A stretch of 64,000 nucleotides of DNA from Mesorhizobium loti (lineage in GTDB: Bacteria; Pseudomonadota; Alphaproteobacteria; Rhizobiales; Rhizobiaceae). Made by a program: the position numbers and the translations under genes. The stretch is from NCBI GenBank assembly GCA_014189435.1, contig CP050293.1:3911001-3975000 (forward strand), read 5' to 3'. The notes beneath the pieces were generated by a model. It was not told the origin of the DNA. It was given only the letters and a program-made list of their open reading frames with translations, and searched no databases. Shown in pieces: positions 1 through 64,000 of this stretch (position 1 is its first letter; each line of letters starts with the position of its first letter).

Positions 1-206
1 ACGATCACCAGGCCGATGAAGAACAGCCACGGATTGGCGATGTTGTGGCCGAAGATCGGGAACGAGCCGCCCTTCAGGTACTCCATCAGGCAGACGCCGC
101 CAAAGGCGGTCACGAGCGCCCCTACCGATCCCAGGAAAGGCCACGGGCTCGGGTTGACGAGATGATAGTCATGCTGTGGTTTTGCGTGTGCGTGCGCGTC
201 TGCCAT
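1..206 (-). CDS. coxC: Cytochrome c oxidase subunit III, N-terminal part (runs off the window)
   Basis: The first 68 codons of a minus-strand gene are present and the rest lies before base 1. The start is His-rich (MADAHAHAKPQHDYHLV) and is followed by NPSPWPF and a first membrane helix, as is typical of subunit III of alphaproteobacterial aa3 oxidase. Subunit III is an integral inner-membrane protein that stabilises the CoxA/CoxB core. It follows ctaG on the same strand, which is the usual rhizobial order, so it is likely co-transcribed with it. Identity is secure from the N-terminus and context; nothing can be said about the C-terminus. Confidence 0.9.
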   Translation of the reverse strand, partial: MADAHAHAKPQHDYHLVNPSPWPFLGSVGALVTAFGGVCLMEYLKGGSFPIFGHNIANPWLFFIGLVI

Positions 207-207
207 A

Positions 208-840
208 TCAACCCCCGAGATTTGCTTCGGTATTCGAAATTGTCTTGCTATTGCCCTTGGCCGGCTCCGAGGAGGCGACCGGCTTGGTCTTCTCGACCGG
301 GAACATCGTGTAGGACAGAGTGATCGTCTTCACGTCCTTCAGTTCCGGCACGTTGACGATGTCGGGGTCCACATAGAACAGGACCGGCATGTCCAGCGTC
401 TCGCCCGGCTTCAGCGTCGTGTCGGTGAAACAGAAACACTCGACCTTGTTGAAGTAGGGGCCTGCCAGTTCCGGCTGCACATTGAAGGTGGCGCGGCCGG
501 TCACGGGGCGATCGAACTTGTTGGTGGCCTTGTAGTGGGCCTGCACCGTCTCGCCGATCTTCATGGTCATCGAGCGCTGAACCGGCTGGAAATCCCACGG
601 CACGCCGGCGATGTTGGCATCGAAGCGAACGGTGATCTCACGGTCGAGCACACGGCCGGCATACTGCTTCTCGGCACGTTGCGTCGTGCCGCCATAGCCT
701 GTCGCCTGGCAGAACATCTTGTAAAGCGGCACCGCGGCATAGGCCATGCCGATCATGCCGGTGAAAAAGGCAAGGCAGACAGCCGCGACGATGACGTTGC
801 CGTTCTTGCCCGTCGTCTTTTTGGGCGTCTCGACGCTCAT
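208..840 (-). CDS. ctaG: Cytochrome c oxidase assembly protein CtaG/Cox11
   Basis: This 210-residue protein has one N-terminal membrane helix (about residues 15-38) followed by the periplasmic Cox11 domain. The family inserts copper into the CuB centre of subunit I. The copper-binding CFCF motif is present after FNKVE, followed by the usual TDTTLKPGE stretch. The ATG at 840 overlaps the TGA of the upstream CoxF-like ORF by one base (TGATG), which points to translational coupling and rules out the longer upstream reading of this frame. It ends just before coxC. Length and motif agree with the family. Confidence 0.95.
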   Translation of the reverse strand: MSVETPKKTTGKNGNVIVAAVCLAFFTGMIGMAYAAVPLYKMFCQATGYGGTTQRAEKQYAGRVLDREITVRFDANIAGVPWDFQPVQRSMTMKIGETVQAHYKATNKFDRPVTGRATFNVQPELAGPYFNKVECFCFTDTTLKPGETLDMPVLFYVDPDIVNVPELKDVKTITLSYTMFPVEKTKPVASSEPAKGNSKTISNTEANLGG

Positions 841-1004
841 CACATCGTGCCCAGATTGTGGCCGAACTTCACGATCGTCGCGATGTAGAAAATGACGACC
901 AGCACAGCCAGCGCCACGCCGATGGCGACCGAACGGTTGCGTCTGGCTTTCCTCTGCCGCTCGGTGAGCGTGACCAGCTCGAGCTTTTCTTCGATCATGG
1001 TCAT
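840..1004 (-). CDS. Small CoxF-like membrane protein of the cytochrome oxidase cluster
   Basis: A 54-residue protein with a charged N-terminus rich in E, K and R and one membrane helix (about residues 27-47). It lies between ctaB and ctaG and overlaps both: ATGA with ctaB (1001-1004) and TGATG with ctaG. A short single-helix protein at this position in rhizobial cox clusters is often annotated as CoxF, an accessory or assembly factor. The identification rests on position, size and topology and not on a distinctive motif. Confidence 0.8.
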
Positions 1005-1945
1005 GCTCCGCCCATGGCAAGCGCGCGCTCGACGACGCTGTCGGCAAGATAGGCGGCGAAAATGGCAAAGAGATAAAGCAGCGAATAGGCAAACAAGGCC
1101 TTGGCTGGTTTCATGACACGATCGTCGTCGGCCATGCCAAGCACTTTCCACGCGTACCAGACAAAACCGACCCCGAGCAGCGCAGCGGCCACGCCATAGA
1201 TCGGCGTGGTGTAGCCAAGCAGCCATGGCGCCACCCCGACCGGGGCCAGCACCAGCGCGTAAGCGAAGATCTGGCGGCGCGTCGAAGCGTGTCCGGCGAC
1301 GTTCGGCATCATCGGGATGCCGGCCTTTGCGTAATCTTCGGACTTGAACAGCGCCAGCGCCCAGAAATGCGGCGGCGTCCACAGGAAGATGATCAGGAAC
1401 AGGATCAGGCTTTCGAGGCTGACCGTTCCGGTCACCGCGGCCCAGCCAATGACCGGGGGAATGGCGCCGGCGGCACCGCCAATGACGATGTTCTGCGGCG
1501 TCCAGCGCTTCAGCCACATCGTGTAGACGACGGCATAGAAGAAGATGGTGAAGGCCAGCAGCGTCGCCGACAGCCAGTTGACCAGCACGCCGAGCGTCAT
1601 CACCGACAGCACCGACAGCACCAGACCGAAACTCAGCGCCTCGTGCGGCTGGATGCGACCGGCCGGGACCGGACGGCTGGCGGTCCTGGTCATCACCGCG
1701 TCGATGTCGGCGTCGTACCACATGTTGAGCGCGCCGGAGGCGCCAGCACCTATGGCAATAGCCAGGATGGCGATCACCGCCAGCAGCGGGTTGATGGTCA
1801 CCGGTGCGGCGACGAGACCGACAAAGGCGGTGAACACCACCAGCGACATGACGCGCGGCTTCAGCAGGGCGAAGAAATCGCCCGCCGTCGCTTCCGACAT
1901 GCGAAAGCCCGCTTCGTCAATCAATGGGTCGTCGACAAGGGCCAT
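1001..1945 (-). CDS. ctaB: Heme O synthase (protoheme IX farnesyltransferase)
   Basis: A 314-residue UbiA-superfamily prenyltransferase with about nine membrane helices. The first Asp-rich motif is [19 protein letters not shown], as in CtaB/COX10. The enzyme attaches a farnesyl group to heme b to give heme O, the precursor of heme a used by CoxA. The end overlaps the CoxF-like ORF by four bases. A terminator-like hairpin lies between coxA and this gene, so coxBA and ctaB to coxC may be separate transcripts or linked by partial readthrough. Confidence 0.96.
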
Positions 1946-1975
1946 GCGTACTTAAGTCCATCATTCCGTTGGCCA

Positions 1976-1999
1976 AAACCGCCGGCGAACCGGCGGTTT
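1976..1999 (-). terminator. Terminator-like hairpin between coxA and ctaB
   Basis: AAACCGCCGG and CCGGCGGTTT form a perfect 10-bp stem around a 4-base loop. On the minus strand the stem is followed by a short T run (TTTT). It lies 21 bases past the coxA stop codon, so it fits an intrinsic terminator or attenuator that lowers transcription into ctaB. Confidence 0.7.
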
Positions 2000-2020
2000 C
2001 GTATTCGAGCGGGCAGCAGC

Positions 2021-3688
<1,668 letters not shown>

Positions 3689-3711
3689 CTAAATCTTGCT
3701 AACCCGCGGCA

Positions 3712-4620
3712 TCAGTTGCCGGCGGCCGCTACCTTGTTCTGGCTGTCGACCGCGGCCATCAGCGTCTTGTTGGCGCCCGGCAGATCGGTCTTGGCTGCCG
3801 CCAGCCAGGTCTTGAACTGCGCGTCGGAGACGACACGGATGGCGATCGGCATGAAGGCATGGTCCTTGCCGCAGAGCTGCGAGCACTGGCCGTAAAAAAT
3901 ACCTTCCTTCTCCGCCTTGAACCAGGTCTCGTTGGTGCGGCCCGGAACGGCGTCGATCTTGATGCCGAACGACGGCATGGCAAAAGAGTGGATCACGTCG
4001 GTTGCGGTGACGAGCACGCGGGTCATGGTGTTGACAGGGACCACCAGCTCGTTGTCGACGGCGAGCAGGCGCGGATAGACCTTGCGGTCCTCCTTGCCGG
4101 CGGCGGCGCGGTCGGTTTCCTGGAGGATCGCGGAGTTGAAGGAGAGCGTGTTCTCGGTCTGGTACTCGTAGTCCCAGTTCCACTGGTTGCCGGTCGCCTT
4201 CACGGTCAGCTTTGCTTCTTCCGGCGGCGTATACTGCGCGGTCAGCAGCTGGAACGAGGGAATTGCGAGGCAAAGCAGGATGACGACCGGGCCGACAGTC
4301 CAGATCACCTCGATCAGCGTGTTGTGGCTGGTCTTGGACGGAACCGGGTTCGCACTCGCGCGGAACCTGACGATGCAATAGGCGAGAAGAAGCAGCACCA
4401 AGATGGTGATCGGGACGATGAACCACATCGTGTAGTTCCCGAACCACTCGATCTGCCGCATCATGTCGGTCGCCGGCGCCTGGAAGGTTGTCTCCCAGTC
4501 CTTGGGCTGGTCGGCATGGGCGGATGCGCCGGCGAAAAACGTGATAGCGGCACAAGCACTTAGAAACTTGGCACTTGCTGGAACCTTGGCGTTTGCCAGG
4601 AAATTTCTCATCGCCCTCAT
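3712..4620 (-). CDS. coxB: Cytochrome c oxidase subunit II (CuA subunit)
   Basis: A 302-residue protein with an N-terminal signal sequence ending near AGASAHA, two membrane helices and a periplasmic cupredoxin domain. CuA ligands are visible: His211 (VIHSFAMPSF), Cys246 and Cys250 (CSQLC), His254 and Met257. It takes electrons from cytochrome c and passes them to CoxA. The frame is open up to 4728, but the ATG at 4620 is preceded by GGGAG and fits the signal peptide better; an ATG at 4611 is also possible. It is first in the oxidase cluster. Confidence 0.96.
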   Translation of the reverse strand: MRAMRNFLANAKVPASAKFLSACAAITFFAGASAHADQPKDWETTFQAPATDMMRQIEWFGNYTMWFIVPITILVLLLLAYCIVRFRASANPVPSKTSHNTLIEVIWTVGPVVILLCLAIPSFQLLTAQYTPPEEAKLTVKATGNQWNWDYEYQTENTLSFNSAILQETDRAAAGKEDRKVYPRLLAVDNELVVPVNTMTRVLVTATDVIHSFAMPSFGIKIDAVPGRTNETWFKAEKEGIFYGQCSQLCGKDHAFMPIAIRVVSDAQFKTWLAAAKTDLPGANKTLMAAVDSQNKVAAAGN

Positions 4621-4987
4621 CGTCTCCCAGTTCCTCGCGGCCGTACCATCGAGAATAACGAACAATGCCGGGACGGGAATCCCGACAGTCTCAAGGTGGT
4701 TCAAACCATACTCTTTTTCCCTCCGCAAGAAAGGAGCGGGCGAAACCGTGCGGCATTTTTGCGCGCAAGCCCGGATGTGCCTTTGATGGCAGCTGCGGCG
4801 ACCCCGAATCGCCTATGCTGGGTCAACGGTCACCTTCCTGCGGGCCGCGCGTGCCGAACGTCGCAATTCGGGCGAAATTGGCAGGGAAAAGCGCCGTATT
4901 GGCTTTTTCGGGGCAGACCGGCTGCGGTCTCGTCCTTTACTTGGCTTTGGCGCGGCTTAAAGTGCCGTGATTCGCAATGGAGCCGTC
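4621..4987. other. Intergenic region between divergent coxB and ialB-family genes
   Basis: A 367-base divergent spacer that must hold the promoters for the oxidase cluster (leftward) and the IalB-family gene (rightward). Short open frames cross it but none has a convincing ribosome binding site or recognisable product. I see no clear dyad or consensus promoter. Confidence 0.6.
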
Positions 4988-5545
4988 ATGATCCCTTGGC
5001 TTTCGAGAAACTCTCGGTTTTCGAGAAACTGGGCGAAGGTCATCTTTCTCGCCGCCCTGTCTGGTATCGGCTTGTTCGCGATCGGCCTGTCCGGCACGGC
5101 CAACGCCGCGCAACCGAGCGGCACGGTGCGCTCGACGCATGGCGCGTGGTCGATCATCTGCGACACGCCGGCCGGCGCCACGTCCGAACAATGCGTGATG
5201 ATGCAGAACGTCGTCGCCGAGGACCGTCCGGAGATGGGGCTGTCGGTCGTCGTGCTGCGCACCGCCGACAACAAGGCGGAGATCCTGCGCGTGCTGGCGC
5301 CGCTCGGCGTGCTTTTGCCCAACGGGCTCGGCCTCAATGTCGACGGCAAGGATATCGGCCGCGCCTATTTCGTGCGCTGCTTCCAGGATGGCTGCTATGC
5401 CGAAGTCATTCTCGAAAAGCCGCTGCTCGACACGCTGAAGACCGGCACGTCGGCCACCTTCATCGTCTTCCAGACCCCGGAAGAAGGCATCGGCATCCCG
5501 GTCGACCTCAAGGGCTTTGCCGACGGTTTCGCCGCACTGCCCTGA
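4988..5545 (+). CDS. Invasion-associated locus B (IalB) family secreted protein
   Basis: A 185-residue protein with a long basic N-terminal region, a hydrophobic signal segment (FLAALSGIGLFAIGL) and cleavage near ANAA. The mature part begins with the family signature HGAWSIICDTP and has paired cysteines (IICD, EQCVMM, VRCFQDGCYA). IalB was first linked to erythrocyte invasion in Bartonella; in rhizobia the family is common and its role is unclear, probably envelope-associated. The ATG at 4988 follows GGAG at good spacing; an ATG at 4967 is in frame but has a poorer site. The 5' end holds a local repeat of GAGAAACT. Confidence 0.9.
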   Translation: MIPWLSRNSRFSRNWAKVIFLAALSGIGLFAIGLSGTANAAQPSGTVRSTHGAWSIICDTPAGATSEQCVMMQNVVAEDRPEMGLSVVVLRTADNKAEILRVLAPLGVLLPNGLGLNVDGKDIGRAYFVRCFQDGCYAEVILEKPLLDTLKTGTSATFIVFQTPEEGIGIPVDLKGFADGFAALP

Positions 5546-5702
5546 CCGCTCGCCGACATCACGGACTTCACCAACCAGAAGTGGTGTCGACGACCTGTCG
5601 ACGAAGCGCATTTGTCTTCGCAATGCGGCGGGACGATTGTCTCGGCGCGCCTTCGCGCCTACATCGTGGCAAAGACCCATTCCTCCTGTGAACGGATGCG
5701 CC

Positions 5703-7115
5703 ATGAACAGCCTGATCGGCCAATTCGACATTTCAGACGATCGCATCAAGCAGATCGTCGCTGAGACCATCAACGGCGCCGACGACGGCGAGCTGTTCCT
5801 CGAATACAGCGAGAGCGAAGCGCTGATGTTCGACAATGGTCGCCTGAAGACGGCCAACTTCAACACCGACCAGGGATTTGGCCTGCGTGCCGTCGCCGGC
5901 GAAGCCAGTGGCTATGCCCATTCCAGCGACCTGTCCGAGGCCTCGCTGCTGCGCGCGGCCGACGCCGTTTCAACCGTCAAGGGTGGTTATTCCGGCACGC
6001 TTGCCGCCGCACCCGCCCGCACCAACCGCCATCTCTATGGCGAGGAGAACCCGATCCCCTCGCCTTCCTTCGAGGCCAAGGCAAAGCTGCTGCAGGAAAT
6101 CGACGCCTGGCTGCGCGCCGAGGATCCGCGCGTGCGCCAGGTTTCGGCGTCGCTCGCCGCCTCCTGGCAGCATGTCGAGATCGTGCGCGCCGACGGCCAA
6201 ATGGTGCGCGACATCCGCCCGCTGGTCCGCATCAACGTCTCCGTCGTCGTCGGGAATGGCGACCGCCAGGAGAGCGGCTCCTATGGCATGGGTGGCCGCA
6301 AGGCGTTTGGCGAATTCCTGGTTGAAGACAGCTGGAAGCACGCCGCCAAGGAGGCGCTCCGGCAAGCCCTGGTCAATCTCGAGGCCATACCGGCGCCGGC
6401 CGGCACCTTCGACATCGTGTTGTCGAGCGGCTGGCCGGGCGTCATGCTGCACGAGGCCGTCGGCCATGGGCTGGAGGGTGATTTCAACCGCAAGAAGACC
6501 TCCGCCTTTGCTGGCCTGCTGGGCCAGCAGGTCGCCGCCAAGGGCGTCACGGTGGTCGACGACGGCACCATGCCCGAGCGGCGCGGCTCACTCACCGTCG
6601 ACGACGAAGGCACGCCTTCGGCCCGCAACGTGCTGATCGAAGACGGCAAACTGGTCGGCTACATGCAGGATCGCCAGAACGCCCGGCTGATGGGCATGCA
6701 GGCCACCGGCAATGGCCGGCGTGAAGGCTATGCGCACCAGCCGATGCCGCGCATGACCAACACCTACATGACATCAGGCGACATGGAGCCGGACGAAATC
6801 ATCGCCTCGGTCAAGAACGGCATCTATGCCGTCTCCTTCGGCGGCGGCCAGGTCGACATCACCTCGGGAAAATTCGTGTTCGGCTGCACCGAGGCCTACA
6901 TGATCGAGAATGGCAAGGTGACGCAGCCGATCAAGGGCGCGATGCTGATCGGCAACGGGCCGGACGCCATGCACCGCGTTTCAATGATCGGCAACGACAT
7001 GAAGCTCGACACCGGCATCGGCATGTGCGGCAAGGCCGGACAGGGCGTGCCGGTCGGCGTCGGCCAGCCGCATCTGCGCATGAACCAGATGACGGTGGGC
7101 GGTACGCGGGTCTGA
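5703..7115 (+). CDS. tldD: Metalloprotease TldD
   Basis: A 470-residue TldD/PmbA family protein. The zinc motif HEAVGH is at residues 250-255 with the conserved GLEGDFNRK after it, and the C-terminus has the expected GKAGQGVPVGVG stretch. TldD works with TldE/PmbA in a heterodimer that degrades unfolded peptides and processes modified peptides; no tldE lies in this window. The longer frame upstream overlaps the ialB-family gene and is not used. The gene is intact. Confidence 0.96.
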   Translation: MNSLIGQFDISDDRIKQIVAETINGADDGELFLEYSESEALMFDNGRLKTANFNTDQGFGLRAVAGEASGYAHSSDLSEASLLRAADAVSTVKGGYSGTLAAAPARTNRHLYGEENPIPSPSFEAKAKLLQEIDAWLRAEDPRVRQVSASLAASWQHVEIVRADGQMVRDIRPLVRINVSVVVGNGDRQESGSYGMGGRKAFGEFLVEDSWKHAAKEALRQALVNLEAIPAPAGTFDIVLSSGWPGVMLHEAVGHGLEGDFNRKKTSAFAGLLGQQVAAKGVTVVDDGTMPERRGSLTVDDEGTPSARNVLIEDGKLVGYMQDRQNARLMGMQATGNGRREGYAHQPMPRMTNTYMTSGDMEPDEIIASVKNGIYAVSFGGGQVDITSGKFVFGCTEAYMIENGKVTQPIKGAMLIGNGPDAMHRVSMIGNDMKLDTGIGMCGKAGQGVPVGVGQPHLRMNQMTVGGTRV

Positions 7116-7119
7116 TGCG

Positions 7120-7311
7120 ATGGCCACTGGAGAAAAATCCGTTGCCTCCAGTTCAACCGACGATCAGGTCACACGGCCTGCTCCGGTCTTTCCCCCAACG
7201 CGACCCGAGGATGTGTTCGGGTCGCTGCCCAACAGAGGCAAGTCGAAAACATTGAGAGAAATGGAACCGGGCGTGCTCGCGGAAGCACGGCGTCGCCAAA
7301 CCAGCGAATGA
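7120..7311 (+). CDS. Small hypothetical protein after tldD
   Basis: A 63-residue frame starting four bases after the tldD stop and ending one base before the convergent methyltransferase gene. It is polar, rich in Ser, Pro and Arg, without a signal peptide or membrane segment, and contains RPEDVFGSLPNRGKSKTL. There is no clear Shine-Dalgarno site, so translation would depend on coupling with tldD. I do not recognise the family. Its exact fit between two genes supports it being real, but it could be chance. Confidence 0.45.
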   Translation: MATGEKSVASSSTDDQVTRPAPVFPPTRPEDVFGSLPNRGKSKTLREMEPGVLAEARRRQTSE

Positions 7312-7312
7312 T

Positions 7313-8554
7313 CTACCGCCTCTTCTTCGGCTTCTCCAGCAGCGCCACTGCCTCGACATGCGGCGACCACAGGAACTGGTCGATCGGCGTCACGCTTTTC
7401 AGTGTGTATCCGCCGTCGATGAGGATGCGCAGGTCGCGCGCGAGCGTCACTGGATTGCAGGACACCGCGGCGACGTACGGCACATCCGAGCGGGCGATCT
7501 GCTTCGACTGGTCTTCGGCGCCCGCGCGCGGCGGATCGAACACCACACCGTCGAAGGCATTCAATTCCTTGAACGTCAGCGGCCGCCGGAACAGGTCGCG
7601 GCGTTCGCCCGTCACCCGCTTCAGGCCTGTGGCGAAGCGTGATCCCCGGTCGAGCGCCGAAAGGGCCGCCGCGTCACCTTCCACCGCATGGACTTCCGAT
7701 TTCATTGCCAGCCTCAAGGCGAAGCTGCCGCAACCGGCGAAAAGATCCGCCACCTTCTTGGCGCGCTTGAGATGTCCGCCAACAATATCGGCCATTGCCT
7801 GTTCCGCGGCCTCGGTTGCCTGCAGGAAGGCGCCCGGCGGAATGGCAACGGCAACGCCGCCGAACGTGACCACCGGCTTTTTGGGTTCGATGACGATCTC
7901 GTCATCGATCGAAAGCCGGGCAAGTCCCTGAGCCATGACGAAGTTCGAGGCGACCCGACGCTGGTTCTCACCAAGTTTGCCCGACTCATAGACCGCGACA
8001 TCAAGGCCTGAGCCGGTCACGGTGACCGCCATCCGGAACGATTTGGTGGTGGCGCAGACCAATATGGCGAGCGCCTTCAACCGATCGAGCGAAGCGACGA
8101 TCTCCGGCAGCGAAATCGGGCATTCCTCGATCGAGATGATTTCCGGCGACAGATGGCGATGGAAGCCGAGCAGCATGCCTGTATCGGTGCGCCGGGCGGC
8201 CAGCACGACACGGCGGCGCGTCTGCGGCGCACAAGCGACCAGTTCGCCAATCTCGCAATCGATGCCTTTGCCCTTCAGGGTGTGCGCCACCTTTTCGCGT
8301 TTCCACTGGCGATAGGCTTCGGCCTCGAAATGCTGGAGCGCGCAACCGCCGCATTCGGTGAAATGCCGGCAGGCGGGATCGATGCGCAGCGACGAGGCTT
8401 CCAGCACCGCCATCAGCATGGCGCGATCCCGTTCGCGCGCGGCGGTGACCGTTTCGCCGGGCAGCGTGAAGGGAATGAACAGATCGCCTGTCTCGGTCTC
8501 GGCGATGCCGTCGCCCTGGGCGCCAAGTTTCCTGATGCTGAAGCGCGCGCTCAT
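7313..8554 (-). CDS. Class I SAM-dependent RNA methyltransferase (TrmA/RlmD family)
   Basis: A 413-residue RNA 5-methyluridine methyltransferase-like protein. An N-terminal TRAM-like segment is followed by an iron-sulphur cluster motif (CRHFTECGGC), a SAM-binding fold with DLFAGCGSFALRLA, the VFDPPRAG motif and the catalytic SCNPVTLARD with its nucleophilic cysteine. The family methylates uridines in 23S rRNA or tRNA; the exact target cannot be assigned from sequence alone. The ATG at 8554 overlaps the tlyA stop codon by four bases (ATGA), indicating coupled translation. Confidence 0.92.
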   Translation of the reverse strand: MSARFSIRKLGAQGDGIAETETGDLFIPFTLPGETVTAARERDRAMLMAVLEASSLRIDPACRHFTECGGCALQHFEAEAYRQWKREKVAHTLKGKGIDCEIGELVACAPQTRRRVVLAARRTDTGMLLGFHRHLSPEIISIEECPISLPEIVASLDRLKALAILVCATTKSFRMAVTVTGSGLDVAVYESGKLGENQRRVASNFVMAQGLARLSIDDEIVIEPKKPVVTFGGVAVAIPPGAFLQATEAAEQAMADIVGGHLKRAKKVADLFAGCGSFALRLAMKSEVHAVEGDAAALSALDRGSRFATGLKRVTGERRDLFRRPLTFKELNAFDGVVFDPPRAGAEDQSKQIARSDVPYVAAVSCNPVTLARDLRILIDGGYTLKSVTPIDQFLWSPHVEAVALLEKPKKRR

Positions 8555-9315
8555 CGATCCTTGATCCCACCGAGCAGGAATTCGCGATTGCCGTCGCCGC
8601 CCTCGATCGGCGACAAATGCAGCCCGAGCGAGCGCCAGCCGGGAACGGCGTCCAGCCAATCCTGCAGCAGGCCGGCGACACGGGAGGCGTCGAAGGGGTC
8701 TTTCAACAGACCACCCTTGCCGATCGCTTCGCGACCAGCCTCGAATTGCGGCTTGACCAGAAACATGGCCTTGGCGCCGGCCTTCGCAAGGCCAAGCGCC
8801 GGTGGCATCGCCAGTTTCAGCGAAATGAAGCTGACATCAGACACGATGAAATCCGGAATACGACCGCTGAGATCGGCGGCTGTGAGATCGCGGGCGTTCA
8901 GGCCCTCGATAACCGTCACACGCGGGTCCTGGCCGACATCAGGATGTATCTGGCCATGCCCGACATCGATGGCGGTGACATGAGCCGCACCACGTTCGAG
9001 CAGAACCTGGGTAAAGCCGCCGGTCGAGGCGCCGACGTCGAGCGCCTCGCAGCCGGCAGGGTCGAGGCCGAAATGGTCGAGCCCGCCGATCAGCTTGAGC
9101 GCTGCGCGCGACACATAGCCCTGCGCAGGATCATCTATGGTAACAAGGCATTGCGGCAAAACACTCTGGCCGGGCTTGCGGGCGAGGACACCGTCAACCG
9201 TCACCGTGCCGCGTTCGACCGCGTCGCGGGCACGCGAGCGGCTGGCAAACAGCCCGCGCTGGACGAGCAGGTCGTCGAGCCGCTGGCGTGTGCTGGCTGG
9301 CAGAGGCGAATTCAT
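8551..9315 (-). CDS. tlyA: TlyA family rRNA 2'-O-methyltransferase / putative hemolysin
   Basis: A 254-residue protein with an N-terminal S4 RNA-binding domain (RLDDLLVQRGLFASRSRARDAV) and an FtsJ-like methyltransferase domain with the SAM motif LDVGASTGGFTQVLLERGA. In other bacteria TlyA 2'-O-methylates cytidines in 16S and 23S rRNA; the hemolysin name is historical. In many rhizobia tlyA directly follows dxs. Here dxs is about 3 kb away with four genes between them or opposed to them. It is coupled to the downstream RNA methyltransferase. Confidence 0.94.
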   Translation of the reverse strand: MNSPLPASTRQRLDDLLVQRGLFASRSRARDAVERGTVTVDGVLARKPGQSVLPQCLVTIDDPAQGYVSRAALKLIGGLDHFGLDPAGCEALDVGASTGGFTQVLLERGAAHVTAIDVGHGQIHPDVGQDPRVTVIEGLNARDLTAADLSGRIPDFIVSDVSFISLKLAMPPALGLAKAGAKAMFLVKPQFEAGREAIGKGGLLKDPFDASRVAGLLQDWLDAVPGWRSLGLHLSPIEGGDGNREFLLGGIKDR

Positions 9316-9631
9316 CGGCCTTCATGGCGAAAGCCGACGACGATAGCAAGGGCGCCAGCCGCGCATTGAGGGGCGTTCGTCTCCATCCCTACCACCGTAC
9401 CCAGAATTGGGCCTAAGACTATGGTGAGTGTCCCTGTCACGCCCACCATCCTTTGAAAAATACACTTGTTGAGGCGCGTGATTTCCGAAGCACGCGGCGT
9501 CGTCGTTTGCGGACCAGTGCCCTGAAATTCCATGAATATCATGAATTGTTAACCTATTTTCGTCGCATTTGCTTGAGGACTAACTGTTATGACTGCGACA
9601 GCCCGCAAAACGGGAGGAAGAGGCGTCAATC
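9316..9631. other. Intergenic region between tlyA and the fatty acid hydroxylase gene
   Basis: A 316-base divergent spacer. The part next to the hydroxylase gene (about 9525-9590) is richer in A and T than its surroundings and is a plausible promoter zone. A minus-strand open frame at 9312-9542 has no ribosome binding site or family resemblance and is not called. Confidence 0.55.
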
Positions 9632-10633
9632 TTGGAAATGGCCAGCGACATCGTCTACAAGGTGCTTGACCGGATTTCCGGCGCCGGCCTGCTGGCGACC
9701 GGACTTCTGTTGCTGACCGCTCTGGTCAGCGCCCTCGTCGCCTATTGGCGCACGGTCGAGAAAAAGAGCTGGAAAGAATTCTTCGAATTCGCGGTCCCGC
9801 ACGAGGTGATCACTCATCCCTCGGCGAGGGCCGACCTGTTGTTCTGGGTGACGAGGAAGGCCCTGATGCCATTCCTCATGCTGCCTGCCGGCATCGTCTT
9901 CGTCAGCGCCGTCGGCTATGCGACGAACTGGCTGCTGTCGACGCTCCTTGCGATCCAGCCACCCCTGATCGCGGGCCCGGCAGGGCCGGTGACGGTGACC
10001 GTCTTCACTGTCACCATGCTGCTCGCCTACGACATCTCGTATTATCTCTATCACGTCGCCCAACACCGCTATCCGGTGCTCTGGGAACTGCACAAGGTGC
10101 ACCATTCGGCCGAGGTGATGGTCGGCATCACCAAGGACCGTGTCCACCCGCTCGACGAATTGATGAACCGGGCCTGGGACGGCGTCATTCCCGGCATCTG
10201 CTTCGGCATCTGGTCGCTGGTGTCGCTGAACCTCGTTGAGCTGACGGTCTTCGGCGTCAACGTCTACATCATACGCAACATCCTGATGATGGATTTCGTC
10301 AGGCACACGCATTTCAAGATCTCGTTTGGGCCGCTGAACAACCTGATCCTGTGCCCGCACTGGCATCAGTTGCACCACAGCACGGACCCGCGCCACTATG
10401 ACAAAAACTTCGGGCTGCTCTTCTCGTTCTGGGATCGGCTGTTTGGAACTCTATGCGTTCCCAGGCCCGACGAGGACTTCAAATTCGGGTTGATCGAGCG
10501 CAACGTGCGCGACTATCAGTCGCTCGCAGGCCTCTATATCATGCCGCTGAAGCGGATGTGGTGGCAGATCGCCAAACAGTTCCGAACCGACAAGCCCCAG
10601 CCACAACAATCGTCGCAAAGGGCCAAGCCTTGA
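9632..10633 (+). CDS. Sterol desaturase / fatty acid hydroxylase superfamily membrane protein
   Basis: A 333-residue integral membrane protein with about five helices and the diiron histidine clusters of the family: HVAQH, HKVHHS, HTHF and HQLHHS. Such enzymes hydroxylate or desaturate lipids (fatty acyl chains, ornithine lipids, carotenoids, sterols) using oxygen. The substrate cannot be assigned here. The TTG at 9632 lies 8 bases after AGAGG; an in-frame ATG at 9638 is the alternative. The stop codon overlaps the TTG start of the next gene (TTGA), so the two are probably translated together and may act on one lipid. Confidence 0.88.
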   Translation: MEMASDIVYKVLDRISGAGLLATGLLLLTALVSALVAYWRTVEKKSWKEFFEFAVPHEVITHPSARADLLFWVTRKALMPFLMLPAGIVFVSAVGYATNWLLSTLLAIQPPLIAGPAGPVTVTVFTVTMLLAYDISYYLYHVAQHRYPVLWELHKVHHSAEVMVGITKDRVHPLDELMNRAWDGVIPGICFGIWSLVSLNLVELTVFGVNVYIIRNILMMDFVRHTHFKISFGPLNNLILCPHWHQLHHSTDPRHYDKNFGLLFSFWDRLFGTLCVPRPDEDFKFGLIERNVRDYQSLAGLYIMPLKRMWWQIAKQFRTDKPQPQQSSQRAKP

Positions 10634-11778
10634 ACGGGCCTGTCGTGTGCCGGCTGCCGCGAACGCACCGGATCGAAGTCGCAACGTCGGATGCGCGCCT
10701 GGCGGAAATCGCGCCCGCCTGGGCGGCGCTCTGGCGGCGCGCCGGCGGCCTCGTTTTCCAGCATCCGGACTGGATCTCGGCCTGGTGGCGCACGACGCCG
10801 CATCAGGATCGGCGCAACCTCAGGATCGGGTTGGTCTGGAGCGACGAGCTACTCGTGGCCGTCATTGCGCTCGCGACCTTCAGGCGCTCCGGCATGCGCG
10901 TCCTGGAATGGGCGGCCAAGGATCACTGCGATTATGGCGATGTCCTGCTTGCCCCCGATTGCGACCCGCAGATCCTGCGGCAGCTCTGGCAACGCATTCT
11001 CGACGATGGCGGCTTCGACCTTGTCTATCTGAACCGTCTTTTGCCCGATGCCCGATTGCCGGCCCTGCTCGGCTCCGCCGCGCCAGGCCGCGGCACGATC
11101 CTGCAGCCGAACCACCGCAGCGAGGTCAGCTATCGTGTCGCCGGCGACTGGCAAAGCGGCGCGCAATGGTTCGAAAGCCAATCGAAAAAGGCCCGGCAAA
11201 ACTATCGCCGTGGCCGCAAATTCATGGAGGAAGGCGGCACTTTGCGCTTTCGCCTCATGGAAGCGCACGAAGCCCGCGAGCCGGTGCTCGAGCGCGTCGC
11301 GGCGCTGAAGCGGCTATGGCTGGCAAAGCACGGCCGCGTTTCGGACCTCTTCGACGAAGGCTCCGCCGCTCTGGCGGCGCTCGTCTCCGTACTGGCCGGG
11401 CTCGGATTGCTGCGGATCTTCGTGCTCGAACGCGAAAACGAGATCATCGCCATCTCGATCAATTTCGAGCAGCACGGAACGATGATGGCCTTCGTCACAA
11501 CCTATGACCCGGCCTTCGAGCGGGCCTCGCCCGGCATGGTCCTGATGATGGATTACATCCAGTGGTCGCTAGACCGGGGCTTGACCATGGTCGACTTTCT
11601 CTGCGGCGGCGAGGATTTCAAGCGCCGCTTTGCAACGCATTCGGTGACCTTGTCGTCGGTGATGGGTGGGCGAAGCCTGCGCGGACGCCTCGCCATCTTG
11701 GCCGACCGCGCCCGCCACGCCACGAAATCCTGGCGCTCCAAGAAACCCTCGAAACAAGCGGAGCCGGCGGAGGAGTAA
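10630..11778 (+). CDS. CelD/BcsL-like GNAT family N-acyltransferase
   Basis: A 382-residue protein of the Acetyltransf_6 (CelD-like) type: an N-terminal GNAT-like half (FQHPDWISAWWRT) and a C-terminal half with KKARQNYRRGRKFMEEGG and SINFEQHGTMMAFVTTYDPAF, ending with PGMVLMMDYIQWSLDRGL and DFLCGGEDFKRRF. The family includes proteins named for cellulose synthesis and FemAB-like transferases that acylate cell-surface polymers or lipids. The start is not an ATG: TTG at 10630 overlaps the previous stop; GTG at 10645 is an alternative. The C-terminus is basic. Confidence 0.85.
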   Translation: MNGPVVCRLPRTHRIEVATSDARLAEIAPAWAALWRRAGGLVFQHPDWISAWWRTTPHQDRRNLRIGLVWSDELLVAVIALATFRRSGMRVLEWAAKDHCDYGDVLLAPDCDPQILRQLWQRILDDGGFDLVYLNRLLPDARLPALLGSAAPGRGTILQPNHRSEVSYRVAGDWQSGAQWFESQSKKARQNYRRGRKFMEEGGTLRFRLMEAHEAREPVLERVAALKRLWLAKHGRVSDLFDEGSAALAALVSVLAGLGLLRIFVLERENEIIAISINFEQHGTMMAFVTTYDPAFERASPGMVLMMDYIQWSLDRGLTMVDFLCGGEDFKRRFATHSVTLSSVMGGRSLRGRLAILADRARHATKSWRSKKPSKQAEPAEE

Positions 11779-11881
11779 CCTTTTCAGATCGCCGAATGGC
11801 GGCATGGACGATGAAAAGGCATCGGCCGGCAGACCGGCTCCAGTCATACCCTCTCAAACAGCTCCAGGCCTGACCTGTAAT

Positions 11882-12169
11882 CTAGAAAATGGTTCGCGAA
11901 ACCTGCCGTTCAACGGCGGGCGCCAGGCCGTCATCCGGCTTGCCCGTGGCTTCCTCGCGTGGGCGTTCGGTCACGGCCGCGGGCGCTGCTGCCGGCACGA
12001 CCACAAGCTGCGGCACCTGCTTGTAGGAAAAGCCACCGCGGATGTCGCCCATCTTGCCGGCGACAATGCCCATGGCCGCCTTCTCGATGCTTCGATCATA
12101 GCGCGTTTCGGCGACGGCCGGCGCGACGAGGACGGCGCAAAGCGCTACGCCGCACAGAAGCGTTTTCAT
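11882..12169 (-). CDS. Small secreted hypothetical protein
   Basis: A 95-residue protein with a clear signal peptide (MKTLLCGVALCAVLVAPAVA) and a mature part with ETRYDRSIEKAAMGIVAGKMGDIRG, then an Ala/Pro-rich stretch. The start at 12169 has GGGAG nine bases upstream. It faces the acyltransferase gene convergently. Short periplasmic proteins of this kind recur in Mesorhizobium; I do not know a function. The frame is open upstream to 12250 but that extension lacks a ribosome site. Confidence 0.7.
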   Translation of the reverse strand: MKTLLCGVALCAVLVAPAVAETRYDRSIEKAAMGIVAGKMGDIRGGFSYKQVPQLVVVPAAAPAAVTERPREEATGKPDDGLAPAVERQVSRTIF

Positions 12170-12317
12170 TGTTGTTGTCTCCCTGCCTGGTTCTGATCTA
12201 GCAGGGCGCCGTTGAAAAACGGCCAAGAGACACGGTAAGCGAAAAGCCAAATGTCAGCGTAAACAACGCGTTAAGATCGTTGTCCGGCAAACTGATTCAG
12301 GCCGTTGAGACTTTGAT

Positions 12318-14231
12318 TCAGGCGCGCTGGGCGCGGGTGCTGTGCCCGAGCGCGACAAAAACCGTGCGCACGATGCCGGCTGCGTCCAACCCGGCATCGG
12401 CATACATCTTCTCGGGCTTGGCGTGGTCGCTGAACGCGTCGGGCAGCACCAACGGGCGCACCTTCAAGCCGCTTTCCAGCAGGCCTTCGTGGGCGAGGAA
12501 CTGCAGCACATGGCTGGCGAAGCCGCCGACGGCGCCCTCCTCCACCGTCACCAGAACCTCATGCGAGCGGGCCAGCCGGCGGATCAAATCCTCGTCGAGC
12601 GGCTTGGCGAAACGGGCATCGGCGACCGTGGTGGAAAGCCCGGCAGCACCCAGCTCCTCGGCGGCGATCAGGCAATCCTGCAGCCGCGTGCCGAACGACA
12701 GCAGCGCGACCTTGGTGCCCTCCTTGACGATACGGCCCTTGCCGATTTCGAGCACCGAGCCGCGCTCCGGCATGTCGACGCCGACGCCATTGCCGCGCGG
12801 ATAGCGGAAGGCGATCGGACCATCATCATAGCTCGCCGCGGTGCGCACCATGTGGCGCAGCTCCGCTTCATCCGCCGCCGCCATGACGACGAAGCCCGGC
12901 AGCGTCGCCAGGAAGGTGGTGTCGAAGGCGCCGCAATGGGTCGCGCCATCGGCGCCGACGAAGCCGGCGCGGTCGATGGGAAAGCGCACCGGCAATTTCT
13001 GGATGGCGACGTCGTGGACGACCTGGTCGTAGGCGCGCTGCAGGAAGGTCGAGTAGATCGCCGCGAACGGCTTGTAACCTTCGGTGGCCAGGCCGGCGGC
13101 AAAGGTCACGGCGTGCTGTTCGGCGATGCCGACATCGAAGATCCGCGACGGAAATGCTTCGCCGAACAGGTCGAGGCCGGTGCCGCTCGGCATCGCGGCG
13201 GTGACGGCGACGATGCGGTCGTCCTCACGGCCCTCCTGGACCAGGCTTTCGGCGAACACCCTGGTGTAGGCCGGTGCATTGGCCGGCGCCTTGGCCTGCG
13301 CGCCGGTGATGACGTCGAACTTGTTGACACCGTGATATTTGTCGGCGGCGGCCTCCGCCGGGGCGTAGCCCTTGCCCTTCTGGGTCACGACATGGATCAG
13401 CACCGGGCCTTCGCCATTGTCGCGGACATTTTTCAGGACCGGAATCAGGTGCTCCAGATTGTGACCGTCGATCGGGCCGATGTGATAGAAGCCGAGTTCC
13501 TCGAACAGCGTGCCGCCGGTGACGTAGCCGCGTGCATGCTCGACCGCCCTCGTGATCGCGCGATCAGCCCGCTTGCCGAGATAAGACGTCAGTTTCTTGC
13601 CGAAATCGCGCAGGCCGACATAGGCCTTGCCCGAAGCCAGACGCGCCAGATAGGCGCTCATCGCGCCTGTCGGCGGGGCAATCGACATGTCGTTGTCGTT
13701 GAGAATGACGATCAGCCGGGCATCGAGCGCGCCGGCATTGTTCATCGCCTCATAGGCCATGCCGGCAGACATGGCGCCGTCGCCGATAACGGCAATGACA
13801 CTGTTGCGGCCGCCGGAGAGGTCGCGAGCAGCAGCCATGCCGAGGCCGGCCGATATCGATGTCGAGGAGTGAGCGGCGCCGAAGGGATCGTACTCGCTCT
13901 CGGCGCGGCGGGTGAAGCCGGACAGGCCGCCTTCCTGGCGCAATGTGCGGATGCGGTCGCGGCGGCCGGTCAGGATCTTGTGCGGATAGGCCTGGTGGCC
14001 GACATCCCAGATCAGCCGGTCATCGGGAGTGTTGAAGACATAGTGCAGCGCCACCGTCAGCTCGACCACGCCGAGGCCGGCGCCAAGATGGCCGCCGGTG
14101 CGGGAAACGGCGTCGATCAGCTCGACGCGAAGCTCGGATGCCAGTTGCGGCAGCTCGCTTTCGGCAAGCATGCGCAGGTCGGCCGGAATGCGGACCTTGT
14201 CGAGAAGCGGCGTATGCGGCGTTGCGTTCAC
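12318..14231 (-). CDS. dxs: 1-deoxy-D-xylulose-5-phosphate synthase
   Basis: A 637-residue transketolase-like enzyme that condenses pyruvate and glyceraldehyde 3-phosphate, the first step of the MEP isoprenoid pathway. Visible motifs are the thiamine diphosphate motif [18 protein letters not shown] with [10 protein letters not shown], the [16 protein letters not shown] region near the N-terminus and the [15 protein letters not shown] region of the central domain. Length matches the family. ispE and ispB elsewhere in the window act later in the same pathway. It is transcribed toward tlyA but separated from it by foreign-looking genes. Confidence 0.97.
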
Positions 14232-14332
14232 GGGTGCTCAGGCTTTCTGTTCATCGGCGGGATAGGCCGCCAGACGGTGAAAGTAAATGCGTGTCAGTGA
14301 CGCGGACGACCAGGTCCCCTCACCGATTTTCC

Positions 14333-15253
14333 TCAGCTTTCCGGCAGCGGAATAAACTCCTCCTCATCTCCGGGAACGATATCGAAGCGACCTGTCTTCC
14401 ATTCCTGCTTGGCCTGTTCGATGCGTTCCTTGGATGACGAGACGAAATTCCACCAGATATAACGCTGCGAGCCGAGCGAGGCGCCGCCAAACAGCATGAA
14501 ATGCGCGCCGGTCTCAGACGACACGACGATCTCGTCGCCTGGCCGAAACACCAGCAGCCGTTCCGCCGGAAAGACGTCACCTGATATCGAGACCTCGCCT
14601 TCCAGCGTGTAGATGGCGCGCTCCTCGGCATCGGCCGGGATCTTTATGCTGGCGCCGGGCACCAGCCTGAGGTCGGCATAGAGCGTCTCGGAGTCGGCCC
14701 TGACCGGGGACCGCAATCCCTGGAAATCACCAATGACGATGCGCCCGCTGACGCCCTCGGCGTCGATCTCGGGCAGCCGAAGCGCTGCGGTGTTCTCGAA
14801 CACCGGGGCCACTTCTTCCTTGCCGTCCGGCAGCGCCAGCCATGTCTGCAGGCCGGAGATCGACATCGGCGCGCCACGCAACTCTTCGGGCGTGCGCTCC
14901 GAATGGACGATGCCGCGGCCGGCGGTCATCAGGTTCACGTCGCCGGGCTGGATGACCATTTCGGTGCCGAGTGAATCGCGATGCCTGATCCTGCCATCGA
15001 ACAGATAGGTGACCGTCGACAGACCGATATGCGGATGGGGACGGACATCCAGTGCCTGACCGGCGCGCAGGATCGCCGGACCCATGCGGTCGAAGAAGAT
15101 GAAAGGACCGACCAGCCGCCTCTTGGCGGTCGGCAGAGCGCGGCGCACCTGGAAGCCGCCAATGTCCTTGGCGTTCGGGATGACCATCAATTCGATCTGG
15201 TCGCTGGCGAAGGCGTCGCCGGCTTCAGGGTCTTTCCCAGGAAAGAAGCTCAT
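14333..15253 (-). CDS. Pirin family protein
   Basis: A 306-residue bicupin. The metal-binding cluster in the N-terminal cupin is visible (RPHPHIGLSTVTYLF, then TAGRGIVHSERTPEE). Bacterial pirins include quercetin 2,3-dioxygenases and regulators of central metabolism, but most have no tested activity. It sits between dxs and a DUF2277 gene on the same strand; the spacing of about 100 bases on the dxs side gives no strong sign of a shared transcript. The gene is full length. Confidence 0.9.
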   Translation of the reverse strand: MSFFPGKDPEAGDAFASDQIELMVIPNAKDIGGFQVRRALPTAKRRLVGPFIFFDRMGPAILRAGQALDVRPHPHIGLSTVTYLFDGRIRHRDSLGTEMVIQPGDVNLMTAGRGIVHSERTPEELRGAPMSISGLQTWLALPDGKEEVAPVFENTAALRLPEIDAEGVSGRIVIGDFQGLRSPVRADSETLYADLRLVPGASIKIPADAEERAIYTLEGEVSISGDVFPAERLLVFRPGDEIVVSSETGAHFMLFGGASLGSQRYIWWNFVSSSKERIEQAKQEWKTGRFDIVPGDEEEFIPLPES

Positions 15254-15292
15254 GGGCTCTCCTTGTCAGCGGTCAAAGGCCGCCTGGGCGCG

Positions 15293-15559
15293 TCAGGCAA
15301 AGCGGATCGCCGACTTTGCCCGTAATTTGGCTGCCACCTCTTCGCGATTGCGAGGATGCTGATGGGTTTCCAAGGAATCGAGCAATTCGCGCGCCGAGGC
15401 GGCGATGGCTTCGACGGCGTGGTCGAAAGCATGCTGGTTCTGCTTCGAGGGCCGCGTCGTTCCGCTCAATTTGCGGACAAATTGAAGGGCCGCGTCGCGG
15501 ACTTCGTCGTTGGTTGCGGGCGGGTCAAAATTGAACAGGGTCTTGATGTTTCTGCACAT
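15293..15559 (-). CDS. DUF2277 domain-containing protein
   Basis: An 88-residue soluble protein starting MCRNIKTLFNFDPPAT, the signature start of DUF2277, followed by EVRDAALQFVRKLSGTTRPSK. The family is widespread in bacteria and has no known function. An upstream frame is not needed. It lies 39 bases before pirin on the same strand, so both may share a transcript. Confidence 0.88.
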   Translation of the reverse strand: MCRNIKTLFNFDPPATNDEVRDAALQFVRKLSGTTRPSKQNQHAFDHAVEAIAASARELLDSLETHQHPRNREEVAAKLRAKSAIRFA

Positions 15560-15658
15560 CGTTTCCGTATCTCCTCTTGTCCTGGAGCGCTTTCAATCGG
15601 GACGAACTCTATCCTCAATCATGATCGTGTCCAAAAGTCGGTGAGACGGCCGCGCGCC

Positions 15659-15913
15659 TCAGTCCGCGTCGAGCGGCTCCGTTCCAACCGGCTTGCCGTC
15701 GCGCGACAGCCTGATCTTCTCGACCTTGTCCTCGGCGGCCTTCAGCAGCCGGTCACAATGCGCCTTCAGTGCCTCGCCGCGCTCATAGATCCGGATCGAC
15801 TGGTCGAGCGGCACGTCACCGCGCTCCAGATCATCGACGATCTTCTCCAGCGCGTCGAGCGCCTGTTCGAAGCTCATCGCCTTGACGTCTTCGTTGGTCT
15901 CACCAGCCATCAT
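15659..15913 (-). CDS. xseB: Exodeoxyribonuclease VII small subunit
   Basis: An 84-residue XseB protein with the family core [40 protein letters not shown] written here as two conserved blocks: [19 protein letters not shown] and [15 protein letters not shown]. It pairs with XseA in a nuclease that degrades single-stranded DNA to oligonucleotides; xseA is not in this window. The start codon is directly adjacent to the stop of the deacetylase-like gene, so the two are an operon, as in other rhizobia. Confidence 0.95.
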
Positions 15914-16840
15914 TCATCCTTTCATCAGTCGCCCGACATGGGCGGCGACCGAAAATGCCAATCCCTGCAGATCGTAGCCACCCTCGAGCAGGCTGACGAG
16001 CCGGTTGCCACTGTGGCGCGCCGCGCGCTGCATCAGCTGGCCGGTCGCCCAGTCGAAATCATCCTCGGTCAGGTTGATCTCGGCCAGCGGATCGCGATGG
16101 TGTGCGTCGAACCCAGCCGAAATGATGATCAGGTCGGGCGCGAAATTGTCGAGCGCCGGCAGCACGCGCGACAGGAAGGCATCGCGAAAGACCTCGCTGC
16201 CGGTCTGCGGCGCCAGCGGCGCGTTGACGATGTTGCCGGCGCCGGTCTCGTTCTTTGCCCCGGTGCCGGGATAGAGCGGCATCTGGTGCGTCGAGCAATA
16301 GAGCACCGACGGATCGTCCCAGAAAATATCCTGCGTGCCATTGCCGTGGTGCACGTCCCAGTCGACGACGGCAACGCGCTCGACGCCATGCTTCTTCTGC
16401 GCATAGCGGGCCGCGATCGCCGCCGTGTTGAAGAAGCAGAAGCCCATCGCCGTGGTCTTTTCGGCATGGTGTCCGGGTGGGCGGGCGGCGACAAAGACAT
16501 TGTCGGCACGGCCGGTGAAGACATCGTCGACGGCGGCGTTGGCGGCGCCGATCGCGGTGATCACCGCCTGCCAGCTCTTCGGGCTGGCCGTGGTGTCGGC
16601 GTCGATGCGCGCGATCCCCTCGTCGGGAATGGCAGCACGCACGCGGGCGACGAAATCGGCGGGATGCGCGTAGAGGATGGTGGCCTCGTCGCCTTCCGGC
16701 GCCTGGATACGATCGAGCCCGGCAAACGCCTCGTCATCCAGCACGCGCTCGATGGCGCGCAGGCGATCCGGCCGCTCGGGATGGCCGGGCGGCGTGAGGT
16801 GCTCAAGGAAGATCGGATGGGTGTAGAGACGAGTGGTCAT
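15914..16840 (-). CDS. Histone deacetylase family protein
   Basis: A 308-residue arginase/deacetylase-fold protein. Zinc-site and active-site motifs are present: RPPGHHAEKTTAMGFCFFN, VVDWDVHHGNGTQDIFW, SAGFDAHHRDPLAEINLT and LLEGGYD. Bacterial members deacetylate acetylpolyamines, acetoin-related substrates or proteins; the substrate here is unknown. It is the first gene of a minus-strand unit with xseB. The riboswitch and bluB lie divergently upstream. Confidence 0.93.
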   Translation of the reverse strand: MTTRLYTHPIFLEHLTPPGHPERPDRLRAIERVLDDEAFAGLDRIQAPEGDEATILYAHPADFVARVRAAIPDEGIARIDADTTASPKSWQAVITAIGAANAAVDDVFTGRADNVFVAARPPGHHAEKTTAMGFCFFNTAAIAARYAQKKHGVERVAVVDWDVHHGNGTQDIFWDDPSVLYCSTHQMPLYPGTGAKNETGAGNIVNAPLAPQTGSEVFRDAFLSRVLPALDNFAPDLIIISAGFDAHHRDPLAEINLTEDDFDWATGQLMQRAARHSGNRLVSLLEGGYDLQGLAFSVAAHVGRLMKG

Positions 16841-16973
16841 CGTCCTAATCTAGTGACCCGGATCGACAAAGGCCATGCGCGGGCGGCCGATGGCTGGGGA
16901 AAATCACGCCTGCGTCCATTCGTGTCGCTGCGGGCATTGGCGTCCTCAGCGCTTCGGCGTAAGGTCTCTGACA

Positions 16974-17130
16974 CTGCCTGGTGCCCGCCGCAAACGGGAG
17001 AATCGGGAACACGGTTGAATTCCGTGGCGTGCCCAACGCTGTAAGGGGGACCGCGCCGGTCAATGCCACTGTCGATGACGGGAAGGCACCGGACGCGGGT
17101 TGATCCCGAGCCAGAAGACCGGCCTGGCAG
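16974..17130 (+). promoter_or_regulatory. Cobalamin (B12) riboswitch upstream of bluB
   Basis: The conserved blocks of the adenosylcobalamin aptamer appear in order: a 5' P1 strand CTGCC (16974-16978), GGTGCCC, GAATCGGGAACACGGTTGAA, TTCCGTGGCGTGCCCAACG, CTGTAAGGGGG, the B12-box segment GCCACTG, GACGGGAAGGC, GATCCCGAGCCAGAAGACC and the 3' P1 strand GGCAG (17126-17130). A hairpin GTCATCCG/CGGATGAC (17136-17161) follows and the bluB Shine-Dalgarno site lies just beyond it. This suggests repression of bluB when cobalamin is plentiful, either by the hairpin or by sequestering the ribosome site. Confidence 0.93.
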
Positions 17131-17189
17131 GCATCGTCATCCGCATGGTCAGGCGGATGACATCGACTGCAATCGCAAGGGGACAAGCG

Positions 17190-18071
17190 ATGCCGGAACA
17201 CATGACCGCTGCCATTGACGATGGATTTGACCAGAGTGCGCGCGATGCGGTTTATCGCGCCATGTTCACGCGGCGTGACGTGCGCAGCCATTTCCTGCCC
17301 ACTGGGCTCGACGATGAGGTGCTGGCGCGGCTGCTGCTTGCCGCGCATCACGCGCCGTCGGTAGGCTTCATGCAGCCTTGGAACTTCATCGTCATTCGCG
17401 ACGCCGCACGACGGGCGGAGGTGCGCGACCTGTTCCTGGCCGCGCGAGAACAGGAACTGCCGGCGATCGAGGCGGAAAAACAGGCGCTGTATCGCAAGCT
17501 CAAGCTGGAAGGCATCTGCGAAAGCGCGCTCAACATCTGCATCACTTGCGACCGGCAGCGCTCGAAGGGTTCGCCGCTGGGCCGCTGGCACAATCCGGAG
17601 ATGGATATCTACAGCACGGTCTGCGCGGTACAGAATTTCTGGCTGGCGGCGCGCGCTGAGGGCGTCGGTGTCGGCTGGGTCAGCATCATCGAGGCACAAG
17701 CGCTGAAAAGCCTGCTGTCGATTCCCGAGCATGTCACGCCGGTCGCCTATCTCTGCGTCGGCCGTGTTTCCGAGTTCGCGCCAAAGCCGGACCTCGAAAC
17801 GCATGGCTGGGGGCGGCGGCTGCCGCTGCCGGAGCTGATCATGAGCGAGATTTTTTGCGGCGAAGGTGAGGCGCCGCTGAAGTCAACCGTGGCGCGTCTC
17901 AACGCTATCGATGCCGCACCGGATCAGCGTGCCGCGCCGGCTGTGCCCCAGCGCGAGCCGCCGAAGGAGGCCAGCGCCTTGTCCTTGAGCTCCCTGAACT
18001 TCGACGACGCCTCGGCCAGCCGGGCGTCCCAGGCGGGATCAGGCACCTGGCCCTCTATGGTCTTGAAATAG
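17190..18071 (+). CDS. bluB: 5,6-dimethylbenzimidazole synthase BluB, with abnormal C-terminal extension
   Basis: A 293-residue nitroreductase-fold protein. BluB splits reduced FMN with oxygen to make 5,6-dimethylbenzimidazole, the lower ligand of B12. Family signatures are YRAMFTRRDVRSHFLP, HHAPSVGFMQPWNF, LGRWHNPEMDIYSTVCAVQNFWLAARAEG shortened here to GRWHNPEMDIYST and GVGVGWVS. The start at 17190 follows AAGGGGAC. BluB is normally near 220-230 residues; the last 50 codons here run antisense through the 3' end of the convergent membrane gene and look like non-coding translation, so a normal stop may have been lost. A B12 riboswitch precedes it. Confidence 0.93.
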   Translation: MPEHMTAAIDDGFDQSARDAVYRAMFTRRDVRSHFLPTGLDDEVLARLLLAAHHAPSVGFMQPWNFIVIRDAARRAEVRDLFLAAREQELPAIEAEKQALYRKLKLEGICESALNICITCDRQRSKGSPLGRWHNPEMDIYSTVCAVQNFWLAARAEGVGVGWVSIIEAQALKSLLSIPEHVTPVAYLCVGRVSEFAPKPDLETHGWGRRLPLPELIMSEIFCGEGEAPLKSTVARLNAIDAAPDQRAAPAVPQREPPKEASALSLSSLNFDDASASRASQAGSGTWPSMVLK

Positions 18072-18907
18072 ACCTGCATCAGGCAAGCGATGGCGAAGGG
18101 TTCGATGAAGGCCGCCTTGAAGGCCCAGGCGAAGACGATGGCGAGCACGAAGGCCCAGCCGGCGAGTTGGCCAGGCATCAGGAAGAGAATGGCGCCGGCA
18201 GGCGCCAGCATGGCCAAGAAGATGACGAAGGACACGCCCCACATGATGACCGCCAGCCAGACCGCGTTCTTGACCATGACCTTGCCGTTCTGGGCATAGA
18301 GCACGACGCCTTGGCGCGCCGTCTCGAATGGCGAGGTTGAATTGATGCGGATGTTGTAGCCGAGGATGATCTCGTCGACATAGGTCAGCGACAGGCGGAT
18401 CACCGTGTTGATGAAGGAAACCAGGCCGCTCAACCCCGGAATGGGCAGGAAGGCGGCGATGCCGCCGAGCAGGCCGGTGATGGCGCGGATGGCGCCCTTG
18501 ACCAGCTGGTCGACGACGAAAAGGATGTTGGCCTCGGCAAAACGCTGAGTCACGACATCCTTGGCGTAGGCAATCTGGTCCTGGCCACTGGGAATGTCAC
18601 GGCCGTCGATCAGATGGACCATGACGGCGATGTGGCCGGCCTTGACGACATAGAGGATGTATTCGCGGATCCAGTAGACGGCGATCGAGACGATGCCGAA
18701 ACCGACCACCCCGCCCCACAAGGCAAAGGACAGCGGTCCGTCGGGATCGGTGGAAATGTGGCCGACGCCATAGCCGACGGAGGCGCCGGTGCCGGTCGCC
18801 ATGATGTAGGCCAGGGTGATGCCGAAATAGACGATCATGCGAAAGACAATGAACGGCCAAGTCCGCATCATGATGGACACCGACCTGCCGATATCGAAAT
18901 CCCACAT
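17924..18907 (-). CDS. Multi-pass membrane protein of unknown function
   Basis: A 327-residue protein with about six or seven hydrophobic segments. It begins MWDFDIGRSVSIMMRTWPF, has a YWIREYILYVVKAGHIAVMVHLI region, GLLGGIAAFLPIPGLSG, and a cytoplasmic-looking C-terminal tail rich in Lys and Glu (KFRELKDKALASFG). I do not recognise a domain of known function. Its 3' end overlaps the extended bluB frame by 148 bases. It lies upstream of nothing on its own strand that suggests a role. Confidence 0.8.
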   Translation of the reverse strand: MWDFDIGRSVSIMMRTWPFIVFRMIVYFGITLAYIMATGTGASVGYGVGHISTDPDGPLSFALWGGVVGFGIVSIAVYWIREYILYVVKAGHIAVMVHLIDGRDIPSGQDQIAYAKDVVTQRFAEANILFVVDQLVKGAIRAITGLLGGIAAFLPIPGLSGLVSFINTVIRLSLTYVDEIILGYNIRINSTSPFETARQGVVLYAQNGKVMVKNAVWLAVIMWGVSFVIFLAMLAPAGAILFLMPGQLAGWAFVLAIVFAWAFKAAFIEPFAIACLMQVYFKTIEGQVPDPAWDARLAEASSKFRELKDKALASFGGSRWGTAGAAR

Positions 18908-19003
18908 GCGCCCCGAATCTCCGCTCAGAGATGGTGGCAGAGGATGAACTCAACCCGGCGATTGTCAATTGCCCGACCGTGGCGCCGGGCCACCGATGGG
19001 GCT

Positions 19004-19612
19004 TCAGCTCGGTTGTGGATCCGGCCTTTTGAGCAAGCCTTCCAGCAGTTGCTTGAAGGCCGCCACCACCTTCTTCGACGTGCCTTCAGGGTCGTTCGAA
19101 TTGGCGATCTGTTGCGCCGCCTGACTGCTCGCACCGTTGATCAGCCGCGAGGCCGTCTCGGGGTCGAGGCTGGAGACGACAACTCCCTCCTCCTGCAGTG
19201 TCGTCAGATGGCCGGTCACTGAAGCGACGCACGCATTGGCATTCGGCCATTGCGCCGGATCCCCCAGGACGGCCGGGCCATCGCGGAACATGATGCGCTG
19301 GATTTCCGGCTCCAGCGCCATCTCGATATAGGTTGTGCATTCGTCGACGAAATGCTGCCAGCGGGTCGGCGCCCGCGCCGCCGCTTCATTCACGCGCGCT
19401 GCCATCTCGCCGTCGATTTCGGCGATGACTGCCTGCAGCAGGCCCTTCTTGTCGCCAAAATGGTGGTAGAGCGCGCCGCGCGTCAGCCCGGCCGATGCGG
19501 TGAAATCATCCATCGAGGCTTCGGCATAGCCGATCGTGCCGAAAGCATGGCGGGCGGCCGCGATCAGCTTGGCGCGCGTCTCGGCGATCATCTCCTTGCG
19601 GGGCTTGTGCAT
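19004..19612 (-). CDS. TetR/AcrR family transcriptional repressor
   Basis: A 202-residue regulator with an N-terminal helix-turn-helix (AARHAFGTIGYAEASMDDFT, then ASAGLTRGALYHHFGDKKGLL) and a C-terminal ligand domain. It is divergent from an MFS transporter gene, and the shared promoter region holds three copies of one 15-bp inverted repeat, so autoregulation and control of the transporter are likely. The ligand is not predictable from sequence. Confidence 0.93.
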   Translation of the reverse strand: MHKPRKEMIAETRAKLIAAARHAFGTIGYAEASMDDFTASAGLTRGALYHHFGDKKGLLQAVIAEIDGEMAARVNEAAARAPTRWQHFVDECTTYIEMALEPEIQRIMFRDGPAVLGDPAQWPNANACVASVTGHLTTLQEEGVVVSSLDPETASRLINGASSQAAQQIANSNDPEGTSKKVVAAFKQLLEGLLKRPDPQPS

Positions 19613-19630
19613 GGCTTCTGGACCTACTCA

Positions 19631-19645
19631 CATACGTTACGTATG
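19631..19645. promoter_or_regulatory. Candidate TetR operator, copy 1
   Basis: CATACGTTACGTATG: perfect 6-bp arms CATACG/CGTATG with a 3-base centre. It lies 19 bases upstream of the tetR start codon. It is one of three identical-arm sites in 67 bases. Confidence 0.8.
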
Positions 19646-19653
19646 CCAATTGA

Positions 19654-19668
19654 CATACGCGACGTATG
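19654..19668. promoter_or_regulatory. Candidate TetR operator, copy 2, overlapping a -35 element
   Basis: CATACGCGACGTATG: the same 6-bp arms with a CGA centre, its own centre 23 bases from copy 1. It overlaps TTGACA (19650-19655), a perfect -35 box whose partner may be TATCTA at 19672-19677 for rightward transcription of the transporter gene. Confidence 0.8.
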
Positions 19669-19682
19669 CTCTATCTAACAAT

Positions 19683-19697
19683 CATACGCATCGTATG
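19683..19697. promoter_or_regulatory. Candidate TetR operator, copy 3
   Basis: CATACGCATCGTATG: the same arms with a CAT centre, 29 bases from copy 2 and close to the expected transcription start of the MFS gene. A repressor bound here would block the initiating polymerase. Confidence 0.8.
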
Positions 19698-19733
19698 TAA
19701 TTGTGATATCGTCCTTTGTCGAGGAACCGGACC

Positions 19734-20954
19734 ATGCAAAATCCTTACTCGGAAATCTTTCGCGCCCCCGGAGCCAAGGGCTTTGCAGCCGCCGGCTTCA
19801 TGGCGCGCCTGCCGATCGCCATGGCGCCGATCGGCATCGTGGCGATGCTGTCGCAGACACGTGGCGAATATTGGCTGGCGGGTGCCGTCTCCGCGACATA
19901 CGCCCTGGCCAACGCCTTCGTTGCGCCGCAGATATCGAGACTGGTGGATCGCCAGGGCCAGACACGGGTCGTGGTGCCCACCACCATCATCTCCGTGCTG
20001 GCTTTCGCCGTCCTGATTGCGGCGGCCAATCAGGACTGGCCAGTATGGACGTTGTTCGTGTCGGCCCTGCTTGCTGCCGCCATGCCCAGCATGCCGGCAA
20101 TGGTGCGCGCGCGCTGGACCGAGATTTTCCGCGGGCGGCCGCAGATGAACACTGCTTTCGCCTTCGAGTCGGCTGCGGACGAGCTGGTCTATATTGCCGG
20201 TGCGTCGCTTTCGGTGGGTTTGAGTGCGGCGCTGTTCCCGGAGGCTGGTGTCCTGGTCAGCACGCTGTTCCTCGCCCTTGGCTCGACAGCCTTCATCCTG
20301 CAGCGTTCGACCGAACCAAAAGTACGGCCGGTGAATCATGTCTCGAGCGGCTCGGCAATACGGCTCAGGCCGGTGCAGATCATCACCTTTGCCCTGATCT
20401 TCATCGGCGCGACTTTCGCGACCACGGAAGTGAGCACGGTGGCAATCACCAAGGAACTCGGCCAGCCGGGCGCCGCCAGCCTTGTCATCGGCGTTTATGC
20501 GCTGGGATCGTTCGTGCTCGGCCTCGTCGTCGGCGCGCTTAGCCTGAAGGCGCCACTGCAACGTCAACTGGCCATCGCAGTCGCCCTCGTCGCGCTCGGC
20601 ACGCTGCTGCCGCTCACCGCCGACACCGTGCCACTGCTGGCGCTGACCGTGTTCATCAGCGGTGTGGCGATCTCGCCGACCTTCATCACCGCCTTCGGCC
20701 TGATCGAGCGGCACGTGCCGGAGGCGATGCTGACCGAAGGCATCACCTGGGTCATGACCGGCATCGGCATCGGCATGGCGCTCGGCTCGTTTGCCGCCGG
20801 TGCGGTGGTGGACGCGTTCGGCGCCCAGAGCGGGTTCTGGGTCTCGGTGGCTTCAGGCACCATTGCCCTGGCCACGGTGCTGCTTGGCCAGCGCAGCCTT
20901 GCCACGCACGAATGCGAATTGGATGGATGCGAAGCAGCAATCCCGGCCGAATGA
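19734..20954 (+). CDS. MFS transporter controlled by the divergent TetR
   Basis: A 406-residue major facilitator with about 12 membrane helices and a loop SRLVDRQGQTRVVVPT between helices 2 and 3 in place of the common motif A. The last 20 residues include two cysteines (HECELDGCE). The substrate is unknown; the TetR pairing suggests an efflux pump induced by its substrate. The ATG at 19734 has GAGG upstream; a TTG at 19716 is in frame but less likely. Confidence 0.9.
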   Translation: MQNPYSEIFRAPGAKGFAAAGFMARLPIAMAPIGIVAMLSQTRGEYWLAGAVSATYALANAFVAPQISRLVDRQGQTRVVVPTTIISVLAFAVLIAAANQDWPVWTLFVSALLAAAMPSMPAMVRARWTEIFRGRPQMNTAFAFESAADELVYIAGASLSVGLSAALFPEAGVLVSTLFLALGSTAFILQRSTEPKVRPVNHVSSGSAIRLRPVQIITFALIFIGATFATTEVSTVAITKELGQPGAASLVIGVYALGSFVLGLVVGALSLKAPLQRQLAIAVALVALGTLLPLTADTVPLLALTVFISGVAISPTFITAFGLIERHVPEAMLTEGITWVMTGIGIGMALGSFAAGAVVDAFGAQSGFWVSVASGTIALATVLLGQRSLATHECELDGCEAAIPAE

Positions 20955-20962
20955 CAGCCAGT

Positions 20963-21010
20963 GTATGTTGAGATCTAGGTCAGGCCGGCCTCACCTGAAT
21001 ATCGACATAC
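20963..21010. terminator. Large dyad between convergent MFS and ribB genes
   Basis: An outer stem GTATGT/ACATAC (with further imperfect pairing) encloses an inner near-palindrome AGGTCAGGCC/GGCCTCACCT. The structure fills the 57-base gap between two convergent genes, so a bidirectional terminator is the simplest reading. There is no long T run on either strand. Confidence 0.5.
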
Positions 21011-21011
21011 C

Positions 21012-22112
21012 CTAGAGAATCTCGGTCTTGGCGATGTGGATGCCAAAACCTTCGAGGCCGACATAGTGGCGTTCGCGCGAGGCGATCAGGTTGATCGAGG
21101 AAATGCCGAGATCCTTGAGGATTTGCGCGCCGAGCCCGATCTCGCGCCACTCGTTTTCGCGGCGGCGCGCCTCTTCGTGATCCTCGCGGTCGCCGCTCGC
21201 CGGCCGCTTGCGCTCCTGATGGGCGACGCCGACGGAGCCTTCTCTGAGATAGACGATGACGCCGCGCCTGCGCTCGCCCATGGACTTCATGATGGCGTCG
21301 AGCCGGTGGCTGGTGCCGAACACGTCGGTCACCACATCCTCGGAATGCAGACGCACCGGCACATCCTCGCCGTCGCGGATATCGCCGAAGACGATGGCGA
21401 CGTGATGCATGGAGTCCCATGGCAGCGTGTAGGTGAAGACCTGCGCCTTGCCGCCGAGCGTGTCGATTTCGGAACAGGCGACGCGTTCGACCAGCGTTTC
21501 CTTGCGTTGCCGGTAGGCGATGAGGTCGGCCACCGAAACCTGCTTCAGGCCATGCTCTTCGGCGAAAGCCTGCACCTGCGGGCCGCGCTTGACCGTGCCG
21601 TCATCATTGACCAGCTCGGAAATGACGCCGACCGGCGGCAGGCCGGCGAGCTTGCAGAGATCGACCGCTGCCTCGGTATGGCCCGAACGCATCAGCACGC
21701 CGCCCTCGCGCGCGATCAGCGGGAAGATGTGGCCAGGCCGGACGAAATCCGAACCGCCGACATTGCCGTTGGCGAGATTGCGAACAGTCAGCGTGCGGTC
21801 CTCGGCCGAAATGCCTGTCGTGGTGCCGTGCTTGAAATCGACGCTGACGGTGAAGGCGGTGGTGTGGGCCGAATCATTGTCGGCGACCATCGGCGCAAGG
21901 TTCAGCCGCTTGGCTTCCTCGCGCGGCATCGGCGTGCAGACGATGCCGGAGGTGTGGCGGACGATGAACGCCATCTTTTCGGGCGTGCAGTGGACGGCGG
22001 CGACGATCAGGTCGCCCTCGTTCTCGCGCCCGTCATCATCCATGACGACGACGATCTCGCCGCGTTCGAAAGCGCGCAGGGCTTCGACGATTTTCTTCTG
22101 GTCGTAAGGCAT
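21012..22112 (-). CDS. ribB: 3,4-dihydroxy-2-butanone-4-phosphate synthase with degenerate GTP cyclohydrolase II domain
   Basis: A 366-residue two-domain protein. The N-terminal half has RibB motifs (VVVMDDDGRENEGDLI, RHTSGIVCTPM, GHTEAAVDLCKLAG) and makes the four-carbon precursor of riboflavin from ribulose 5-phosphate. The C-terminal half resembles RibA, but the zinc-binding cysteines are missing: the usual HSEC..GD.FGS..CDC reads HSEDVVTDVFGTSHRLD. GTP cyclohydrolase II activity is therefore unlikely. Similar fusions in Bradyrhizobium have been called RibBX. It follows aroC on the same strand after a dyad-containing gap. Confidence 0.94.
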   Translation of the reverse strand: MPYDQKKIVEALRAFERGEIVVVMDDDGRENEGDLIVAAVHCTPEKMAFIVRHTSGIVCTPMPREEAKRLNLAPMVADNDSAHTTAFTVSVDFKHGTTTGISAEDRTLTVRNLANGNVGGSDFVRPGHIFPLIAREGGVLMRSGHTEAAVDLCKLAGLPPVGVISELVNDDGTVKRGPQVQAFAEEHGLKQVSVADLIAYRQRKETLVERVACSEIDTLGGKAQVFTYTLPWDSMHHVAIVFGDIRDGEDVPVRLHSEDVVTDVFGTSHRLDAIMKSMGERRRGVIVYLREGSVGVAHQERKRPASGDREDHEEARRRENEWREIGLGAQILKDLGISSINLIASRERHYVGLEGFGIHIAKTEIL

Positions 22113-22140
22113 GGAGTACTCGCTTCGCTCGCAGAGGAAT

Positions 22141-22237
22141 AAGGGAGTAGGGCAGTAAGGGAGTAGGGAAAAGGAAAAATTTTCTGTTTCGGCGAGCAGC
22201 GCTGCCTACTGCCTGGTCCCTACTGCCCTACTCCCTT
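22141..22237. repeat. Inverted repeat around the end of aroC
   Basis: AAGGGAGTAGGGCAGTA (22141-22157) is repeated in perfect inverted form at 22221-22237, the second copy lying in the last aroC codons and stop. A third partial direct copy (AAGGGAGTAGGG) starts at 22158. The long loop of 63 bases makes a simple terminator less likely; it may be a short repetitive element that has replaced the end of aroC. Confidence 0.65.
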
Positions 22238-23329
22238 CCCCGTCTGTCCCCGATGGCGCAGATAATGATCGGCAATGGCGCAGGCGACCATCGCCTCGCC
22301 GATCGGCACGGCGCGGATGCCGACGCATGGGTCGTGACGGCCCTTGGTCATGATCTCGACGTCCTTGCCGTCCTTGTCGATCGACTTTCGCGGCGTCAGG
22401 ATCGACGAGGTCGGCTTGACGGCGAAACGGGCGACGATCGCCTGGCCGGTCGAGATGCCGCCCAGGATACCACCGGCATTGTTGGACAGGAACACCGGCT
22501 TGCCGTCATTGCCGATCCGCATCTCGTCGGCATTCTGCTCGCCGGTGATGCGGGCGGCCTCGAAGCCGTTGCCGATCTCGACGCCCTTGACGGCATTGAT
22601 CGACATCAGGCCGGAGGCGATGTCCTGGTCGAGCTTGGCATAGATCGGCGCGCCGAGGCCCGCCGGAACGCCGTCGGCGACGATCTCGATCACCGCACCG
22701 ACCGAGGATCCCGCCTTGCGGATGCCGTCGAGATAGCTGGTGAAGACGGGAACGGAAGCCGGATCGGGGGTGAAGAACGGATTTTCCGCGTCGCCGATGA
22801 AATTCCAGTTCCAGTTGGCGCGGTCTATTGCTTTTTCGCCCATCGACACCAGCGCGCCGCGCACCACCACGCCGGGCACCACTTTGCGCGCCAGAGCGCC
22901 GGCTGCCACTCTAGCTGCCGTCTCGCGAGCCGAGGAGCGGCCGCCGCCGCGATAATCGCGCACGCCGTATTTGACGTCATAGGTGTAATCGGCATGGCCG
23001 GGCCGGTATTGGCGGGCGATCTCGCCATAGTCCTTCGAGCGCTGGTCGACATTCTCGATCAGCATCGACACCGGCGTGCCGGTGGTGATCATGGTCTCGC
23101 CGTCCTCGTCGAGGATAAAGCCGGACAGCACCTTCACTTCATCCGGTTCGCGACGCTGCGTCACGAAACGTGACTGGCCCGGCCGGCGCTTGTCGAGTTC
23201 GGCCTGGATTTCTCGCTGAGTGAAGCGGATGCCGGGCGGACAACCGTCGACCACGCAGCCGAGCGACGGGCCATGGCTTTCGCCCCAGGTGGTGACGCGG
23301 AAAAGGTGGCCGAACGTGTTGTGAGACAT
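22220..23329 (-). CDS. aroC: Chorismate synthase
   Basis: A 369-residue enzyme that converts 5-enolpyruvylshikimate 3-phosphate to chorismate using reduced FMN, the last step of the shikimate pathway. Signatures are [21 protein letters not shown] at the start shortened here to [21 protein letters not shown] and [20 protein letters not shown]. The last residues (TGKGVGQ) are encoded by the inverted repeat described separately, which suggests the natural C-terminus has been altered. The gene otherwise has normal length. Confidence 0.97.
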
Positions 23330-23507
23330 GAAATGACCCTGCCCGGCATCGGAGCCGGCTCAAGGTTGCCTTCTATTGGCGTTTTTCACAGGGGTCAAAC
23401 TGTGATCTGGCGGATTTAGTTTTGACACATTCGGTTGGTTTCTGCTCTGTTCCATCCGCCGTTGAACGCCCGCCACCATGCCGGTGCAATGATAAAGAGG
23501 AACGATT

Positions 23508-23768
23508 ATGCGTACCCTGATTGGCGCCGTTGCCACCACACTGCTGCTTTCCACCGCCGCTTTCGCCGGCCAGACCGAAGGCCTGATCAAGAAGATCGAC
23601 AAGGACACGGCGACGCTGACGCTGGATGACGGCAAGTCCTACAAGCTGAACGCAGAGACCGATCTCGACGCGCTGAAGCCGGGCATGGACATCGTCATTG
23701 CCTTCGATGTGACCAATGGTGAAAACGTCATCACCGACATGGAACTGCCGGACAGCAGCGCGAACTAG
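23508..23768 (+). CDS. DUF1344 domain-containing secreted protein
   Basis: An 86-residue protein with a signal peptide (MRTLIGAVATTLLLSTAAFA) and a DUF1344 core: TEGLIKKIDKDTATLTLDDG and YKLNAETDLDALKPG. The predicted fold is a small beta-barrel in the periplasm. The function is unknown. GAGG lies 8 bases before the ATG. It stands alone between aroC and the phosphatase gene. Confidence 0.88.
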   Translation: MRTLIGAVATTLLLSTAAFAGQTEGLIKKIDKDTATLTLDDGKSYKLNAETDLDALKPGMDIVIAFDVTNGENVITDMELPDSSAN

Positions 23769-23904
23769 AGCTTCCAGCCAAGATCGGGGCGGCAGTTCCG
23801 CTCCTCCAAGCGTGTCGCGTTCGAACGGATTCAGGCGACGCGCTTTGGGTCTTTGATCTTGCGCATATCGTTCCCCCACTTTTGGGCGACATGCATCCGC
23901 TGGC

Positions 23905-24492
23905 TTACAGCCACTCGAGGCTCTTACCGTCGAGTTTGAGCAGGCGATCCTGCGGTATTTCCAGGTTTGCTGCCTCGTTCTCGGCTAGTCCCAGAACGAA
24001 GCGAAACAAGGTACGCATGACGCCGCCATGCGTCACGCAGATCGTCTGGCGTTCGATCGCGTCGAACCAGGGCTTCACCCGTACGAGCAGCATCTGATAA
24101 CTCTCGGCGTCTTCGCCGGGCGGCTGAAAGTTCCATTTGTCCCGAGCGCGTGTCTTGCGCGCTCGGGGATACCGCGTTTCGAGCTCGGCAAAGGTAAATC
24201 CCTGCCAATCGCCGAAATTGACTTCGACCAGGCGAGGATCGGTTCGATAGGCATCCGGATCGAGTTTCATCGCGGCACGGATGCGTTGCATCGTCTCGCG
24301 CGTCCGCCGCATCGGGCTGGCGACGAAATCAAAATCCTCGGGATTTTGGATCAACTCGGCCAACTGGCAACCATTTCCGGTCGCCTGCTCGCGGCCAAGA
24401 GCGTTGAGATCGGTGTCGGCCTGCCCCTGAAGCCGGGCTTCGGCGTTCCACGCGGTCTGGCCGTGGCGCGCGATATAAACCAGCGGGTACAT
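23905..24492 (-). CDS. Histidine phosphatase family protein (phosphoglycerate mutase-like)
   Basis: A 195-residue phosphatase with the catalytic RHGQTAWN motif (YIARHGQTAWNAEARLQGQ) and the second active-site histidine in ICVTHGGVMRTL. These enzymes form a phosphohistidine and act on small phosphorylated metabolites; the substrate cannot be told. The start at 24492 follows GGAAG; the open frame extends to 24570 but that would overlap fabI. It follows fabI on the same strand with 46 bases between. Confidence 0.9.
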   Translation of the reverse strand: MYPLVYIARHGQTAWNAEARLQGQADTDLNALGREQATGNGCQLAELIQNPEDFDFVASPMRRTRETMQRIRAAMKLDPDAYRTDPRLVEVNFGDWQGFTFAELETRYPRARKTRARDKWNFQPPGEDAESYQMLLVRVKPWFDAIERQTICVTHGGVMRTLFRFVLGLAENEAANLEIPQDRLLKLDGKSLEWL

Positions 24493-24538
24493 CAGGTCTT
24501 CCGGTGCGGGATCGGGACGGACGACGTTTGGCGGGGTG

Positions 24539-25357
24539 TTAGTCCTTGACCGTCGAAATGTCGGGCGCATCGACCGCCTTCATGCCGACGACGTGGTAGC
24601 CCGAATCGACGTGATGCACTTCACCGGTGACGCCGCGCGACAGATCGGACAGGAAATAGACGCCGGAATCGCCGACTTCCTCCTGCGTCACCGTCTGCTT
24701 CAGCGGCGAATTGTACTCGTTCCACTTCAGGATGTAGCGGAAATCGCCGATGCCGGAAGCGGCCAGCGTCTTGATCGGGCCAGCCGAGATGGCGTTGACG
24801 CGGATCTTCTTGGCACCAAGGTCGACCGCCAGGTAGCGCACGCTGGCTTCGAGCGCCGCCTTGGCGACACCCATGACGTTGTAGTGCGGCATCACCTTTT
24901 CGGCGCCGTAGTAGGTCAGCGTCAGCAGCGAGCCGCCATTGGTCATCAGCGCCTCGGCGCGCTTGGCAATGGTGGTGAAGGAATAGACCGAAATGTCCAT
25001 GGTGCGCAGGAAATTGTCGCGCGTCGTCTCGACATAACGGCCGGTCAGCTCGTCCTTGTCGGAGAAGGCGATGGCATGGACGAGGAAATCAAGCTTGCCC
25101 CAGTGCCTGGCGACATTGGCGAAAACCTCGTCCAGGCTCGCCGGGTCGGTGACGTCGCAATGGCCAGCGACAAAGGCGCCAAGTTCCGCCGCCAGCGGCT
25201 CGACGCGCTTCTTGAACGCCTCGCCCTGATAGGTCAGCGCGATCTCGGCGCCATGGTCGACGCACGACTTGGCGATGCCATAGGCGATCGATCTGTTGTT
25301 GGCGACGCCTAGAATAAGGCCGCGCTTGCCGGCCATTAGGCCCTGTCCACCCGCCAT
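24539..25357 (-). CDS. fabI: Enoyl-[acyl-carrier-protein] reductase
   Basis: A 272-residue FabI-type short-chain dehydrogenase that reduces enoyl-ACP with NADH in fatty acid elongation. Motifs are GLILGVANNRSIAYGIAK (nucleotide binding), YYGAEKVMPHYNVMGVAKAAL (catalytic Tyr and Lys) and the SGIGDFRYILKWNEYNSPL substrate loop. Rhizobia often carry two fabI copies; only one is here. It precedes the histidine phosphatase. Confidence 0.95.
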   Translation of the reverse strand: MAGGQGLMAGKRGLILGVANNRSIAYGIAKSCVDHGAEIALTYQGEAFKKRVEPLAAELGAFVAGHCDVTDPASLDEVFANVARHWGKLDFLVHAIAFSDKDELTGRYVETTRDNFLRTMDISVYSFTTIAKRAEALMTNGGSLLTLTYYGAEKVMPHYNVMGVAKAALEASVRYLAVDLGAKKIRVNAISAGPIKTLAASGIGDFRYILKWNEYNSPLKQTVTQEEVGDSGVYFLSDLSRGVTGEVHHVDSGYHVVGMKAVDAPDISTVKD

Positions 25358-25463
25358 GTCAGCGCTCTCCGCAAGATTTCTGCTTTGTGGAGTGCCCTAT
25401 CGCACAGGCACAGAGCCCCTTCAAGCGTTCAAACCGGACAGTTCGGGGGACAAAAGCCGTCGA

Positions 25464-26393
25464 TCAGTCTTTTTGGCCGCGCAACGCCGCTTCGAGCGCG
25501 CTATCACCGCCCTCCGGCAGCATGATCCGGACATGGGCGTAGAGATCGCCATGGCCGCCGGCCTTTTCCGGCAGGCCCCGGCCTTTCAGCCGCAGGACCT
25601 TGTCGGAGCTCGACCAGGCTGGAATGTTGACCGCAAGCCTTCCGGTCGGCGTCTCGACCGGCACCTTGGCCCCGAGCACCGCATCCGCCAGTGCCACCGG
25701 CAGATCGGCGTGCAGGTCGCGGCCCTCGATGCGGTAGCGCGGATGCCGGCGCAGATGGATCTTGACCAGCGCGTCGCCCGGCTGGCCCGGCCCTTGCTCG
25801 CCTTGCCCCTTCAGCCGAATGGTCTGGCCATCCTCGACATAGGCCGGCAGCTTGACCGCCACCTTGCGGCCGTCGGGGAACATCGCCGTCACCTTTTCGG
25901 CGGTCGCCGCTTCCTCGATGGTGACGTCGAGCGTCACGTTCAGATCGGCAGCGGTCGCCGGCTGGCGACGATCGCCGGAGCCTGCGCCGCGCGCGCCGGA
26001 AAAGGCGTCGCCGAAAATCTGGCTGAAAATGTCGCTGTTGCCGTCGAACGGATCGCCGCCCGGGCGGCCGGAGCGGAATTCGAATCGCGACCCGCCCGGC
26101 CCTTGCTGCCGGCGGAACCCGCCGAAGGGATCGCCGCCACCGGCTGCGCCCTCAAAGCCCTGGAATCGCGGTTTGCCGTCGGCGTCGATCTCGCCGCGAT
26201 CGAAAGCGGCGCGATTCTTCTCGTCGCCGACGACCTCGTAGGCCTGGTTGGCCGCGGCAAAACGGTCCTTCGCCTTTGGATCATTCGGATTCTGATCCGG
26301 ATGATGCTTCTTGGCGAGTTTCCGGTACGCCGATTTTATGTCCTTGGCCGATGCGTTCTTGGCAACGCCCAGCACCTCATAGGGGTCGCGCAT
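25464..26393 (-). CDS. DnaJ C-terminal domain-containing chaperone (CbpA-like)
   Basis: A 309-residue type II J-protein: a J domain ([19 protein letters not shown] with the HPD triad in KKHHPDQN), a Gly/Phe-rich linker ([17 protein letters not shown]) and two C-terminal beta domains. No cysteine zinc finger is present, so it is CbpA-like rather than DnaJ proper. It should stimulate DnaK and deliver clients. The start at 26393 is where the J domain begins; the longer frame to 26609 is not used. Confidence 0.93.
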
Positions 26394-26526
26394 GCTTACT
26401 GCCCTGGAGAAGAGTTGAGTCTCTGGTTGCCCCCTATATGCGCTCGCATAGGAAGAAATTCCAGTGCTGGAGCAGCATATCAAAGGCGGAAAATCAGAGC
26501 CGACCCGATCGACTTTCGGATCAGGC

Positions 26527-26988
26527 TCAGAGTGCCTTGAAGTCCTGCATGCGCCAGCCGCCGGCGCTGGCCAGGCACAGTTCGCCTTCGAACATGGCAA
26601 CGCCATCAAAGCTTTCGCGCGAGGCCTTGAAGCGACGGCATGTCTGGCCGTTGTCCTTCAATTCCGCCAGCCCGGTGATGGAGCCGCGTGACCCGGTGCC
26701 GGCATTGGCCCACGGCACGGCCTGCCCGCCGAGTTGCTCGATGTCGGCCGAGGACACGGCATTGCCGATCGTCGTCTGGTCGGAGTCGCGATCCGAACTG
26801 GCCGGTGTCGCCGAGGCCGATGTGCTGCTGGTCAGGATCGAGCGGTCGACTTCGGCCTTTTCCAGGCTGAAGCCACCAGCACCGCAGGCGGCAAGCGGCA
26901 AGACGACTGCCACGATCGCGGCTTTCGTGCTGGCCGAAGCGATAACGCTCCATTGCCTGCTGTCAAAAGCCTGCGCGATACGCGACAA
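26527..26988 (-). CDS. RT0821/Lpp0805 family surface lipoprotein
   Basis: A 153-residue protein with a lipobox-like LAACG at the end of a hydrophobic segment and a C-terminal domain of the 17-kDa surface antigen type ([50 protein letters not shown]). Members are small envelope lipoproteins of unknown role. The N-terminus before the lipobox is longer than usual, so an internal start is possible. It is divergent from pdxH. Confidence 0.82.
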
Positions 26989-27007
26989 TCGGCAACCTCC
27001 CCCTTGC

Positions 27008-27048
27008 TTCGTAAGAATCTTGGTTTCGTAAAGAATCTTGGCTTCGTG
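27008..27048 (+). repeat. Short tandem repeat in the pdxH leader
   Basis: TTCGTAAGAATCTTGGT is followed directly by TTCGTAAAGAATCTTGGC and a partial third copy TTCGTGAC, just upstream of pdxH. It probably arose by slippage; any regulatory role is unproven. Confidence 0.75.
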
Positions 27049-27065
27049 ACAAATTGAGAAAAACT

Positions 27066-27683
27066 ATGAGTGACACTGAGTTAACAAGCGGTGACTTTAC
27101 CGAGGCCGCGGAGCCGTTTCGCCTCTTTGCCGCATGGCTGGACGACGCCACGAAGAGCGAAATGAACGACCCCAACGGCGTGGCGCTGGCGACCGTCGAT
27201 GCCGACGGCATGCCGGATGTGCGTATGGTGTTGCTCAAGGGGTTCGATGAAGGCGGGTTTGTGTTCTACACGAATTTCGAGAGCGCCAAGGGCCAGGAGA
27301 TTCTTGGCAGCATGAAGGCGGCGATGTGCTTCCATTGGAAATCGCTGCGCCGGCAAGTTCGCATTCGCGGGCCGGTGGAGATCGTCAGCGACGCCGAAGC
27401 CGACGCCTACTACGCGACGCGGCCGCGCGGCAGCCGCATCGGCGCCTGGGCCTCGAAACAGTCGCGACCGCTGGAAAGCCGCTTTGCGCTGGAAAAGGCG
27501 GTGGCGGAATACACGGCACGCTATCCGATCGGTGAGATCCCGCGGCCAAAGCACTGGTCGGGCTTCCGCATCGTGCCCAGCACCATCGAGTTCTGGCACG
27601 ACAGGCCGTTCCGTCTGCACGACCGGCTCGTCTTCAGCCGCGACGCCAAGGGCGGTTGGGACAAGACCAGGCTTTATCCCTGA
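27066..27683 (+). CDS. pdxH: Pyridoxamine 5'-phosphate oxidase
   Basis: A 205-residue FMN enzyme that oxidises pyridoxine or pyridoxamine phosphate to pyridoxal phosphate. Signatures are [44 protein letters not shown] and, at the C-terminus, [24 protein letters not shown] shortened here to [17 protein letters not shown]. The ATG at 27066 is chosen over an in-frame TTG at 27054; the ribosome site is weak and a tandem repeat lies in the leader. A palindromic element follows the gene. Confidence 0.96.
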
Positions 27684-27689
27684 AGCGCC

Positions 27690-27865
27690 AATCTCCCCCT
27701 CGTGGGGGAGATGCCCGGCAGGGCAGAGGGGCGTGAAGGGTCGCCAGCCTTCGAAGGCTTGACCGTCACCCGATTCTGTTTGCGATCATAATTGCCGTGG
27801 CTGAAAGGCCGGCGGGACAGCGCCCCCTCTGGCCTGCCGGCCATCTCCCCCGCGAGGGGGGAGAT
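27690..27865. repeat. Palindromic intergenic repeat (type A), copy 1
   Basis: About 176 bases with inverted arms. The left arm begins AATCTCCCCCTCGTGGGGGA and runs into GATGCCCGGCAGGGCAGAGG; the right arm is its inverted relative ending GCGAGGGGGGAGAT. Each arm also holds a small internal palindrome. Inner modules differ (GTGAAGG on the left, GGCCGGCGGGACAGCG on the right), which orients the element. Copy 2 lies at 63189-63368 in the opposite orientation. Confidence 0.85.
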
Positions 27866-27878
27866 CGGCTGCTTCCAC

Positions 27879-28631
27879 TTACGATTTCTTTCTGGTCATG
27901 AACGCCGTGAGTGCCGCGCGCGCCTCGTCGGACTTCAGCCGCTCGCGAAAATGCTCGCTTTCCTCGCCTATGCGGGCGACGAGGTCGTCGCGTGAGCCGC
28001 GCATCAGGTCGCGCGCGATCTTCAGCGCCTGTGGCGGCTTGGCCGCGATCTGGCCGGCGGCTGCAAGCACCGAGGCTTCAAGTGCAGCTTCCTCGACCAC
28101 CTCGTAGATCAAGCCGGCGGCCTTTGCGCGTTCGGCCGAAAAGCCCTCGCCGAGGCCAAGCAGTGCGAAAGCCCCCTGCTGCCCCAGGATCCGCGGCGCC
28201 AGAAGGCTGGAACCCGCCTCGGGCACCAGGCCAAGGTCGACGAAAGGCGTCCTGAACACGGTGCGTGGCGTGGCGAAAGTCAGGTCGCAATGCAAATTGA
28301 GCGTCGTGCCGATGCCGACCGCGATGCCGTCGACGCCGGAGACCATGGGTTTTTCAACCTTGGCCAGCGCCATCAGGAAATCCCAAACCTCGGTGCCGCC
28401 GTCGCCACCCGTCGCTATGACCATGAAATCGGCAAGGTCGTTGCCGGAGGAGAAGGCGCCGGGCACGCCGAGGAAGACATGGACGCGGACCGCCGGATCG
28501 GCGTCACCCTCGGCAAGAGCAGCCGACATTTTCGCGTACATGGCGCGCGTCAGCGCGTTCTTCTTGTCCGGCCGGTTCATGCGGATGATCTGGATGGCGC
28601 CCTGGCGCTCGACGAGGATGTGGTCAGTCAC
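27879..28631 (-). CDS. Enoyl-CoA hydratase/isomerase family protein
   Basis: A 250-residue crotonase-fold protein with the oxyanion-hole segments GAFSSGNDLADF and GIAVGIGTTLNLHCDLT. The second catalytic glutamate position is kept (LGLVPEAGSS), while the position of the first glutamate of true hydratases is not Glu in this loop, so isomerase or another crotonase activity is possible. It follows the acyl-CoA dehydrogenase gene by 19 bases and likely acts in the same beta-oxidation or degradation route. A type A repeat lies just beyond its end. Confidence 0.88.
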   Translation of the reverse strand: MTDHILVERQGAIQIIRMNRPDKKNALTRAMYAKMSAALAEGDADPAVRVHVFLGVPGAFSSGNDLADFMVIATGGDGGTEVWDFLMALAKVEKPMVSGVDGIAVGIGTTLNLHCDLTFATPRTVFRTPFVDLGLVPEAGSSLLAPRILGQQGAFALLGLGEGFSAERAKAAGLIYEVVEEAALEASVLAAAGQIAAKPPQALKIARDLMRGSRDDLVARIGEESEHFRERLKSDEARAALTAFMTRKKS

Positions 28632-28650
28632 GGTCTTTTCCTTGTGAACG

Positions 28651-30420
28651 TCAGGCGGAAATCAGTGTCTTGCCGGCAGCGGCGAGGCTTTCGGCGCCAT
28701 CGATAACGCGTTCCTTCAAGGCACGGACCTCGCCGAGCAGGTTTTCGGCGAAGAAGCGGCAAAGCGCGATGCGGTTGTCATCGGCAAGCGCGCCTTGCGC
28801 TAGATAGGCGCCGCCGGCGGCCAGCGAGATCAGCCTGAGATAGGGCGTAGCACCCGCCAACGCCTCGTCCGGCCGGCCATCGGCTGCCAATTCCTGCAGG
28901 AAGCGGGTCGCTTGCGTCAGATCGCCAAACGCGGCGTCGAGAGCATCGGCGGTGCGGCCGAAACCCTGCAGGTTCGAGGTTCGCACCGCTCCGGCCACCG
29001 CAGCCAGTTCGGCGATGTAACCGTGTACATGGCCGCCGCCGCCGAGCGGCAATTTGCGCATCACCAGATCAATGGCCTGTATGCCGTTGGTGCCTTCGTA
29101 GATAGGGGCGATGCGCGCATCGCGATAGAAGGCGGCCGCGCCCGTCTCCTCGATGAAGCCCATGCCGCCATGCACCTGGACGCCGAGCGAGGCAACCTCG
29201 ACGCCGACATCCGTCGAAAACGCCTTGGCCAGCGGCGTCAGCAGATTGGCACGGTCGCGCCAGTGCGCCGCCTCGTCGCCGGCCGAGACGCGTGCCAGGT
29301 CGATGGCGTGGGCACAGGAATAGCTGATCGCCCGCGCGATCTGTGTCAGCGCCTTCATGGTCAGGAGATTGCGCTGCACATCGGGGTGATGGACGATCGG
29401 CGCCATGCCGGCGCCAGCGTAGCTTGCCGCCTTGCCCTGCCGGCGGTCGTTGGCATAGGCAATCGCCTTCTGCGTTGCGGCCTCGGCGACCGCGACCCCC
29501 TGCATGCCGACGCAAAGCCGCGCATTGTTCATCATCGTGAACATGCAGGCGAGGCCCTTGTTCTCCTCGCCGATCAGCCAGCCGACGGCGCCCGGCTTGG
29601 CGCCCTGGAAACCATCGCCATAGATCATGGTGCAGGTCGGCGAGGCATGGATGCCGAGCTTGTGCTCGAGGCCGGAACAGAAGACGTCGTTGCGCGCCCC
29701 CAGCGAGCCATCGTCGCCGACCAGGAATTTCGGCACCAGGAACAGCGAGATGCCGCTCGTGCCGGCGGGCGCATCGGGCAGCCGCGCCAGAACCAGGTGG
29801 ATGATGTTGTCGGTAAAATCGTGCTCGCCATAGGTGATGAAGATTTTCTGGCCGAAGATGCGGTAGCTGCCGTCACCGGCCGACTCGGCGCGGGCGCGCA
29901 AGGCTGCGAGGTCCGAACCGGCCTGTGGCTCGGTCAGGTTCATCGTGCCCATCCACTCGCCGGAGACGAGCTTTTCGAGATATTTCGCCTTGAGGTTTTC
30001 GGAGGCGTGTTTGTCGAGCGCTTCGACCGCGCCCATGGTCAGCGTCGGGCCGATGCCGAAGGCCATGGCGGCGGAGTTCCACATTTCGAGCGCAGCGACG
30101 CCGAGCATGGTCGGCAGCGCCTGGCCGCCATAGGCTTCAGGTCCGGACAGCGCGTTCCAGCCGCCGTCGATCCAGCGGCGATAGAGCTGCTTCCAGCCGG
30201 GCGGTGTGGTGACGGCGGCGTCCTTCAGCACCGCACCTTGCTGATCGCCGATCTTGTAGAGCGGTGCGACCTCTTCGGTGGCGAAGCGACCGGCCTCACC
30301 CAGAACGGCATCGACCAGATCCTCGCCGAGGTCGCCGAACCTGCCGGCATCAAGCGCCGATTTCATGCCGGCCACGTGCTTGAGCGTGAAAGCGATATCC
30401 TCGACCGGTGCCCGATACAT
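28651..30420 (-). CDS. Acyl-CoA dehydrogenase (large, DmdC-like type)
   Basis: A 589-residue FAD enzyme, longer than short-chain acyl-CoA dehydrogenases because of N- and C-terminal extensions. It begins MYRAPVEDIAFTLKHVAGM, and has MNLTEPQAGSDLAALRARA (FAD site) and YEGTNGIQAIDLVMRKLPLGG with the catalytic base region. Proteins of this size and start resemble 3-methylmercaptopropionyl-CoA dehydrogenase (DmdC), but substrate cannot be assigned. The ATG at 30420 has AGGAGG at good spacing, better than the GTG at 30429. It forms an operon with the hydratase. Confidence 0.92.
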   Translation of the reverse strand: MYRAPVEDIAFTLKHVAGMKSALDAGRFGDLGEDLVDAVLGEAGRFATEEVAPLYKIGDQQGAVLKDAAVTTPPGWKQLYRRWIDGGWNALSGPEAYGGQALPTMLGVAALEMWNSAAMAFGIGPTLTMGAVEALDKHASENLKAKYLEKLVSGEWMGTMNLTEPQAGSDLAALRARAESAGDGSYRIFGQKIFITYGEHDFTDNIIHLVLARLPDAPAGTSGISLFLVPKFLVGDDGSLGARNDVFCSGLEHKLGIHASPTCTMIYGDGFQGAKPGAVGWLIGEENKGLACMFTMMNNARLCVGMQGVAVAEAATQKAIAYANDRRQGKAASYAGAGMAPIVHHPDVQRNLLTMKALTQIARAISYSCAHAIDLARVSAGDEAAHWRDRANLLTPLAKAFSTDVGVEVASLGVQVHGGMGFIEETGAAAFYRDARIAPIYEGTNGIQAIDLVMRKLPLGGGGHVHGYIAELAAVAGAVRTSNLQGFGRTADALDAAFGDLTQATRFLQELAADGRPDEALAGATPYLRLISLAAGGAYLAQGALADDNRIALCRFFAENLLGEVRALKERVIDGAESLAAAGKTLISA

Positions 30421-30636
30421 GCCGCTCACTCCTCCTGATGCATCGGCCCCGCCAACCCTAGAGCCAGCGCCACTGCAAAACCATCCGCCCTTTGGGCGAT
30501 CTCTCGTCTTCTTTTTACGTAAACGTCAAATTTTGTCACGCGGATTTTGCAATCGCGGCGACGCGTATTAAATTCAATCGGCGCCGGATCAAATCAACCG
30601 GCGACAGATCAGAACCAGCCGACCGGAACCCGCCCC

Positions 30637-30873
30637 ATGCTTGCCAGACCTGACGCCTATCGCTGCATCGAATGCGGCCTGCCCTATCGAGCGGAAGGGT
30701 TCTGCTACCATGAGGGCAGACTGGAACACGGTGCCGCCTACTGGTCGGATCGCGGCATATTGTGCTCGCCGCAATGCTCTCTCGCCCATCACCGCAAACG
30801 CGCCGCCGAAGGCACGCTGCGGCAGGAGCCAGCGCCGGATCCGTTTGAGGTTCAACCGCTCAGCCAGCGTTGA
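30637..30873 (+). CDS. Small cysteine-rich (zinc-ribbon-like) hypothetical protein
   Basis: A 78-residue protein with cysteines in CIECGLPY, FCYHEG and LCSPQCSLAHH, a spacing that suggests a bound metal. The C-terminus is polar. The start is taken at ATG 30637; the ribosome site is poor and the frame is open upstream. I do not recognise the family, and no neighbour suggests a role. Confidence 0.65.
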   Translation: MLARPDAYRCIECGLPYRAEGFCYHEGRLEHGAAYWSDRGILCSPQCSLAHHRKRAAEGTLRQEPAPDPFEVQPLSQR

Positions 30874-30882
30874 ACGCGGCGC

Positions 30883-30911
30883 TTGATATGTACGGTTAAA
30901 GGCCGTACATT
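30883..30911 (+). promoter_or_regulatory. Toxin-antitoxin promoter with operator in the spacer
   Basis: TTGATA (30883-30888) and TACATT (30906-30911) are spaced by 17 bases and look like -35 and -10 boxes. The dyad ATGTACGG-N7-CCGTACAT (30888-30910) fills the spacer and touches both boxes. A ribbon-helix-helix antitoxin bound there would exclude polymerase, as expected for conditional autoregulation. Confidence 0.7.
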
Positions 30912-30929
30912 AAGGTAGAGGTGATCGTG

Positions 30930-31217
30930 ATGCCAAACCAACAGACCCGTACTGCCCGTCTCGAAGCTCGGATATCCCCGGATATGCTGAGTGTGGTGAA
31001 ACGTGCTGCCGAAATCCAGGGCCGCAGCGTCAGCGACTTCGTAGTCTCCGCAGCGCAGGAAGCTGCACAACGCACCATTGAAGAGACTGCGATCATCCGC
31101 CTGTCCATCAAGGATCAGCACGCTCTGGCAGAGGCCATTTTCAATCCACCCGAACCCAATGAAGCGTTGCGCAAAGCTGCCGACGCCTACAAGCGACTTG
31201 TCGTCGAATCCCGGTGA
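30930..31217 (+). CDS. DUF1778 (TacA-type) antitoxin
   Basis: A 95-residue ribbon-helix-helix protein: TARLEARISPDMLSVVKRAA and EIQGRSVSDFVVSAAQEAA form the DNA-binding part, and the C-terminal segment (FNPPEPNEALRKAADAYKRL) is the usual toxin-binding tail with the NPP motif. It should neutralise the GNAT toxin encoded next and repress the operon through the palindrome upstream. ATG 30930 follows GAGG at 8 bases; two in-frame GTG codons precede it. The stop overlaps the toxin start (GTGA). Confidence 0.93.
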   Translation: MPNQQTRTARLEARISPDMLSVVKRAAEIQGRSVSDFVVSAAQEAAQRTIEETAIIRLSIKDQHALAEAIFNPPEPNEALRKAADAYKRLVVESR

Positions 31218-31717
31218 GTCTAGACCTGATCATCGAGCCGCTGGGCGGATCGTATGATCGTAAGGCATTCAGTTGTGGCGTGCAGGCGCTCGACCACTAT
31301 CTACGCGAGCAAGCGAGCCAGGACGTCAAACGCCGAGTCAGCAACTGCTTTGTCGCCGCAGAGCGTGACGTCGATCTCGTTGCCGGATATTACACTCTTG
31401 CAGCGTCAAGTGTACCCATGGCTTCGCTGCCAGAAGACCTGATAAAACGCCTACCGCGTTATCCAGTCCTGCCCGCCATATTGATCGGAAGGTTGGCGGT
31501 TGATATCCGATACCAGGGACAACGAGTTGGATCGATACTGATCGTGGATGCGCTCCGGCGCTGCGCCCAAGCCGCTCCTGCCTGCTTCGCGCTGATCGTC
31601 GACGCCAAGGACGACAAAGCTGCGGCTTTTTATCGCAAACATGGTTTCACGCCATTTCACGACCGCCCGTTGTCGATGTTCCTGTCGGTAGCGACGGCGT
31701 TGAAGCTGTTCGACTGA
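31214..31717 (+). CDS. GNAT family toxin (TacT/AtaT-like)
   Basis: A 167-residue acetyltransferase. The family acetylates the amino group of charged tRNAs and so stops translation. Seen here are the start FSCGVQALDHYLREQA, the acetyl-CoA loop DIRYQGQRVGSILIVDALRR and the catalytic-tyrosine region AAFYRKHGFTPF. It starts with GTG at 31214 inside the antitoxin stop codon, so the pair is coupled. Substrate tRNA cannot be predicted. Confidence 0.93.
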   Translation: MSLDLIIEPLGGSYDRKAFSCGVQALDHYLREQASQDVKRRVSNCFVAAERDVDLVAGYYTLAASSVPMASLPEDLIKRLPRYPVLPAILIGRLAVDIRYQGQRVGSILIVDALRRCAQAAPACFALIVDAKDDKAAAFYRKHGFTPFHDRPLSMFLSVATALKLFD

Positions 31718-31801
31718 CGCGCCGAATTGCCTTGATGGCAAATCCTTAACCATAGCGGTTCAGCATCTACCTTTGATCAACGGGGATTCCCTGTTTTGAA
31801 A

Positions 31802-32962
31802 ATGCCGGCGCGCCTTCTTCGCCGCAAAGCGCTTCTCGCCTTGGCGGCGACGATGGCGCTGTCGATGGCGGCAAAGGCCTCGGATTTTTCCGAGCCGTGG
31901 AAGAACGCTGACCGCGCCCTCATCGTCGACGCCTACGAATACAATTCCATCGACTGGGCCCAGCTCGCCACCGACAAGCGGGTCGTCGGCTTCATCAACA
32001 AGGCGTCCGACGGCATGCCCCCGCCCTATTTCTGTTTGGGCGACGACACCGAGGTGAAGCTCTGCAAGGCGCTGTGGAAACGCCATGCGGTGACGCGCGA
32101 ACTGTTCCAGACGCGCCGGGTGGTCGCCAAGGCACTCGGCCTGAAATGGGGCGCCTATCACCTCGCCCGCCCCGGCAATCCGGTCGAGCAGGCCAACAAC
32201 TTCCTCGACTTCGCCGAGCCGGCGCCGGACGATCTCATGGCCCTTGACATCGAGGGCAACGATCCTTCGCAATGGATGTCGCTCGACGATGCCGAGGAGT
32301 TCGTACGCCAGGTGCATCGGCGCATCGGCCGTTTCCCGGTGCTCTACACCAACGGCAAGACCGCCCAGTACATTGCCGACAACAGCTACAGATACAGGCT
32401 CCTGTCGCGGCTGCCGCTCTGGTATGCTCGCTACAAGTCCGACATCGACGTGCATTTTCCGATGGGCAACTGGCAAGGCTACGCACTGTGGCAGTTTTCG
32501 GCGCAAGCCAATTGCGGCCGGTTCCGCTGCCCCTACAGGGTCGCCGGCACGCCCAAGGACATCGACGTCAATGTCGCGCCGACAGACGCCACCACGTTGC
32601 GCGCGCAATGGCCGTTCGGTGGGCTTATCGACGTGCCGCCGGACTATCTCGCCTCGATACCGCTACCGGTCTCACGCGAAGCCGGCCTCGCCGGCAATGT
32701 CACCATCACCTATGCCTCGGTGGCGGCGCCGCCGACTTTCGAGGATATGGTGGCAGCGCTGGGCACCCGTTGGGGGAAATTTCGCGACGGCTTCCGCATG
32801 CCGGTCGTGAAGACAGTGCCGCGACGGCCAAGCTTCGGCATTGTCCAATATGTCGCCTGGAAGCGGACCGAACAGCGTTCGCCCGCGCAACTCGACGCCG
32901 CCTTTGCCGCCGCCGATCCGCTCAGCACCGCTTCGACCGAGATCGATCGCGGTTTGCGGTAG
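31802..32962 (+). CDS. Secreted GH25-like glycoside hydrolase (lysozyme family)
   Basis: A 386-residue protein with a basic N-terminus and signal segment (LLALAATMALSMAAKA). The first 240 residues show a GH25 barrel: LIVDAYEYNSIDW, VVGFINKASDG, GAYHLARPGNPVEQANNF and DLMALDIEGND with the acidic catalytic pair. A C-terminal region of about 140 residues is not recognised. It would cleave peptidoglycan in the periplasm or outside the cell. A TTG at 31796 has a slightly better distance to GGGGA. It is convergent with purD. Confidence 0.85.
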   Translation: MPARLLRRKALLALAATMALSMAAKASDFSEPWKNADRALIVDAYEYNSIDWAQLATDKRVVGFINKASDGMPPPYFCLGDDTEVKLCKALWKRHAVTRELFQTRRVVAKALGLKWGAYHLARPGNPVEQANNFLDFAEPAPDDLMALDIEGNDPSQWMSLDDAEEFVRQVHRRIGRFPVLYTNGKTAQYIADNSYRYRLLSRLPLWYARYKSDIDVHFPMGNWQGYALWQFSAQANCGRFRCPYRVAGTPKDIDVNVAPTDATTLRAQWPFGGLIDVPPDYLASIPLPVSREAGLAGNVTITYASVAAPPTFEDMVAALGTRWGKFRDGFRMPVVKTVPRRPSFGIVQYVAWKRTEQRSPAQLDAAFAAADPLSTASTEIDRGLR

Positions 32963-32986
32963 ATTGTCGTCTCCCAATACTGAATT

Positions 32987-34264
32987 TCAGCCAGCCTGCT
33001 CGCGCGCCACGGCCTGCCAGCCGATATCGCGACGGCAGAAGCCATCCGGCCAGTCGATGCGGTCGAGCGCGGCATAGGCTCGTTTCTGCGCCTCGCCGAC
33101 CGTGGCGCCTGATGCCGTGACATTGAGGACGCGGCCGCCATTGGCGACCAGCGCGCCGCCATTGATGGCGGTGCCGGCGTGGAATATCTGGACGCCATCG
33201 CTCGCCGCCTGCTCGACGCCACGGATCACGGAGCCTTTTTCCGGCGTGCCGGGATAGCCCCTCGCCGCCATCACCACGGTCAGTGCGGCCTCGTCGCGCC
33301 AGCGTATGGACATATGCGCAAGCTGACCGTCCACGGCGGCGTTGAGCAGGACCAGCAGATCGTCCTTCAGCCGCATCATCAGCACCTGGCATTCCGGGTC
33401 GCCGAAACGGGTGTTGTATTCGATCAGCTTCGGCCCCTTGTCCGTGATCATCAGCCCGGCGAACAGCACGCCGGAGAACGGCGCGCCAAGTTCGGCCATG
33501 CCGCGCATGGTAGGCTCGATGATCTCGCGCATGGTGCGTTCGACCAGTTCCGGCGTCATCACCGGGGCCGGCGAATAGGCGCCCATGCCGCCTGTGTTGG
33601 GGCCGGTGTCGCCGTCACCGACGCGCTTGTGGTCCTGCGCGGTGCCGAAGGGAAGTGCTGTGGTGCCGTCGCAGAGGCAGAAGAAACTCGCCTCCTCGCC
33701 GGTCATGAACTCCTCGACCACCACTTCCGCGCCGGCGGCGCCGAAGGAACCGTCGAAACAGGCATCGAGTGCGGCCTGTGCTTCGCCGAGCGTCATGGCG
33801 ACGGTGACGCCCTTGCCGGCAGCAAGCCCGTCGGCCTTGATGACGATCGGTGCGCCGGTCTTTTCGACATAGGCTTTGGCCGAAGCCAGATCGCCGAAAC
33901 GGCCATAGGCGGCGGTCGGGATGTTGTAGCGGGCACAGAGATCCTTGGTAAAACCCTTCGACCCTTCCAGCTGTGCGGCAGCCTTGGAGGGTCCGAAGAC
34001 GCGAATGCCTTGCGCGCGCAGATCGTCGGCAATGCCGGCGACCAGCGGCCCTTCCGGCCCAACCACGACGAGGTCGATTTTTTTGTCCTTGCAGAACGCG
34101 GCGACCGCGGCGTGATCGGCGATGTCGAGCTTGACCAGTTCGGCCTCGCCGCCGATGCCCGGATTGCCGGGAGCCGCATAGAGCCTGGTCAGCAGCGGCG
34201 ACGCGGCGATCTTCCAGGCGAGCGCATGTTCGCGGCCGCCGGAGCCGAGAAGAAGAACGTTCAT
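32987..34264 (-). CDS. purD: Phosphoribosylamine-glycine ligase
   Basis: A 425-residue ATP-grasp enzyme making glycinamide ribonucleotide in purine synthesis. Signatures include [53 protein letters not shown], the Gly-rich [18 protein letters not shown] and [17 protein letters not shown]. The ATG at 34264 follows AGAGGTG; the upstream frame to 34297 is not used. No other pur gene is nearby. Confidence 0.97.
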
Positions 34265-34377
34265 GGTCACCTCTTGATGCCAACCCTTGGAGAGCACCCG
34301 CTATTGCTCTCTGGACGATGGGTCAAGACATCAGGGCGTTTTGAGCCGAATTGCGCACGGGAACGTTATCCCCGGCC

Positions 34378-34410
34378 GAATATGGGCGCCGAATTGCGGC
34401 GCCCATATTC
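34378..34410 (-). terminator. 13-bp hairpin after the PhyH gene
   Basis: GAATATGGGCGCC and GGCGCCCATATTC pair perfectly around a 7-base loop, ten bases past the stop of the dioxygenase gene and before purD on the same strand. A T run is lacking, so it may act as a pause or mRNA-stability element as well as a terminator. Confidence 0.65.
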
Positions 34411-34419
34411 TGGCCCGCC

Positions 34420-35241
34420 TCAGCCCTGGTAGACGACTGGAAACCAGTCCTCGCGCAGCCTCTCGCCCGGCTGCATGCCATGGCCGTGATAGGGCGGCGA
34501 GGTGCGCCCCGGCCGTTCGACATAGCGGGCATCGTCACCGACCCAGCGCAGCGACAGCGCCCGGCGTCGCGCCGCGGTCAGGTTGCCACGCGCGCCATGC
34601 GCGGTCCTGAAGTCGAACAGGATGGCGTCGCCCGGCTCCATTTCCCACTCGAGCACTTTCAGCGACGGATCGTTGTCGGGATCGGGCACAGGCAGATAGT
34701 CGCCCTCGCCGGCATAGAAATTGCTGTCGTCGAGCCAGCGCACCGGCAGGATCATCTTGTCCCATTTGTGCGAACCGGCGATCAGCCGCAGCGTCGCTTC
34801 CTTCACCGGGTCGATGGGGATCCAGAAGCTCACGGTCTGCTGGCCATCGACGAAGTAGTAGGGGATGTCCTGATGCCAGGGCGTCGGCTTCTGCGTGCCG
34901 GGCTCCTTGACCAGCACATGATCGTGGAAGAACTGCGCGGTGCGCGACTGCATCACCGCCGCTGCCAGTTCGGCGACGGGCGAGTCCCGCACCACGCTGA
35001 CGAATTCAGGAATGCGCTCCCAGTTGCAGTAGTCGTCGAAGAAACTGCCGCGGCCGTTGGCTATGTCGGACGCGGTTTCGCTGCGGTTCTGCATATTGCG
35101 CTCGATGCCGGCGGCAATCGTGTCGACCCAGCCCTTGAAGGCGCCGCGAATGCAGACAGCACCGTCACGCTGATAGTCGGCGATGGTGCCCGCATCGATC
35201 ATGGAGGCGTTGGAAGTGTGGGTGGCAGCTTGGGAAGCCAT
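34420..35241 (-). CDS. Phytanoyl-CoA dioxygenase (PhyH) family protein
   Basis: A 273-residue Fe(II)/2-oxoglutarate oxygenase. The iron-binding His-x-Asp is in TPWHQDIPYYFVDG and the distal His/Arg in FRTAHGARGN. It may hydroxylate a small molecule rather than phytanoyl-CoA, as in many bacterial members; substrate unknown. The start at 35241 has GAGGAG upstream. It is divergent from a LysR gene 89 bases away, which probably regulates it. Confidence 0.9.
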   Translation of the reverse strand: MASQAATHTSNASMIDAGTIADYQRDGAVCIRGAFKGWVDTIAAGIERNMQNRSETASDIANGRGSFFDDYCNWERIPEFVSVVRDSPVAELAAAVMQSRTAQFFHDHVLVKEPGTQKPTPWHQDIPYYFVDGQQTVSFWIPIDPVKEATLRLIAGSHKWDKMILPVRWLDDSNFYAGEGDYLPVPDPDNDPSLKVLEWEMEPGDAILFDFRTAHGARGNLTAARRRALSLRWVGDDARYVERPGRTSPPYHGHGMQPGERLREDWFPVVYQG

Positions 35242-35330
35242 GGCGTTCTCCTCTTGGAATGAACCGACTATCGCAACCCTCATTCATTCAGTAAAATAAT
35301 AACTTTCCATCCAGCACATAGAGCTTACCT

Positions 35331-36242
35331 ATGAATGTGACCCTCACGCAGTTGCGCTATCTGGTCGCCGTGGCGCGTCATGGCAGCGTCACCGGCGCGG
35401 CCAAGGTGCTGAACGTTTCGCAGCCGTCGATCTCGGTGGCCATTGACGCCGTCGAAAAGAATTTCGGCCAGAAACTGTTTGTCCGCCAGAGGGGAAGCGG
35501 CGTGTCGCCGACATCGTTCGGCCGCGCGGTCGTGGCCAAGGCAAGGCAGGTTCTCACCGAGACGGAGGAACTCATCGGCCTGGGCTCAAGCAAATCGGCT
35601 GTCAGCGGAGAACTGGTGCTGGGATGCTTCGAGGATCTGGCACCGTTCTTCGCGCCGGCCCTTCTGCGCGCCTTCTCCGAACGCTATCCAGCCGTCAAGG
35701 TCGTCGTCCGCGACGAAACCTTCGAGACGCTTGGGCGGCGGCTCGGCGATGCGGCCATCGATCTCGGCCTCACCTATGACCTCAGCCTGCCGACGCATTT
35801 CGCCCGCATCCTACTGCGCGAACTTCGCCCGCACGCGCTGTTACCGGCAGGCCATGCCCTGGCGGATCGCCCAACAGTCAGCCTTGCCGATTTGGCCGCC
35901 TATCCGCTGATCACCACGGACCAGCCGCACAGCTGGCAGCACATGCTCGACCTGTTTCGCAGCCGCGGCCTTTCGCCTGTGGCCGACACGACGACAAGCT
36001 CGTTCGAACTGCAGCGCTCCATGGTCGCCAACGGCTTCGGCGTCGCGGTCAGCTACACCCGCCCGCACGGTGATCGCAGCTATGACGGCCTGCCGCTCAT
36101 CTGCAAGCCGCTGTCGGATCCGCTACCCATGCAGCGGATCCTGCTCACCTATGACACGCATCAGCGTGTGTCGAATGCGGCGCTGGCCTTCGTCGACGTG
36201 GCGAAGGGTTGGTTCGCCACCCGCGACATCTTTGCCTCGTGA
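35331..36242 (+). CDS. LysR family transcriptional regulator
   Basis: A 303-residue regulator with the N-terminal winged helix-turn-helix (MNVTLTQLRYLVAVARHGSV, TGAAKVLNVSQPSISVAI) and a periplasmic-binding-like effector domain. It is divergent from the PhyH dioxygenase, its likely target. The short shared promoter is rich in A and T near TCAGTAAAATAATAAC, but I could not fix a T-N11-A site with confidence. Confidence 0.93.
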   Translation: MNVTLTQLRYLVAVARHGSVTGAAKVLNVSQPSISVAIDAVEKNFGQKLFVRQRGSGVSPTSFGRAVVAKARQVLTETEELIGLGSSKSAVSGELVLGCFEDLAPFFAPALLRAFSERYPAVKVVVRDETFETLGRRLGDAAIDLGLTYDLSLPTHFARILLRELRPHALLPAGHALADRPTVSLADLAAYPLITTDQPHSWQHMLDLFRSRGLSPVADTTTSSFELQRSMVANGFGVAVSYTRPHGDRSYDGLPLICKPLSDPLPMQRILLTYDTHQRVSNAALAFVDVAKGWFATRDIFAS

Positions 36243-36304
36243 AAGGCTGACGGGCGCCGCGTCTCCGCTTGCCGCTTGACGGTTTCCGCCGCTGCTGCCA
36301 CTCC

Positions 36305-37294
36305 ATGGAGATGGAACCTATCCAGTCGAAAGCGGCCCAGGGCCGTGTCGCCGATGCGCCGAACGGCCACTGGGTCTATCGCGTGCTGCCGCGCTCGATA
36401 TGGCCCTATGCGCAGCTTGCCCGGTGGGACCGGCCGATCGGCTGGCAGCTGCTGCTGTGGCCGTGCTGGTGGTCGGCTGCCCTTGCGGCGAGCGCCTATC
36501 CGCGTCCCGGCGATCCGCTGCTCTCGCTGCTGCCGGCGCCCTGGTATCTCGTGCTGTTCCTGGCCGGCGCCATCGCCATGCGCGGCGCCGGCTGCACCTA
36601 CAACGACCTCGTCGACGAGGACATTGACAACCAGGTCGAGCGGACGCGCTCGCGGCCGCTGCCGTCGGGCAAGGCCACGCGCCGGCGGGCATGGCTGTTT
36701 GTTGCCCTGCAGGCCCTGGTCGGCCTCGTGGTGCTCATCCAGTTCAACAGCTTTGCCATCCTGCTCGGCATCTGCTCGCTGGCGATCATCGCCATCTATC
36801 CGTTCATGAAGCGGATAACCAACTGGCCGCAACTGGTGCTCGGCCTTGCCTTTTCCTGGGGCGCGCTGATGGGATGGGCGGTCGAGTTCGGCGATCTCGA
36901 TGGACCCGCCGTGATGCTCTATATCGGCTCGATCCTGTGGGTGATCGGCTACGACACGATCTACGCACATCAGGACAAGGAAGATGACGCCATTGTCGGC
37001 GTGCGCTCGACGGCACGCCTGTTCGGCGACAACACCAAAGCGTGGCTGGCAGGGCTCTATGGCGGTGCGCTGGTCTGCTTCGCCATCGCCTTTGCGTCGG
37101 CGCAGGCTCCGGTGGTGGCGCTGGCAGGGCTGATCGCCGCCGGCGCCCATATGGCCCGGCAGATCGCGGTTCTGGATATCGACAATCCGGACCAATGCCT
37201 GCGGCTGTTCAGGTCGAACAACCAGGTCGGCTGGCTGATCTTCCTTGGCCTGATCGGCGGTGCGGTGTGGGTGGCGCTGAAGCCGCTGGTTTAG
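36305..37294 (+). CDS. ubiA: 4-hydroxybenzoate octaprenyltransferase
   Basis: A 329-residue membrane prenyltransferase of ubiquinone synthesis. Both Asp-rich motifs are present: CTYNDLVDEDIDNQVERTRS with SRPLPSG, and IGYDTIYAHQDKEDDAIVG. About eight helices follow a cytoplasmic N-terminus. It attaches the polyprenyl chain, supplied by IspB (also in this window), to 4-hydroxybenzoate. The start is uncertain: ATG 36305, ATG 36311 or an upstream TTG at 36269; none has a strong ribosome site. Confidence 0.94.
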   Translation: MEMEPIQSKAAQGRVADAPNGHWVYRVLPRSIWPYAQLARWDRPIGWQLLLWPCWWSAALAASAYPRPGDPLLSLLPAPWYLVLFLAGAIAMRGAGCTYNDLVDEDIDNQVERTRSRPLPSGKATRRRAWLFVALQALVGLVVLIQFNSFAILLGICSLAIIAIYPFMKRITNWPQLVLGLAFSWGALMGWAVEFGDLDGPAVMLYIGSILWVIGYDTIYAHQDKEDDAIVGVRSTARLFGDNTKAWLAGLYGGALVCFAIAFASAQAPVVALAGLIAAGAHMARQIAVLDIDNPDQCLRLFRSNNQVGWLIFLGLIGGAVWVALKPLV

Positions 37295-37299
37295 TCTCC

Positions 37300-37495
37300 T
37301 TCTCCCCGTCACTATACGGGGAGAAGGTGGCGGCAGCCGGATGAGGGGCAGCGCCGACCTTGGAGGGAAGGCGAGAGGTTCAGCGGCGACACAACGCACA
37401 CTCAACTAGTCTTAAAGTGGTGGCCAAACACTTAGGTGAGCGCTGCCCCTCATCGCCCTGCCGGGCACTTCTCCCCGTATAGTGACGGGGAGAAG
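37300..37495. repeat. Palindromic intergenic repeat (type B)
   Basis: The arms are inverted copies. The left arm (37300-37353) starts TTCTCCCCGTCACTATACGG and ends GATGAGGGGCAGCG; the right arm starts CGCTGCCCCTCATC (37441) and ends with CCCGTATAGTGACGGGGAGA. Each arm holds its own hairpin CTTCTCCCCGT/ACGGGGAGAAG. The right arm enters the 3' end of the shifted DUF6101 frame. Confidence 0.85.
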
Positions 37496-37499
37496 TGGG

Positions 37500-38067
37500 C
37501 TAGTCCCTTGAAATAATCTCCTGGCCGTCGATGACCAGCCTGAGACCAAGGTCGCCGGCCCTGCGGCGAGCGAGGAAGCGCGGACGGCGCGTGTTGGAAA
37601 TGCGGCCCTTGCGGCGATCCTGCGGCGGCAACGTCTTGATGGCGGCGCCGAGCGATTCTTCCAGGGTGCGAGCGACGCCGTCCGATCTCGATCAGCAGCA
37701 TCGGCAGACGGTAGGCATCGGCCCAGGCGCGCCAGTCGGCGGCGACATCGTCGAGATCGTCGGCAACCAGCAGCGGCACCGACAGCATCGGGTCGTTGTG
37801 CAGGAGTTCCAGGGTCACCGTGACATTGCCGTCCGGGTCCTCCATGGCGCGGGCGGCAACGCCGCGGAACGCATTGGCGGGTAGAACGATGATCGCCGGC
37901 AGGCCGCTCATCTCGAGCAGGCGGCGGATCACGGCGCCGCGCTGGTCGATGGTAAAGGTCACATCGCCGTAGTCGTCGCGTGTCGCGTAGCTAACCACTT
38001 GCGGCAGGCGAAATGGGTCGAGACGCATGTTGCGTCCCGCCCAGACTGGCTTCAGTCCGGTGTTCAT
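37500..38067 (-). pseudogene. DUF6101-like gene broken by a single-base frameshift
   Basis: The first 127 codons read a soluble domain (MNTGLKPVWAGRNMRLDPFR, TFTIDQRGAVIRRLLEMSG, RLPMLLIEI). The frame then turns into Arg/Pro-rich sequence. Removing one G of the GG at 37682-37683 restores DGVARTLEESLGAAIKTLPP and DRRKGRISNTRRPRFLARR up to a stop at 37500-37502, which looks like a genuine basic C-terminus. Unshifted, the frame would run into the type B repeat and end at 37450. So the gene is either a recent pseudogene or carries a sequencing error. The start has AGGAAGG. Function unknown. Confidence 0.75.
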
Positions 38068-38082
38068 AGAGTGCCTTCCTGT

Positions 38083-38151
38083 CTGTCTCCTGAGAGCCGG
38101 TGTCCGGTTCTCTCCGGGCCGGTTTTTCCAGCCTCGTTTGTGAGGAGACAG
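38083..38151 (-). ncRNA. Structured leader RNA or small RNA upstream of the DUF6101 gene
   Basis: CTGTCTCCT (38083-38091) pairs with AGGAGACAG (38143-38151) to close a domain with inner hairpins: GAGAGCCGG/CCGGTTCTC with a 3-base loop (38092-38112), GGCCGG/CCAGCC around TTTTT, and an alternative CCTC/GAGG. On the minus strand it would lie 15 bases before the start codon. The closing strand carries an AGGAG that could mimic or mask a ribosome site. It may be a cis-acting element or an independent small RNA; no known class was recognised. Confidence 0.45.
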
Positions 38152-38252
38152 TAGCGCGGGCTCCTTACCGCCCCGCTTAAGAAAGTCGGTTAAATTTTGC
38201 TGATCTCAGGGATGGTTATCGGAATCCCACCAGCAACAAGATGTTGAAAGGA

Positions 38253-39683
38253 TCAGATAACCTTACCGGGATTCATGATGCCGGCCGGGTCGAAGGCCGC
38301 CTTTACCCTTCGCATTAGATCGATCGCCATCGGCGGCGCGGTGGCGATCAGTTCGTCGCGCTTCAACTGGCCGATACCATGCTCGGCCGAGATCGAACCG
38401 TGCAGGCTGCGCACGACGTCGTGCACCGCCTTATTCATTGGATGATAGAGGGCGAGAAACGCCTCGTCGTCGCCGTCGACGGGCCGCGAGATGTTATAGT
38501 GGAGATTGCCGTCGCCCATATGGCCGAAGCACACGACGCGGGCACCGGCGCTCACCGACGCTACGGCGCCGGCGGCCTCCGCGATCAAACGCGGGATCGA
38601 CGCAATGGGTACCGAAATGTCGTGCTTGATCGAGGCGCCCTCCGGCTTTTGCGCCTCGGGCAGCAGCTCGCGGAAATTCCAGAAGGCGTCCCCCTGCCCG
38701 AGACTTGCGGCGATGACGGCGTCGCCGACGAATTCCTGTTCGAGGCCTGCCGAGAGCACGTCCTCGATCAACGCTCGCGAATCCTCCGATGAACGGCCTG
38801 ATGAAATCTGCATCAGCACATACCACGGCCAGTCGTCGACCAAGGGCCGCACGACGCCCTGGGCATGCGCCAGCGTGAAATCATATGGCCGCTTGCCGAT
38901 CAGTTCGAAGGCGGTCAGTGCTGCCCCGGCACGGTCCATGGCCAGGCTGAACAGGGAAAGTACGGCCTCAGGTGACGACAGGCCGACAAAGGCCACTTCG
39001 CGCCCCTTCGGCTTTGGAAACAGCTTGAGCACGGCTGCGGTGATGACGCCGAGCGTGCCTTCGGCGCCGACGAACAGGTTTTTCAGATCGTAGCCGGTGT
39101 TGTCCTTCTTCAGCTTGCGCAGATCGTCGAACACCTCGCCGGTCGGCAGCACCACCTCGACACCAAGGCAGAGTTCGCGCGCATTGCCGTAGGCAAGCAC
39201 GCCGGTGCCGCCGGCATTGGACGATAAATTGCCGCCGATCTGGCAGGAGCCTTGCGCGGCCAGCGACAGCGGAAACAGCCGGTCGGCGGCATCGGCCGCC
39301 TCCTGCAGCGTCTGCAGGATGACACCGGCCTCTACCGTCACCGTGTTGGACAGGACATCGATTTCGCGGATGCGGTTCAGCCGCGACAGCGACAGGATGA
39401 TCTCGCGACCGGAGGTGTCTGGCACCTGGGCGCCGACCAACCCGGTGTTGCCGCTTTGCGGCACGATTGGCGTGCCTGTTTCGGTCGCCAGCCGCATGAT
39501 CCGGCTGACCTCGTCGACGCTGCCCGGCCGCAGCACCAGCGATGTCGCGCCGTGCCAAAGCCCACGCCGCTCAATGAGGTAGGGCGCGATGTCCTGCTGA
39601 TCACGCAGCGCATATTTGTCGCCGACGATCGCGGCGAAGCGATCGATGAGAGCAGGGTCGAGGGTCTCTGAAATTTCGGTCAT
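38253..39683 (-). CDS. FAD-binding oxidoreductase, D-2-hydroxyacid (GlcD-like) dehydrogenase
   Basis: A 476-residue flavoprotein of the vanillyl-alcohol oxidase type. The FAD-binding half has PQSGNTGLVGAQVPDTSG and GSCQIGGNLSSNAGGTGVLAYG, and the C-terminal half has FGHMGDGNLHYNIS and EHGIGQLKR. Such enzymes oxidise D-lactate, glycolate or D-2-hydroxyglutarate; the HGD-type GDGNLHYN motif does not settle which. It follows Sua5 on the same strand with 24 bases between, so the two may be co-transcribed. Confidence 0.92.
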   Translation of the reverse strand: MTEISETLDPALIDRFAAIVGDKYALRDQQDIAPYLIERRGLWHGATSLVLRPGSVDEVSRIMRLATETGTPIVPQSGNTGLVGAQVPDTSGREIILSLSRLNRIREIDVLSNTVTVEAGVILQTLQEAADAADRLFPLSLAAQGSCQIGGNLSSNAGGTGVLAYGNARELCLGVEVVLPTGEVFDDLRKLKKDNTGYDLKNLFVGAEGTLGVITAAVLKLFPKPKGREVAFVGLSSPEAVLSLFSLAMDRAGAALTAFELIGKRPYDFTLAHAQGVVRPLVDDWPWYVLMQISSGRSSEDSRALIEDVLSAGLEQEFVGDAVIAASLGQGDAFWNFRELLPEAQKPEGASIKHDISVPIASIPRLIAEAAGAVASVSAGARVVCFGHMGDGNLHYNISRPVDGDDEAFLALYHPMNKAVHDVVRSLHGSISAEHGIGQLKRDELIATAPPMAIDLMRRVKAAFDPAGIMNPGKVI

Positions 39684-39707
39684 CAGGGAAAACTATGTCG
39701 CGGGCTG

Positions 39708-40667
39708 TTAGATGTCACGAGGGGCGGCGGCACGCGTGAGGCGATCGTTGATCGCCTCACCGAGACCGTCGAAGGGAACCGGCTCGACGGCGATGGTCGG
39801 CGCGCCGCTGCGGTCGAGTTCCTGCATGTAGGCGAACAGATTGCTCGCCGCTTCACGCAGGTTGCTTGATTCAGACAGGTTGAGGAAAGCGGCAGCGCGG
39901 CGCCAGCCGTCCGCCCGTTGGCGGCCGAAGCCAAGCAAGGCCTCGCCCGCGCCGACCGTCCCGGCGTTGAGCCGCATCGCGGCGCCCGGCGCATAGTGCG
40001 AGGCTAGCATGCCCGGCGCCTCGACGCCGGCGGCACCGCCGCGCAACAGTTCCATGCCGATGGCCGCCTCGATCTCCTCGGCGGCAATGCCGCCGGGCCT
40101 CAGCAGCCGCAATCTGTCCCCTTCGACCTTGACGATGGTCGATTCCAGCCCGACCGGCGTCGCGCCGCCATCGACCACCAGCTTTATCCGCGCGCCGAGA
40201 TCGGCCGCCACCGCTTGCGCGGTCGTTGCACTGATCTTGCCGGATGAATTGGCGCTGGGTGCTGCAAGCGGGCGGCCGAGCCTGGCGATCAGGTCGCCGC
40301 CAAAGCCCCTCGGCATGCGCAAGGCAATCGTATCAAGCCCGGCCGTGACCAGCGGATGGATGCCGTTGCCGGGCCGCTGCGGCAGCACCAGCGTCAGCGG
40401 GCCGGGCCAGAATGCCAGCGCCAGTTTCTTCGACAGCGGATCGAACAGCGCGAGGCGCTCGGCCATCGCCATGTCGGCGACATGGGCGATCAGCGGGTTG
40501 AAGCGCGGGCGCCCCTTGGCTTCGAAGATGCGCGCCACGCCGATGCCGTTGGTGGCGTCGCCAGCAAGCCCGTAGACGGTTTCCGTCGGTATGGCGACGA
40601 CATCGCCACCCCTGAGCAGCGCCAGCGCCTGCTCCAGCGCCTCGCCCGAGCCAAGTATTTCAGCCAC
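39708..40667 (-). CDS. L-threonylcarbamoyladenylate synthase (Sua5 type)
   Basis: A 319-residue protein with an N-terminal YrdC domain (PTETVYGLAGDATN, FEAKGRPRFNPLIAHV, LAAPSANSSGKIS) and a C-terminal Sua5 domain. It makes threonylcarbamoyl-AMP for the t6A modification of tRNAs reading ANN codons. The GTG at 40667 is preferred because GAGG lies upstream; another GTG at 40676 and a TTG at 40775 are in frame. Confidence 0.94.
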   Translation of the reverse strand: MAEILGSGEALEQALALLRGGDVVAIPTETVYGLAGDATNGIGVARIFEAKGRPRFNPLIAHVADMAMAERLALFDPLSKKLALAFWPGPLTLVLPQRPGNGIHPLVTAGLDTIALRMPRGFGGDLIARLGRPLAAPSANSSGKISATTAQAVAADLGARIKLVVDGGATPVGLESTIVKVEGDRLRLLRPGGIAAEEIEAAIGMELLRGGAAGVEAPGMLASHYAPGAAMRLNAGTVGAGEALLGFGRQRADGWRRAAAFLNLSESSNLREAASNLFAYMQELDRSGAPTIAVEPVPFDGLGEAINDRLTRAAAPRDI

Positions 40668-40856
40668 TCTCGTCACCTCACAGATGCGGGGTGCGTAGTA
40701 CGATGGCGGCCGTTGGGCAAGTCGGCTGATGGGCAAGGCAACGGTTGGCCAAACGGGACATTGGTGATTTATCAATTCCTAAAATGCTACGTTTCCGCGA
40801 AAGCCCGCATCAATTGCGGCCTGCTATTGAGCAGCTTCTGGGCAAAAAGGGGAGCT

Positions 40857-41384
40857 ATGTCAGTGTCTGTGCGCATACTGATGGGGATCGTTCTGGCCGC
40901 GGTGACCGGTGGGGCTCAGGCCTCGTCGTTGGTTTTTCCCGGCGCGCCGTCCTCGACACCATCGATCGTCAGGGTTGGTGCCCCCAACCAGCCTAAAACC
41001 GCCGAAGCAGCCAAGGATGCGCGGTCGGTGGTGGCACTTGGCGCAGCAGAGCCCGACGTCACCTATGAAAAGGTGGCGGCGATCCCGGAAAAGCCCGAGG
41101 CCAGGCACGGCTTCCAGCCAGGCCCGATGGTCATTCGTGGCGGTGTTACCGGTCCCGATTTCCCAGCACCGGCGCCAACCGCCGCACCAGCGACAGGTGC
41201 CGCGCCGGCCGCTGGCACCGCGCCGGCGGCCGGCACTGCGCCGGCAACGGCCACCGCCTCCGCAGCCCCCCTCGGGAAACGCCGAGAACCAACCCGCCCC
41301 GCCGAGCGCCCCGGCGCCGGCAGCAGGTCAGCGCATGCCTCCCAACGGCTACACCAAGTAGCCCCGGCTCAAAGACAGGCTTAG
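40857..41384 (+). CDS. Secreted Ala/Pro-rich hypothetical protein, probably frameshifted
   Basis: As read, 175 residues: a signal peptide (MSVSVRILMGIVLAAVTGGA), a middle region with APNQPKTAEAAKDARSVVAL and an Ala/Pro-repeat stretch (APATGAAPAAGTAPAAGTAP). After a run of six C at 41266-41271 the frame becomes Arg-rich. With one C less it would continue PSGNAENQPAPPSAPAPAAG and end RMPPNGYTK at 41361, which matches the composition of the rest. This suggests a homopolymer indel. The ATG follows GGGGAG. No known domain. Confidence 0.65.
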   Translation: MSVSVRILMGIVLAAVTGGAQASSLVFPGAPSSTPSIVRVGAPNQPKTAEAAKDARSVVALGAAEPDVTYEKVAAIPEKPEARHGFQPGPMVIRGGVTGPDFPAPAPTAAPATGAAPAAGTAPAAGTAPATATASAAPLGKRREPTRPAERPGAGSRSAHASQRLHQVAPAQRQA

Positions 41385-41394
41385 GGTAACCCAG

Positions 41395-41508
41395 GTGCGG
41401 ATCAGGCGAGCGATCTGGATTTCTGTGGCGGTGTTATCGTTTGGGACAATTGGCGCCTTGCTTGCCGTGATGCTGTTCTACCTCCTCTGGCCGCCATTGG
41501 CATTGTAG
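41395..41508 (+). CDS. Candidate 37-residue single-helix membrane peptide
   Basis: A GTG-started frame: a basic start (VRIRRAIW), one long hydrophobic stretch ending in LLWPPLAL, and a TAG stop. AGGG lies about ten bases upstream. It is one of few coding signs in the 325-base gap between two secreted-protein genes (41385-41709); the rest of that gap shows nothing clear. Topology is convincing for a small membrane protein but the support is limited to this. Confidence 0.35.
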   Translation: MRIRRAIWISVAVLSFGTIGALLAVMLFYLLWPPLAL

Positions 41509-41709
41509 CGGTCGTTGGTGGCTCAGAGCCCATTCAACTTGAGACCCTACCCGGCTGCCACATGGCTTGACTGCGGTCTGGCGCCCGGCGCACCATTGCC
41601 ACGCAAACTCCGTCCCGGTTTATGTCTGCCGTGGAACGCCATAGCCTAGATTTCGTCAGGCGGTTCTGGCAGACGGGATTTCATCGCTAGGGGTAAAGGG
41701 GGATTGATC

Positions 41710-42099
41710 ATGAGAAAATCTGGAATCGTCACCGCGGCAGGCCTTCTGCTGACGTCACTGCTTGGCGTCGGAGCGGCTCATGCCGACGACATGCTGGGAT
41801 CTTACGTCGCGCGCATTTCCGATCGCGACCATCAGGCGAGTGACGGCTATGCGCTGGACAATGCCGCGCAGATGGTGCGGCAGGATCGCGCCAACTGGCA
41901 CAAATTCCATCGCCGTGACAGCGACGATGAGGGCGATGGCTGGTTCAGGACCAACGACCAGCGCGCCGACCTGCAACGCATGCTGGAGCGTGGCGGCGCG
42001 ATGAGTTCGTCGACCAAGCGCGCCATCGTCAATGGTGAACCGCTGATTCAGGTCGACGTCTACGAAAACAGCGTGCGCGTCAACATTCTTGAGAACTGA
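41710..42099 (+). CDS. Small secreted hypothetical protein
   Basis: A 129-residue protein with a signal peptide (MRKSGIVTAAGLLLTSLLGVGAAHA shortened to GIVTAAGLLLTSLLGVGAA) and a polar mature part with YVARISDRDHQASDGYALDN and LQRMLERGGAMSSSTKRAI. The ATG at 41710 follows GGGG at a good distance; a TTG at 41704 is also in frame. Function unknown; it is probably periplasmic. A perfect hairpin follows the gene. Confidence 0.75.
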   Translation: MRKSGIVTAAGLLLTSLLGVGAAHADDMLGSYVARISDRDHQASDGYALDNAAQMVRQDRANWHKFHRRDSDDEGDGWFRTNDQRADLQRMLERGGAMSSSTKRAIVNGEPLIQVDVYENSVRVNILEN

Positions 42100-42131
42100 C
42101 CGGGCCGTCGCCCGGGACGACTGATAGAAAA

Positions 42132-42153
42132 GGGCGGCGCGTCAGCGCCGCCC
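42132..42153 (-). terminator. Intrinsic terminator between convergent small genes
   Basis: GGGCGGCGC and GCGCCGCCC form a perfect 9-bp stem with a 4-base loop. On the minus strand the stem is followed by CTTTTC, fitting a terminator for the acidic-protein gene; it may also stop the plus-strand gene ending at 42099. Confidence 0.8.
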
Positions 42154-42183
42154 TGCCATCGATAGAATCGGCGGCTGAAAAAA

Positions 42184-42522
42184 TCAGGCCGCTTCTTCCG
42201 TGTCGTCGTCTTCTTCGGACTCGCCGTCTTCAGCTTCTTCTTCGGACTTTTCGTCGTCGGCTTCAGCCTTCACGCTGTCGTCGGCGTTGTCTTCGTCCTC
42301 ATCTTCATCTTCGTCTTCTTCGTCGTCTTCTTCGTCGTCATCCGAGAGCGTGGCAGCTTCGGCGTCGCCGGACTCATCGCCGTCTTCGTCGTCATCCGAC
42401 AGGTCAGCGGCTTCGACCGCAGCGGCGGCGGCGTGATCGAGGATGGTTTCGGAAGCGGATTCAAGCACCTCGGCGGGAGCCGGGGTTTCTTCTGTCACTT
42501 CGATTTCGTGATCGGAATTCAT
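42184..42522 (-). CDS. Highly acidic low-complexity protein
   Basis: A 112-residue protein that is nearly all Asp, Glu, Ser and Ala after residue 50, with runs such as EEDDEEDEDEDEDEDN. The N-terminus (MNSDHEIEVTEETPAPAEVL) is also acidic. It has no signal peptide and should be disordered and strongly negative. Similar polyacidic proteins act as DNA mimics, cation binders or chaperones, but nothing here fixes a role. The start at 42522 has GGAGG six bases upstream, a strong site. It lies 108 bases past glyS on the same strand. Confidence 0.8.
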   Translation of the reverse strand: MNSDHEIEVTEETPAPAEVLESASETILDHAAAAAVEAADLSDDDEDGDESGDAEAATLSDDDEEDDEEDEDEDEDEDNADDSVKAEADDEKSEEEAEDGESEEDDDTEEAA

Positions 42523-42630
42523 GGAAGCCTCCGTGGGTTGGGGAACATGTCCCTTTTGCCACGGAGAGATCATCGTCATATGACTGTAAGCCGGCTCGAA
42601 CGGCCGACCGGAAGATTTTTTCTTAGCTTC

Positions 42631-45009
42631 TCAACCAGCTATCTTCGAGAAATCCGCGACCTGACCGGTCGCCGCGCGGATGCGGGCGAGCAGCGCCAGG
42701 CGGTTGGCGCGAACGGACAAGTCCTCGTCATTTACGAGGACATGCTCAAAGAATGAATCAACCGGTTCACGCAAAACGCTAAGCGCCAGCAGAGCGCCGG
42801 AAAAGTCATCGTTTTGAATCGCTTCGCCGGCTTGCTTCTCAGCCTGATTCACCGCCGCAAACAGCGATTTCTCGGCATTCTCGCGAAACAGCGCCGGCTC
42901 AACGTTTTCGGCGACCGCCGTTTTCTTCTTCTCCTCGGCAGCCAGGATGTTAGCGGCACGCTTGGTGCCGGCAAGCAGGTTTTTGCCATCCTCTGTGTCG
43001 AGGAAGGAGCCGAGCGCCTCGACCCGGCGCACGATCTGCAGCAGGTCGTCGGACTGCGGTGTGATGACGGCATCGATGAGGTCGTGGCGGGCACCCTGGT
43101 CACGGAGGTAGACCTTCAGGCGGTCGTGGAAGAAGGCGACGAGATCGGCGATGAATGGCGAAAGCGATGCTTCCAACTCCATCATACGCTGGCCGTCGAA
43201 GAACTCTCGTTCCTGATCGGCCGAGCCAAAGGTTTGCGAATTTGCGTTGGCCAGCCCACCTTTCAACAATCTGGAGATCAAGCCCGCTTCCGACAACAGC
43301 TGGCTTGCCCCCTTGTACTCGCGGATGCGGGAATCGAGCATCGTGACCACACCACGGCTCTCGGCCCCCTCGCCGAACCGTTCATAGGCGGCGAGCGCCG
43401 AGGCCACCGTCGCCGCAATGGCGACACCCAGGGAAAGCCTGATCCTGTTTTCCAGTATGATCCTCACCACACCCAGCGCCGCTCGACGCAGCGCATAGGG
43501 GTCCTTCGACCCGGTCGGCTTCTCGTCGATGGCCCAGAAGCCGGCCAGCGTGTCGAGCTTGTCGGCGAGCGCCACGGTGATAGAAACCGGATCGCTCGGT
43601 ACGCGGTCGGAAGGGCCTTGCGGCTTGTAGTGTTCTTCCGCCGCAGCGGCGACCGAAGCATGCTCGCCCTGCAGCAATGCATATTTGCGGCCCATTGCGC
43701 CCTGCAGTTCCGGAAACTCGCCAACCACTTCGGTGGTGAGGTCAGCCTTCGCTAACACGGAAGCGCGGCACGCCAGCGCGGGATCGGCGCCCATGATCGG
43801 CGCCAGTTCCTCGGCCAGGTACTTGATCCGCTCCACTCGCTCGCCCTGCGTGCCGAGCTTGGCGTGGAAAGTCACGCCAAGATGGTCGAGCCGGGCCATG
43901 CGCTGATCGAGCGGCTTGCCAAGATCAAGCCCGAACTTTTCCGCCGATGCCTCGAGCTCGCCGAGGTCAGGCAAATCGCCCTGATCGGTGGTCCAGAAAT
44001 AAAGCGCGTCGGACAGGCGAGCGCGCACCACCTTGCCGTTGCCGTGGGCGATCTCCTTGCCGCCGTCCTTCGCCTCGATGTTGGCGGTGAGGATGAAGCG
44101 GTTGGAAAGCGCCTCGGCGACACCCTGCGGCCGCGTCACAAAGCACTTCTGGTTGGCGCGGATGGTCAGCCGGATCACCTCGGCCGGAATGGCCAGGAAA
44201 GCCTCTTCGAACTCGCCCATCAGCACGACCGGCCATTCGACCAGCCCGGACACTTCTTCCAGCAGCCCGTCGTCCTCGACCAGGTCGAGCCCGTTGGCAA
44301 AAGCGAGATTGCGGGCATCGGCAAGGATGATCTCCTTGCGCCGGTCGGCATCGAGCACGACCTTCGCCGCTTCCAGCTTGGACACATAGTCGTCGAAGCG
44401 GCGCACCGTGATGGCATCAGGCGCATGGAAGCGGTGGCCGTAGGTGATGTTGCCGGAGCGGATGCCGTCGATCTCGAAATCGACCACGACAGGCTCCTCG
44501 GTCTCCGGGCCGAAGGTGCACAGGATCGATTGCAGCGGGCGCACCCAGCGCAGCGAGCCTGGCTTGGCCGAGGCCGGCCCCCAGCGCATCGATTTCGGCC
44601 ACGGAAAATTGCGGATGATGCCCGGCACCAGTTCGGCGATGATCTCTTCCGCCGCCCTGCCCGGCTTCGAAATATGGGCGATGTAGAAATCCCCCTTCTT
44701 CGGGTCGGAATGGACATGCGCCTCGGCGATCGATGAAAGCCCGGCCTTGCGCAGGAAACCCTGGACCGCCTGTTCCGGCGCTGATGTCGACGGACCCTTG
44801 ATCTCCTCGCGGATATCCTTCGAGCGTGCGGTCAGGCCCCTGACATCGAGCGTCAAACGACGCGGCGTCCAGTACTCGCGCGCCGCGTCATAGGTCAGCC
44901 CCGCCTCGACCAGACCGTCGGTCAGCATCTTCCTGAGATCGCCCGCCGCCTTGCGCTGCATACGGGCGGGGATTTCCTCGGAGCGAAGTTCGAGCAACAA
45001 ATCCGGCAT
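42631..45009 (-). CDS. glyS: Glycyl-tRNA synthetase beta subunit
   Basis: A 792-residue beta subunit of the bacterial alpha2beta2 enzyme that charges tRNA-Gly together with GlyQ. It begins [15 protein letters not shown] and contains [15 protein letters not shown] and [10 protein letters not shown] (HD-like) and a C-terminal anticodon-binding domain. The ATG at 45009 overlaps the TGA of an upstream leader ORF by one base and has GGAG eight bases before it. That leader repeats the first 15 codons of this gene. Confidence 0.97.
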
Positions 45010-45128
45010 CAGAGTGTCTCCGCCCGCATGCCATTTTCCTGTTTGCGCGTCCTCACGCCTCCGGCGCTGCGGTCGCGCGGCTGGGCAGGAATCTCTTCCG
45101 AGCGGAGTTCTAGAAGCAGGTCAGGCAT
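45009..45128 (-). CDS. 39-codon leader ORF repeating the first 15 codons of glyS
   Basis: Starting at ATG 45128, the first 15 residues are identical to the start of GlyS ([15 protein letters not shown]), yet 11 of the 15 codons use a different synonym. The frame then continues [15 protein letters not shown] and stops at a TGA that overlaps the glyS ATG. GGGGAG lies seven bases before its ATG. It may be a translated leader that couples into glyS, or a remnant of a transferred glyS copy. The unit is offset by 119 bases, not a multiple of three, so no fusion protein forms. Confidence 0.6.
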
Positions 45129-45132
45129 AGCT

Positions 45133-45195
45133 AAGCTCCCCACCCTCCCCTTGATGGGGAGGGTCGGCGCGTAGCGCCGGGGTGGGGTGGCGGCC
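45133..45195. repeat. Palindromic repeat (type C), left flank of the DUF559 gene
   Basis: Starts CCACCCTCCCCTTGATGGGG and continues GAGGGTCGGCGCGTAGCGCC, with internal hairpins. An inverted relative lies at 45614-45664 on the other side of the DUF559 gene. Confidence 0.75.
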
Positions 45196-45197
45196 TC

Positions 45198-45599
45198 TCA
45201 GCCGCCGATACCTTCGGCACCATCACGCAAACGCAGGTGTGATTTCTGTTCTTCCACCGCCGCATAGATCGTATCGAGCACGGAATCCAGTTCGTTTTTG
45301 ATTTCATGGTTCCAGAAGCGGACGACGCGATAACCCTGGCTCTCGAACCATTTTGTTCGACGCTCGTCATGGCGTTGCTGGTCATCGAAGCTGTGATGGG
45401 CACCGTCTACCTCGATGATCAGCTTCAGGCGGTGCGAGATGAAATCGGGGAAGTAGATCCCGACCGACGCCTGCCTGCGGAAATGAGTGCCTTCGACTGG
45501 AATGCGCCACAGATGCCGCCACAGGATGCGTTCCTCGTCGGTCATTGCCGCACGGAGCCGTTGCGCGGATTGCAACTTGAACCGGTCAAGCTTCGGCAT
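45198..45599 (-). CDS. DUF559 domain-containing protein (Vsr-like endonuclease fold)
   Basis: A 133-residue protein of the DUF559 family: QRLRAAMTDEERILWRHLW, HFRRQASVGIYFPDFISH and LIIEVDGAHHSFDDQQRHDE, then FESQGYRVVRFWNHEI. The Asp/Glu pattern (FPDF..IEVDG) matches the nuclease-like core related to Vsr and to restriction enzymes. The family is frequent in rhizobia and has no established role. The start at 45599 precedes MPKLDRF. The gene sits between glyQ and glyS and is flanked by inverted type C repeats, which suggests a transferred cassette. Confidence 0.85.
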   Translation of the reverse strand: MPKLDRFKLQSAQRLRAAMTDEERILWRHLWRIPVEGTHFRRQASVGIYFPDFISHRLKLIIEVDGAHHSFDDQQRHDERRTKWFESQGYRVVRFWNHEIKNELDSVLDTIYAAVEEQKSHLRLRDGAEGIGG

Positions 45600-45613
45600 A
45601 GAAAACCGCGCTA

Positions 45614-45664
45614 GCACCCCCACCCGCCGCTTCGCGGCGACCTCCCCCATCGAGGGGGAGGTAA
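45614..45664. repeat. Palindromic repeat (type C), right flank of the DUF559 gene
   Basis: Contains CACCCCCACCCGCCGCTTCG and ACCTCCCCCATCGAGGGGGA. Its reverse complement aligns with the left copy at 45133-45195, so the DUF559 gene lies between inverted copies. Confidence 0.75.
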
Positions 45665-45828
45665 GAAGGGCATAGCAACTCGGCTGGCCGCTGTCACCCT
45701 TTCCAGAAATTTTGGCTGTGCTGTCGGGACGAGGCGATGCCACCCGTCCTTGGATCAAAGATTTCCATGAACCGAACGCAGCGCTGAAGCGACCCACGCT
45801 CAGGCAGGGAACATTTGGCTCAACGACC

Positions 45829-46005
45829 ATGAAAACGGCATCCAGACTTCTGCAGATCCTCGCACTCAGCGCCTGCTTCACCGCGCAGGCTCACGGCGCC
45901 TTCTCGATGCCGGGTGTGCGGCAGGCATTGCGCACGATCGACGGTGCCAGCGGTCAGAGCGTACCGCCGATCAACGTTTCCCTCGAGATGATGAAGCGGA
46001 CCTGA
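45829..46005 (+). CDS. Short secreted hypothetical protein
   Basis: A 58-residue frame with a signal peptide (MKTASRLLQILALSACFTAQ, then AHGAF) and a short mature part (SMPGVRQALRTIDGASGQS). It lies in the gap between glyQ and the DUF559 gene on the opposite strand and ends two bases before the glyQ stop. There is no strong ribosome site. The signal peptide is convincing; the gene is otherwise unsupported. Confidence 0.45.
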   Translation: MKTASRLLQILALSACFTAQAHGAFSMPGVRQALRTIDGASGQSVPPINVSLEMMKRT

Positions 46006-46007
46006 AC

Positions 46008-46952
46008 TCAGGCCGCCAAGCCACCCGCCTGCGTCTTCAGAAATGCCTCGCCGCAGGCCTTGGCCAGATTGCGCACCCGCAGGATGTAGCTCTGCCGTTC
46101 GGTGACCGAAATCACGCCGCGCGCGTCGAGCAGGTTGAAGACATGGCTGGCCTTGATGCACTGATCGTAGGCTGGGAAAACCATGCGGTGCATCGGCAGA
46201 TTGTCGTTGGACGCCGGCGCGCCGGCATCGAGCAGCGCCTTGCATTCGGCCTCGGCGTCCTCGAAGTGGCGCAAAAGCATCGCCGTGTTGGCGTATTCGA
46301 AATTGTGGCGCGAATATTCCTGCTCGGCCTGCAGGAAGACATCGCCATAGGTGACCTTGTCGGCGCCTTCGCGGCCGTTGAAGTTGAGGTCGTAGACATT
46401 GTCGACGCCCTGCACATACATGGCCAGCCGCTCCAGCCCGTAGGTCAGTTCACCGGCAACCGGCGCGCATTCGATGCCGCAGACCTGCTGGAAATAGGTG
46501 AATTGCGACACTTCCATGCCGTCGCACCAGCATTCCCAGCCCAGCCCCCAGGCGCCCAGTGTCGGGCTTTCCCAATCGTCCTCGACGAAGCGGATGTCGT
46601 GTAGCAGCGGATCGACGCCGATCGCCGCCAGCGAGCCGAGATAGAGCTCCTGCAAGTTGGGCGGGTTCGGCTTCAGGATCACCTGATACTGGTAATAATG
46701 CTGCAGCCGGTTCGGGTTCTCGCCATAGCGGCCATCCTTGGGACGACGCGAAGGCTGGACATAGGCGGCGTTCCAGCGCTTTGGGCCGAGCGCGCGCAGC
46801 GTCGTTGCCGGATGAAAGGTGCCGGCGCCGACCTCCATGTCGTAGGGCTGCAGGATGACGCAGCCATAGGCCGCCCAATAGTTGTGCAAGGTCAGGATCA
46901 GCCCCTGAAACGAGCGGCTGGGATGCATATGGGCGGGAATTTCAATTGTCAC
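46008..46952 (-). CDS. glyQ: Glycyl-tRNA synthetase alpha subunit
   Basis: A 314-residue class II synthetase subunit. Signatures are [40 protein letters not shown] and [20 protein letters not shown]. It forms the active enzyme with GlyS. The start is GTG at 46952, with GAGG upstream; the ATG at 46928 lacks a site. glyS lies about 1 kb downstream, beyond the DUF559 cassette, where in compact genomes the two genes are adjacent. Confidence 0.96.
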
Positions 46953-47154
46953 GGGGGCCTCGACAGCACAGGCTAGCTTGCCGGCACGTCCTAGAGACAC
47001 GGCGGCGAAGCGTCAAGCAAGGCGCACCGGTGTGGATCGCCGGGAGCGTGCGGGACGATGTTGAAAGCATTGGGAAGGCTTGGCCCATTGCCGGCCATGG
47101 AAGCCTGAGGTCTGTTCGATGCATCGTCCGTGTCAATGACAAACAGGTCCAGCT

Positions 47155-47616
47155 ATGCCCAGTCCGATCATCATCCGCCCCGTTGCGCGCCAGGATTTCG
47201 AGCAATGGCTTCCGCTGTGGGACGGCTACAATGCGTTTTATGGCCGCTCGGGCGAAACGGCGCTACTGGGCGAGATCACCCAGATGACATGGTCTCGCTT
47301 CTTCGATGCCTATGAGCCGGTCCACGCGCTGGTGGCCGAAAGCGAAGGACAGCTTCTCGGCCTGGCGCACTATCTCTTCCATCGCAGCACCACGGCGATC
47401 GCGCCGAATTGCTACCTGCAGGATCTTTTCACCACCCAGGCCTCGCGTGGCAAAGGCATCGGCCGGGCGCTAATCGAGGGCGTCTATGAGCGCGCCCAGG
47501 CCGCCGGCTCGGGCCGGGTGTACTGGCTGACGCACGAGACCAATCACACCGCGATGAAGCTCTATGACAAGGTCGCCGAGCACTCCGGATTCGTCGTCTA
47601 CCGGAAGCTGTTCTGA
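47155..47616 (+). CDS. GNAT family N-acetyltransferase
   Basis: A 153-residue acetyltransferase with a typical GNAT layout: IIIRPVARQDFEQWLPLWDG at the start, acetyl-CoA-binding FTTQASRGKGIGRALIEGVY and the C-terminal ETNHTAMKLYDKVAEHSGFV. The substrate is not predictable. It stands alone and is convergent with the TPR gene, with a hairpin between. Confidence 0.92.
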   Translation: MPSPIIIRPVARQDFEQWLPLWDGYNAFYGRSGETALLGEITQMTWSRFFDAYEPVHALVAESEGQLLGLAHYLFHRSTTAIAPNCYLQDLFTTQASRGKGIGRALIEGVYERAQAAGSGRVYWLTHETNHTAMKLYDKVAEHSGFVVYRKLF

Positions 47617-47668
47617 GGTCGCCCTGGGGCATCGACGTGTCCGGCCGAGCGCATGTCGCCCAAACGGA

Positions 47669-47692
47669 AACGGGGCCCGAAAAAGCCCCGTT
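47669..47692. terminator. Hairpin between convergent GNAT and TPR genes
   Basis: AACGGGGC and GCCCCGTT form an 8-bp stem around an 8-base loop (CCGAAAAA). Located in the 96-base gap of a convergent pair, it probably terminates transcription from both sides. Confidence 0.65.
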
Positions 47693-47712
47693 CGCAATCA
47701 AAATAGTCGACT

Positions 47713-49488
47713 TCACCCCTTCGGGGCGGGCACCGGCTCTGGCTTGACCTTCGGGGTTTCCTGCGCCGTGTTGGATTCGATTGGCGGCAGACCCTTCATC
47801 AGCTTCTGCTGCAAGGTGGCCAGCACATCGGGATCCGGCTTCAGGTCGCGAGCCTGGTTCCACTGGAAAGTGGCTTCCAGCTTGCGGCCGACGCGCCAGT
47901 AGGCATCACCGAGGTGATCGTTCAGAACCGGATCTTCCGGCTTCAGCGACACGGCGCGTTCCATTTCGCGCACGGCGTCATCGAACCTGCCGAGGCGGAA
48001 ATAGGCCCAACCCAGCGAATCGACGATGTAACCGTCGCTTGGCCTGAGGTCGACGGCCTTCTGGATCATCGCCAGGCCTTCCTTGAGGTTGGTGTTCATG
48101 TCGACCCAGGAATAGCCGAGATAGTTCAGCACCTGCGGCTGGTCGGGGAACAATTCCAGCGCCCTGCGGAAGTTCGGCTCGGCCTTGGGCCATTCCTTCA
48201 GGCGCTCATAGGCGATGCCGCGTTGGTAGAAGATGTTCCAGTTGGCCGCCGTCGGTGTTTTCAGCGCCTCCACGGCCTTGTCGTAGAGATTGGCGGCCGA
48301 GCGGAAATCATCCTTCGAGGAATAGACGCCACCGAGCGCCAGATAGGCGCGCATGTCGTTCGGATGGGCGTCGACGAACGCCTTCAGATGGGTGATCGCC
48401 TCCTCATGACGGTCGAGATCGGCAAGGTTGAGGCCGAGCTGCAGGTCCGAAAGCTCCTTCAGCGGCGAGGTGGCGGGGATCCGTCGATAGAGCGCGATGG
48501 CGCCCTCGCCGTCCTTCAGCTGCTCGGACACGGCTGCGAGCTGCACGAGGGCGGCGTCGCTGTCAGGCTTCAGGGCGAGCGCATACTGCAGATAGAGGCG
48601 CACGAACGGCTCGCCGCCGCCACGGTTGAGCGCGGTGGCAAGGTCGAGCAAAATCTCGGAGGCGCCATCCGACGGGCCGGCAGCGAAGGGCGCGATCTTG
48701 TCCCCCTTGGCGATCCTGTCGCGCAAGGCGACGATTTCCAGCTTGCCCGGCGAAAACGCCTCGGCCTGGTCGAGCACCGACAGCGCCTTGGCCTTGTCGC
48801 CCTTGCGGGCCAGGAACGACGCGTAGGCCTGCGCATTGCGCATCCAGGTTTCGGGAGCGGCACCGCCGGCGGCCGTGTCCTGCATGGTCGCGGCGTAGAT
48901 CGCTTCCGCCTTCTCGGGCATACCGGACGCATCGGCGATCAGCGCGCGATGGAACGACTTGAACAGGCCGAACCAATCCGGCCCCTGCAGCTTGTCGATG
49001 GAGGTCATCGCATCAGAGGCCTCGCCGGCGCCCTGTTGGGCCCAGCCGGACATGACCCCGGAGATCAGCCGGTCGAGATCGGATTCCAGCGACAGCTTCA
49101 GCCAGTACTGCGCCTTGGTGAAATCCTTCTTGTGGAAGGAATCGACGGCGAGTGCCAAGCGCGAGAAGCGCTCGACATCTGGAACTTCCTTGAGCTTGTC
49201 GGCATAAACGAGGGATTCGTCGAAGCGCCCCTGCGCGATCAGCGACAGCATCAGGCTCTGCTGCAGGCCGGTGTCGCTCGGGTCGAAGGCCAGTGCCTGC
49301 TTGTAGTAGGCGATGGCGCTGTCGAGGTCGTTGTCGCCTTCGGCGATCCGGGCTGCCAGATAGGCGCCCGAAAACGATGTGATCTTGACCGGTTCGGCGG
49401 TTTGCTTGGCATAGGCCGGCAAAGTCGAGATCGCCATGCCTGTCACAATTGCCAGCCTTGTCAGCCAGCGCGCACGTCCTTGCCGCAT
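47713..49488 (-). CDS. Tetratricopeptide repeat protein, exported
   Basis: A 591-residue protein with a signal peptide (RLAIVTGMAISTLPAYA) and many TPR units, for example SAIAYYKQALAFDPSDTGL, EAITHLKAFVDAHPNDMRA and DAVREMERAVSLKPEDPVLN. The C-terminus is rich in Pro and Lys. TPR proteins of this size in the periplasm or outer membrane usually scaffold protein complexes; partners are unknown. The start at 49488 has AAGGGA upstream; the frame is open to 49602. Confidence 0.9.
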   Translation of the reverse strand: MRQGRARWLTRLAIVTGMAISTLPAYAKQTAEPVKITSFSGAYLAARIAEGDNDLDSAIAYYKQALAFDPSDTGLQQSLMLSLIAQGRFDESLVYADKLKEVPDVERFSRLALAVDSFHKKDFTKAQYWLKLSLESDLDRLISGVMSGWAQQGAGEASDAMTSIDKLQGPDWFGLFKSFHRALIADASGMPEKAEAIYAATMQDTAAGGAAPETWMRNAQAYASFLARKGDKAKALSVLDQAEAFSPGKLEIVALRDRIAKGDKIAPFAAGPSDGASEILLDLATALNRGGGEPFVRLYLQYALALKPDSDAALVQLAAVSEQLKDGEGAIALYRRIPATSPLKELSDLQLGLNLADLDRHEEAITHLKAFVDAHPNDMRAYLALGGVYSSKDDFRSAANLYDKAVEALKTPTAANWNIFYQRGIAYERLKEWPKAEPNFRRALELFPDQPQVLNYLGYSWVDMNTNLKEGLAMIQKAVDLRPSDGYIVDSLGWAYFRLGRFDDAVREMERAVSLKPEDPVLNDHLGDAYWRVGRKLEATFQWNQARDLKPDPDVLATLQQKLMKGLPPIESNTAQETPKVKPEPVPAPKG

Positions 49489-49723
49489 CGTATCCCTTTC
49501 AGCCAGGCGCCATCTCCGCGTCAGCGGGATCGGCGTAGACTCGATCTTTCCGGATAAAGCATGGCCTTTTTGGGGTCGCGCTTCAATTCGCCTCGAATTC
49601 ACAATCCGGGCACCCGATTAACAAACCATGGCGACAGGCACCAGTTTTCCGATCTTGAATTCGGCCATGGCCTGCGCGGAGCCTAATATATCACAGATTC
49701 GGCCAGTGAGGTCAGCGCCAATA

Positions 49724-50167
49724 TCAGCGCTCACCTGGCGAGGCAGATCGCTGCACCAGCGTGTCGCTATATCCGCCGGCCGCTATCGTGCTGCACAGTT
49801 CGTTCCACTCACAGCCGCCGCAAGCCTTGCGCACAAGGTCAGCCGCAAACGCCTGCCGCATCCGGGCCAAGGTTGCCGTGTCGAGATCAAGGCGGGTGCC
49901 GACGAGGATTGGCCGAGCCAGCAACTCCTCCACATCCTGCGTAGCGAGCCGGTCCCGCTCCACAACGCTCTCGTTGAGACAATGCGGTTCCGGGTCGTCG
50001 AGCAACGGGGCGCAGACATCGTCGGGACCGGAAACGAGGAGGATGTCCTCGCCCCGGCTCAGGCGCTCCGCGATCCCATCATAATTGGCGGTGAAGGCGG
50101 GACTGTATCCCTTGCCCACATAGGTGAGCAGGCAAAGGAGGTGATGGGTGCGCAGCCTGATCGTCAC
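49724..50167 (-). CDS. DUF1284 domain-containing protein
   Basis: A 147-residue protein starting with the DUF1284 signature (TIRLRTHHLLCLLTYVGKGY) and having cysteines in HHLLCLL, DDVCAPL, PHCLNES and KACGGCEWNELC, the last cluster suggesting a metal or iron-sulphur site. The GTG at 50167 overlaps the bioY stop by four bases, so it is coupled to bioY. A link to biotin metabolism is possible by context only. Confidence 0.85.
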   Translation of the reverse strand: MTIRLRTHHLLCLLTYVGKGYSPAFTANYDGIAERLSRGEDILLVSGPDDVCAPLLDDPEPHCLNESVVERDRLATQDVEELLARPILVGTRLDLDTATLARMRQAFAADLVRKACGGCEWNELCSTIAAGGYSDTLVQRSASPGER

Positions 50168-50757
50168 GGCTTGATCGATTTCGCCTTGCCGCCGGGAAGG
50201 GCCATGAGGGTCGCGGCACCAAGCGCCGATTTCAGCAGTCCGCCAACGATGAACGGCAGGAAGCCGAAGGTGATGGCCTGTTCGGCGCCGATGAAAACAG
50301 CAAGCCAGAGCGTGCCGAGCACCAGACAGACAAGATTGCCAAGCAGCATGGCGGCGAAGGCGAGCATCACCCTTTTGCCGTTCCAGCCGCGTTCGGCCAG
50401 CCAGCCGACCAGGGCGCCGACAAGCGGGAAGGCAAAGAGATAACCGCCCGTCGGGCCGACGAAAAACGACGCACCGGCAGCGCCTCCGGCCAGAACCGGA
50501 AAGCCGACCGCGCCCTCGACCAGCCAGGCGGCGATGGTGATGGCACCAAGCCGCCAGCCATAAAGCGCGCCGATCAATGTCACCGCGAAGGTCTGCATGG
50601 TCACCGGAACCGGCACCATCGGCACTTCGATGTAGGACGCCAGCGCCAGGAACAGCGTGCCGAGCACGACGGCTCCGACCCGCCAGGCAAGAGAACGATC
50701 CTGGAGCCTGAGCGGGCTGAACGACGGCTTGCCGGATGAGAATGCGACGTCTGTCAT
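50164..50757 (-). CDS. bioY: Biotin transporter BioY
   Basis: A 197-residue substrate-binding membrane protein (about six helices) of ECF-type biotin uptake. Signatures are SYIEVPMVPVPVTMQTFAV, WLVEGAVGFPVLAGGAAG and FFVGPTGGYLFAFPLVGAL. BioY can work with or without the energising BioMN, which are not seen here. A BioR box lies 27 bases upstream of the start. It is coupled to the DUF1284 gene. Confidence 0.95.
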   Translation of the reverse strand: MTDVAFSSGKPSFSPLRLQDRSLAWRVGAVVLGTLFLALASYIEVPMVPVPVTMQTFAVTLIGALYGWRLGAITIAAWLVEGAVGFPVLAGGAAGASFFVGPTGGYLFAFPLVGALVGWLAERGWNGKRVMLAFAAMLLGNLVCLVLGTLWLAVFIGAEQAITFGFLPFIVGGLLKSALGAATLMALPGGKAKSIKP

Positions 50758-50783
50758 AGGGATTCCCTTCGATCGATTGCGAA

Positions 50784-50793
50784 TTATAGATAA
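50784..50793. promoter_or_regulatory. BioR box upstream of bioY
   Basis: TTATAGATAA matches the known BioR consensus TTATMKATAA. It is 27 bases before the bioY ATG. A second dyad, TTCGAT-N5-ATCGAA (50802-50818), lies just beyond it and is not explained. Confidence 0.85.
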
Positions 50794-50952
50794 TTTCTAT
50801 TTTCGATCTATTATCGAATCCACACTTCCTTGGAGATTGCAAGCCTTGGCTTTGGCGGAGGCCGTCCAGCACCTTTTGTTTTCCGCAGTTTCCAAGGGAA
50901 AGCGCCGTGCGCTTTCCCGGGAAAACCGGTTCAGACGTTTCTTGAAATTGCA

Positions 50953-51621
50953 CTAACCCACGATGGCGAAGGCTTCGCGCGTCGTCCCCGAAGCCGTCCT
51001 GACCGGCTTGCCGCCAATCCATTGGACATGCCGCCCCAGTGTCGCTGCGGCCGATTCGGTGTTTCCCTGCCGCAAGGCGGCAAGTATCGCGCGGTGGTCT
51101 TGGTCGGTGCGTGTCTCCCACTCGGAGCGCCATGCCGCAAATAGGAAACGGGCGCTTGCCGCATGCAGATCATCGATGGTGGCGAGCAGGCGCGGCATGC
51201 CGCATGGCGCCAGGATCAAGCGGTGGAAGGTGCGGTTGGCTTCCTCCCATGACCTGACATCGCGGGACTTGTCGCCGGCCTTGGTCGCCTCCTCGGCCAG
51301 ATTGAGAATGGCCGACGTCAGGTGTGGCGCGGCGTGGCGCAGCGCCAGCACTTCGAGTGCCGCCCGCATTTCGGCGACCTCCTTGACCTCGCCCAGATCG
51401 AAAGACGCCACGCGCACGCCACGGCGCGGCTCACTGATGGCCAGGCCCTGCGCCTCGAGGCGGCGGAAGGCCTCGCGCACTGGAACATGGCTGGTTTGGA
51501 ATTCCTCGGCGATGTGATCCTGCCGAAGCCTGGCCCCCGGCTCGATCGCGCCCGAGATGATGCGATCCGCCAAGATCTTGCTGATGCGCACCGCGATGGT
51601 GTCGTCCGTGCCCTTTGCCAT
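50953..51621 (-). CDS. bioR: GntR family regulator, biotin repressor BioR
   Basis: A 222-residue FadR-type GntR protein: winged-helix start (IISGAIEPGARLRQDHIAEE, SHVPVREAFRRLEAQGLAI) and an FCD ligand domain (ANRTFHRLILAPCGMPRLLA). Its neighbour bioY and the boxes TTATAGATAA before both genes identify it as BioR, the alphaproteobacterial biotin repressor. The box begins four bases upstream of its ATG, so it replaces the usual ribosome site; a leaderless mRNA or a different start is possible. Confidence 0.92.
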   Translation of the reverse strand: MAKGTDDTIAVRISKILADRIISGAIEPGARLRQDHIAEEFQTSHVPVREAFRRLEAQGLAISEPRRGVRVASFDLGEVKEVAEMRAALEVLALRHAAPHLTSAILNLAEEATKAGDKSRDVRSWEEANRTFHRLILAPCGMPRLLATIDDLHAASARFLFAAWRSEWETRTDQDHRAILAALRQGNTESAAATLGRHVQWIGGKPVRTASGTTREAFAIVG

Positions 51622-51624
51622 GTT

Positions 51625-51634
51625 TTATAGATAA
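51625..51634. promoter_or_regulatory. BioR box at the bioR start
   Basis: TTATAGATAA, the same 10-mer as before bioY, four bases from the bioR ATG. It implies autoregulation. Confidence 0.85.
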
Positions 51635-51698
51635 TTTGCGCCGGGGCCGCTTGTCGAGCCAATCGCAGTCGAAATCGCGAAGGCGCCAGCAGCAACAC

Positions 51699-52301
51699 TC
51701 AACGTTGCGAGACGAAACCGTCGAGCGCCGGCATCGCCACGGTGATGAGGTCATGCAGCCGCTTCTTCGGCACCCCGTCGCGCGCCTGCACAGAGAGGCC
51801 AAACAACAGCGTGGTGTAGTAGTCGCCAAGCGCTTCCGGATCGGTGTCCGGCTTGAGGTCGCCGTCGCGAACACCCTTTTTCAGGCGCTCCACAATCAAT
51901 GCATTGCGCGCCAGTCGGCGCTCGGCCAGCCAGTGCAGCACGCCGTCATTTTCGGTGGCGCAGTTGGTGGCAGCCGAGACAACCATGCAGCCCTTCGGCA
52001 GATCCGGCCTCGTATAGATATCGATAGCATCGCGCAGCAGCCTTTCGACAAATCGCCTCGCGGTCGGCTCCTCGGCAAGCGCACTGACGGCGAAGCTTCC
52101 TTCGCTGGTTTCGTAGAGAACAACGGCCTCGCGAAACAGGTCCTCCTTCGAGCCAAAGGCGGCATAGATGCGCGCCGATGCCAGGCCAAGCATGGACACC
52201 AGATCGGCCATCGAGGTGCCCTCGTAGCCGCGCGTCCAGAAGGCATCGCGCGCTTTCTGCAGAGCCTGGTCCCTGTCGAACTCTCTTGGCCGTCCCGCCA
52301 T
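51699..52301 (-). CDS. TetR family transcriptional repressor (second)
   Basis: A 200-residue regulator: MAGRPREFDRDQALQKARDA and RGYEGTSMADLVSMLGLASA form the helix-turn-helix, and the C-terminal domain resembles the AcrR-like TetR_C. It is divergent from a DHA2-type transporter gene, which it likely represses. The ATG at 52301 follows GGAG; an ATG at 52313 is less likely. Confidence 0.92.
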   Translation of the reverse strand: MAGRPREFDRDQALQKARDAFWTRGYEGTSMADLVSMLGLASARIYAAFGSKEDLFREAVVLYETSEGSFAVSALAEEPTARRFVERLLRDAIDIYTRPDLPKGCMVVSAATNCATENDGVLHWLAERRLARNALIVERLKKGVRDGDLKPDTDPEALGDYYTTLLFGLSVQARDGVPKKRLHDLITVAMPALDGFVSQR

Positions 52302-52362
52302 CGCCGTCTCCATTTCTTTATCGATCAACAAATAATCCGCTTGACTCAAGATTGCAAATTCA

Positions 52363-52386
52363 ATTCTTTGTCGATCGATCAAGAAT
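52363..52386. promoter_or_regulatory. Candidate operator of the second TetR/MFS divergon
   Basis: A 24-bp imperfect palindrome: ATTCTT and AAGAAT at the ends, CGA/TCG in the centre, 10 of 12 positions paired. It overlaps the MFS leader. A related sequence at 52321-52334 shares CGATCAA. Only sequence symmetry supports it. Confidence 0.55.
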
Positions 52387-52401
52387 CAAAAGGAGATTTG
52401 T

Positions 52402-53838
52402 ATGAGCACACTCGATCAAGGGGTGCCGTTCGGCGCCACGGCGACACAGGGAGGGACGGGCGCGAAGCGAGGCGCCACACTGGCATTGCTCGCCTTCGCC
52501 CAGCTTATCATCGCTCTCGACATCAACATCGTCTTCGTGGCGCTGCCCGAAATCGGGGCTGGGCTGGGCTTTTCCGGCCAGACCTTGCAATGGGTGGTGA
52601 GCGCCTACACCGTGTTTACCGGCGGCTTTCTATTGTTTGGCGGCCGCGCCGCCGATCTCATCGGTCAGCGCCGCATTTTCATCTTCGCGCTCTGGCTCTA
52701 CGCGCTTTCGTCGCTGGTTGGCGGCCTCGCCGGGTCGCCGGAAATCATCATCGCCGCCCGTGCCGTGCAAGGCATTGGCGGCGCCTTCCTGTTCCCGGCG
52801 ACGCTCTCGCTGATCAACCGCCTGTTTGCCGAAGGACCGGAACGCAACCGGGCGCTGGCGGTGTGGGGCGGTGCCGGCGCAAGCGGCCTCACCCTTGGCT
52901 CGTTGGCCGGCGGATTCCTGACAGGCGCCTTCGGCTGGTCGTCGGTCTTCTACGTCAATGTGCTGCTGGCTGGCATCGCCATCATCGCCGCTTTTGCCAT
53001 CATTCCACGCGATCCCAAGCGGCACGAGCACCGCAACTTCGATCTGCCGGGCGCGCTGACCGTCACCGCAGGCGCCACGTTGCTGGTCTTCACGCTGGTC
53101 CAGGGACCTGAATATGGCTGGGGTTCGCCAGCGATCATCGCCAGCGCCGCGCTGGCAGCGATCTTCATCATCGCCTTCGCGCTGATTGAGGCAAAGAGCG
53201 CCGACCCACTGATGCCGCTGCGGCTGTTCCGCAATCGCAGCCTCGTCGCCGGCATGACGATCACCTTTCTGTTCATGGGAACGTTCGGGGCCCTGCCCTA
53301 TTTCCTTACTGTCCTGCTGCAGATCGTGCACGGCTTTACCGCGCTGGAAACCGGCCTTGCGTTCCTGGTGCCGTCGATCGCCATCGCCGCCGGCACGCAG
53401 CTCGGTGAACGCCTGGCGACGCGCTTTTCGACCCGCTCGACCCTGGTCGGCGGCATGGTCATAGGGGCGGCCGGCACAGCGCTGATGGTCCTGGGAGCAT
53501 CAGCCGACAGCAGCTATCTGGCTCTCGTTCCAGGGCTGATCATCTCCGGTGTCGGACAGGGCATCGTTTGGACCGCCATGTGGATCGCGGCCGCGTCGGG
53601 CGTGGCTCACGACGAACAGGGCGTTGCCTCGGGGATGGCATGCACGACGCTCAACATCGGAAACGCGATCGGCATGGCGACGTTGATCGCGATCGCCAAC
53701 AGCTATGTCGGCGGATTGACTGGCGATGCACTGAAGGCCGCGATAGCCGACGGCATACAGATTGCCTTCTGGCTGGCGGCGGCGGGCATCGTCGTCAGCC
53801 TGCTTGCCGCGATGGTCCTCCCTGCAAAAGCGAAATAG
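52402..53838 (+). CDS. DHA2-type MFS drug exporter
   Basis: A 478-residue major facilitator with about 14 membrane helices: LLAFAQLIIALDINIVFVAL at the start, GGRAADLIGQRRIFI (motif A) and ARAVQGIGGAFLFPATLSL (motif C-like). The family exports drugs or dyes by proton antiport. AAAGGAG is close to the ATG. It is divergent from and likely repressed by the TetR gene. Substrate unknown. Confidence 0.92.
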   Translation: MSTLDQGVPFGATATQGGTGAKRGATLALLAFAQLIIALDINIVFVALPEIGAGLGFSGQTLQWVVSAYTVFTGGFLLFGGRAADLIGQRRIFIFALWLYALSSLVGGLAGSPEIIIAARAVQGIGGAFLFPATLSLINRLFAEGPERNRALAVWGGAGASGLTLGSLAGGFLTGAFGWSSVFYVNVLLAGIAIIAAFAIIPRDPKRHEHRNFDLPGALTVTAGATLLVFTLVQGPEYGWGSPAIIASAALAAIFIIAFALIEAKSADPLMPLRLFRNRSLVAGMTITFLFMGTFGALPYFLTVLLQIVHGFTALETGLAFLVPSIAIAAGTQLGERLATRFSTRSTLVGGMVIGAAGTALMVLGASADSSYLALVPGLIISGVGQGIVWTAMWIAAASGVAHDEQGVASGMACTTLNIGNAIGMATLIAIANSYVGGLTGDALKAAIADGIQIAFWLAAAGIVVSLLAAMVLPAKAK

Positions 53839-53863
53839 GCGGCTCCGTCGCGGGTGGCGCCGC

Positions 53864-54880
53864 TCAGTTCACCCGGCTGATGCAGAAATCGATGACGTCG
53901 ATCAGCGCCGATTTCTGCGGCGTCGCTTCCAGCGGCGCCAGCGCGTCGCGGGCGATCTCGCCAAAATGGCGGGCACGCCCGATCGTGTCGGCAATGGCGC
54001 CGTGGCGGGTCATCAGGCCGGTCGCCTTTTCCAGACCGGCGTCATCGGTGACATTGTCCTCGATGGCGCGCTTCCAGAAGGTGCGCTCGGCCTTGGTGCC
54101 GCGCCGGTAGGCGAGAATGACCGGAAGCGTCACCTTGCCCTCACGGAAATCGTCGCCGACATTCTTGCCCAGATCCTTGCTGGTGCCGCCATAGTCCAGC
54201 GCATCGTCGATCAGCTGGAAGGCAAGGCCGAGATTCATGCCATAGGAGCGCAGCGCGGCACGGTCGTTGCGCGTCGCCTGGGCAATGACGGGGCCGACTT
54301 CGGCCGCCGCCGAAAACAGCGCCGCGGTCTTGGCCTTGATCACCGCAAAATGCTCGTCCTCGGTGGTTTCGAGGTTCTTGGCGGCGGCAAGCTGCATCAC
54401 CTCGCCCTCGGCGATGATCGAGGCCGCACTCGACAGGATGTCGAGCGCTTCGAGCGAGCCGACATCAACCATCATGCGGAAGGCCTGGCCGAGCAGGAAG
54501 TCGCCGACCAGCACGCTCGCCTGGTTGCCCCAGATCATGCGGGCGGTCTTCTTGCCGCGGCGCATGCCGCTCTCGTCGACGACGTCGTCGTGCAGCAGCG
54601 TCGCCGTGTGCATGAATTCGACAGAGGTGGCGAGCTTGACGTGGCCCTCGCCGGTATAGCCGAACATCTGCGCGGCGGCGAGCGTCAGCATCGGCCGCAG
54701 CCGTTTGCCGCCGGACGAGATCAGATGATTGGCGACCTCCGGGATCATCTCGACGTCGGAGCCGGCCTTGGACAGGATCAATTCATTGACGCGCCCCATG
54801 TCGGCAGCCGTCAGATCGATCAAATCCTTGATGGAGGCGGGCTCCCGCTTCCCGTTTTCGATGTTGAGAACGACACCCAC
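53864..54880 (-). CDS. ispB: Polyprenyl (octaprenyl) diphosphate synthase
   Basis: A 338-residue trans-isoprenyl diphosphate synthase with both Asp-rich motifs, LLHDDVVDES and QLIDDALDYGG, and SSGGKRLRPMLTLAAAQMFG. It makes the long polyprenyl tail of ubiquinone that UbiA attaches. The GTG at 54880 with GGGAG upstream gives the usual start (GVVLNIENGK); the GTG at 54889 is the alternative. It is convergent with the MFS gene. Confidence 0.94.
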   Translation of the reverse strand: MGVVLNIENGKREPASIKDLIDLTAADMGRVNELILSKAGSDVEMIPEVANHLISSGGKRLRPMLTLAAAQMFGYTGEGHVKLATSVEFMHTATLLHDDVVDESGMRRGKKTARMIWGNQASVLVGDFLLGQAFRMMVDVGSLEALDILSSAASIIAEGEVMQLAAAKNLETTEDEHFAVIKAKTAALFSAAAEVGPVIAQATRNDRAALRSYGMNLGLAFQLIDDALDYGGTSKDLGKNVGDDFREGKVTLPVILAYRRGTKAERTFWKRAIEDNVTDDAGLEKATGLMTRHGAIADTIGRARHFGEIARDALAPLEATPQKSALIDVIDFCISRVN

Positions 54881-55080
54881 GACAATCACTCCCGTCTTGG
54901 TATAACGCGTGCGACGGCACCCTTAGTCCCTGCACGGACTCTAGGGCGGCGGACACGGCCACGGCAAGTGGCGAATTGGCGCGGCGGCGATGACAGCGTG
55001 TCAACGACCCGGGAGGGAGCGGGCTGCCTCGGAATCCCCTGCCCGTTTACATCAATAGCGCAAACTGCGAGTTTCACACG

Positions 55081-55305
55081 ATGATAGAACTTGTCCGCAC
55101 CAACGATGCCGTGATCATCTCCTTTGTCGAATCGCTGATGCGCGACGCCGGCATCGCCTGCTTTGTAGCCGATCAGAATATGAGCATTCTCGAAGGGTCG
55201 ATCGGTCTTTTGCAGAAGCGCGTCATGGTCGACGCCGACCAGGCCGACGCGGCACGGCGCATCCTGACGGATGCCGGCATCGCCAACGAAATCCGCGGAA
55301 AATAA
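55081..55305 (+). CDS. DUF2007 domain-containing protein
   Basis: A 74-residue protein with the DUF2007 core: MIELVRTNDAVIISFVESLM, AGIACFVADQNMS and LQKRVMVDADQADAARRIL. The fold is an ACT-like or PII-like signal domain of unknown role. Its stop codon overlaps the next start by one base (TAATG), so it is coupled to the methyltransferase gene. Confidence 0.9.
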   Translation: MIELVRTNDAVIISFVESLMRDAGIACFVADQNMSILEGSIGLLQKRVMVDADQADAARRILTDAGIANEIRGK

Positions 55306-56105
55306 TGTCCGCCGCGCCCGCCGCCCTTGTCCCGGACACGCCGGCCCATACGGTCGACGCCTTCCATCGCGGCCGGTTCTGGCTCGTGCAGCCCAAGCAA
55401 GGCGGCCATCGCGCCGGCATGGATGCAATGATGCTGGCGGCGTCCGTGCCATCCTCCTTCGGCGGGCGTCTCGCCGATTTCGGTGCCGGCGCCGGGGCTG
55501 CCGGACTGGCGGTGCTGTCGCGCTGCCCGGCGGCAGAGGCGATGCTTGTCGAAAAGGCGCCGGAAATGGCGGCCTTCGCGGCGGCCACCCTTGCCCATCC
55601 CGGCAATGCCCATCTTAGCGATCGTGCCTCCGTGCTCGTCGCCGATGTCACGGTGTCGGGACGAGCGCGGGCGGCCGTCGGCCTCGCCGACAACGACTTC
55701 GACTTCGTCATCATGAACCCGCCCTTCAACGCCGCACGGGACCGCGCCACCCCCGATCGGCTGAGAAAGGAAGCCCATGTCATGGAGGATGGGCTGTTCG
55801 AGAGCTGGATCCGCAGTGCTGCGGCGGTTGTGAGGCCGCGCGGCGGGCTTGCCGTGATTGCCCGCCCCGAGCAACTCGGCGCCATTCTCGATGCGATCGC
55901 GGGGCGCTTCGGCGACGCCGAGATGCTTGCCGTCCACCCTCGCCCGGACGCGGCGGCGATCCGCATCGTCGTGCGGGCAGCGCTCGGGGCGCGGGGAAAG
56001 CTGGCCATCCGCCCGCCCCTGATGCTGCACGCGCAGTCGGGCAACGGTCTCGACGAGCGCAGCGAAATGATCACCAACGGCCTCGCCTCGCTGTTTGGAG
56101 ACTGA
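55305..56105 (+). CDS. Class I SAM-dependent methyltransferase (TrmN6-like)
   Basis: A 266-residue methyltransferase: SAM-binding LADFGAGAGAAGLAVLSR and the NPPF catalytic motif (FDFVIMNPPFNAARDRATPD). It resembles the enzyme that makes N6-methyladenosine-37 in tRNA-Val, but similar enzymes methylate DNA or proteins. It follows DUF2007 with a one-base overlap and precedes an S49 peptidase gene. Confidence 0.9.
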   Translation: MSAAPAALVPDTPAHTVDAFHRGRFWLVQPKQGGHRAGMDAMMLAASVPSSFGGRLADFGAGAGAAGLAVLSRCPAAEAMLVEKAPEMAAFAAATLAHPGNAHLSDRASVLVADVTVSGRARAAVGLADNDFDFVIMNPPFNAARDRATPDRLRKEAHVMEDGLFESWIRSAAAVVRPRGGLAVIARPEQLGAILDAIAGRFGDAEMLAVHPRPDAAAIRIVVRAALGARGKLAIRPPLMLHAQSGNGLDERSEMITNGLASLFGD

Positions 56106-56149
56106 GCTATTCTGCCCGGCCACATTGCCGTTGGCCGGGAAATCCCTAC

Positions 56150-57046
56150 ATGCCTGCAACATCGACCGGAGACCGCGCCCTCGTGAAACGACTTATCAAC
56201 CGCCTGCTGCCGAAATCCTGGCGCTCCACCATCGTCACCATTCCGGTCATCCGGCTGCACGGCACGATCATGGCCGGCGGTGGCCAATTCCGGCCGAGCC
56301 TGTCGCTGGCCTCTACCGCTGGCCTCATCGAGAAGGCGTTTTCCTACGACGCGCCGGCTGTTGCCATCTCGATCAATTCACCGGGCGGCTCGCCGGTGCA
56401 GTCGCGGCTGATCTTCAAGCGCATCCGCGACCTGGCGACCGAGAAGAACAAGAAGGTGCTGGTCTTCGTCGAGGACGTCGCGGCATCGGGCGGCTATATG
56501 ATCGCGGTTGCGGGTGACGAGATTTTCGCCGATCCGTCCTCCATTGTCGGTTCGATTGGCGTGGTCTCGGCCTCGTTCGGCTTCCCGGAACTGATGAAGA
56601 AGATCGGTGTCGAGCGCCGTGTCCACACCGCGGGCCAGAACAAGGCGGTGCTCGATCCGTTCAAACCCGAGAAGAAGGAAGACGTCGAACGCCTGAAGGC
56701 GCTGCAGCTCGAGGTGCACGGCACGTTCATCGATCTCGTCAAGGAGCGGCGCGGCACCAAACTGAAAGACGATCCGGACCTGTTCACCGGCCTGTTCTGG
56801 ACCGGCATCAAGGGACTCGAACTCGGGCTGGTCGATGCGCTCGGCGACATGCGCACGGTGCTGAAGACCCGTTTCGGGGCAAAAACCCAACTCAGGCTGA
56901 TCACGGCGCCGCGCGGTTTCCTCAGCCGCTTCGGCCTGTTCGGCTCGAGCAAGGGCTTCTCAGTGCCCGATATCGCAGCCGCTGCCGCGAGCGGCGTGAT
57001 CGATGCGGCGGAAGAGCGCGCATTGTGGTCTCGCTTCGGGCTTTGA
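56150..57046 (+). CDS. S49 family serine peptidase (SohB/SppA-like)
   Basis: A 298-residue protein without a clear membrane anchor. The nucleophile Ser113 is in VAASGGYMIAVAGDEI, preceded by ISINSPGGSPVQSRLIFKR. The family degrades signal peptides or membrane-protein fragments. A GTG at 56183 (VKRLINRLLPKSW) is an alternative start if the first 11 residues are not used. It lies between a methyltransferase and a small membrane protein gene on the same strand. Confidence 0.9.
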   Translation: MPATSTGDRALVKRLINRLLPKSWRSTIVTIPVIRLHGTIMAGGGQFRPSLSLASTAGLIEKAFSYDAPAVAISINSPGGSPVQSRLIFKRIRDLATEKNKKVLVFVEDVAASGGYMIAVAGDEIFADPSSIVGSIGVVSASFGFPELMKKIGVERRVHTAGQNKAVLDPFKPEKKEDVERLKALQLEVHGTFIDLVKERRGTKLKDDPDLFTGLFWTGIKGLELGLVDALGDMRTVLKTRFGAKTQLRLITAPRGFLSRFGLFGSSKGFSVPDIAAAAASGVIDAAEERALWSRFGL

Positions 57047-57129
57047 AAACCCGGCAAAACCGTCTAGCATAAGAGCTTAACCGACCCGACCGGCCGCCTT
57101 AGCCGGCCCAGCGTGGGAGGAGTTTTGGC

Positions 57130-57315
57130 ATGCCGCAGATCATTTTCTTCACCGTCGTCGGCGTCGCAGCCTATTTCGGCTACCGCACCTTCATCCGTGA
57201 AGCCGAGCGCGTGACCGCCAAGGTGCGGCGCACCGAAAAGCAGGCAGCCAACGGCGCGATGGGAACGTTGGTCAAGGATCCGAAGACCGGCGAATACCGG
57301 CTGGCCAAGGACTGA
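57130..57315 (+). CDS. Small membrane protein
   Basis: A 61-residue protein with one N-terminal helix (PQIIFFTVVGVAAYFGYRTF) and a charged tail (REAERVTAKVRRTEKQA) ending LVKDPKTGEYRLAKD. GGGAGGAG lies before the ATG, a strong ribosome site. It precedes ispE by 20 bases and may be co-transcribed. Function unknown; it recurs in rhizobia at this place as far as I recall. Confidence 0.75.
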   Translation: MPQIIFFTVVGVAAYFGYRTFIREAERVTAKVRRTEKQAANGAMGTLVKDPKTGEYRLAKD

Positions 57316-57335
57316 GCATCATCTCGCATACCATT

Positions 57336-58235
57336 GTGGACACCGACATCGGGTCGCGTAGCTGGCACGCGCACGCCAAGATCAATCTTGCGCTGCATGT
57401 CACCGGCAGGCGCCCTGACGGCTATCATCTGATCGAGAGCCTGGCGGTGTTCACGCGGTTTGGCGACAGGGTCGAAATCGCGCTCGCCGACAGCGATGAG
57501 TTCACCGTGTCCGGCCGTTACGCCCCGGCCGTTCCTCTCGATGCAAGCAATCTGGTGCCTAGGGCACGCGATGCCCTGCGACAGGCGGTCGGGCACGAGA
57601 GAACACCGCCGGTCGCCATCCGGCTCGAAAAGAACCTGCCGGTCGCCTCCGGCGTCGGCGGCGGGTCTAGCGACGCGGCAGCCGTGCTGCGCGGGCTGGC
57701 GCAGACTTGGGCCCTGGACATCGAAGGCACAGAGTTGGCGCGGATCGGACTTTCGCTTGGCGCCGATGTGCCGATGTGCCTGGCGGCAAAGCCTCTGGTC
57801 GCACGCGGCATTGGGGACGAGCTGTCGATGGTGCCGAATTTTTCGGCGCTTGGGCTGGTGCTGGTCAATCCAGGCACGCCGATCTCGACGGCGGATGTCT
57901 TTGCAGCGCTTTCGCGTCGTGACAATGAAGCCTTGCCGCCACTGCCGCGCAGCATCGATTTTCACAGCCTGCGCAACTGGCTGGAGATCACCCGCAACGA
58001 TCTCGAGCCTGCGGCACTGGCGATGCAGCCGGCCATCGGCAGGGCCCTTTCCTGGCTGAACAAGGCTGGTTCGGGTTTTTCACGGATGTCCGGGTCCGGC
58101 GCGACCTGCTTCGGCCTGTTCGAAACCGGCAATGTCGCCAAGCGCGCGGCTGCCGAGATCCGCGGCCGCCAGCCCGACTGGTTCGTCGCGGCGACGCGCA
58201 GCATCGCATCGGAGGGCGCTGATGGCCACAATTGA
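57336..58235 (+). CDS. ispE: 4-diphosphocytidyl-2-C-methyl-D-erythritol kinase
   Basis: A 299-residue GHMP kinase of the MEP isoprenoid pathway. Signatures are HAKINLALHVTGRRPDGYH and the ATP-binding PVASGVGGGSSDAAAVLRGL, with the third motif MSGSGATCFGLFE. It phosphorylates CDP-methylerythritol. It starts with GTG at 57336 with a poor ribosome site. It overlaps mogA by 14 bases. dxs earlier in the window starts the same pathway. Confidence 0.95.
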   Translation: MDTDIGSRSWHAHAKINLALHVTGRRPDGYHLIESLAVFTRFGDRVEIALADSDEFTVSGRYAPAVPLDASNLVPRARDALRQAVGHERTPPVAIRLEKNLPVASGVGGGSSDAAAVLRGLAQTWALDIEGTELARIGLSLGADVPMCLAAKPLVARGIGDELSMVPNFSALGLVLVNPGTPISTADVFAALSRRDNEALPPLPRSIDFHSLRNWLEITRNDLEPAALAMQPAIGRALSWLNKAGSGFSRMSGSGATCFGLFETGNVAKRAAAEIRGRQPDWFVAATRSIASEGADGHN

Positions 58236-58776
58236 CGAAAGCCGCTCCTTCGTTCCCGTGCGCATCGCGGTGCTGACCGTTTCGGACACACGCAGCCTCG
58301 CCGACGACAAATCCGGCCAGACGCTGGCCGATCGCATCACCGAAGCCGGGCACATCCTGGCTGCCCGCGATATCGTCACCGACGACCGCGAAAAAATCCG
58401 CGACACCGTTCTGGCGTGGTCACGGGACAAAAGTGTCGATGTCGTCATCACCACGGGCGGCACCGGCTTCACCGGCCGTGACGTGACGCCGGAGGCGCTG
58501 GAGCCGATCTTCGAAAAACGCATGGATGGCTTTTCGGAAGTGTTCCACCGCATCTCCTACGACAAGATCGGCACCTCGACGATCCAGAGCCGGGCGACCG
58601 GCGGCGTCGTCAACGCCACCTTCGTCTTCGTGCTGCCGGGCTCGCCAGGCGCCTGCAAGGACGCCTGGGACGGCATCCTGAAGGCGCAGCTCGACTACCG
58701 GCACATGCCGTGCAATTTCGTCGAGATCATGCCGCGCCTGGACGAGCATTTGCGGCGCGGAAAATCGGCTTCGTAA
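58222..58776 (+). CDS. Molybdenum cofactor biosynthesis protein (MogA/MoaB family)
   Basis: A 184-residue protein of the MoaB/Mog family: RIAVLTVSDTRSLADDKSGQ, VVITTGGTGFTGRDVTPEAL and FVLPGSPGACKDAWDGIL. Enzymes of this family adenylylate molybdopterin before molybdenum insertion; the family has also inactive or regulatory members. The start at 58222 has GGAGGG and lies inside the 3' end of ispE. Confidence 0.93.
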   Translation: MATIDESRSFVPVRIAVLTVSDTRSLADDKSGQTLADRITEAGHILAARDIVTDDREKIRDTVLAWSRDKSVDVVITTGGTGFTGRDVTPEALEPIFEKRMDGFSEVFHRISYDKIGTSTIQSRATGGVVNATFVFVLPGSPGACKDAWDGILKAQLDYRHMPCNFVEIMPRLDEHLRRGKSAS

Positions 58777-58917
58777 GAGCCAAGGCAAAGCGCCGGTTTC
58801 ACGCCACCTTTGCCAGGCAGAACAGCACCGGCGCCTTCGAAACGCCATTCCAAACCTGTTCCCGAAAAAGGTACCCTGCCTGAAGGCGATCATCGCCGAC
58901 ACGACAAGGCAGATCCA

Positions 58918-59361
58918 ATGACCGTGCATACTGGCGGATGCCATTGCGGCAACGTTCGCCTTGGATTTTCAACCGAGCTCGCCCCCTCGCAAATCGAAGT
59001 TCGCGCCTGCCAGTGCTCGTTCTGTATCAGACATGGTTCGCGCGCTGTTGCCGATCCGGACGGCAGACTGATCATCTCGGTCAAGGACGAGGCGCGATTG
59101 CGGAGATATCAATTCGGGTTGAGGACGGCCGACTATCTGATCTGCCGGGAGTGCGGCGTCTACGTCGCCGCAATCGCCGGAAAGGACAATGCAATCGCCA
59201 GAGATGACGATGCCAGGGCGATCGTCATCATCAACGCCCTGGACGACCGGGAGTGGTTCAATCGGGAGCCGCTCCGTGTCGACTTCGATGCCGAAAGCAG
59301 GGCGCAGCGCCAAGAAAGGCGCCGCACACACTGGATGCCTGTCGAGATGAGCTTCGGATAG
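58918..59361 (+). CDS. GFA family protein (glutathione-dependent formaldehyde-activating-like)
   Basis: A 147-residue zinc protein with the family cysteines GGCHCGNVRLGF, ACQCSFCIRHGS and LICRECGVY. The founding member, Gfa of Paracoccus, condenses formaldehyde and glutathione; most relatives are untested. AAGG precedes the ATG at 58918; a longer frame exists but lacks a site. It is convergent with the PhyH gene eight bases away. Confidence 0.9.
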   Translation: MTVHTGGCHCGNVRLGFSTELAPSQIEVRACQCSFCIRHGSRAVADPDGRLIISVKDEARLRRYQFGLRTADYLICRECGVYVAAIAGKDNAIARDDDARAIVIINALDDREWFNREPLRVDFDAESRAQRQERRRTHWMPVEMSFG

Positions 59362-59368
59362 TCAACTC

Positions 59369-60343
59369 TCAGCGGATGACCGGCTCGCCATGAAACCGCC
59401 GGCGCGACGGCGGCGATACGCCGAAGCCGACTTCCATCATCAGCCGCGGCGTGCGTGCCGGCACGGTGCCCATGTGGAAGCCAAAGGGGTCCTCGACGAA
59501 GCCGAGACCGGCCTCGCCAGTCAGTGTCACCGGGCTCTGCTCGCCATAGACATCGAGAACCTCCTGCGCGGGATGGCCGACCAGGAGGGTGAGCTGATGC
59601 TTGAGGCTGCGGCGCTTGTGGCTGCCCCTGACATAGACATGCGGACCGGTGTCGGCATCGACCGGCTTGAGATAGAAGAAGAATTTCAGCATGCGCCAGT
59701 CGTCGAGGTCGAAATGATACTTGCCGAGCGAGGCAAGGTTCTTGTCGGCATCAGAGGCGGCACCCGTCGGAAAACTCCACCAGACGCGCGTCGTAATCAG
59801 TTTTGCCTGGCCGCCGAGATAGTGCGCGGCAACATCCAGAAGCAGCGGATCGCGCTGGATGGCGAGTGCTGCCGGACAGTCGAGGATGCGCTCGAAAAAG
59901 TGCCCGCTGAGCAGCGAGCGGCCGAAGCGCTTCTCGGCCTCGGCATGTTCACCCGGCATGAATTCGAGGCGGCGGTCGAAATTGCCGAAGCAAGCCGTAC
60001 GCCCGGCAAAGTCTGCGATCTCCTCATGGATATCAGGCGGCAGGACCAGGCCCGAAAACAGCCCGTCGGAGCGCAGCGCGTCGACCACCGCCTCGCGTTC
60101 GACACCGGCAAACATCGTATCCCCCGCTTTGTCGGCCGGCTCGGCGCGTTTTGCACCCAGCCAATGCATGCGGCGTCCAGGCATTGTGCGCGCCAGCACG
60201 AACATCGGCAGCCAGGCTGGGTTTTCGCGCAGATCCGTCAGATAGGTTGGAATGCGCACGGCTATACGCCGCAGCAGGCTGCCGTTGCGCGCTATGGCCT
60301 CGAGACTGGCCGTGCCGGATGTGTCGGGGGTTGAAAGCTTCAT
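59369..60343 (-). CDS. Phytanoyl-CoA dioxygenase-like protein (second)
   Basis: A 324-residue protein with a PhyH-like oxygenase region: KYHFDLDDWRMLKFFFYLKP with the His-x-Asp pair, GPHVYVRGSHKRRSL and GFHMGTVPARTPRLMMEVGF with the distal His and Arg. The first 100 residues are not recognised and include IPTYLTDLRENPAWLPMF. The start at 60343 follows GAGG. It is unrelated in detail to the first PhyH protein in the window. Substrate unknown. Confidence 0.82.
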   Translation of the reverse strand: MKLSTPDTSGTASLEAIARNGSLLRRIAVRIPTYLTDLRENPAWLPMFVLARTMPGRRMHWLGAKRAEPADKAGDTMFAGVEREAVVDALRSDGLFSGLVLPPDIHEEIADFAGRTACFGNFDRRLEFMPGEHAEAEKRFGRSLLSGHFFERILDCPAALAIQRDPLLLDVAAHYLGGQAKLITTRVWWSFPTGAASDADKNLASLGKYHFDLDDWRMLKFFFYLKPVDADTGPHVYVRGSHKRRSLKHQLTLLVGHPAQEVLDVYGEQSPVTLTGEAGLGFVEDPFGFHMGTVPARTPRLMMEVGFGVSPPSRRRFHGEPVIR

Positions 60344-60490
60344 TGGGTCCTCGGCTATGAGAGCGCCACCGATGCCGCATCGGTGCTCGCCACTCGGCAT
60401 GACCCAAACCCAATTCACCCGCGTAAGCCGGAAGCTAATCCCGCGTCTGATTTTGTGCAATGCACAATAGAGAGAGCAGCTGCAAAAAAA

Positions 60491-61018
60491 TCATTTCGGG
60501 GAGCGATGCTTCTGCTTTACCGGCGCCACCCAGATTTCGGCGTCGAGCCGCTTTGTCGCGAGGCCGCGGGCGATGGCCTCGGCGCTGCCGGCACTCTTGG
60601 CCGAGGCCGCGGCCTGACGCTTGCTGATCAGCAATCCGTCGGCCAAGGCACGGTTTCCCGAAAAGACGCGGGCCAGGAACGGCGTGCGGCTGCCGCGCGC
60701 CCGCGAAAACCGTGCCGCCATGGTTTGCCTGGCTGTATGGTCGACCACAACGTCGATCCAGCCCTCCACCAGCCGCGCGCCGGGCTCCAGCAGCAGCAGC
60801 CAGTCCCCCTTGGCCTGGCGGATGCCGGCAGCAACGCCGCCAGTCACGTACTGGCAGCCGGCATGCTCGGCCACGCGATGCGTCTGGTCGGTGGAACCCG
60901 TGTCGCAGACGATGACTTCACGCACCACGCCCTCGACCGCGCCGCCAATCAGCGAGGCAAGCGTGCGGGTAAGGCCTTCCTCGTCATTGCGGGTTTCGAT
61001 GAGAACACTGAGCATCAT
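60491..61018 (-). CDS. Glycosyltransferase family 2-like protein, short
   Basis: A 175-residue protein with a GT-A fold start: MLSVLIETRNDEEGLTRTLA, VIVCDTGSTDQTHRVAEHAG and GDWLLLLEPGARLVEGWIDV. It covers only the nucleotide-sugar half; catalytic residues of the second half are not clear, and the C-terminus is basic and ends KQKHRSPK. It may transfer sugar to an unknown acceptor or be non-catalytic. Start at 61018 or 61015 (two ATG in a row). Confidence 0.8.
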   Translation of the reverse strand: MMLSVLIETRNDEEGLTRTLASLIGGAVEGVVREVIVCDTGSTDQTHRVAEHAGCQYVTGGVAAGIRQAKGDWLLLLEPGARLVEGWIDVVVDHTARQTMAARFSRARGSRTPFLARVFSGNRALADGLLISKRQAAASAKSAGSAEAIARGLATKRLDAEIWVAPVKQKHRSPK

Positions 61019-61114
61019 TAGCCGAATAGCGGAAAGTGCGGCACTGCGCCAGTTACTGCAGCGCACCATAAAAAGTTCTTGATTTGTTCTCATCTACAAA
61101 ATAGGAATAATTTC

Positions 61115-62320
61115 ATGAACAGAGCGATTCGACACAACATGGACAGTCCCTGGGAGCGGGCGAAGATGGAACAGATCGTGCGCGCCGACATTGCAGCTTT
61201 CGGAGCAGGAAGAGCCGAGATGGCCAATGCGATGATCGAGCAGAGTGGCGTGCGTGTCCGTCCGGACCGCAACCGCGGCAGGTCGGCGGGCATCAATCCG
61301 TCCGGCCGGTTCGAGCCGGTCAGCCGGCATGTCTTCGACGATGGCTGGAATTCGCTGGAAGAACTGCCGCCCTTCAAGACCGAAGTGCAGGTCGAGAAGC
61401 CGCGCACCATCATCACCCGCAACGAATCGCCCGACATCTCCTTCGACCGTTCTATCAATCCTTATCGCGGCTGCGAGCATGGCTGTGTCTATTGCTTTGC
61501 CCGGCCAACGCACTCGTTCATGGGCCTGTCACCGGGTCTCGATTTCGAATCCAAGCTGTTCGCCAAGCCGGACGCGGCGCGCTTGCTCGACAAGGAGCTG
61601 TCGAAGGACGGCTACCAGCCGCGCACCATCGCCATCGGCACCAACACCGACCCCTACCAGCCGATCGAGAAGCAATACCGGATCATGCGCGAGATCCTCG
61701 AAGTGCTGGAAGCGCGCGGCCATCCGGTCGGCATCGTGACAAAATCCGCTTTGGTGACGCGCGACATCGATATCCTGTCGCGCATGGCCGAGCGCGGGCT
61801 CGCCAAGGTCGCGCTGTCGGTGACGACATTGGACCGGATGCTGGCGCGTACCATGGAGCCCCGCGCGTCGACGCCGACCAAGCGGCTGGAGGCTATCCGG
61901 CAGCTTTCGGACGCCGGCATCCCGGCTTCGGTCATGGTCGCGCCGATCATCCCCGGCCTGACCGACCAGGAGATGGAACGCATCCTCGATTCGGCACGCG
62001 CCGCCGGCGCGCGCGAGGCGGGTTATGTCGTGCTGCGCCTGCCGCTGGAAGTCAGCCCGATCTTCAAGGACTGGCTGCTGCGTCATTATCCGGATCGCTA
62101 CCGCCACGTGATGTCGCTGATCCGCTCGATGCGCGACGGCAAGGACTACGATTCGGAATGGGGCAAGCGCATGAAGGGCGCCGGCCCCTATGCCTGGCAG
62201 ATCGGCCGGCGCTTCGAGATCACCGCCAAGCGGCTCGGCCTCAATGCCGAACGGCGCACGCTGCGGACCGACCAGTTCGTTGCCGCTGCCAAGGATCAAT
62301 TGCAGCTGACGCTGCTTTGA
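61115..62320 (+). CDS. PA0069 family radical SAM protein
   Basis: A 401-residue radical SAM enzyme with the cluster motif CEHGCVYC in INPYRGCEHGCVYCFARPTH. Other conserved parts are TIAIGTNTDPYQPIEKQYRI, VTKSALVTRDIDILSRMAE and MVAPIIPGLTDQEMERIL. The family is related to spore photoproduct lyase and often annotated as a DNA repair photolyase, without proof. The ATG at 61115 follows AGGAA. It has an AT-rich leader compared with neighbours. Confidence 0.93.
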   Translation: MNRAIRHNMDSPWERAKMEQIVRADIAAFGAGRAEMANAMIEQSGVRVRPDRNRGRSAGINPSGRFEPVSRHVFDDGWNSLEELPPFKTEVQVEKPRTIITRNESPDISFDRSINPYRGCEHGCVYCFARPTHSFMGLSPGLDFESKLFAKPDAARLLDKELSKDGYQPRTIAIGTNTDPYQPIEKQYRIMREILEVLEARGHPVGIVTKSALVTRDIDILSRMAERGLAKVALSVTTLDRMLARTMEPRASTPTKRLEAIRQLSDAGIPASVMVAPIIPGLTDQEMERILDSARAAGAREAGYVVLRLPLEVSPIFKDWLLRHYPDRYRHVMSLIRSMRDGKDYDSEWGKRMKGAGPYAWQIGRRFEITAKRLGLNAERRTLRTDQFVAAAKDQLQLTLL

Positions 62321-62472
62321 GAATGCAAATCACCGCGGCGGTTTGATCTGCCGCAGCACAAGAATTCCGTCCGGCCTGCCCCGGCCTGCAGACGGTGCCC
62401 TCCCGGTCCGGCGCCCCACCCGACCCGGAGGGACTTGCGGAGAATCGGAGCCGATGCGAACCTCGCCGCAAC

Positions 62473-63168
62473 ATGGCTCGCGCGCGTTCCGATTCTCCGC
62501 TTCTCTTTGAGATCATCGAGAAACCTGATTTCTCCTTCGAGACGAAGGCGATGGCGGACGGTTTGTGGCCAGTCGCCGGGATGGATGAGGCCGGCCGCGG
62601 TCCCCTGGCCGGGCCGGTGGTCGCCGCGGCCGTGGTGCTCGATCCCGCCAACATTCCGGACGGGCTCGACGATTCCAAGCGGCTCAGCCATTTGCAGCGT
62701 GAGGCGCTGTTCCTGCGCATCCTCGGCTCCGCGCAGGCGATTTCCATGGCCTCCATCAGTGCGGAGGGCATCGACGGCAGCAACATCCTCAAGGCCAGCC
62801 TCGAGGCCATGCGCCGCGCGCTGGTCGGCCTGTCGGTTCAACCGAAGCTCGCTCTCGCCGACGGGCGCGACGTGCCGCCGGGCCTGCCCTGCGAAGGGCG
62901 CGCGCTGATCAAGGGCGATCAGCGTTCGCAATCGATCGCCGCCGCCTCGATCGTCGCCAAGGTGATGCGTGACCGCATGATGTGCGGCTGCGGCAACCAT
63001 CACGACCGCTACGGCTTCGAAGTCCATATGGGCTACGCCACGGTCCGCCATCGCACGGCGATCGAGGCGCATGGCCCGGTCGCGCGGCTGCACCGTGTGT
63101 CATTCTCGCCGTTCAGATTGGGCGGCGCTGAGGTGGTTGAAGAAGAGAGTTTTGTCGGGTTGGATTGA
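62473..63168 (+). CDS. rnhB: Ribonuclease HII
   Basis: A 231-residue RNase HII that removes misincorporated ribonucleotides and RNA in hybrids. The catalytic pair is in [20 protein letters not shown], with the next acidic residues in [12 protein letters not shown] and [10 protein letters not shown], and the C-terminal [15 protein letters not shown]. It has the alphaproteobacterial N-terminal extension of about 30 residues. A small dyad lies between the radical SAM gene and this one. Confidence 0.96.
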
Positions 63169-63188
63169 GCGGGCGGCAGCGACAAGGC

Positions 63189-63368
63189 AATCTCCCCCTC
63201 GTGGGGGAGATGTCCGGCAGGACAGAGGGGGGGCGCTGTCCCGCCGGCCTCTCAATCGATTGCAATCACGCCCTTGGGCTTATCCGATAGATCGCAGGAC
63301 AACAAAGGTTAGCGTTCTTCACGCCCCCCTCTGCCCTGCCGGGCATCTCCCCCACGAGGGGGGAGATT
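63189..63368. repeat. Palindromic intergenic repeat (type A), copy 2
   Basis: About 180 bases with inverted arms; the left arm begins AATCTCCCCCTCGTGGGGGA and the right ends ACGAGGGGGGAGATT. The inner modules (CGCTGTCCCGCCGGCC left, TTCACGCCCCC right) are the reverse of copy 1 at 27690-27865, so the two copies lie in opposite orientation. Confidence 0.85.
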
Positions 63369-63390
63369 GGCAGCTTCAGCGCCCAACAAA

Positions 63391-63418
63391 AAAGCCGCCA
63401 GGTTGCCCGGGCGGCTTT
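63391..63418 (-). terminator. Intrinsic terminator of the ATP synthase F0 genes
   Basis: AAAGCCGCC and GGCGGCTTT form a 9-bp stem with a 10-base loop. On the minus strand it is followed by a run of six T, a classic rho-independent terminator, 23 bases past the atpF stop. Confidence 0.88.
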
Positions 63419-63440
63419 GATGCTTGGCTGGACGGACCGC

Positions 63441-63932
63441 CTAGTTCAGCTTCGACTTCACGTCGGCAAGCGAAGCCTTGAACAGATCGGCACCGGCCTT
63501 GGCGTCGATCTTGCCGGCGAGCAGCGTGCGTGCTGCCTCGACGGCGATATCGACGGCGCTGGCGCGGACTTCACTGATGGCGTCACGCTCGGCCTGTCCG
63601 ATCTTCTGCTCGGCAAGCGCGGTGCGCCGGACGACATAGTCCTCGGTCTTCTTGTGCGCTTCGGCGGCAAGCATGTCGGCTTCGCGCTTGGCGGCGGCGA
63701 CGATGTCGGCGGCCTCCTGCTCGGCTTCCTTGCGCTTGCGCTGGTACTGGCCGAGCAGCTGCTGGGCCTCCTCGCGCAGCCGGCGCGCTTCATCCAGCTC
63801 ATTGCTGATCCTGGCGGCGCGGGCGTCGAGCGCCTTGGCGATCATGCCAGGCACCTTGATGTAGACGGCAACGCCCAGGAAGATGATGAGGGCTATCGTG
63901 GCCCACAGCGTCGCGAGAGATGTGTAATCCAT
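63441..63932 (-). CDS. atpF: ATP synthase F0 subunit b
   Basis: A 163-residue stator subunit: an N-terminal membrane helix (LATLWATIALIIFLGVAVYI) followed by a long charged coiled coil (DEARRLREEAQQLLGQYQRK, AEQEAADIVAAAKREADMLA). It links F0 to F1. It lies after a b' gene on the same strand, the split-b arrangement of alphaproteobacteria. GAGGAG precedes the ATG. A terminator follows. Confidence 0.96.
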   Translation of the reverse strand: MDYTSLATLWATIALIIFLGVAVYIKVPGMIAKALDARAARISNELDEARRLREEAQQLLGQYQRKRKEAEQEAADIVAAAKREADMLAAEAHKKTEDYVVRRTALAEQKIGQAERDAISEVRASAVDIAVEAARTLLAGKIDAKAGADLFKASLADVKSKLN

Positions 63933-63942
63933 GATGCGCTCC

Positions 63943-64000
63943 TCACCGGGCCACGGATTTGACCGCGGCCGCGATCTCGGCCTTGCTGGCCTTGCCGCCG
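63943..64000 (-). CDS. ATP synthase F0 subunit b', C-terminal fragment
   Basis: Only the last 18 codons and the stop are present (GGKASKAEIAAAVKSVAR). An Ala/Lys-rich end directly upstream of atpF fits the b' subunit that pairs with b in alphaproteobacteria. The assignment rests mainly on context. Confidence 0.7.
   Translation of the reverse strand, partial: GGKASKAEIAAAVKSVAR

Follow-up and report, generated by a model that had tools for sequence, protein, structure and literature searches.

A candidate gene-sparing hairpin insertion at glyS of Mesorhizobium loti and at other gene ends in the order

The doubled start of glyS

The stretch analysed here, hereafter the window, comprises 64,000 nucleotides of Mesorhizobium loti (GCA_014189435.1, contig CP050293.1, 3,911,001-3,975,000 of the forward strand) and raises a simple question: why is glyS preceded by a second copy of its own start? 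On the minus strand, the gene follows a 119-nt unit composed of a 45-nt copy of codons 1-15 and a 74-nt tail (Table 1). As reported in a preliminary description of this DNA, residues 1-15 are identical in both copies and 11 of the 15 codons differ, all of them synonymously, and the leader ORF opened by the distal copy closes with a TGA sharing bases with the glyS ATG, as TGATG (minus strand). A unit with the identical junction after codon 15 is present at 16 of 80 other glyS loci (the best 80 among the matches listed; 14 carriers were recognized first, and L032 and L035 were then added), and given this recurrence the doubled start of the window is more than chance. Codons 16-39 of the leader ORF encode a structured hairpin, and the same hairpin is found at other genes, including two further ones in the M. 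loti genome. In Mesorhizobium loci the 5' part of glyS is well conserved; beyond about codon 400 close relatives align in fragments, with large indels.

The reading that we prefer, and hold to be fairly probable, is that of a small hairpin insertion that duplicates a gene end and thereby leaves the gene unharmed, the glyS unit being one member of a family. Such an insertion is probably non-autonomous and mobile. The core would arrive by an insertion duplicating the gene end, so that the gene would stay whole, and since the insert is too short to encode an enzyme, the mover would act from elsewhere; recombination between the copies could later remove the core, leaving hybrid or footprint alleles.

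Table 1. Features of the glyS locus, in window positions.
Feature	Positions	Strand	Remarks
glyS, glycyl-tRNA synthetase beta subunit	42631..45009	-	PF02092, E 5.7e-172
Proximal copy, codons 1-15 of glyS as read now	44965..45009	-	Third-position pattern goes with the core being present rather than with the glyS body
Leader ORF, 39 codons	45009..45128	-	ATG at 45128; TGA at 45011-45009 overlaps the glyS ATG (45009)
GGAG, putative ribosome binding site for the proximal start	45018..45021	-	By reading the sequence
Hairpin core matched by covariance models	45023..45083	-	R1 81.6 bits (the window belongs to the R1 training set); R2 62.1 bits
P3, pseudoknot helix	45023..45073	-	45073-45068 with 45028-45023; 5 of 6 pairs form in the window
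P1, conserved internal loop sequences on both sides	45045..45078	-	45078-45074 with 45049-45045; covariation
P2, hairpin	45055..45067	-	45067-45063 with 45059-45055; covariation
Distal copy, codons 1-15 of the leader ORF, native-like glyS start	45084..45128	-	Same as the glyS start of unit-free L007
DUF559 gene adjoining the 119-nt unit, judged outside the system	45198..45599	-	PF04480, E 1.4e-34

A structured core between copies of gene ends

In 17 glyS tails (the window and 16 others), 8 of 16 pairs are changed on both sides and 94% of the cells are paired; helices P1 and P2 covary, none of 500 shuffles reached as high a covariation and slid controls were far lower. A wider alignment, fitted to the structure and drawn from many genes, comprises 71 distinct sequences, and in it covariation extends to each of the 10 pairs of P1 and P2 (0 of 500 shuffles). 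Helix P3 is paired in 91% of the cells of the 17 tails, with no pair changed on both sides, and ends two bases 5' of the GGAG. With a length of at least 6 bp it was found in 17 of 30 glyS members and in none of 81 members of the six other target groups measured, so that a universal pseudoknot was ruled out; what the targets have in common is, on this evidence, a bulged hairpin, the pseudoknot being a feature of glyS. The single-sequence fold of the window tail is not unusually stable (z -0.61), which counts against the insertion reading, and the strand preference as judged by wobble pairs is modest (42 G-T versus 25 A-C cells). When the window stretch and 20 loci were compared with Rfam release 15, no match over the core reached the gathering score of any family, the best being weak (e.g. 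CsrC, with 21.4 bits where 61 are required).

A leader peculiar to glyS was ruled out once the covariance model found the core at other genes. Of 297 genomes of the order, 55 were matched by model R1, applied at a cut-off of E 0.1 with E-values that are rough, and model R2, for which 87 matches from several genes served as input, gave matches in 103 of 146 genomes of the genus, mostly 1 to 5 per genome. In a sample of the class R2 matched 14 of 385 genomes, the window's own among them. Outside the order, 13 of 384 other genomes of the class match at E <=0.01, and only that of G418 (5' end of a tRNA-Met gene, L166/L249) is convincing, the rest being weak or limited to the hairpin. At L167, L169, L170 and L171, all from other orders, an intergenic match covers the hairpin part alone (GCCCGCAG...GCGAGGAC), possibly as a distant relative or by chance. 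The M. loti genome holds three copies, at glyS and at the 3' ends of ilvC and mmsA. All three are found by the model, while the 74-nt tail has no second clear DNA match in its own genome (best other E 0.04), and a genome-wide DNA repeat was accordingly rejected. Plasmids searched by blastn with the 119-nt unit gave no match, and viral contigs gave 0 matches to a strict exact pattern; a looser pattern gave 7 viral-contig matches without a flanking repeat above chance (scores 8-14), which were taken for chance, and a phage origin was discarded.

The core has about 45-60 nt and is flanked on either side by a direct copy of a host gene's end, mostly with about 30-85 nt per copy. A direct repeat of the gene end flanking the insert, the trait of gene-restoring integrative elements, was found at 174 of 202 matches (score of at least 18), as against 4 of 202 in a control with the downstream side reversed, counts in which four loci were fetched twice and every core of an array was included. 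Among the best 30 loci of model R1, 28 have such a repeat across the core with a score of at least 21, the exceptions being L125 and L144. Ten kinds of target were recognized: the 5' ends of glyS, hisF, rnhA, a CoA-transferase gene and tRNA-Met, and the 3' ends of mmsA, ilvC, groEL, a kinase gene and tRNA-Gln. Their names derive from NCBIfam for proteins and from ARAGORN for tRNA-Gln and tRNA-Met, those of mmsA, CoA-transferase and kinase coming from partial proteins that score under the NCBIfam curated cut-off. An automatic motif distributed 140 loci among mmsA 3' (36), glyS 5' (28), ilvC 3' (28), hisF 5' (16), rnhA 5' (6), groEL 3' (2) and tRNA 3' (2), with 22 left without an automatic name. 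Reading of these 22 recovered hisF (L126), mmsA at contig ends (L209, L217), the 5' end of tRNA-Met (L166 and L249, which are one place, and L258), of the CoA-transferase gene (L161) and the 3' end of the histidine kinase gene (L139), in addition to a core-only array (L125) and 12 weak or unnamed places under 13 names (L167, L168/L250, L169-L178). The target sets vary from clade to clade.

At all ten kinds of target the copy's boundary within the gene is in direct contact with the 5' end of the core, and 3' of the core comes the intact gene; the core is sense at gene 5' ends and antisense at gene 3' ends, with 10 of 10 kinds in agreement. The sorting script examined the 3' side of the core only, and the left-over loci, which were also read, included no convincing one with the gene opposite. 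The junctions of the core have no evident common sequence by eye, a point counted against the insertion reading. More than one core is present at 43 of the 140 loci (some of them weak or fetched twice), with up to four in tandem at rnhA loci. At L125/L148 (G041 C10 244670-245040) the core alone forms a head-to-tail array of about 46 nt per unit, without copies of a gene end, and at L122, a groEL 3' end, the duplicated stretch exceeds 200 nt, carries terminator-like hairpins and is far longer than at other targets.

Translation, age and inheritance of the insertion

In all 35 distinct glyS carriers, whose relatedness makes this count and the substitution counts below non-independent, the stop of the distal ORF falls within -3 to +8 nt of the proximal ATG, as TGATG in 29 of them, with units that range from 112 to 134 nt and use different frames. 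In the other two frames, searched from codon 11, a stop falls in this range in 4 of 70 instances. Such a rule for the position of the stop implies translational coupling. The same trait of coupled leaders, a stop overlapping or adjoining the next start, is present in 11 of 14 resolved hisF leaders (17 tried) and in none of 5 resolved rnhA leaders (6 tried), the latter counting against the insertion reading. Over codons 2-15 the glyS copies differ by 194 synonymous and 7 nonsynonymous changes, where 39 and 146 would be expected at random; looser alignments running past the start codon gave synonymous to nonsynonymous counts of 173:17 for glyS, 47:23 for hisF, 63:42 for mmsA, 29:27 for ilvC and 6:5 for rnhA. 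Judged by the stop positions and the 194:7 ratio, the leader seems to be translated and to feed into glyS by coupling, one of the two options offered in the preliminary description. The simplest account is that the insertions surviving at translated starts are those whose displaced start passes ribosomes to the new one. At glyS, ribosomes would begin at the distal ATG, read across the hairpin and terminate at TGATG, then reinitiate at the proximal ATG; the insertion would provide this second start with its GGAG.

The stop-start overlap in 35 of 35 carriers, the 194 synonymous against 7 nonsynonymous differences, and a P3 helix that occurs at glyS only (17/30 versus 0/81) and ends two bases ahead of the GGAG also speak for a glyS unit whose main role is regulatory, a translated short ORF with a pseudoknot that controls glyS and is under selection, the other hairpins sharing its origin and being incidental. 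However, the same core occurs antisense at gene 3' ends and also at tRNA genes, the unit is patchy at glyS itself (16 of the best 80 other loci), and a leader that repeats the N terminus of its own gene is left unexplained by such an account, which we regard as rather unlikely.

The age of the two glyS copies was assessed in 22 Mesorhizobium-type carriers and 13 non-carriers, one of the latter being Aminobacter. In codons 2-8 of the proximal start, third-position differences amount to 0.24 between carriers, 0.65 between carriers and non-carriers and 0.50 between non-carriers, and in codons 9-15 to 0.31, 0.52 and 0.53 for the same three classes; over glyS codons 16-115 the three classes are alike (0.21-0.34). 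The distance to non-carrier starts is 0.44 for the distal and 0.65 for the proximal copy in codons 2-8, and 0.51 and 0.52 in codons 9-15, by which the distal copy is the more native in codons 2-8 only. The glyS start of L007, a locus free of the unit, equals the window leader over 45 nt, which makes the leader copy the native-looking one. The earlier suggestion of a foreign leader has therefore to be turned around, the odd copy being the proximal one. In mmsA codons a signature of carriers was sought and not found, carriers differing only in the stop codon (TAG in 24 of 36, versus 7 of 40 others) and in the bases that follow it.

Within the genus, the two copies of one genome differ by 7.9 codons, versus 8.0 between genomes (19 loci, three arrays excluded), in line with the initial view that no recent local duplication took place there. 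In 13 glyS carriers from outside the genus a genome's own copies differ by 3.4, versus 7.9, and the distal copy is nearest to its own proximal copy in 11 of 13; this near-identity could reflect gene conversion. Mantel correlations with the glyS body within the genus are r 0.51 for the core, 0.70 for the proximal copy and 0.13 (p 0.11) for the distal copy, and the core correlates with the distal copy at r 0.34. The glyS insertion of the genus seems to be old and inherited with the gene body, and the duplication in other genera to be younger or homogenised; constraint acting on the proximal copy may be an alternative to this view.

The nearest neighbour of a core shares its target in a fraction of 0.97 within the genus (0.32 when shuffled) and of 0.70 among 30 cores from outside it (0.28 when shuffled). 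This clustering suggests that jumps are rare within the genus and, together with the tracking of the glyS body by core and proximal copy, that cores are mostly inherited there, which was counted against the insertion reading. Across families, core similarity is 0.622 for the same target and 0.609 for different targets (p 0.047); that the target explains so little, along with the clade-specific target sets, argues for new insertions over longer times. Alleles resembling losses were found at glyS, as a hybrid start in L060, at hisF, where L320 has the 3' tail of the core and lacks the core, and at mmsA, where 3 of 40 non-carriers (L279, L290, L311) have carrier-type sequence past the stop and L290 may keep a decayed core.

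The Mantel correlations, the clustering by target in the genus, the tandem arrays at 43 of 140 loci and the hybrid and footprint alleles could also be accommodated by cores that are old at a few genes, with duplications produced by hairpin-driven rearrangement and gene conversion and an apparent spread due to inheritance, loss and ordinary homologous recombination between strains, without transposition. Yet a single core family at ten unrelated targets, in sets that differ between clades, requires some route to new genes, and a single orientation shared by all ten targets does not follow from such a scheme; we consider this explanation improbable. With respect to the insertion reading, no movement, no circular form and no moving enzyme was seen among the genomes compared, which was also counted against it. 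Y1_Tnp is not enriched in carriers (8 of 55 core-positive versus 33 of 242 other genomes, compared by hand), and membership of the IS200/IS605-REP system with its Y1 transposase was rejected for this reason. In the loci read, no integrase gene lies within the element, the copies of a unit being a few tens to about 100 bases apart.

Known elements and the adjoining DUF559 gene

REP, MITE and Rickettsia palindromic elements are short, structured, non-coding and dispersed, some of them lying within genes. The hairpin insert resembles them in being short, structured, non-coding and dispersed, and differs in its few copies per genome, its long duplications of gene ends and its fixed orientation toward the gene. 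Translational bypass elements are structured inserts within a reading frame that the host tolerates; at the hairpin insert, in contrast, the protein is kept intact by a second start together with overlapping stop and start codons, and a repeated gene end is not among the features for which bypass elements are known. The uORF or attenuator leaders of aminoacyl-tRNA synthetases combine structured RNA with a coupled short ORF before the synthetase gene; unlike in these, the hairpin core is antisense at other genes and the short ORF repeats the N terminus of the gene itself.

Tn5253 in rbgA, as presented in the excerpt of PMC8571831, is an integrative element that restores its target gene, with an attB of 17 to 84 nt. 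As with the hairpin insert, the coding sequence is made whole again by a duplicated gene end, which varies in length and has one of its boundaries at a fixed place within the gene. The hairpin insert, by contrast, has about 60-75 nt, neither integrase nor cargo, and many unrelated targets, with no common core sequence seen at its junctions. Br-REP1 and Br-REP2 of Bradyrhizobium, a genome having about 200 intergenic sites of the first and at least 50 of the second according to the excerpt of PMC5082802, are likewise hairpin repeats of the same order found near gene 3' ends; their consensus differs, and gene-end duplication is absent from their description in that excerpt. In open-licence literature no description of the hairpin insertion was found, and this family of small insertions is apparently undescribed in the order, the Rhizobiales-1 motif, entered without an Rfam number in the portion of PMC2864571 consulted, standing outside the comparison.

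More tentatively, and with somewhat less than even confidence, the family might represent a new class of mobile element: a non-coding hairpin of about 60 nt, inserted in a single direction at defined positions close to gene and tRNA ends, dependent on machinery acting in trans, in which the second copy of the end spares the target and the displaced start becomes a coupled leader. One structured insert would account for recurrent doubled gene starts and ends across a bacterial order, and doubled starts can mislead the annotation of start codons. If the insert is mobile, it is a tiny element landing in genes such as glyS, groEL and those of tRNAs while leaving them intact, and one has to ask by what means a hairpin is inserted along with duplications of 30-85 nt. 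Coupling through a structured insert is open to direct test at glyS and hisF.

The DUF559 gene next to the unit is real and flanked by inverted G+C-rich repeats (about 45139-45196 and 45617-45664, repeats by eye), as first described. Its adjacency to the unit in the window had suggested a nuclease cassette that homed into the glyQ-glyS interval and carried a donor glyS 5' end by co-conversion, an idea with next to no probability left, since tblastn and a motif search of the best 80 other glyS loci found the unit only at 16, DUF559 only at 7, neither at 57 and both, the joint occurrence by which the preliminary description had itself proposed to judge it, at 0, so that the window is the sole locus with both among itself and these 80, and since the distal copy, which lies beside the cassette, is the native-like one.

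DUF559 lies just upstream of glyS at 7 of the best 80 other loci, from several genera (L012, L047, L056, L074, L076, L077 and L080). At those that were read, the G+C-rich repeat ends a few bases 5' of the glyS ATG, and in the window (45139-45664) the repeat provides a GGGGAG seven bases ahead of the leader ATG. The non-carrier L025 has, by reading, an apparent decayed remnant of DUF559 that tblastn had missed.
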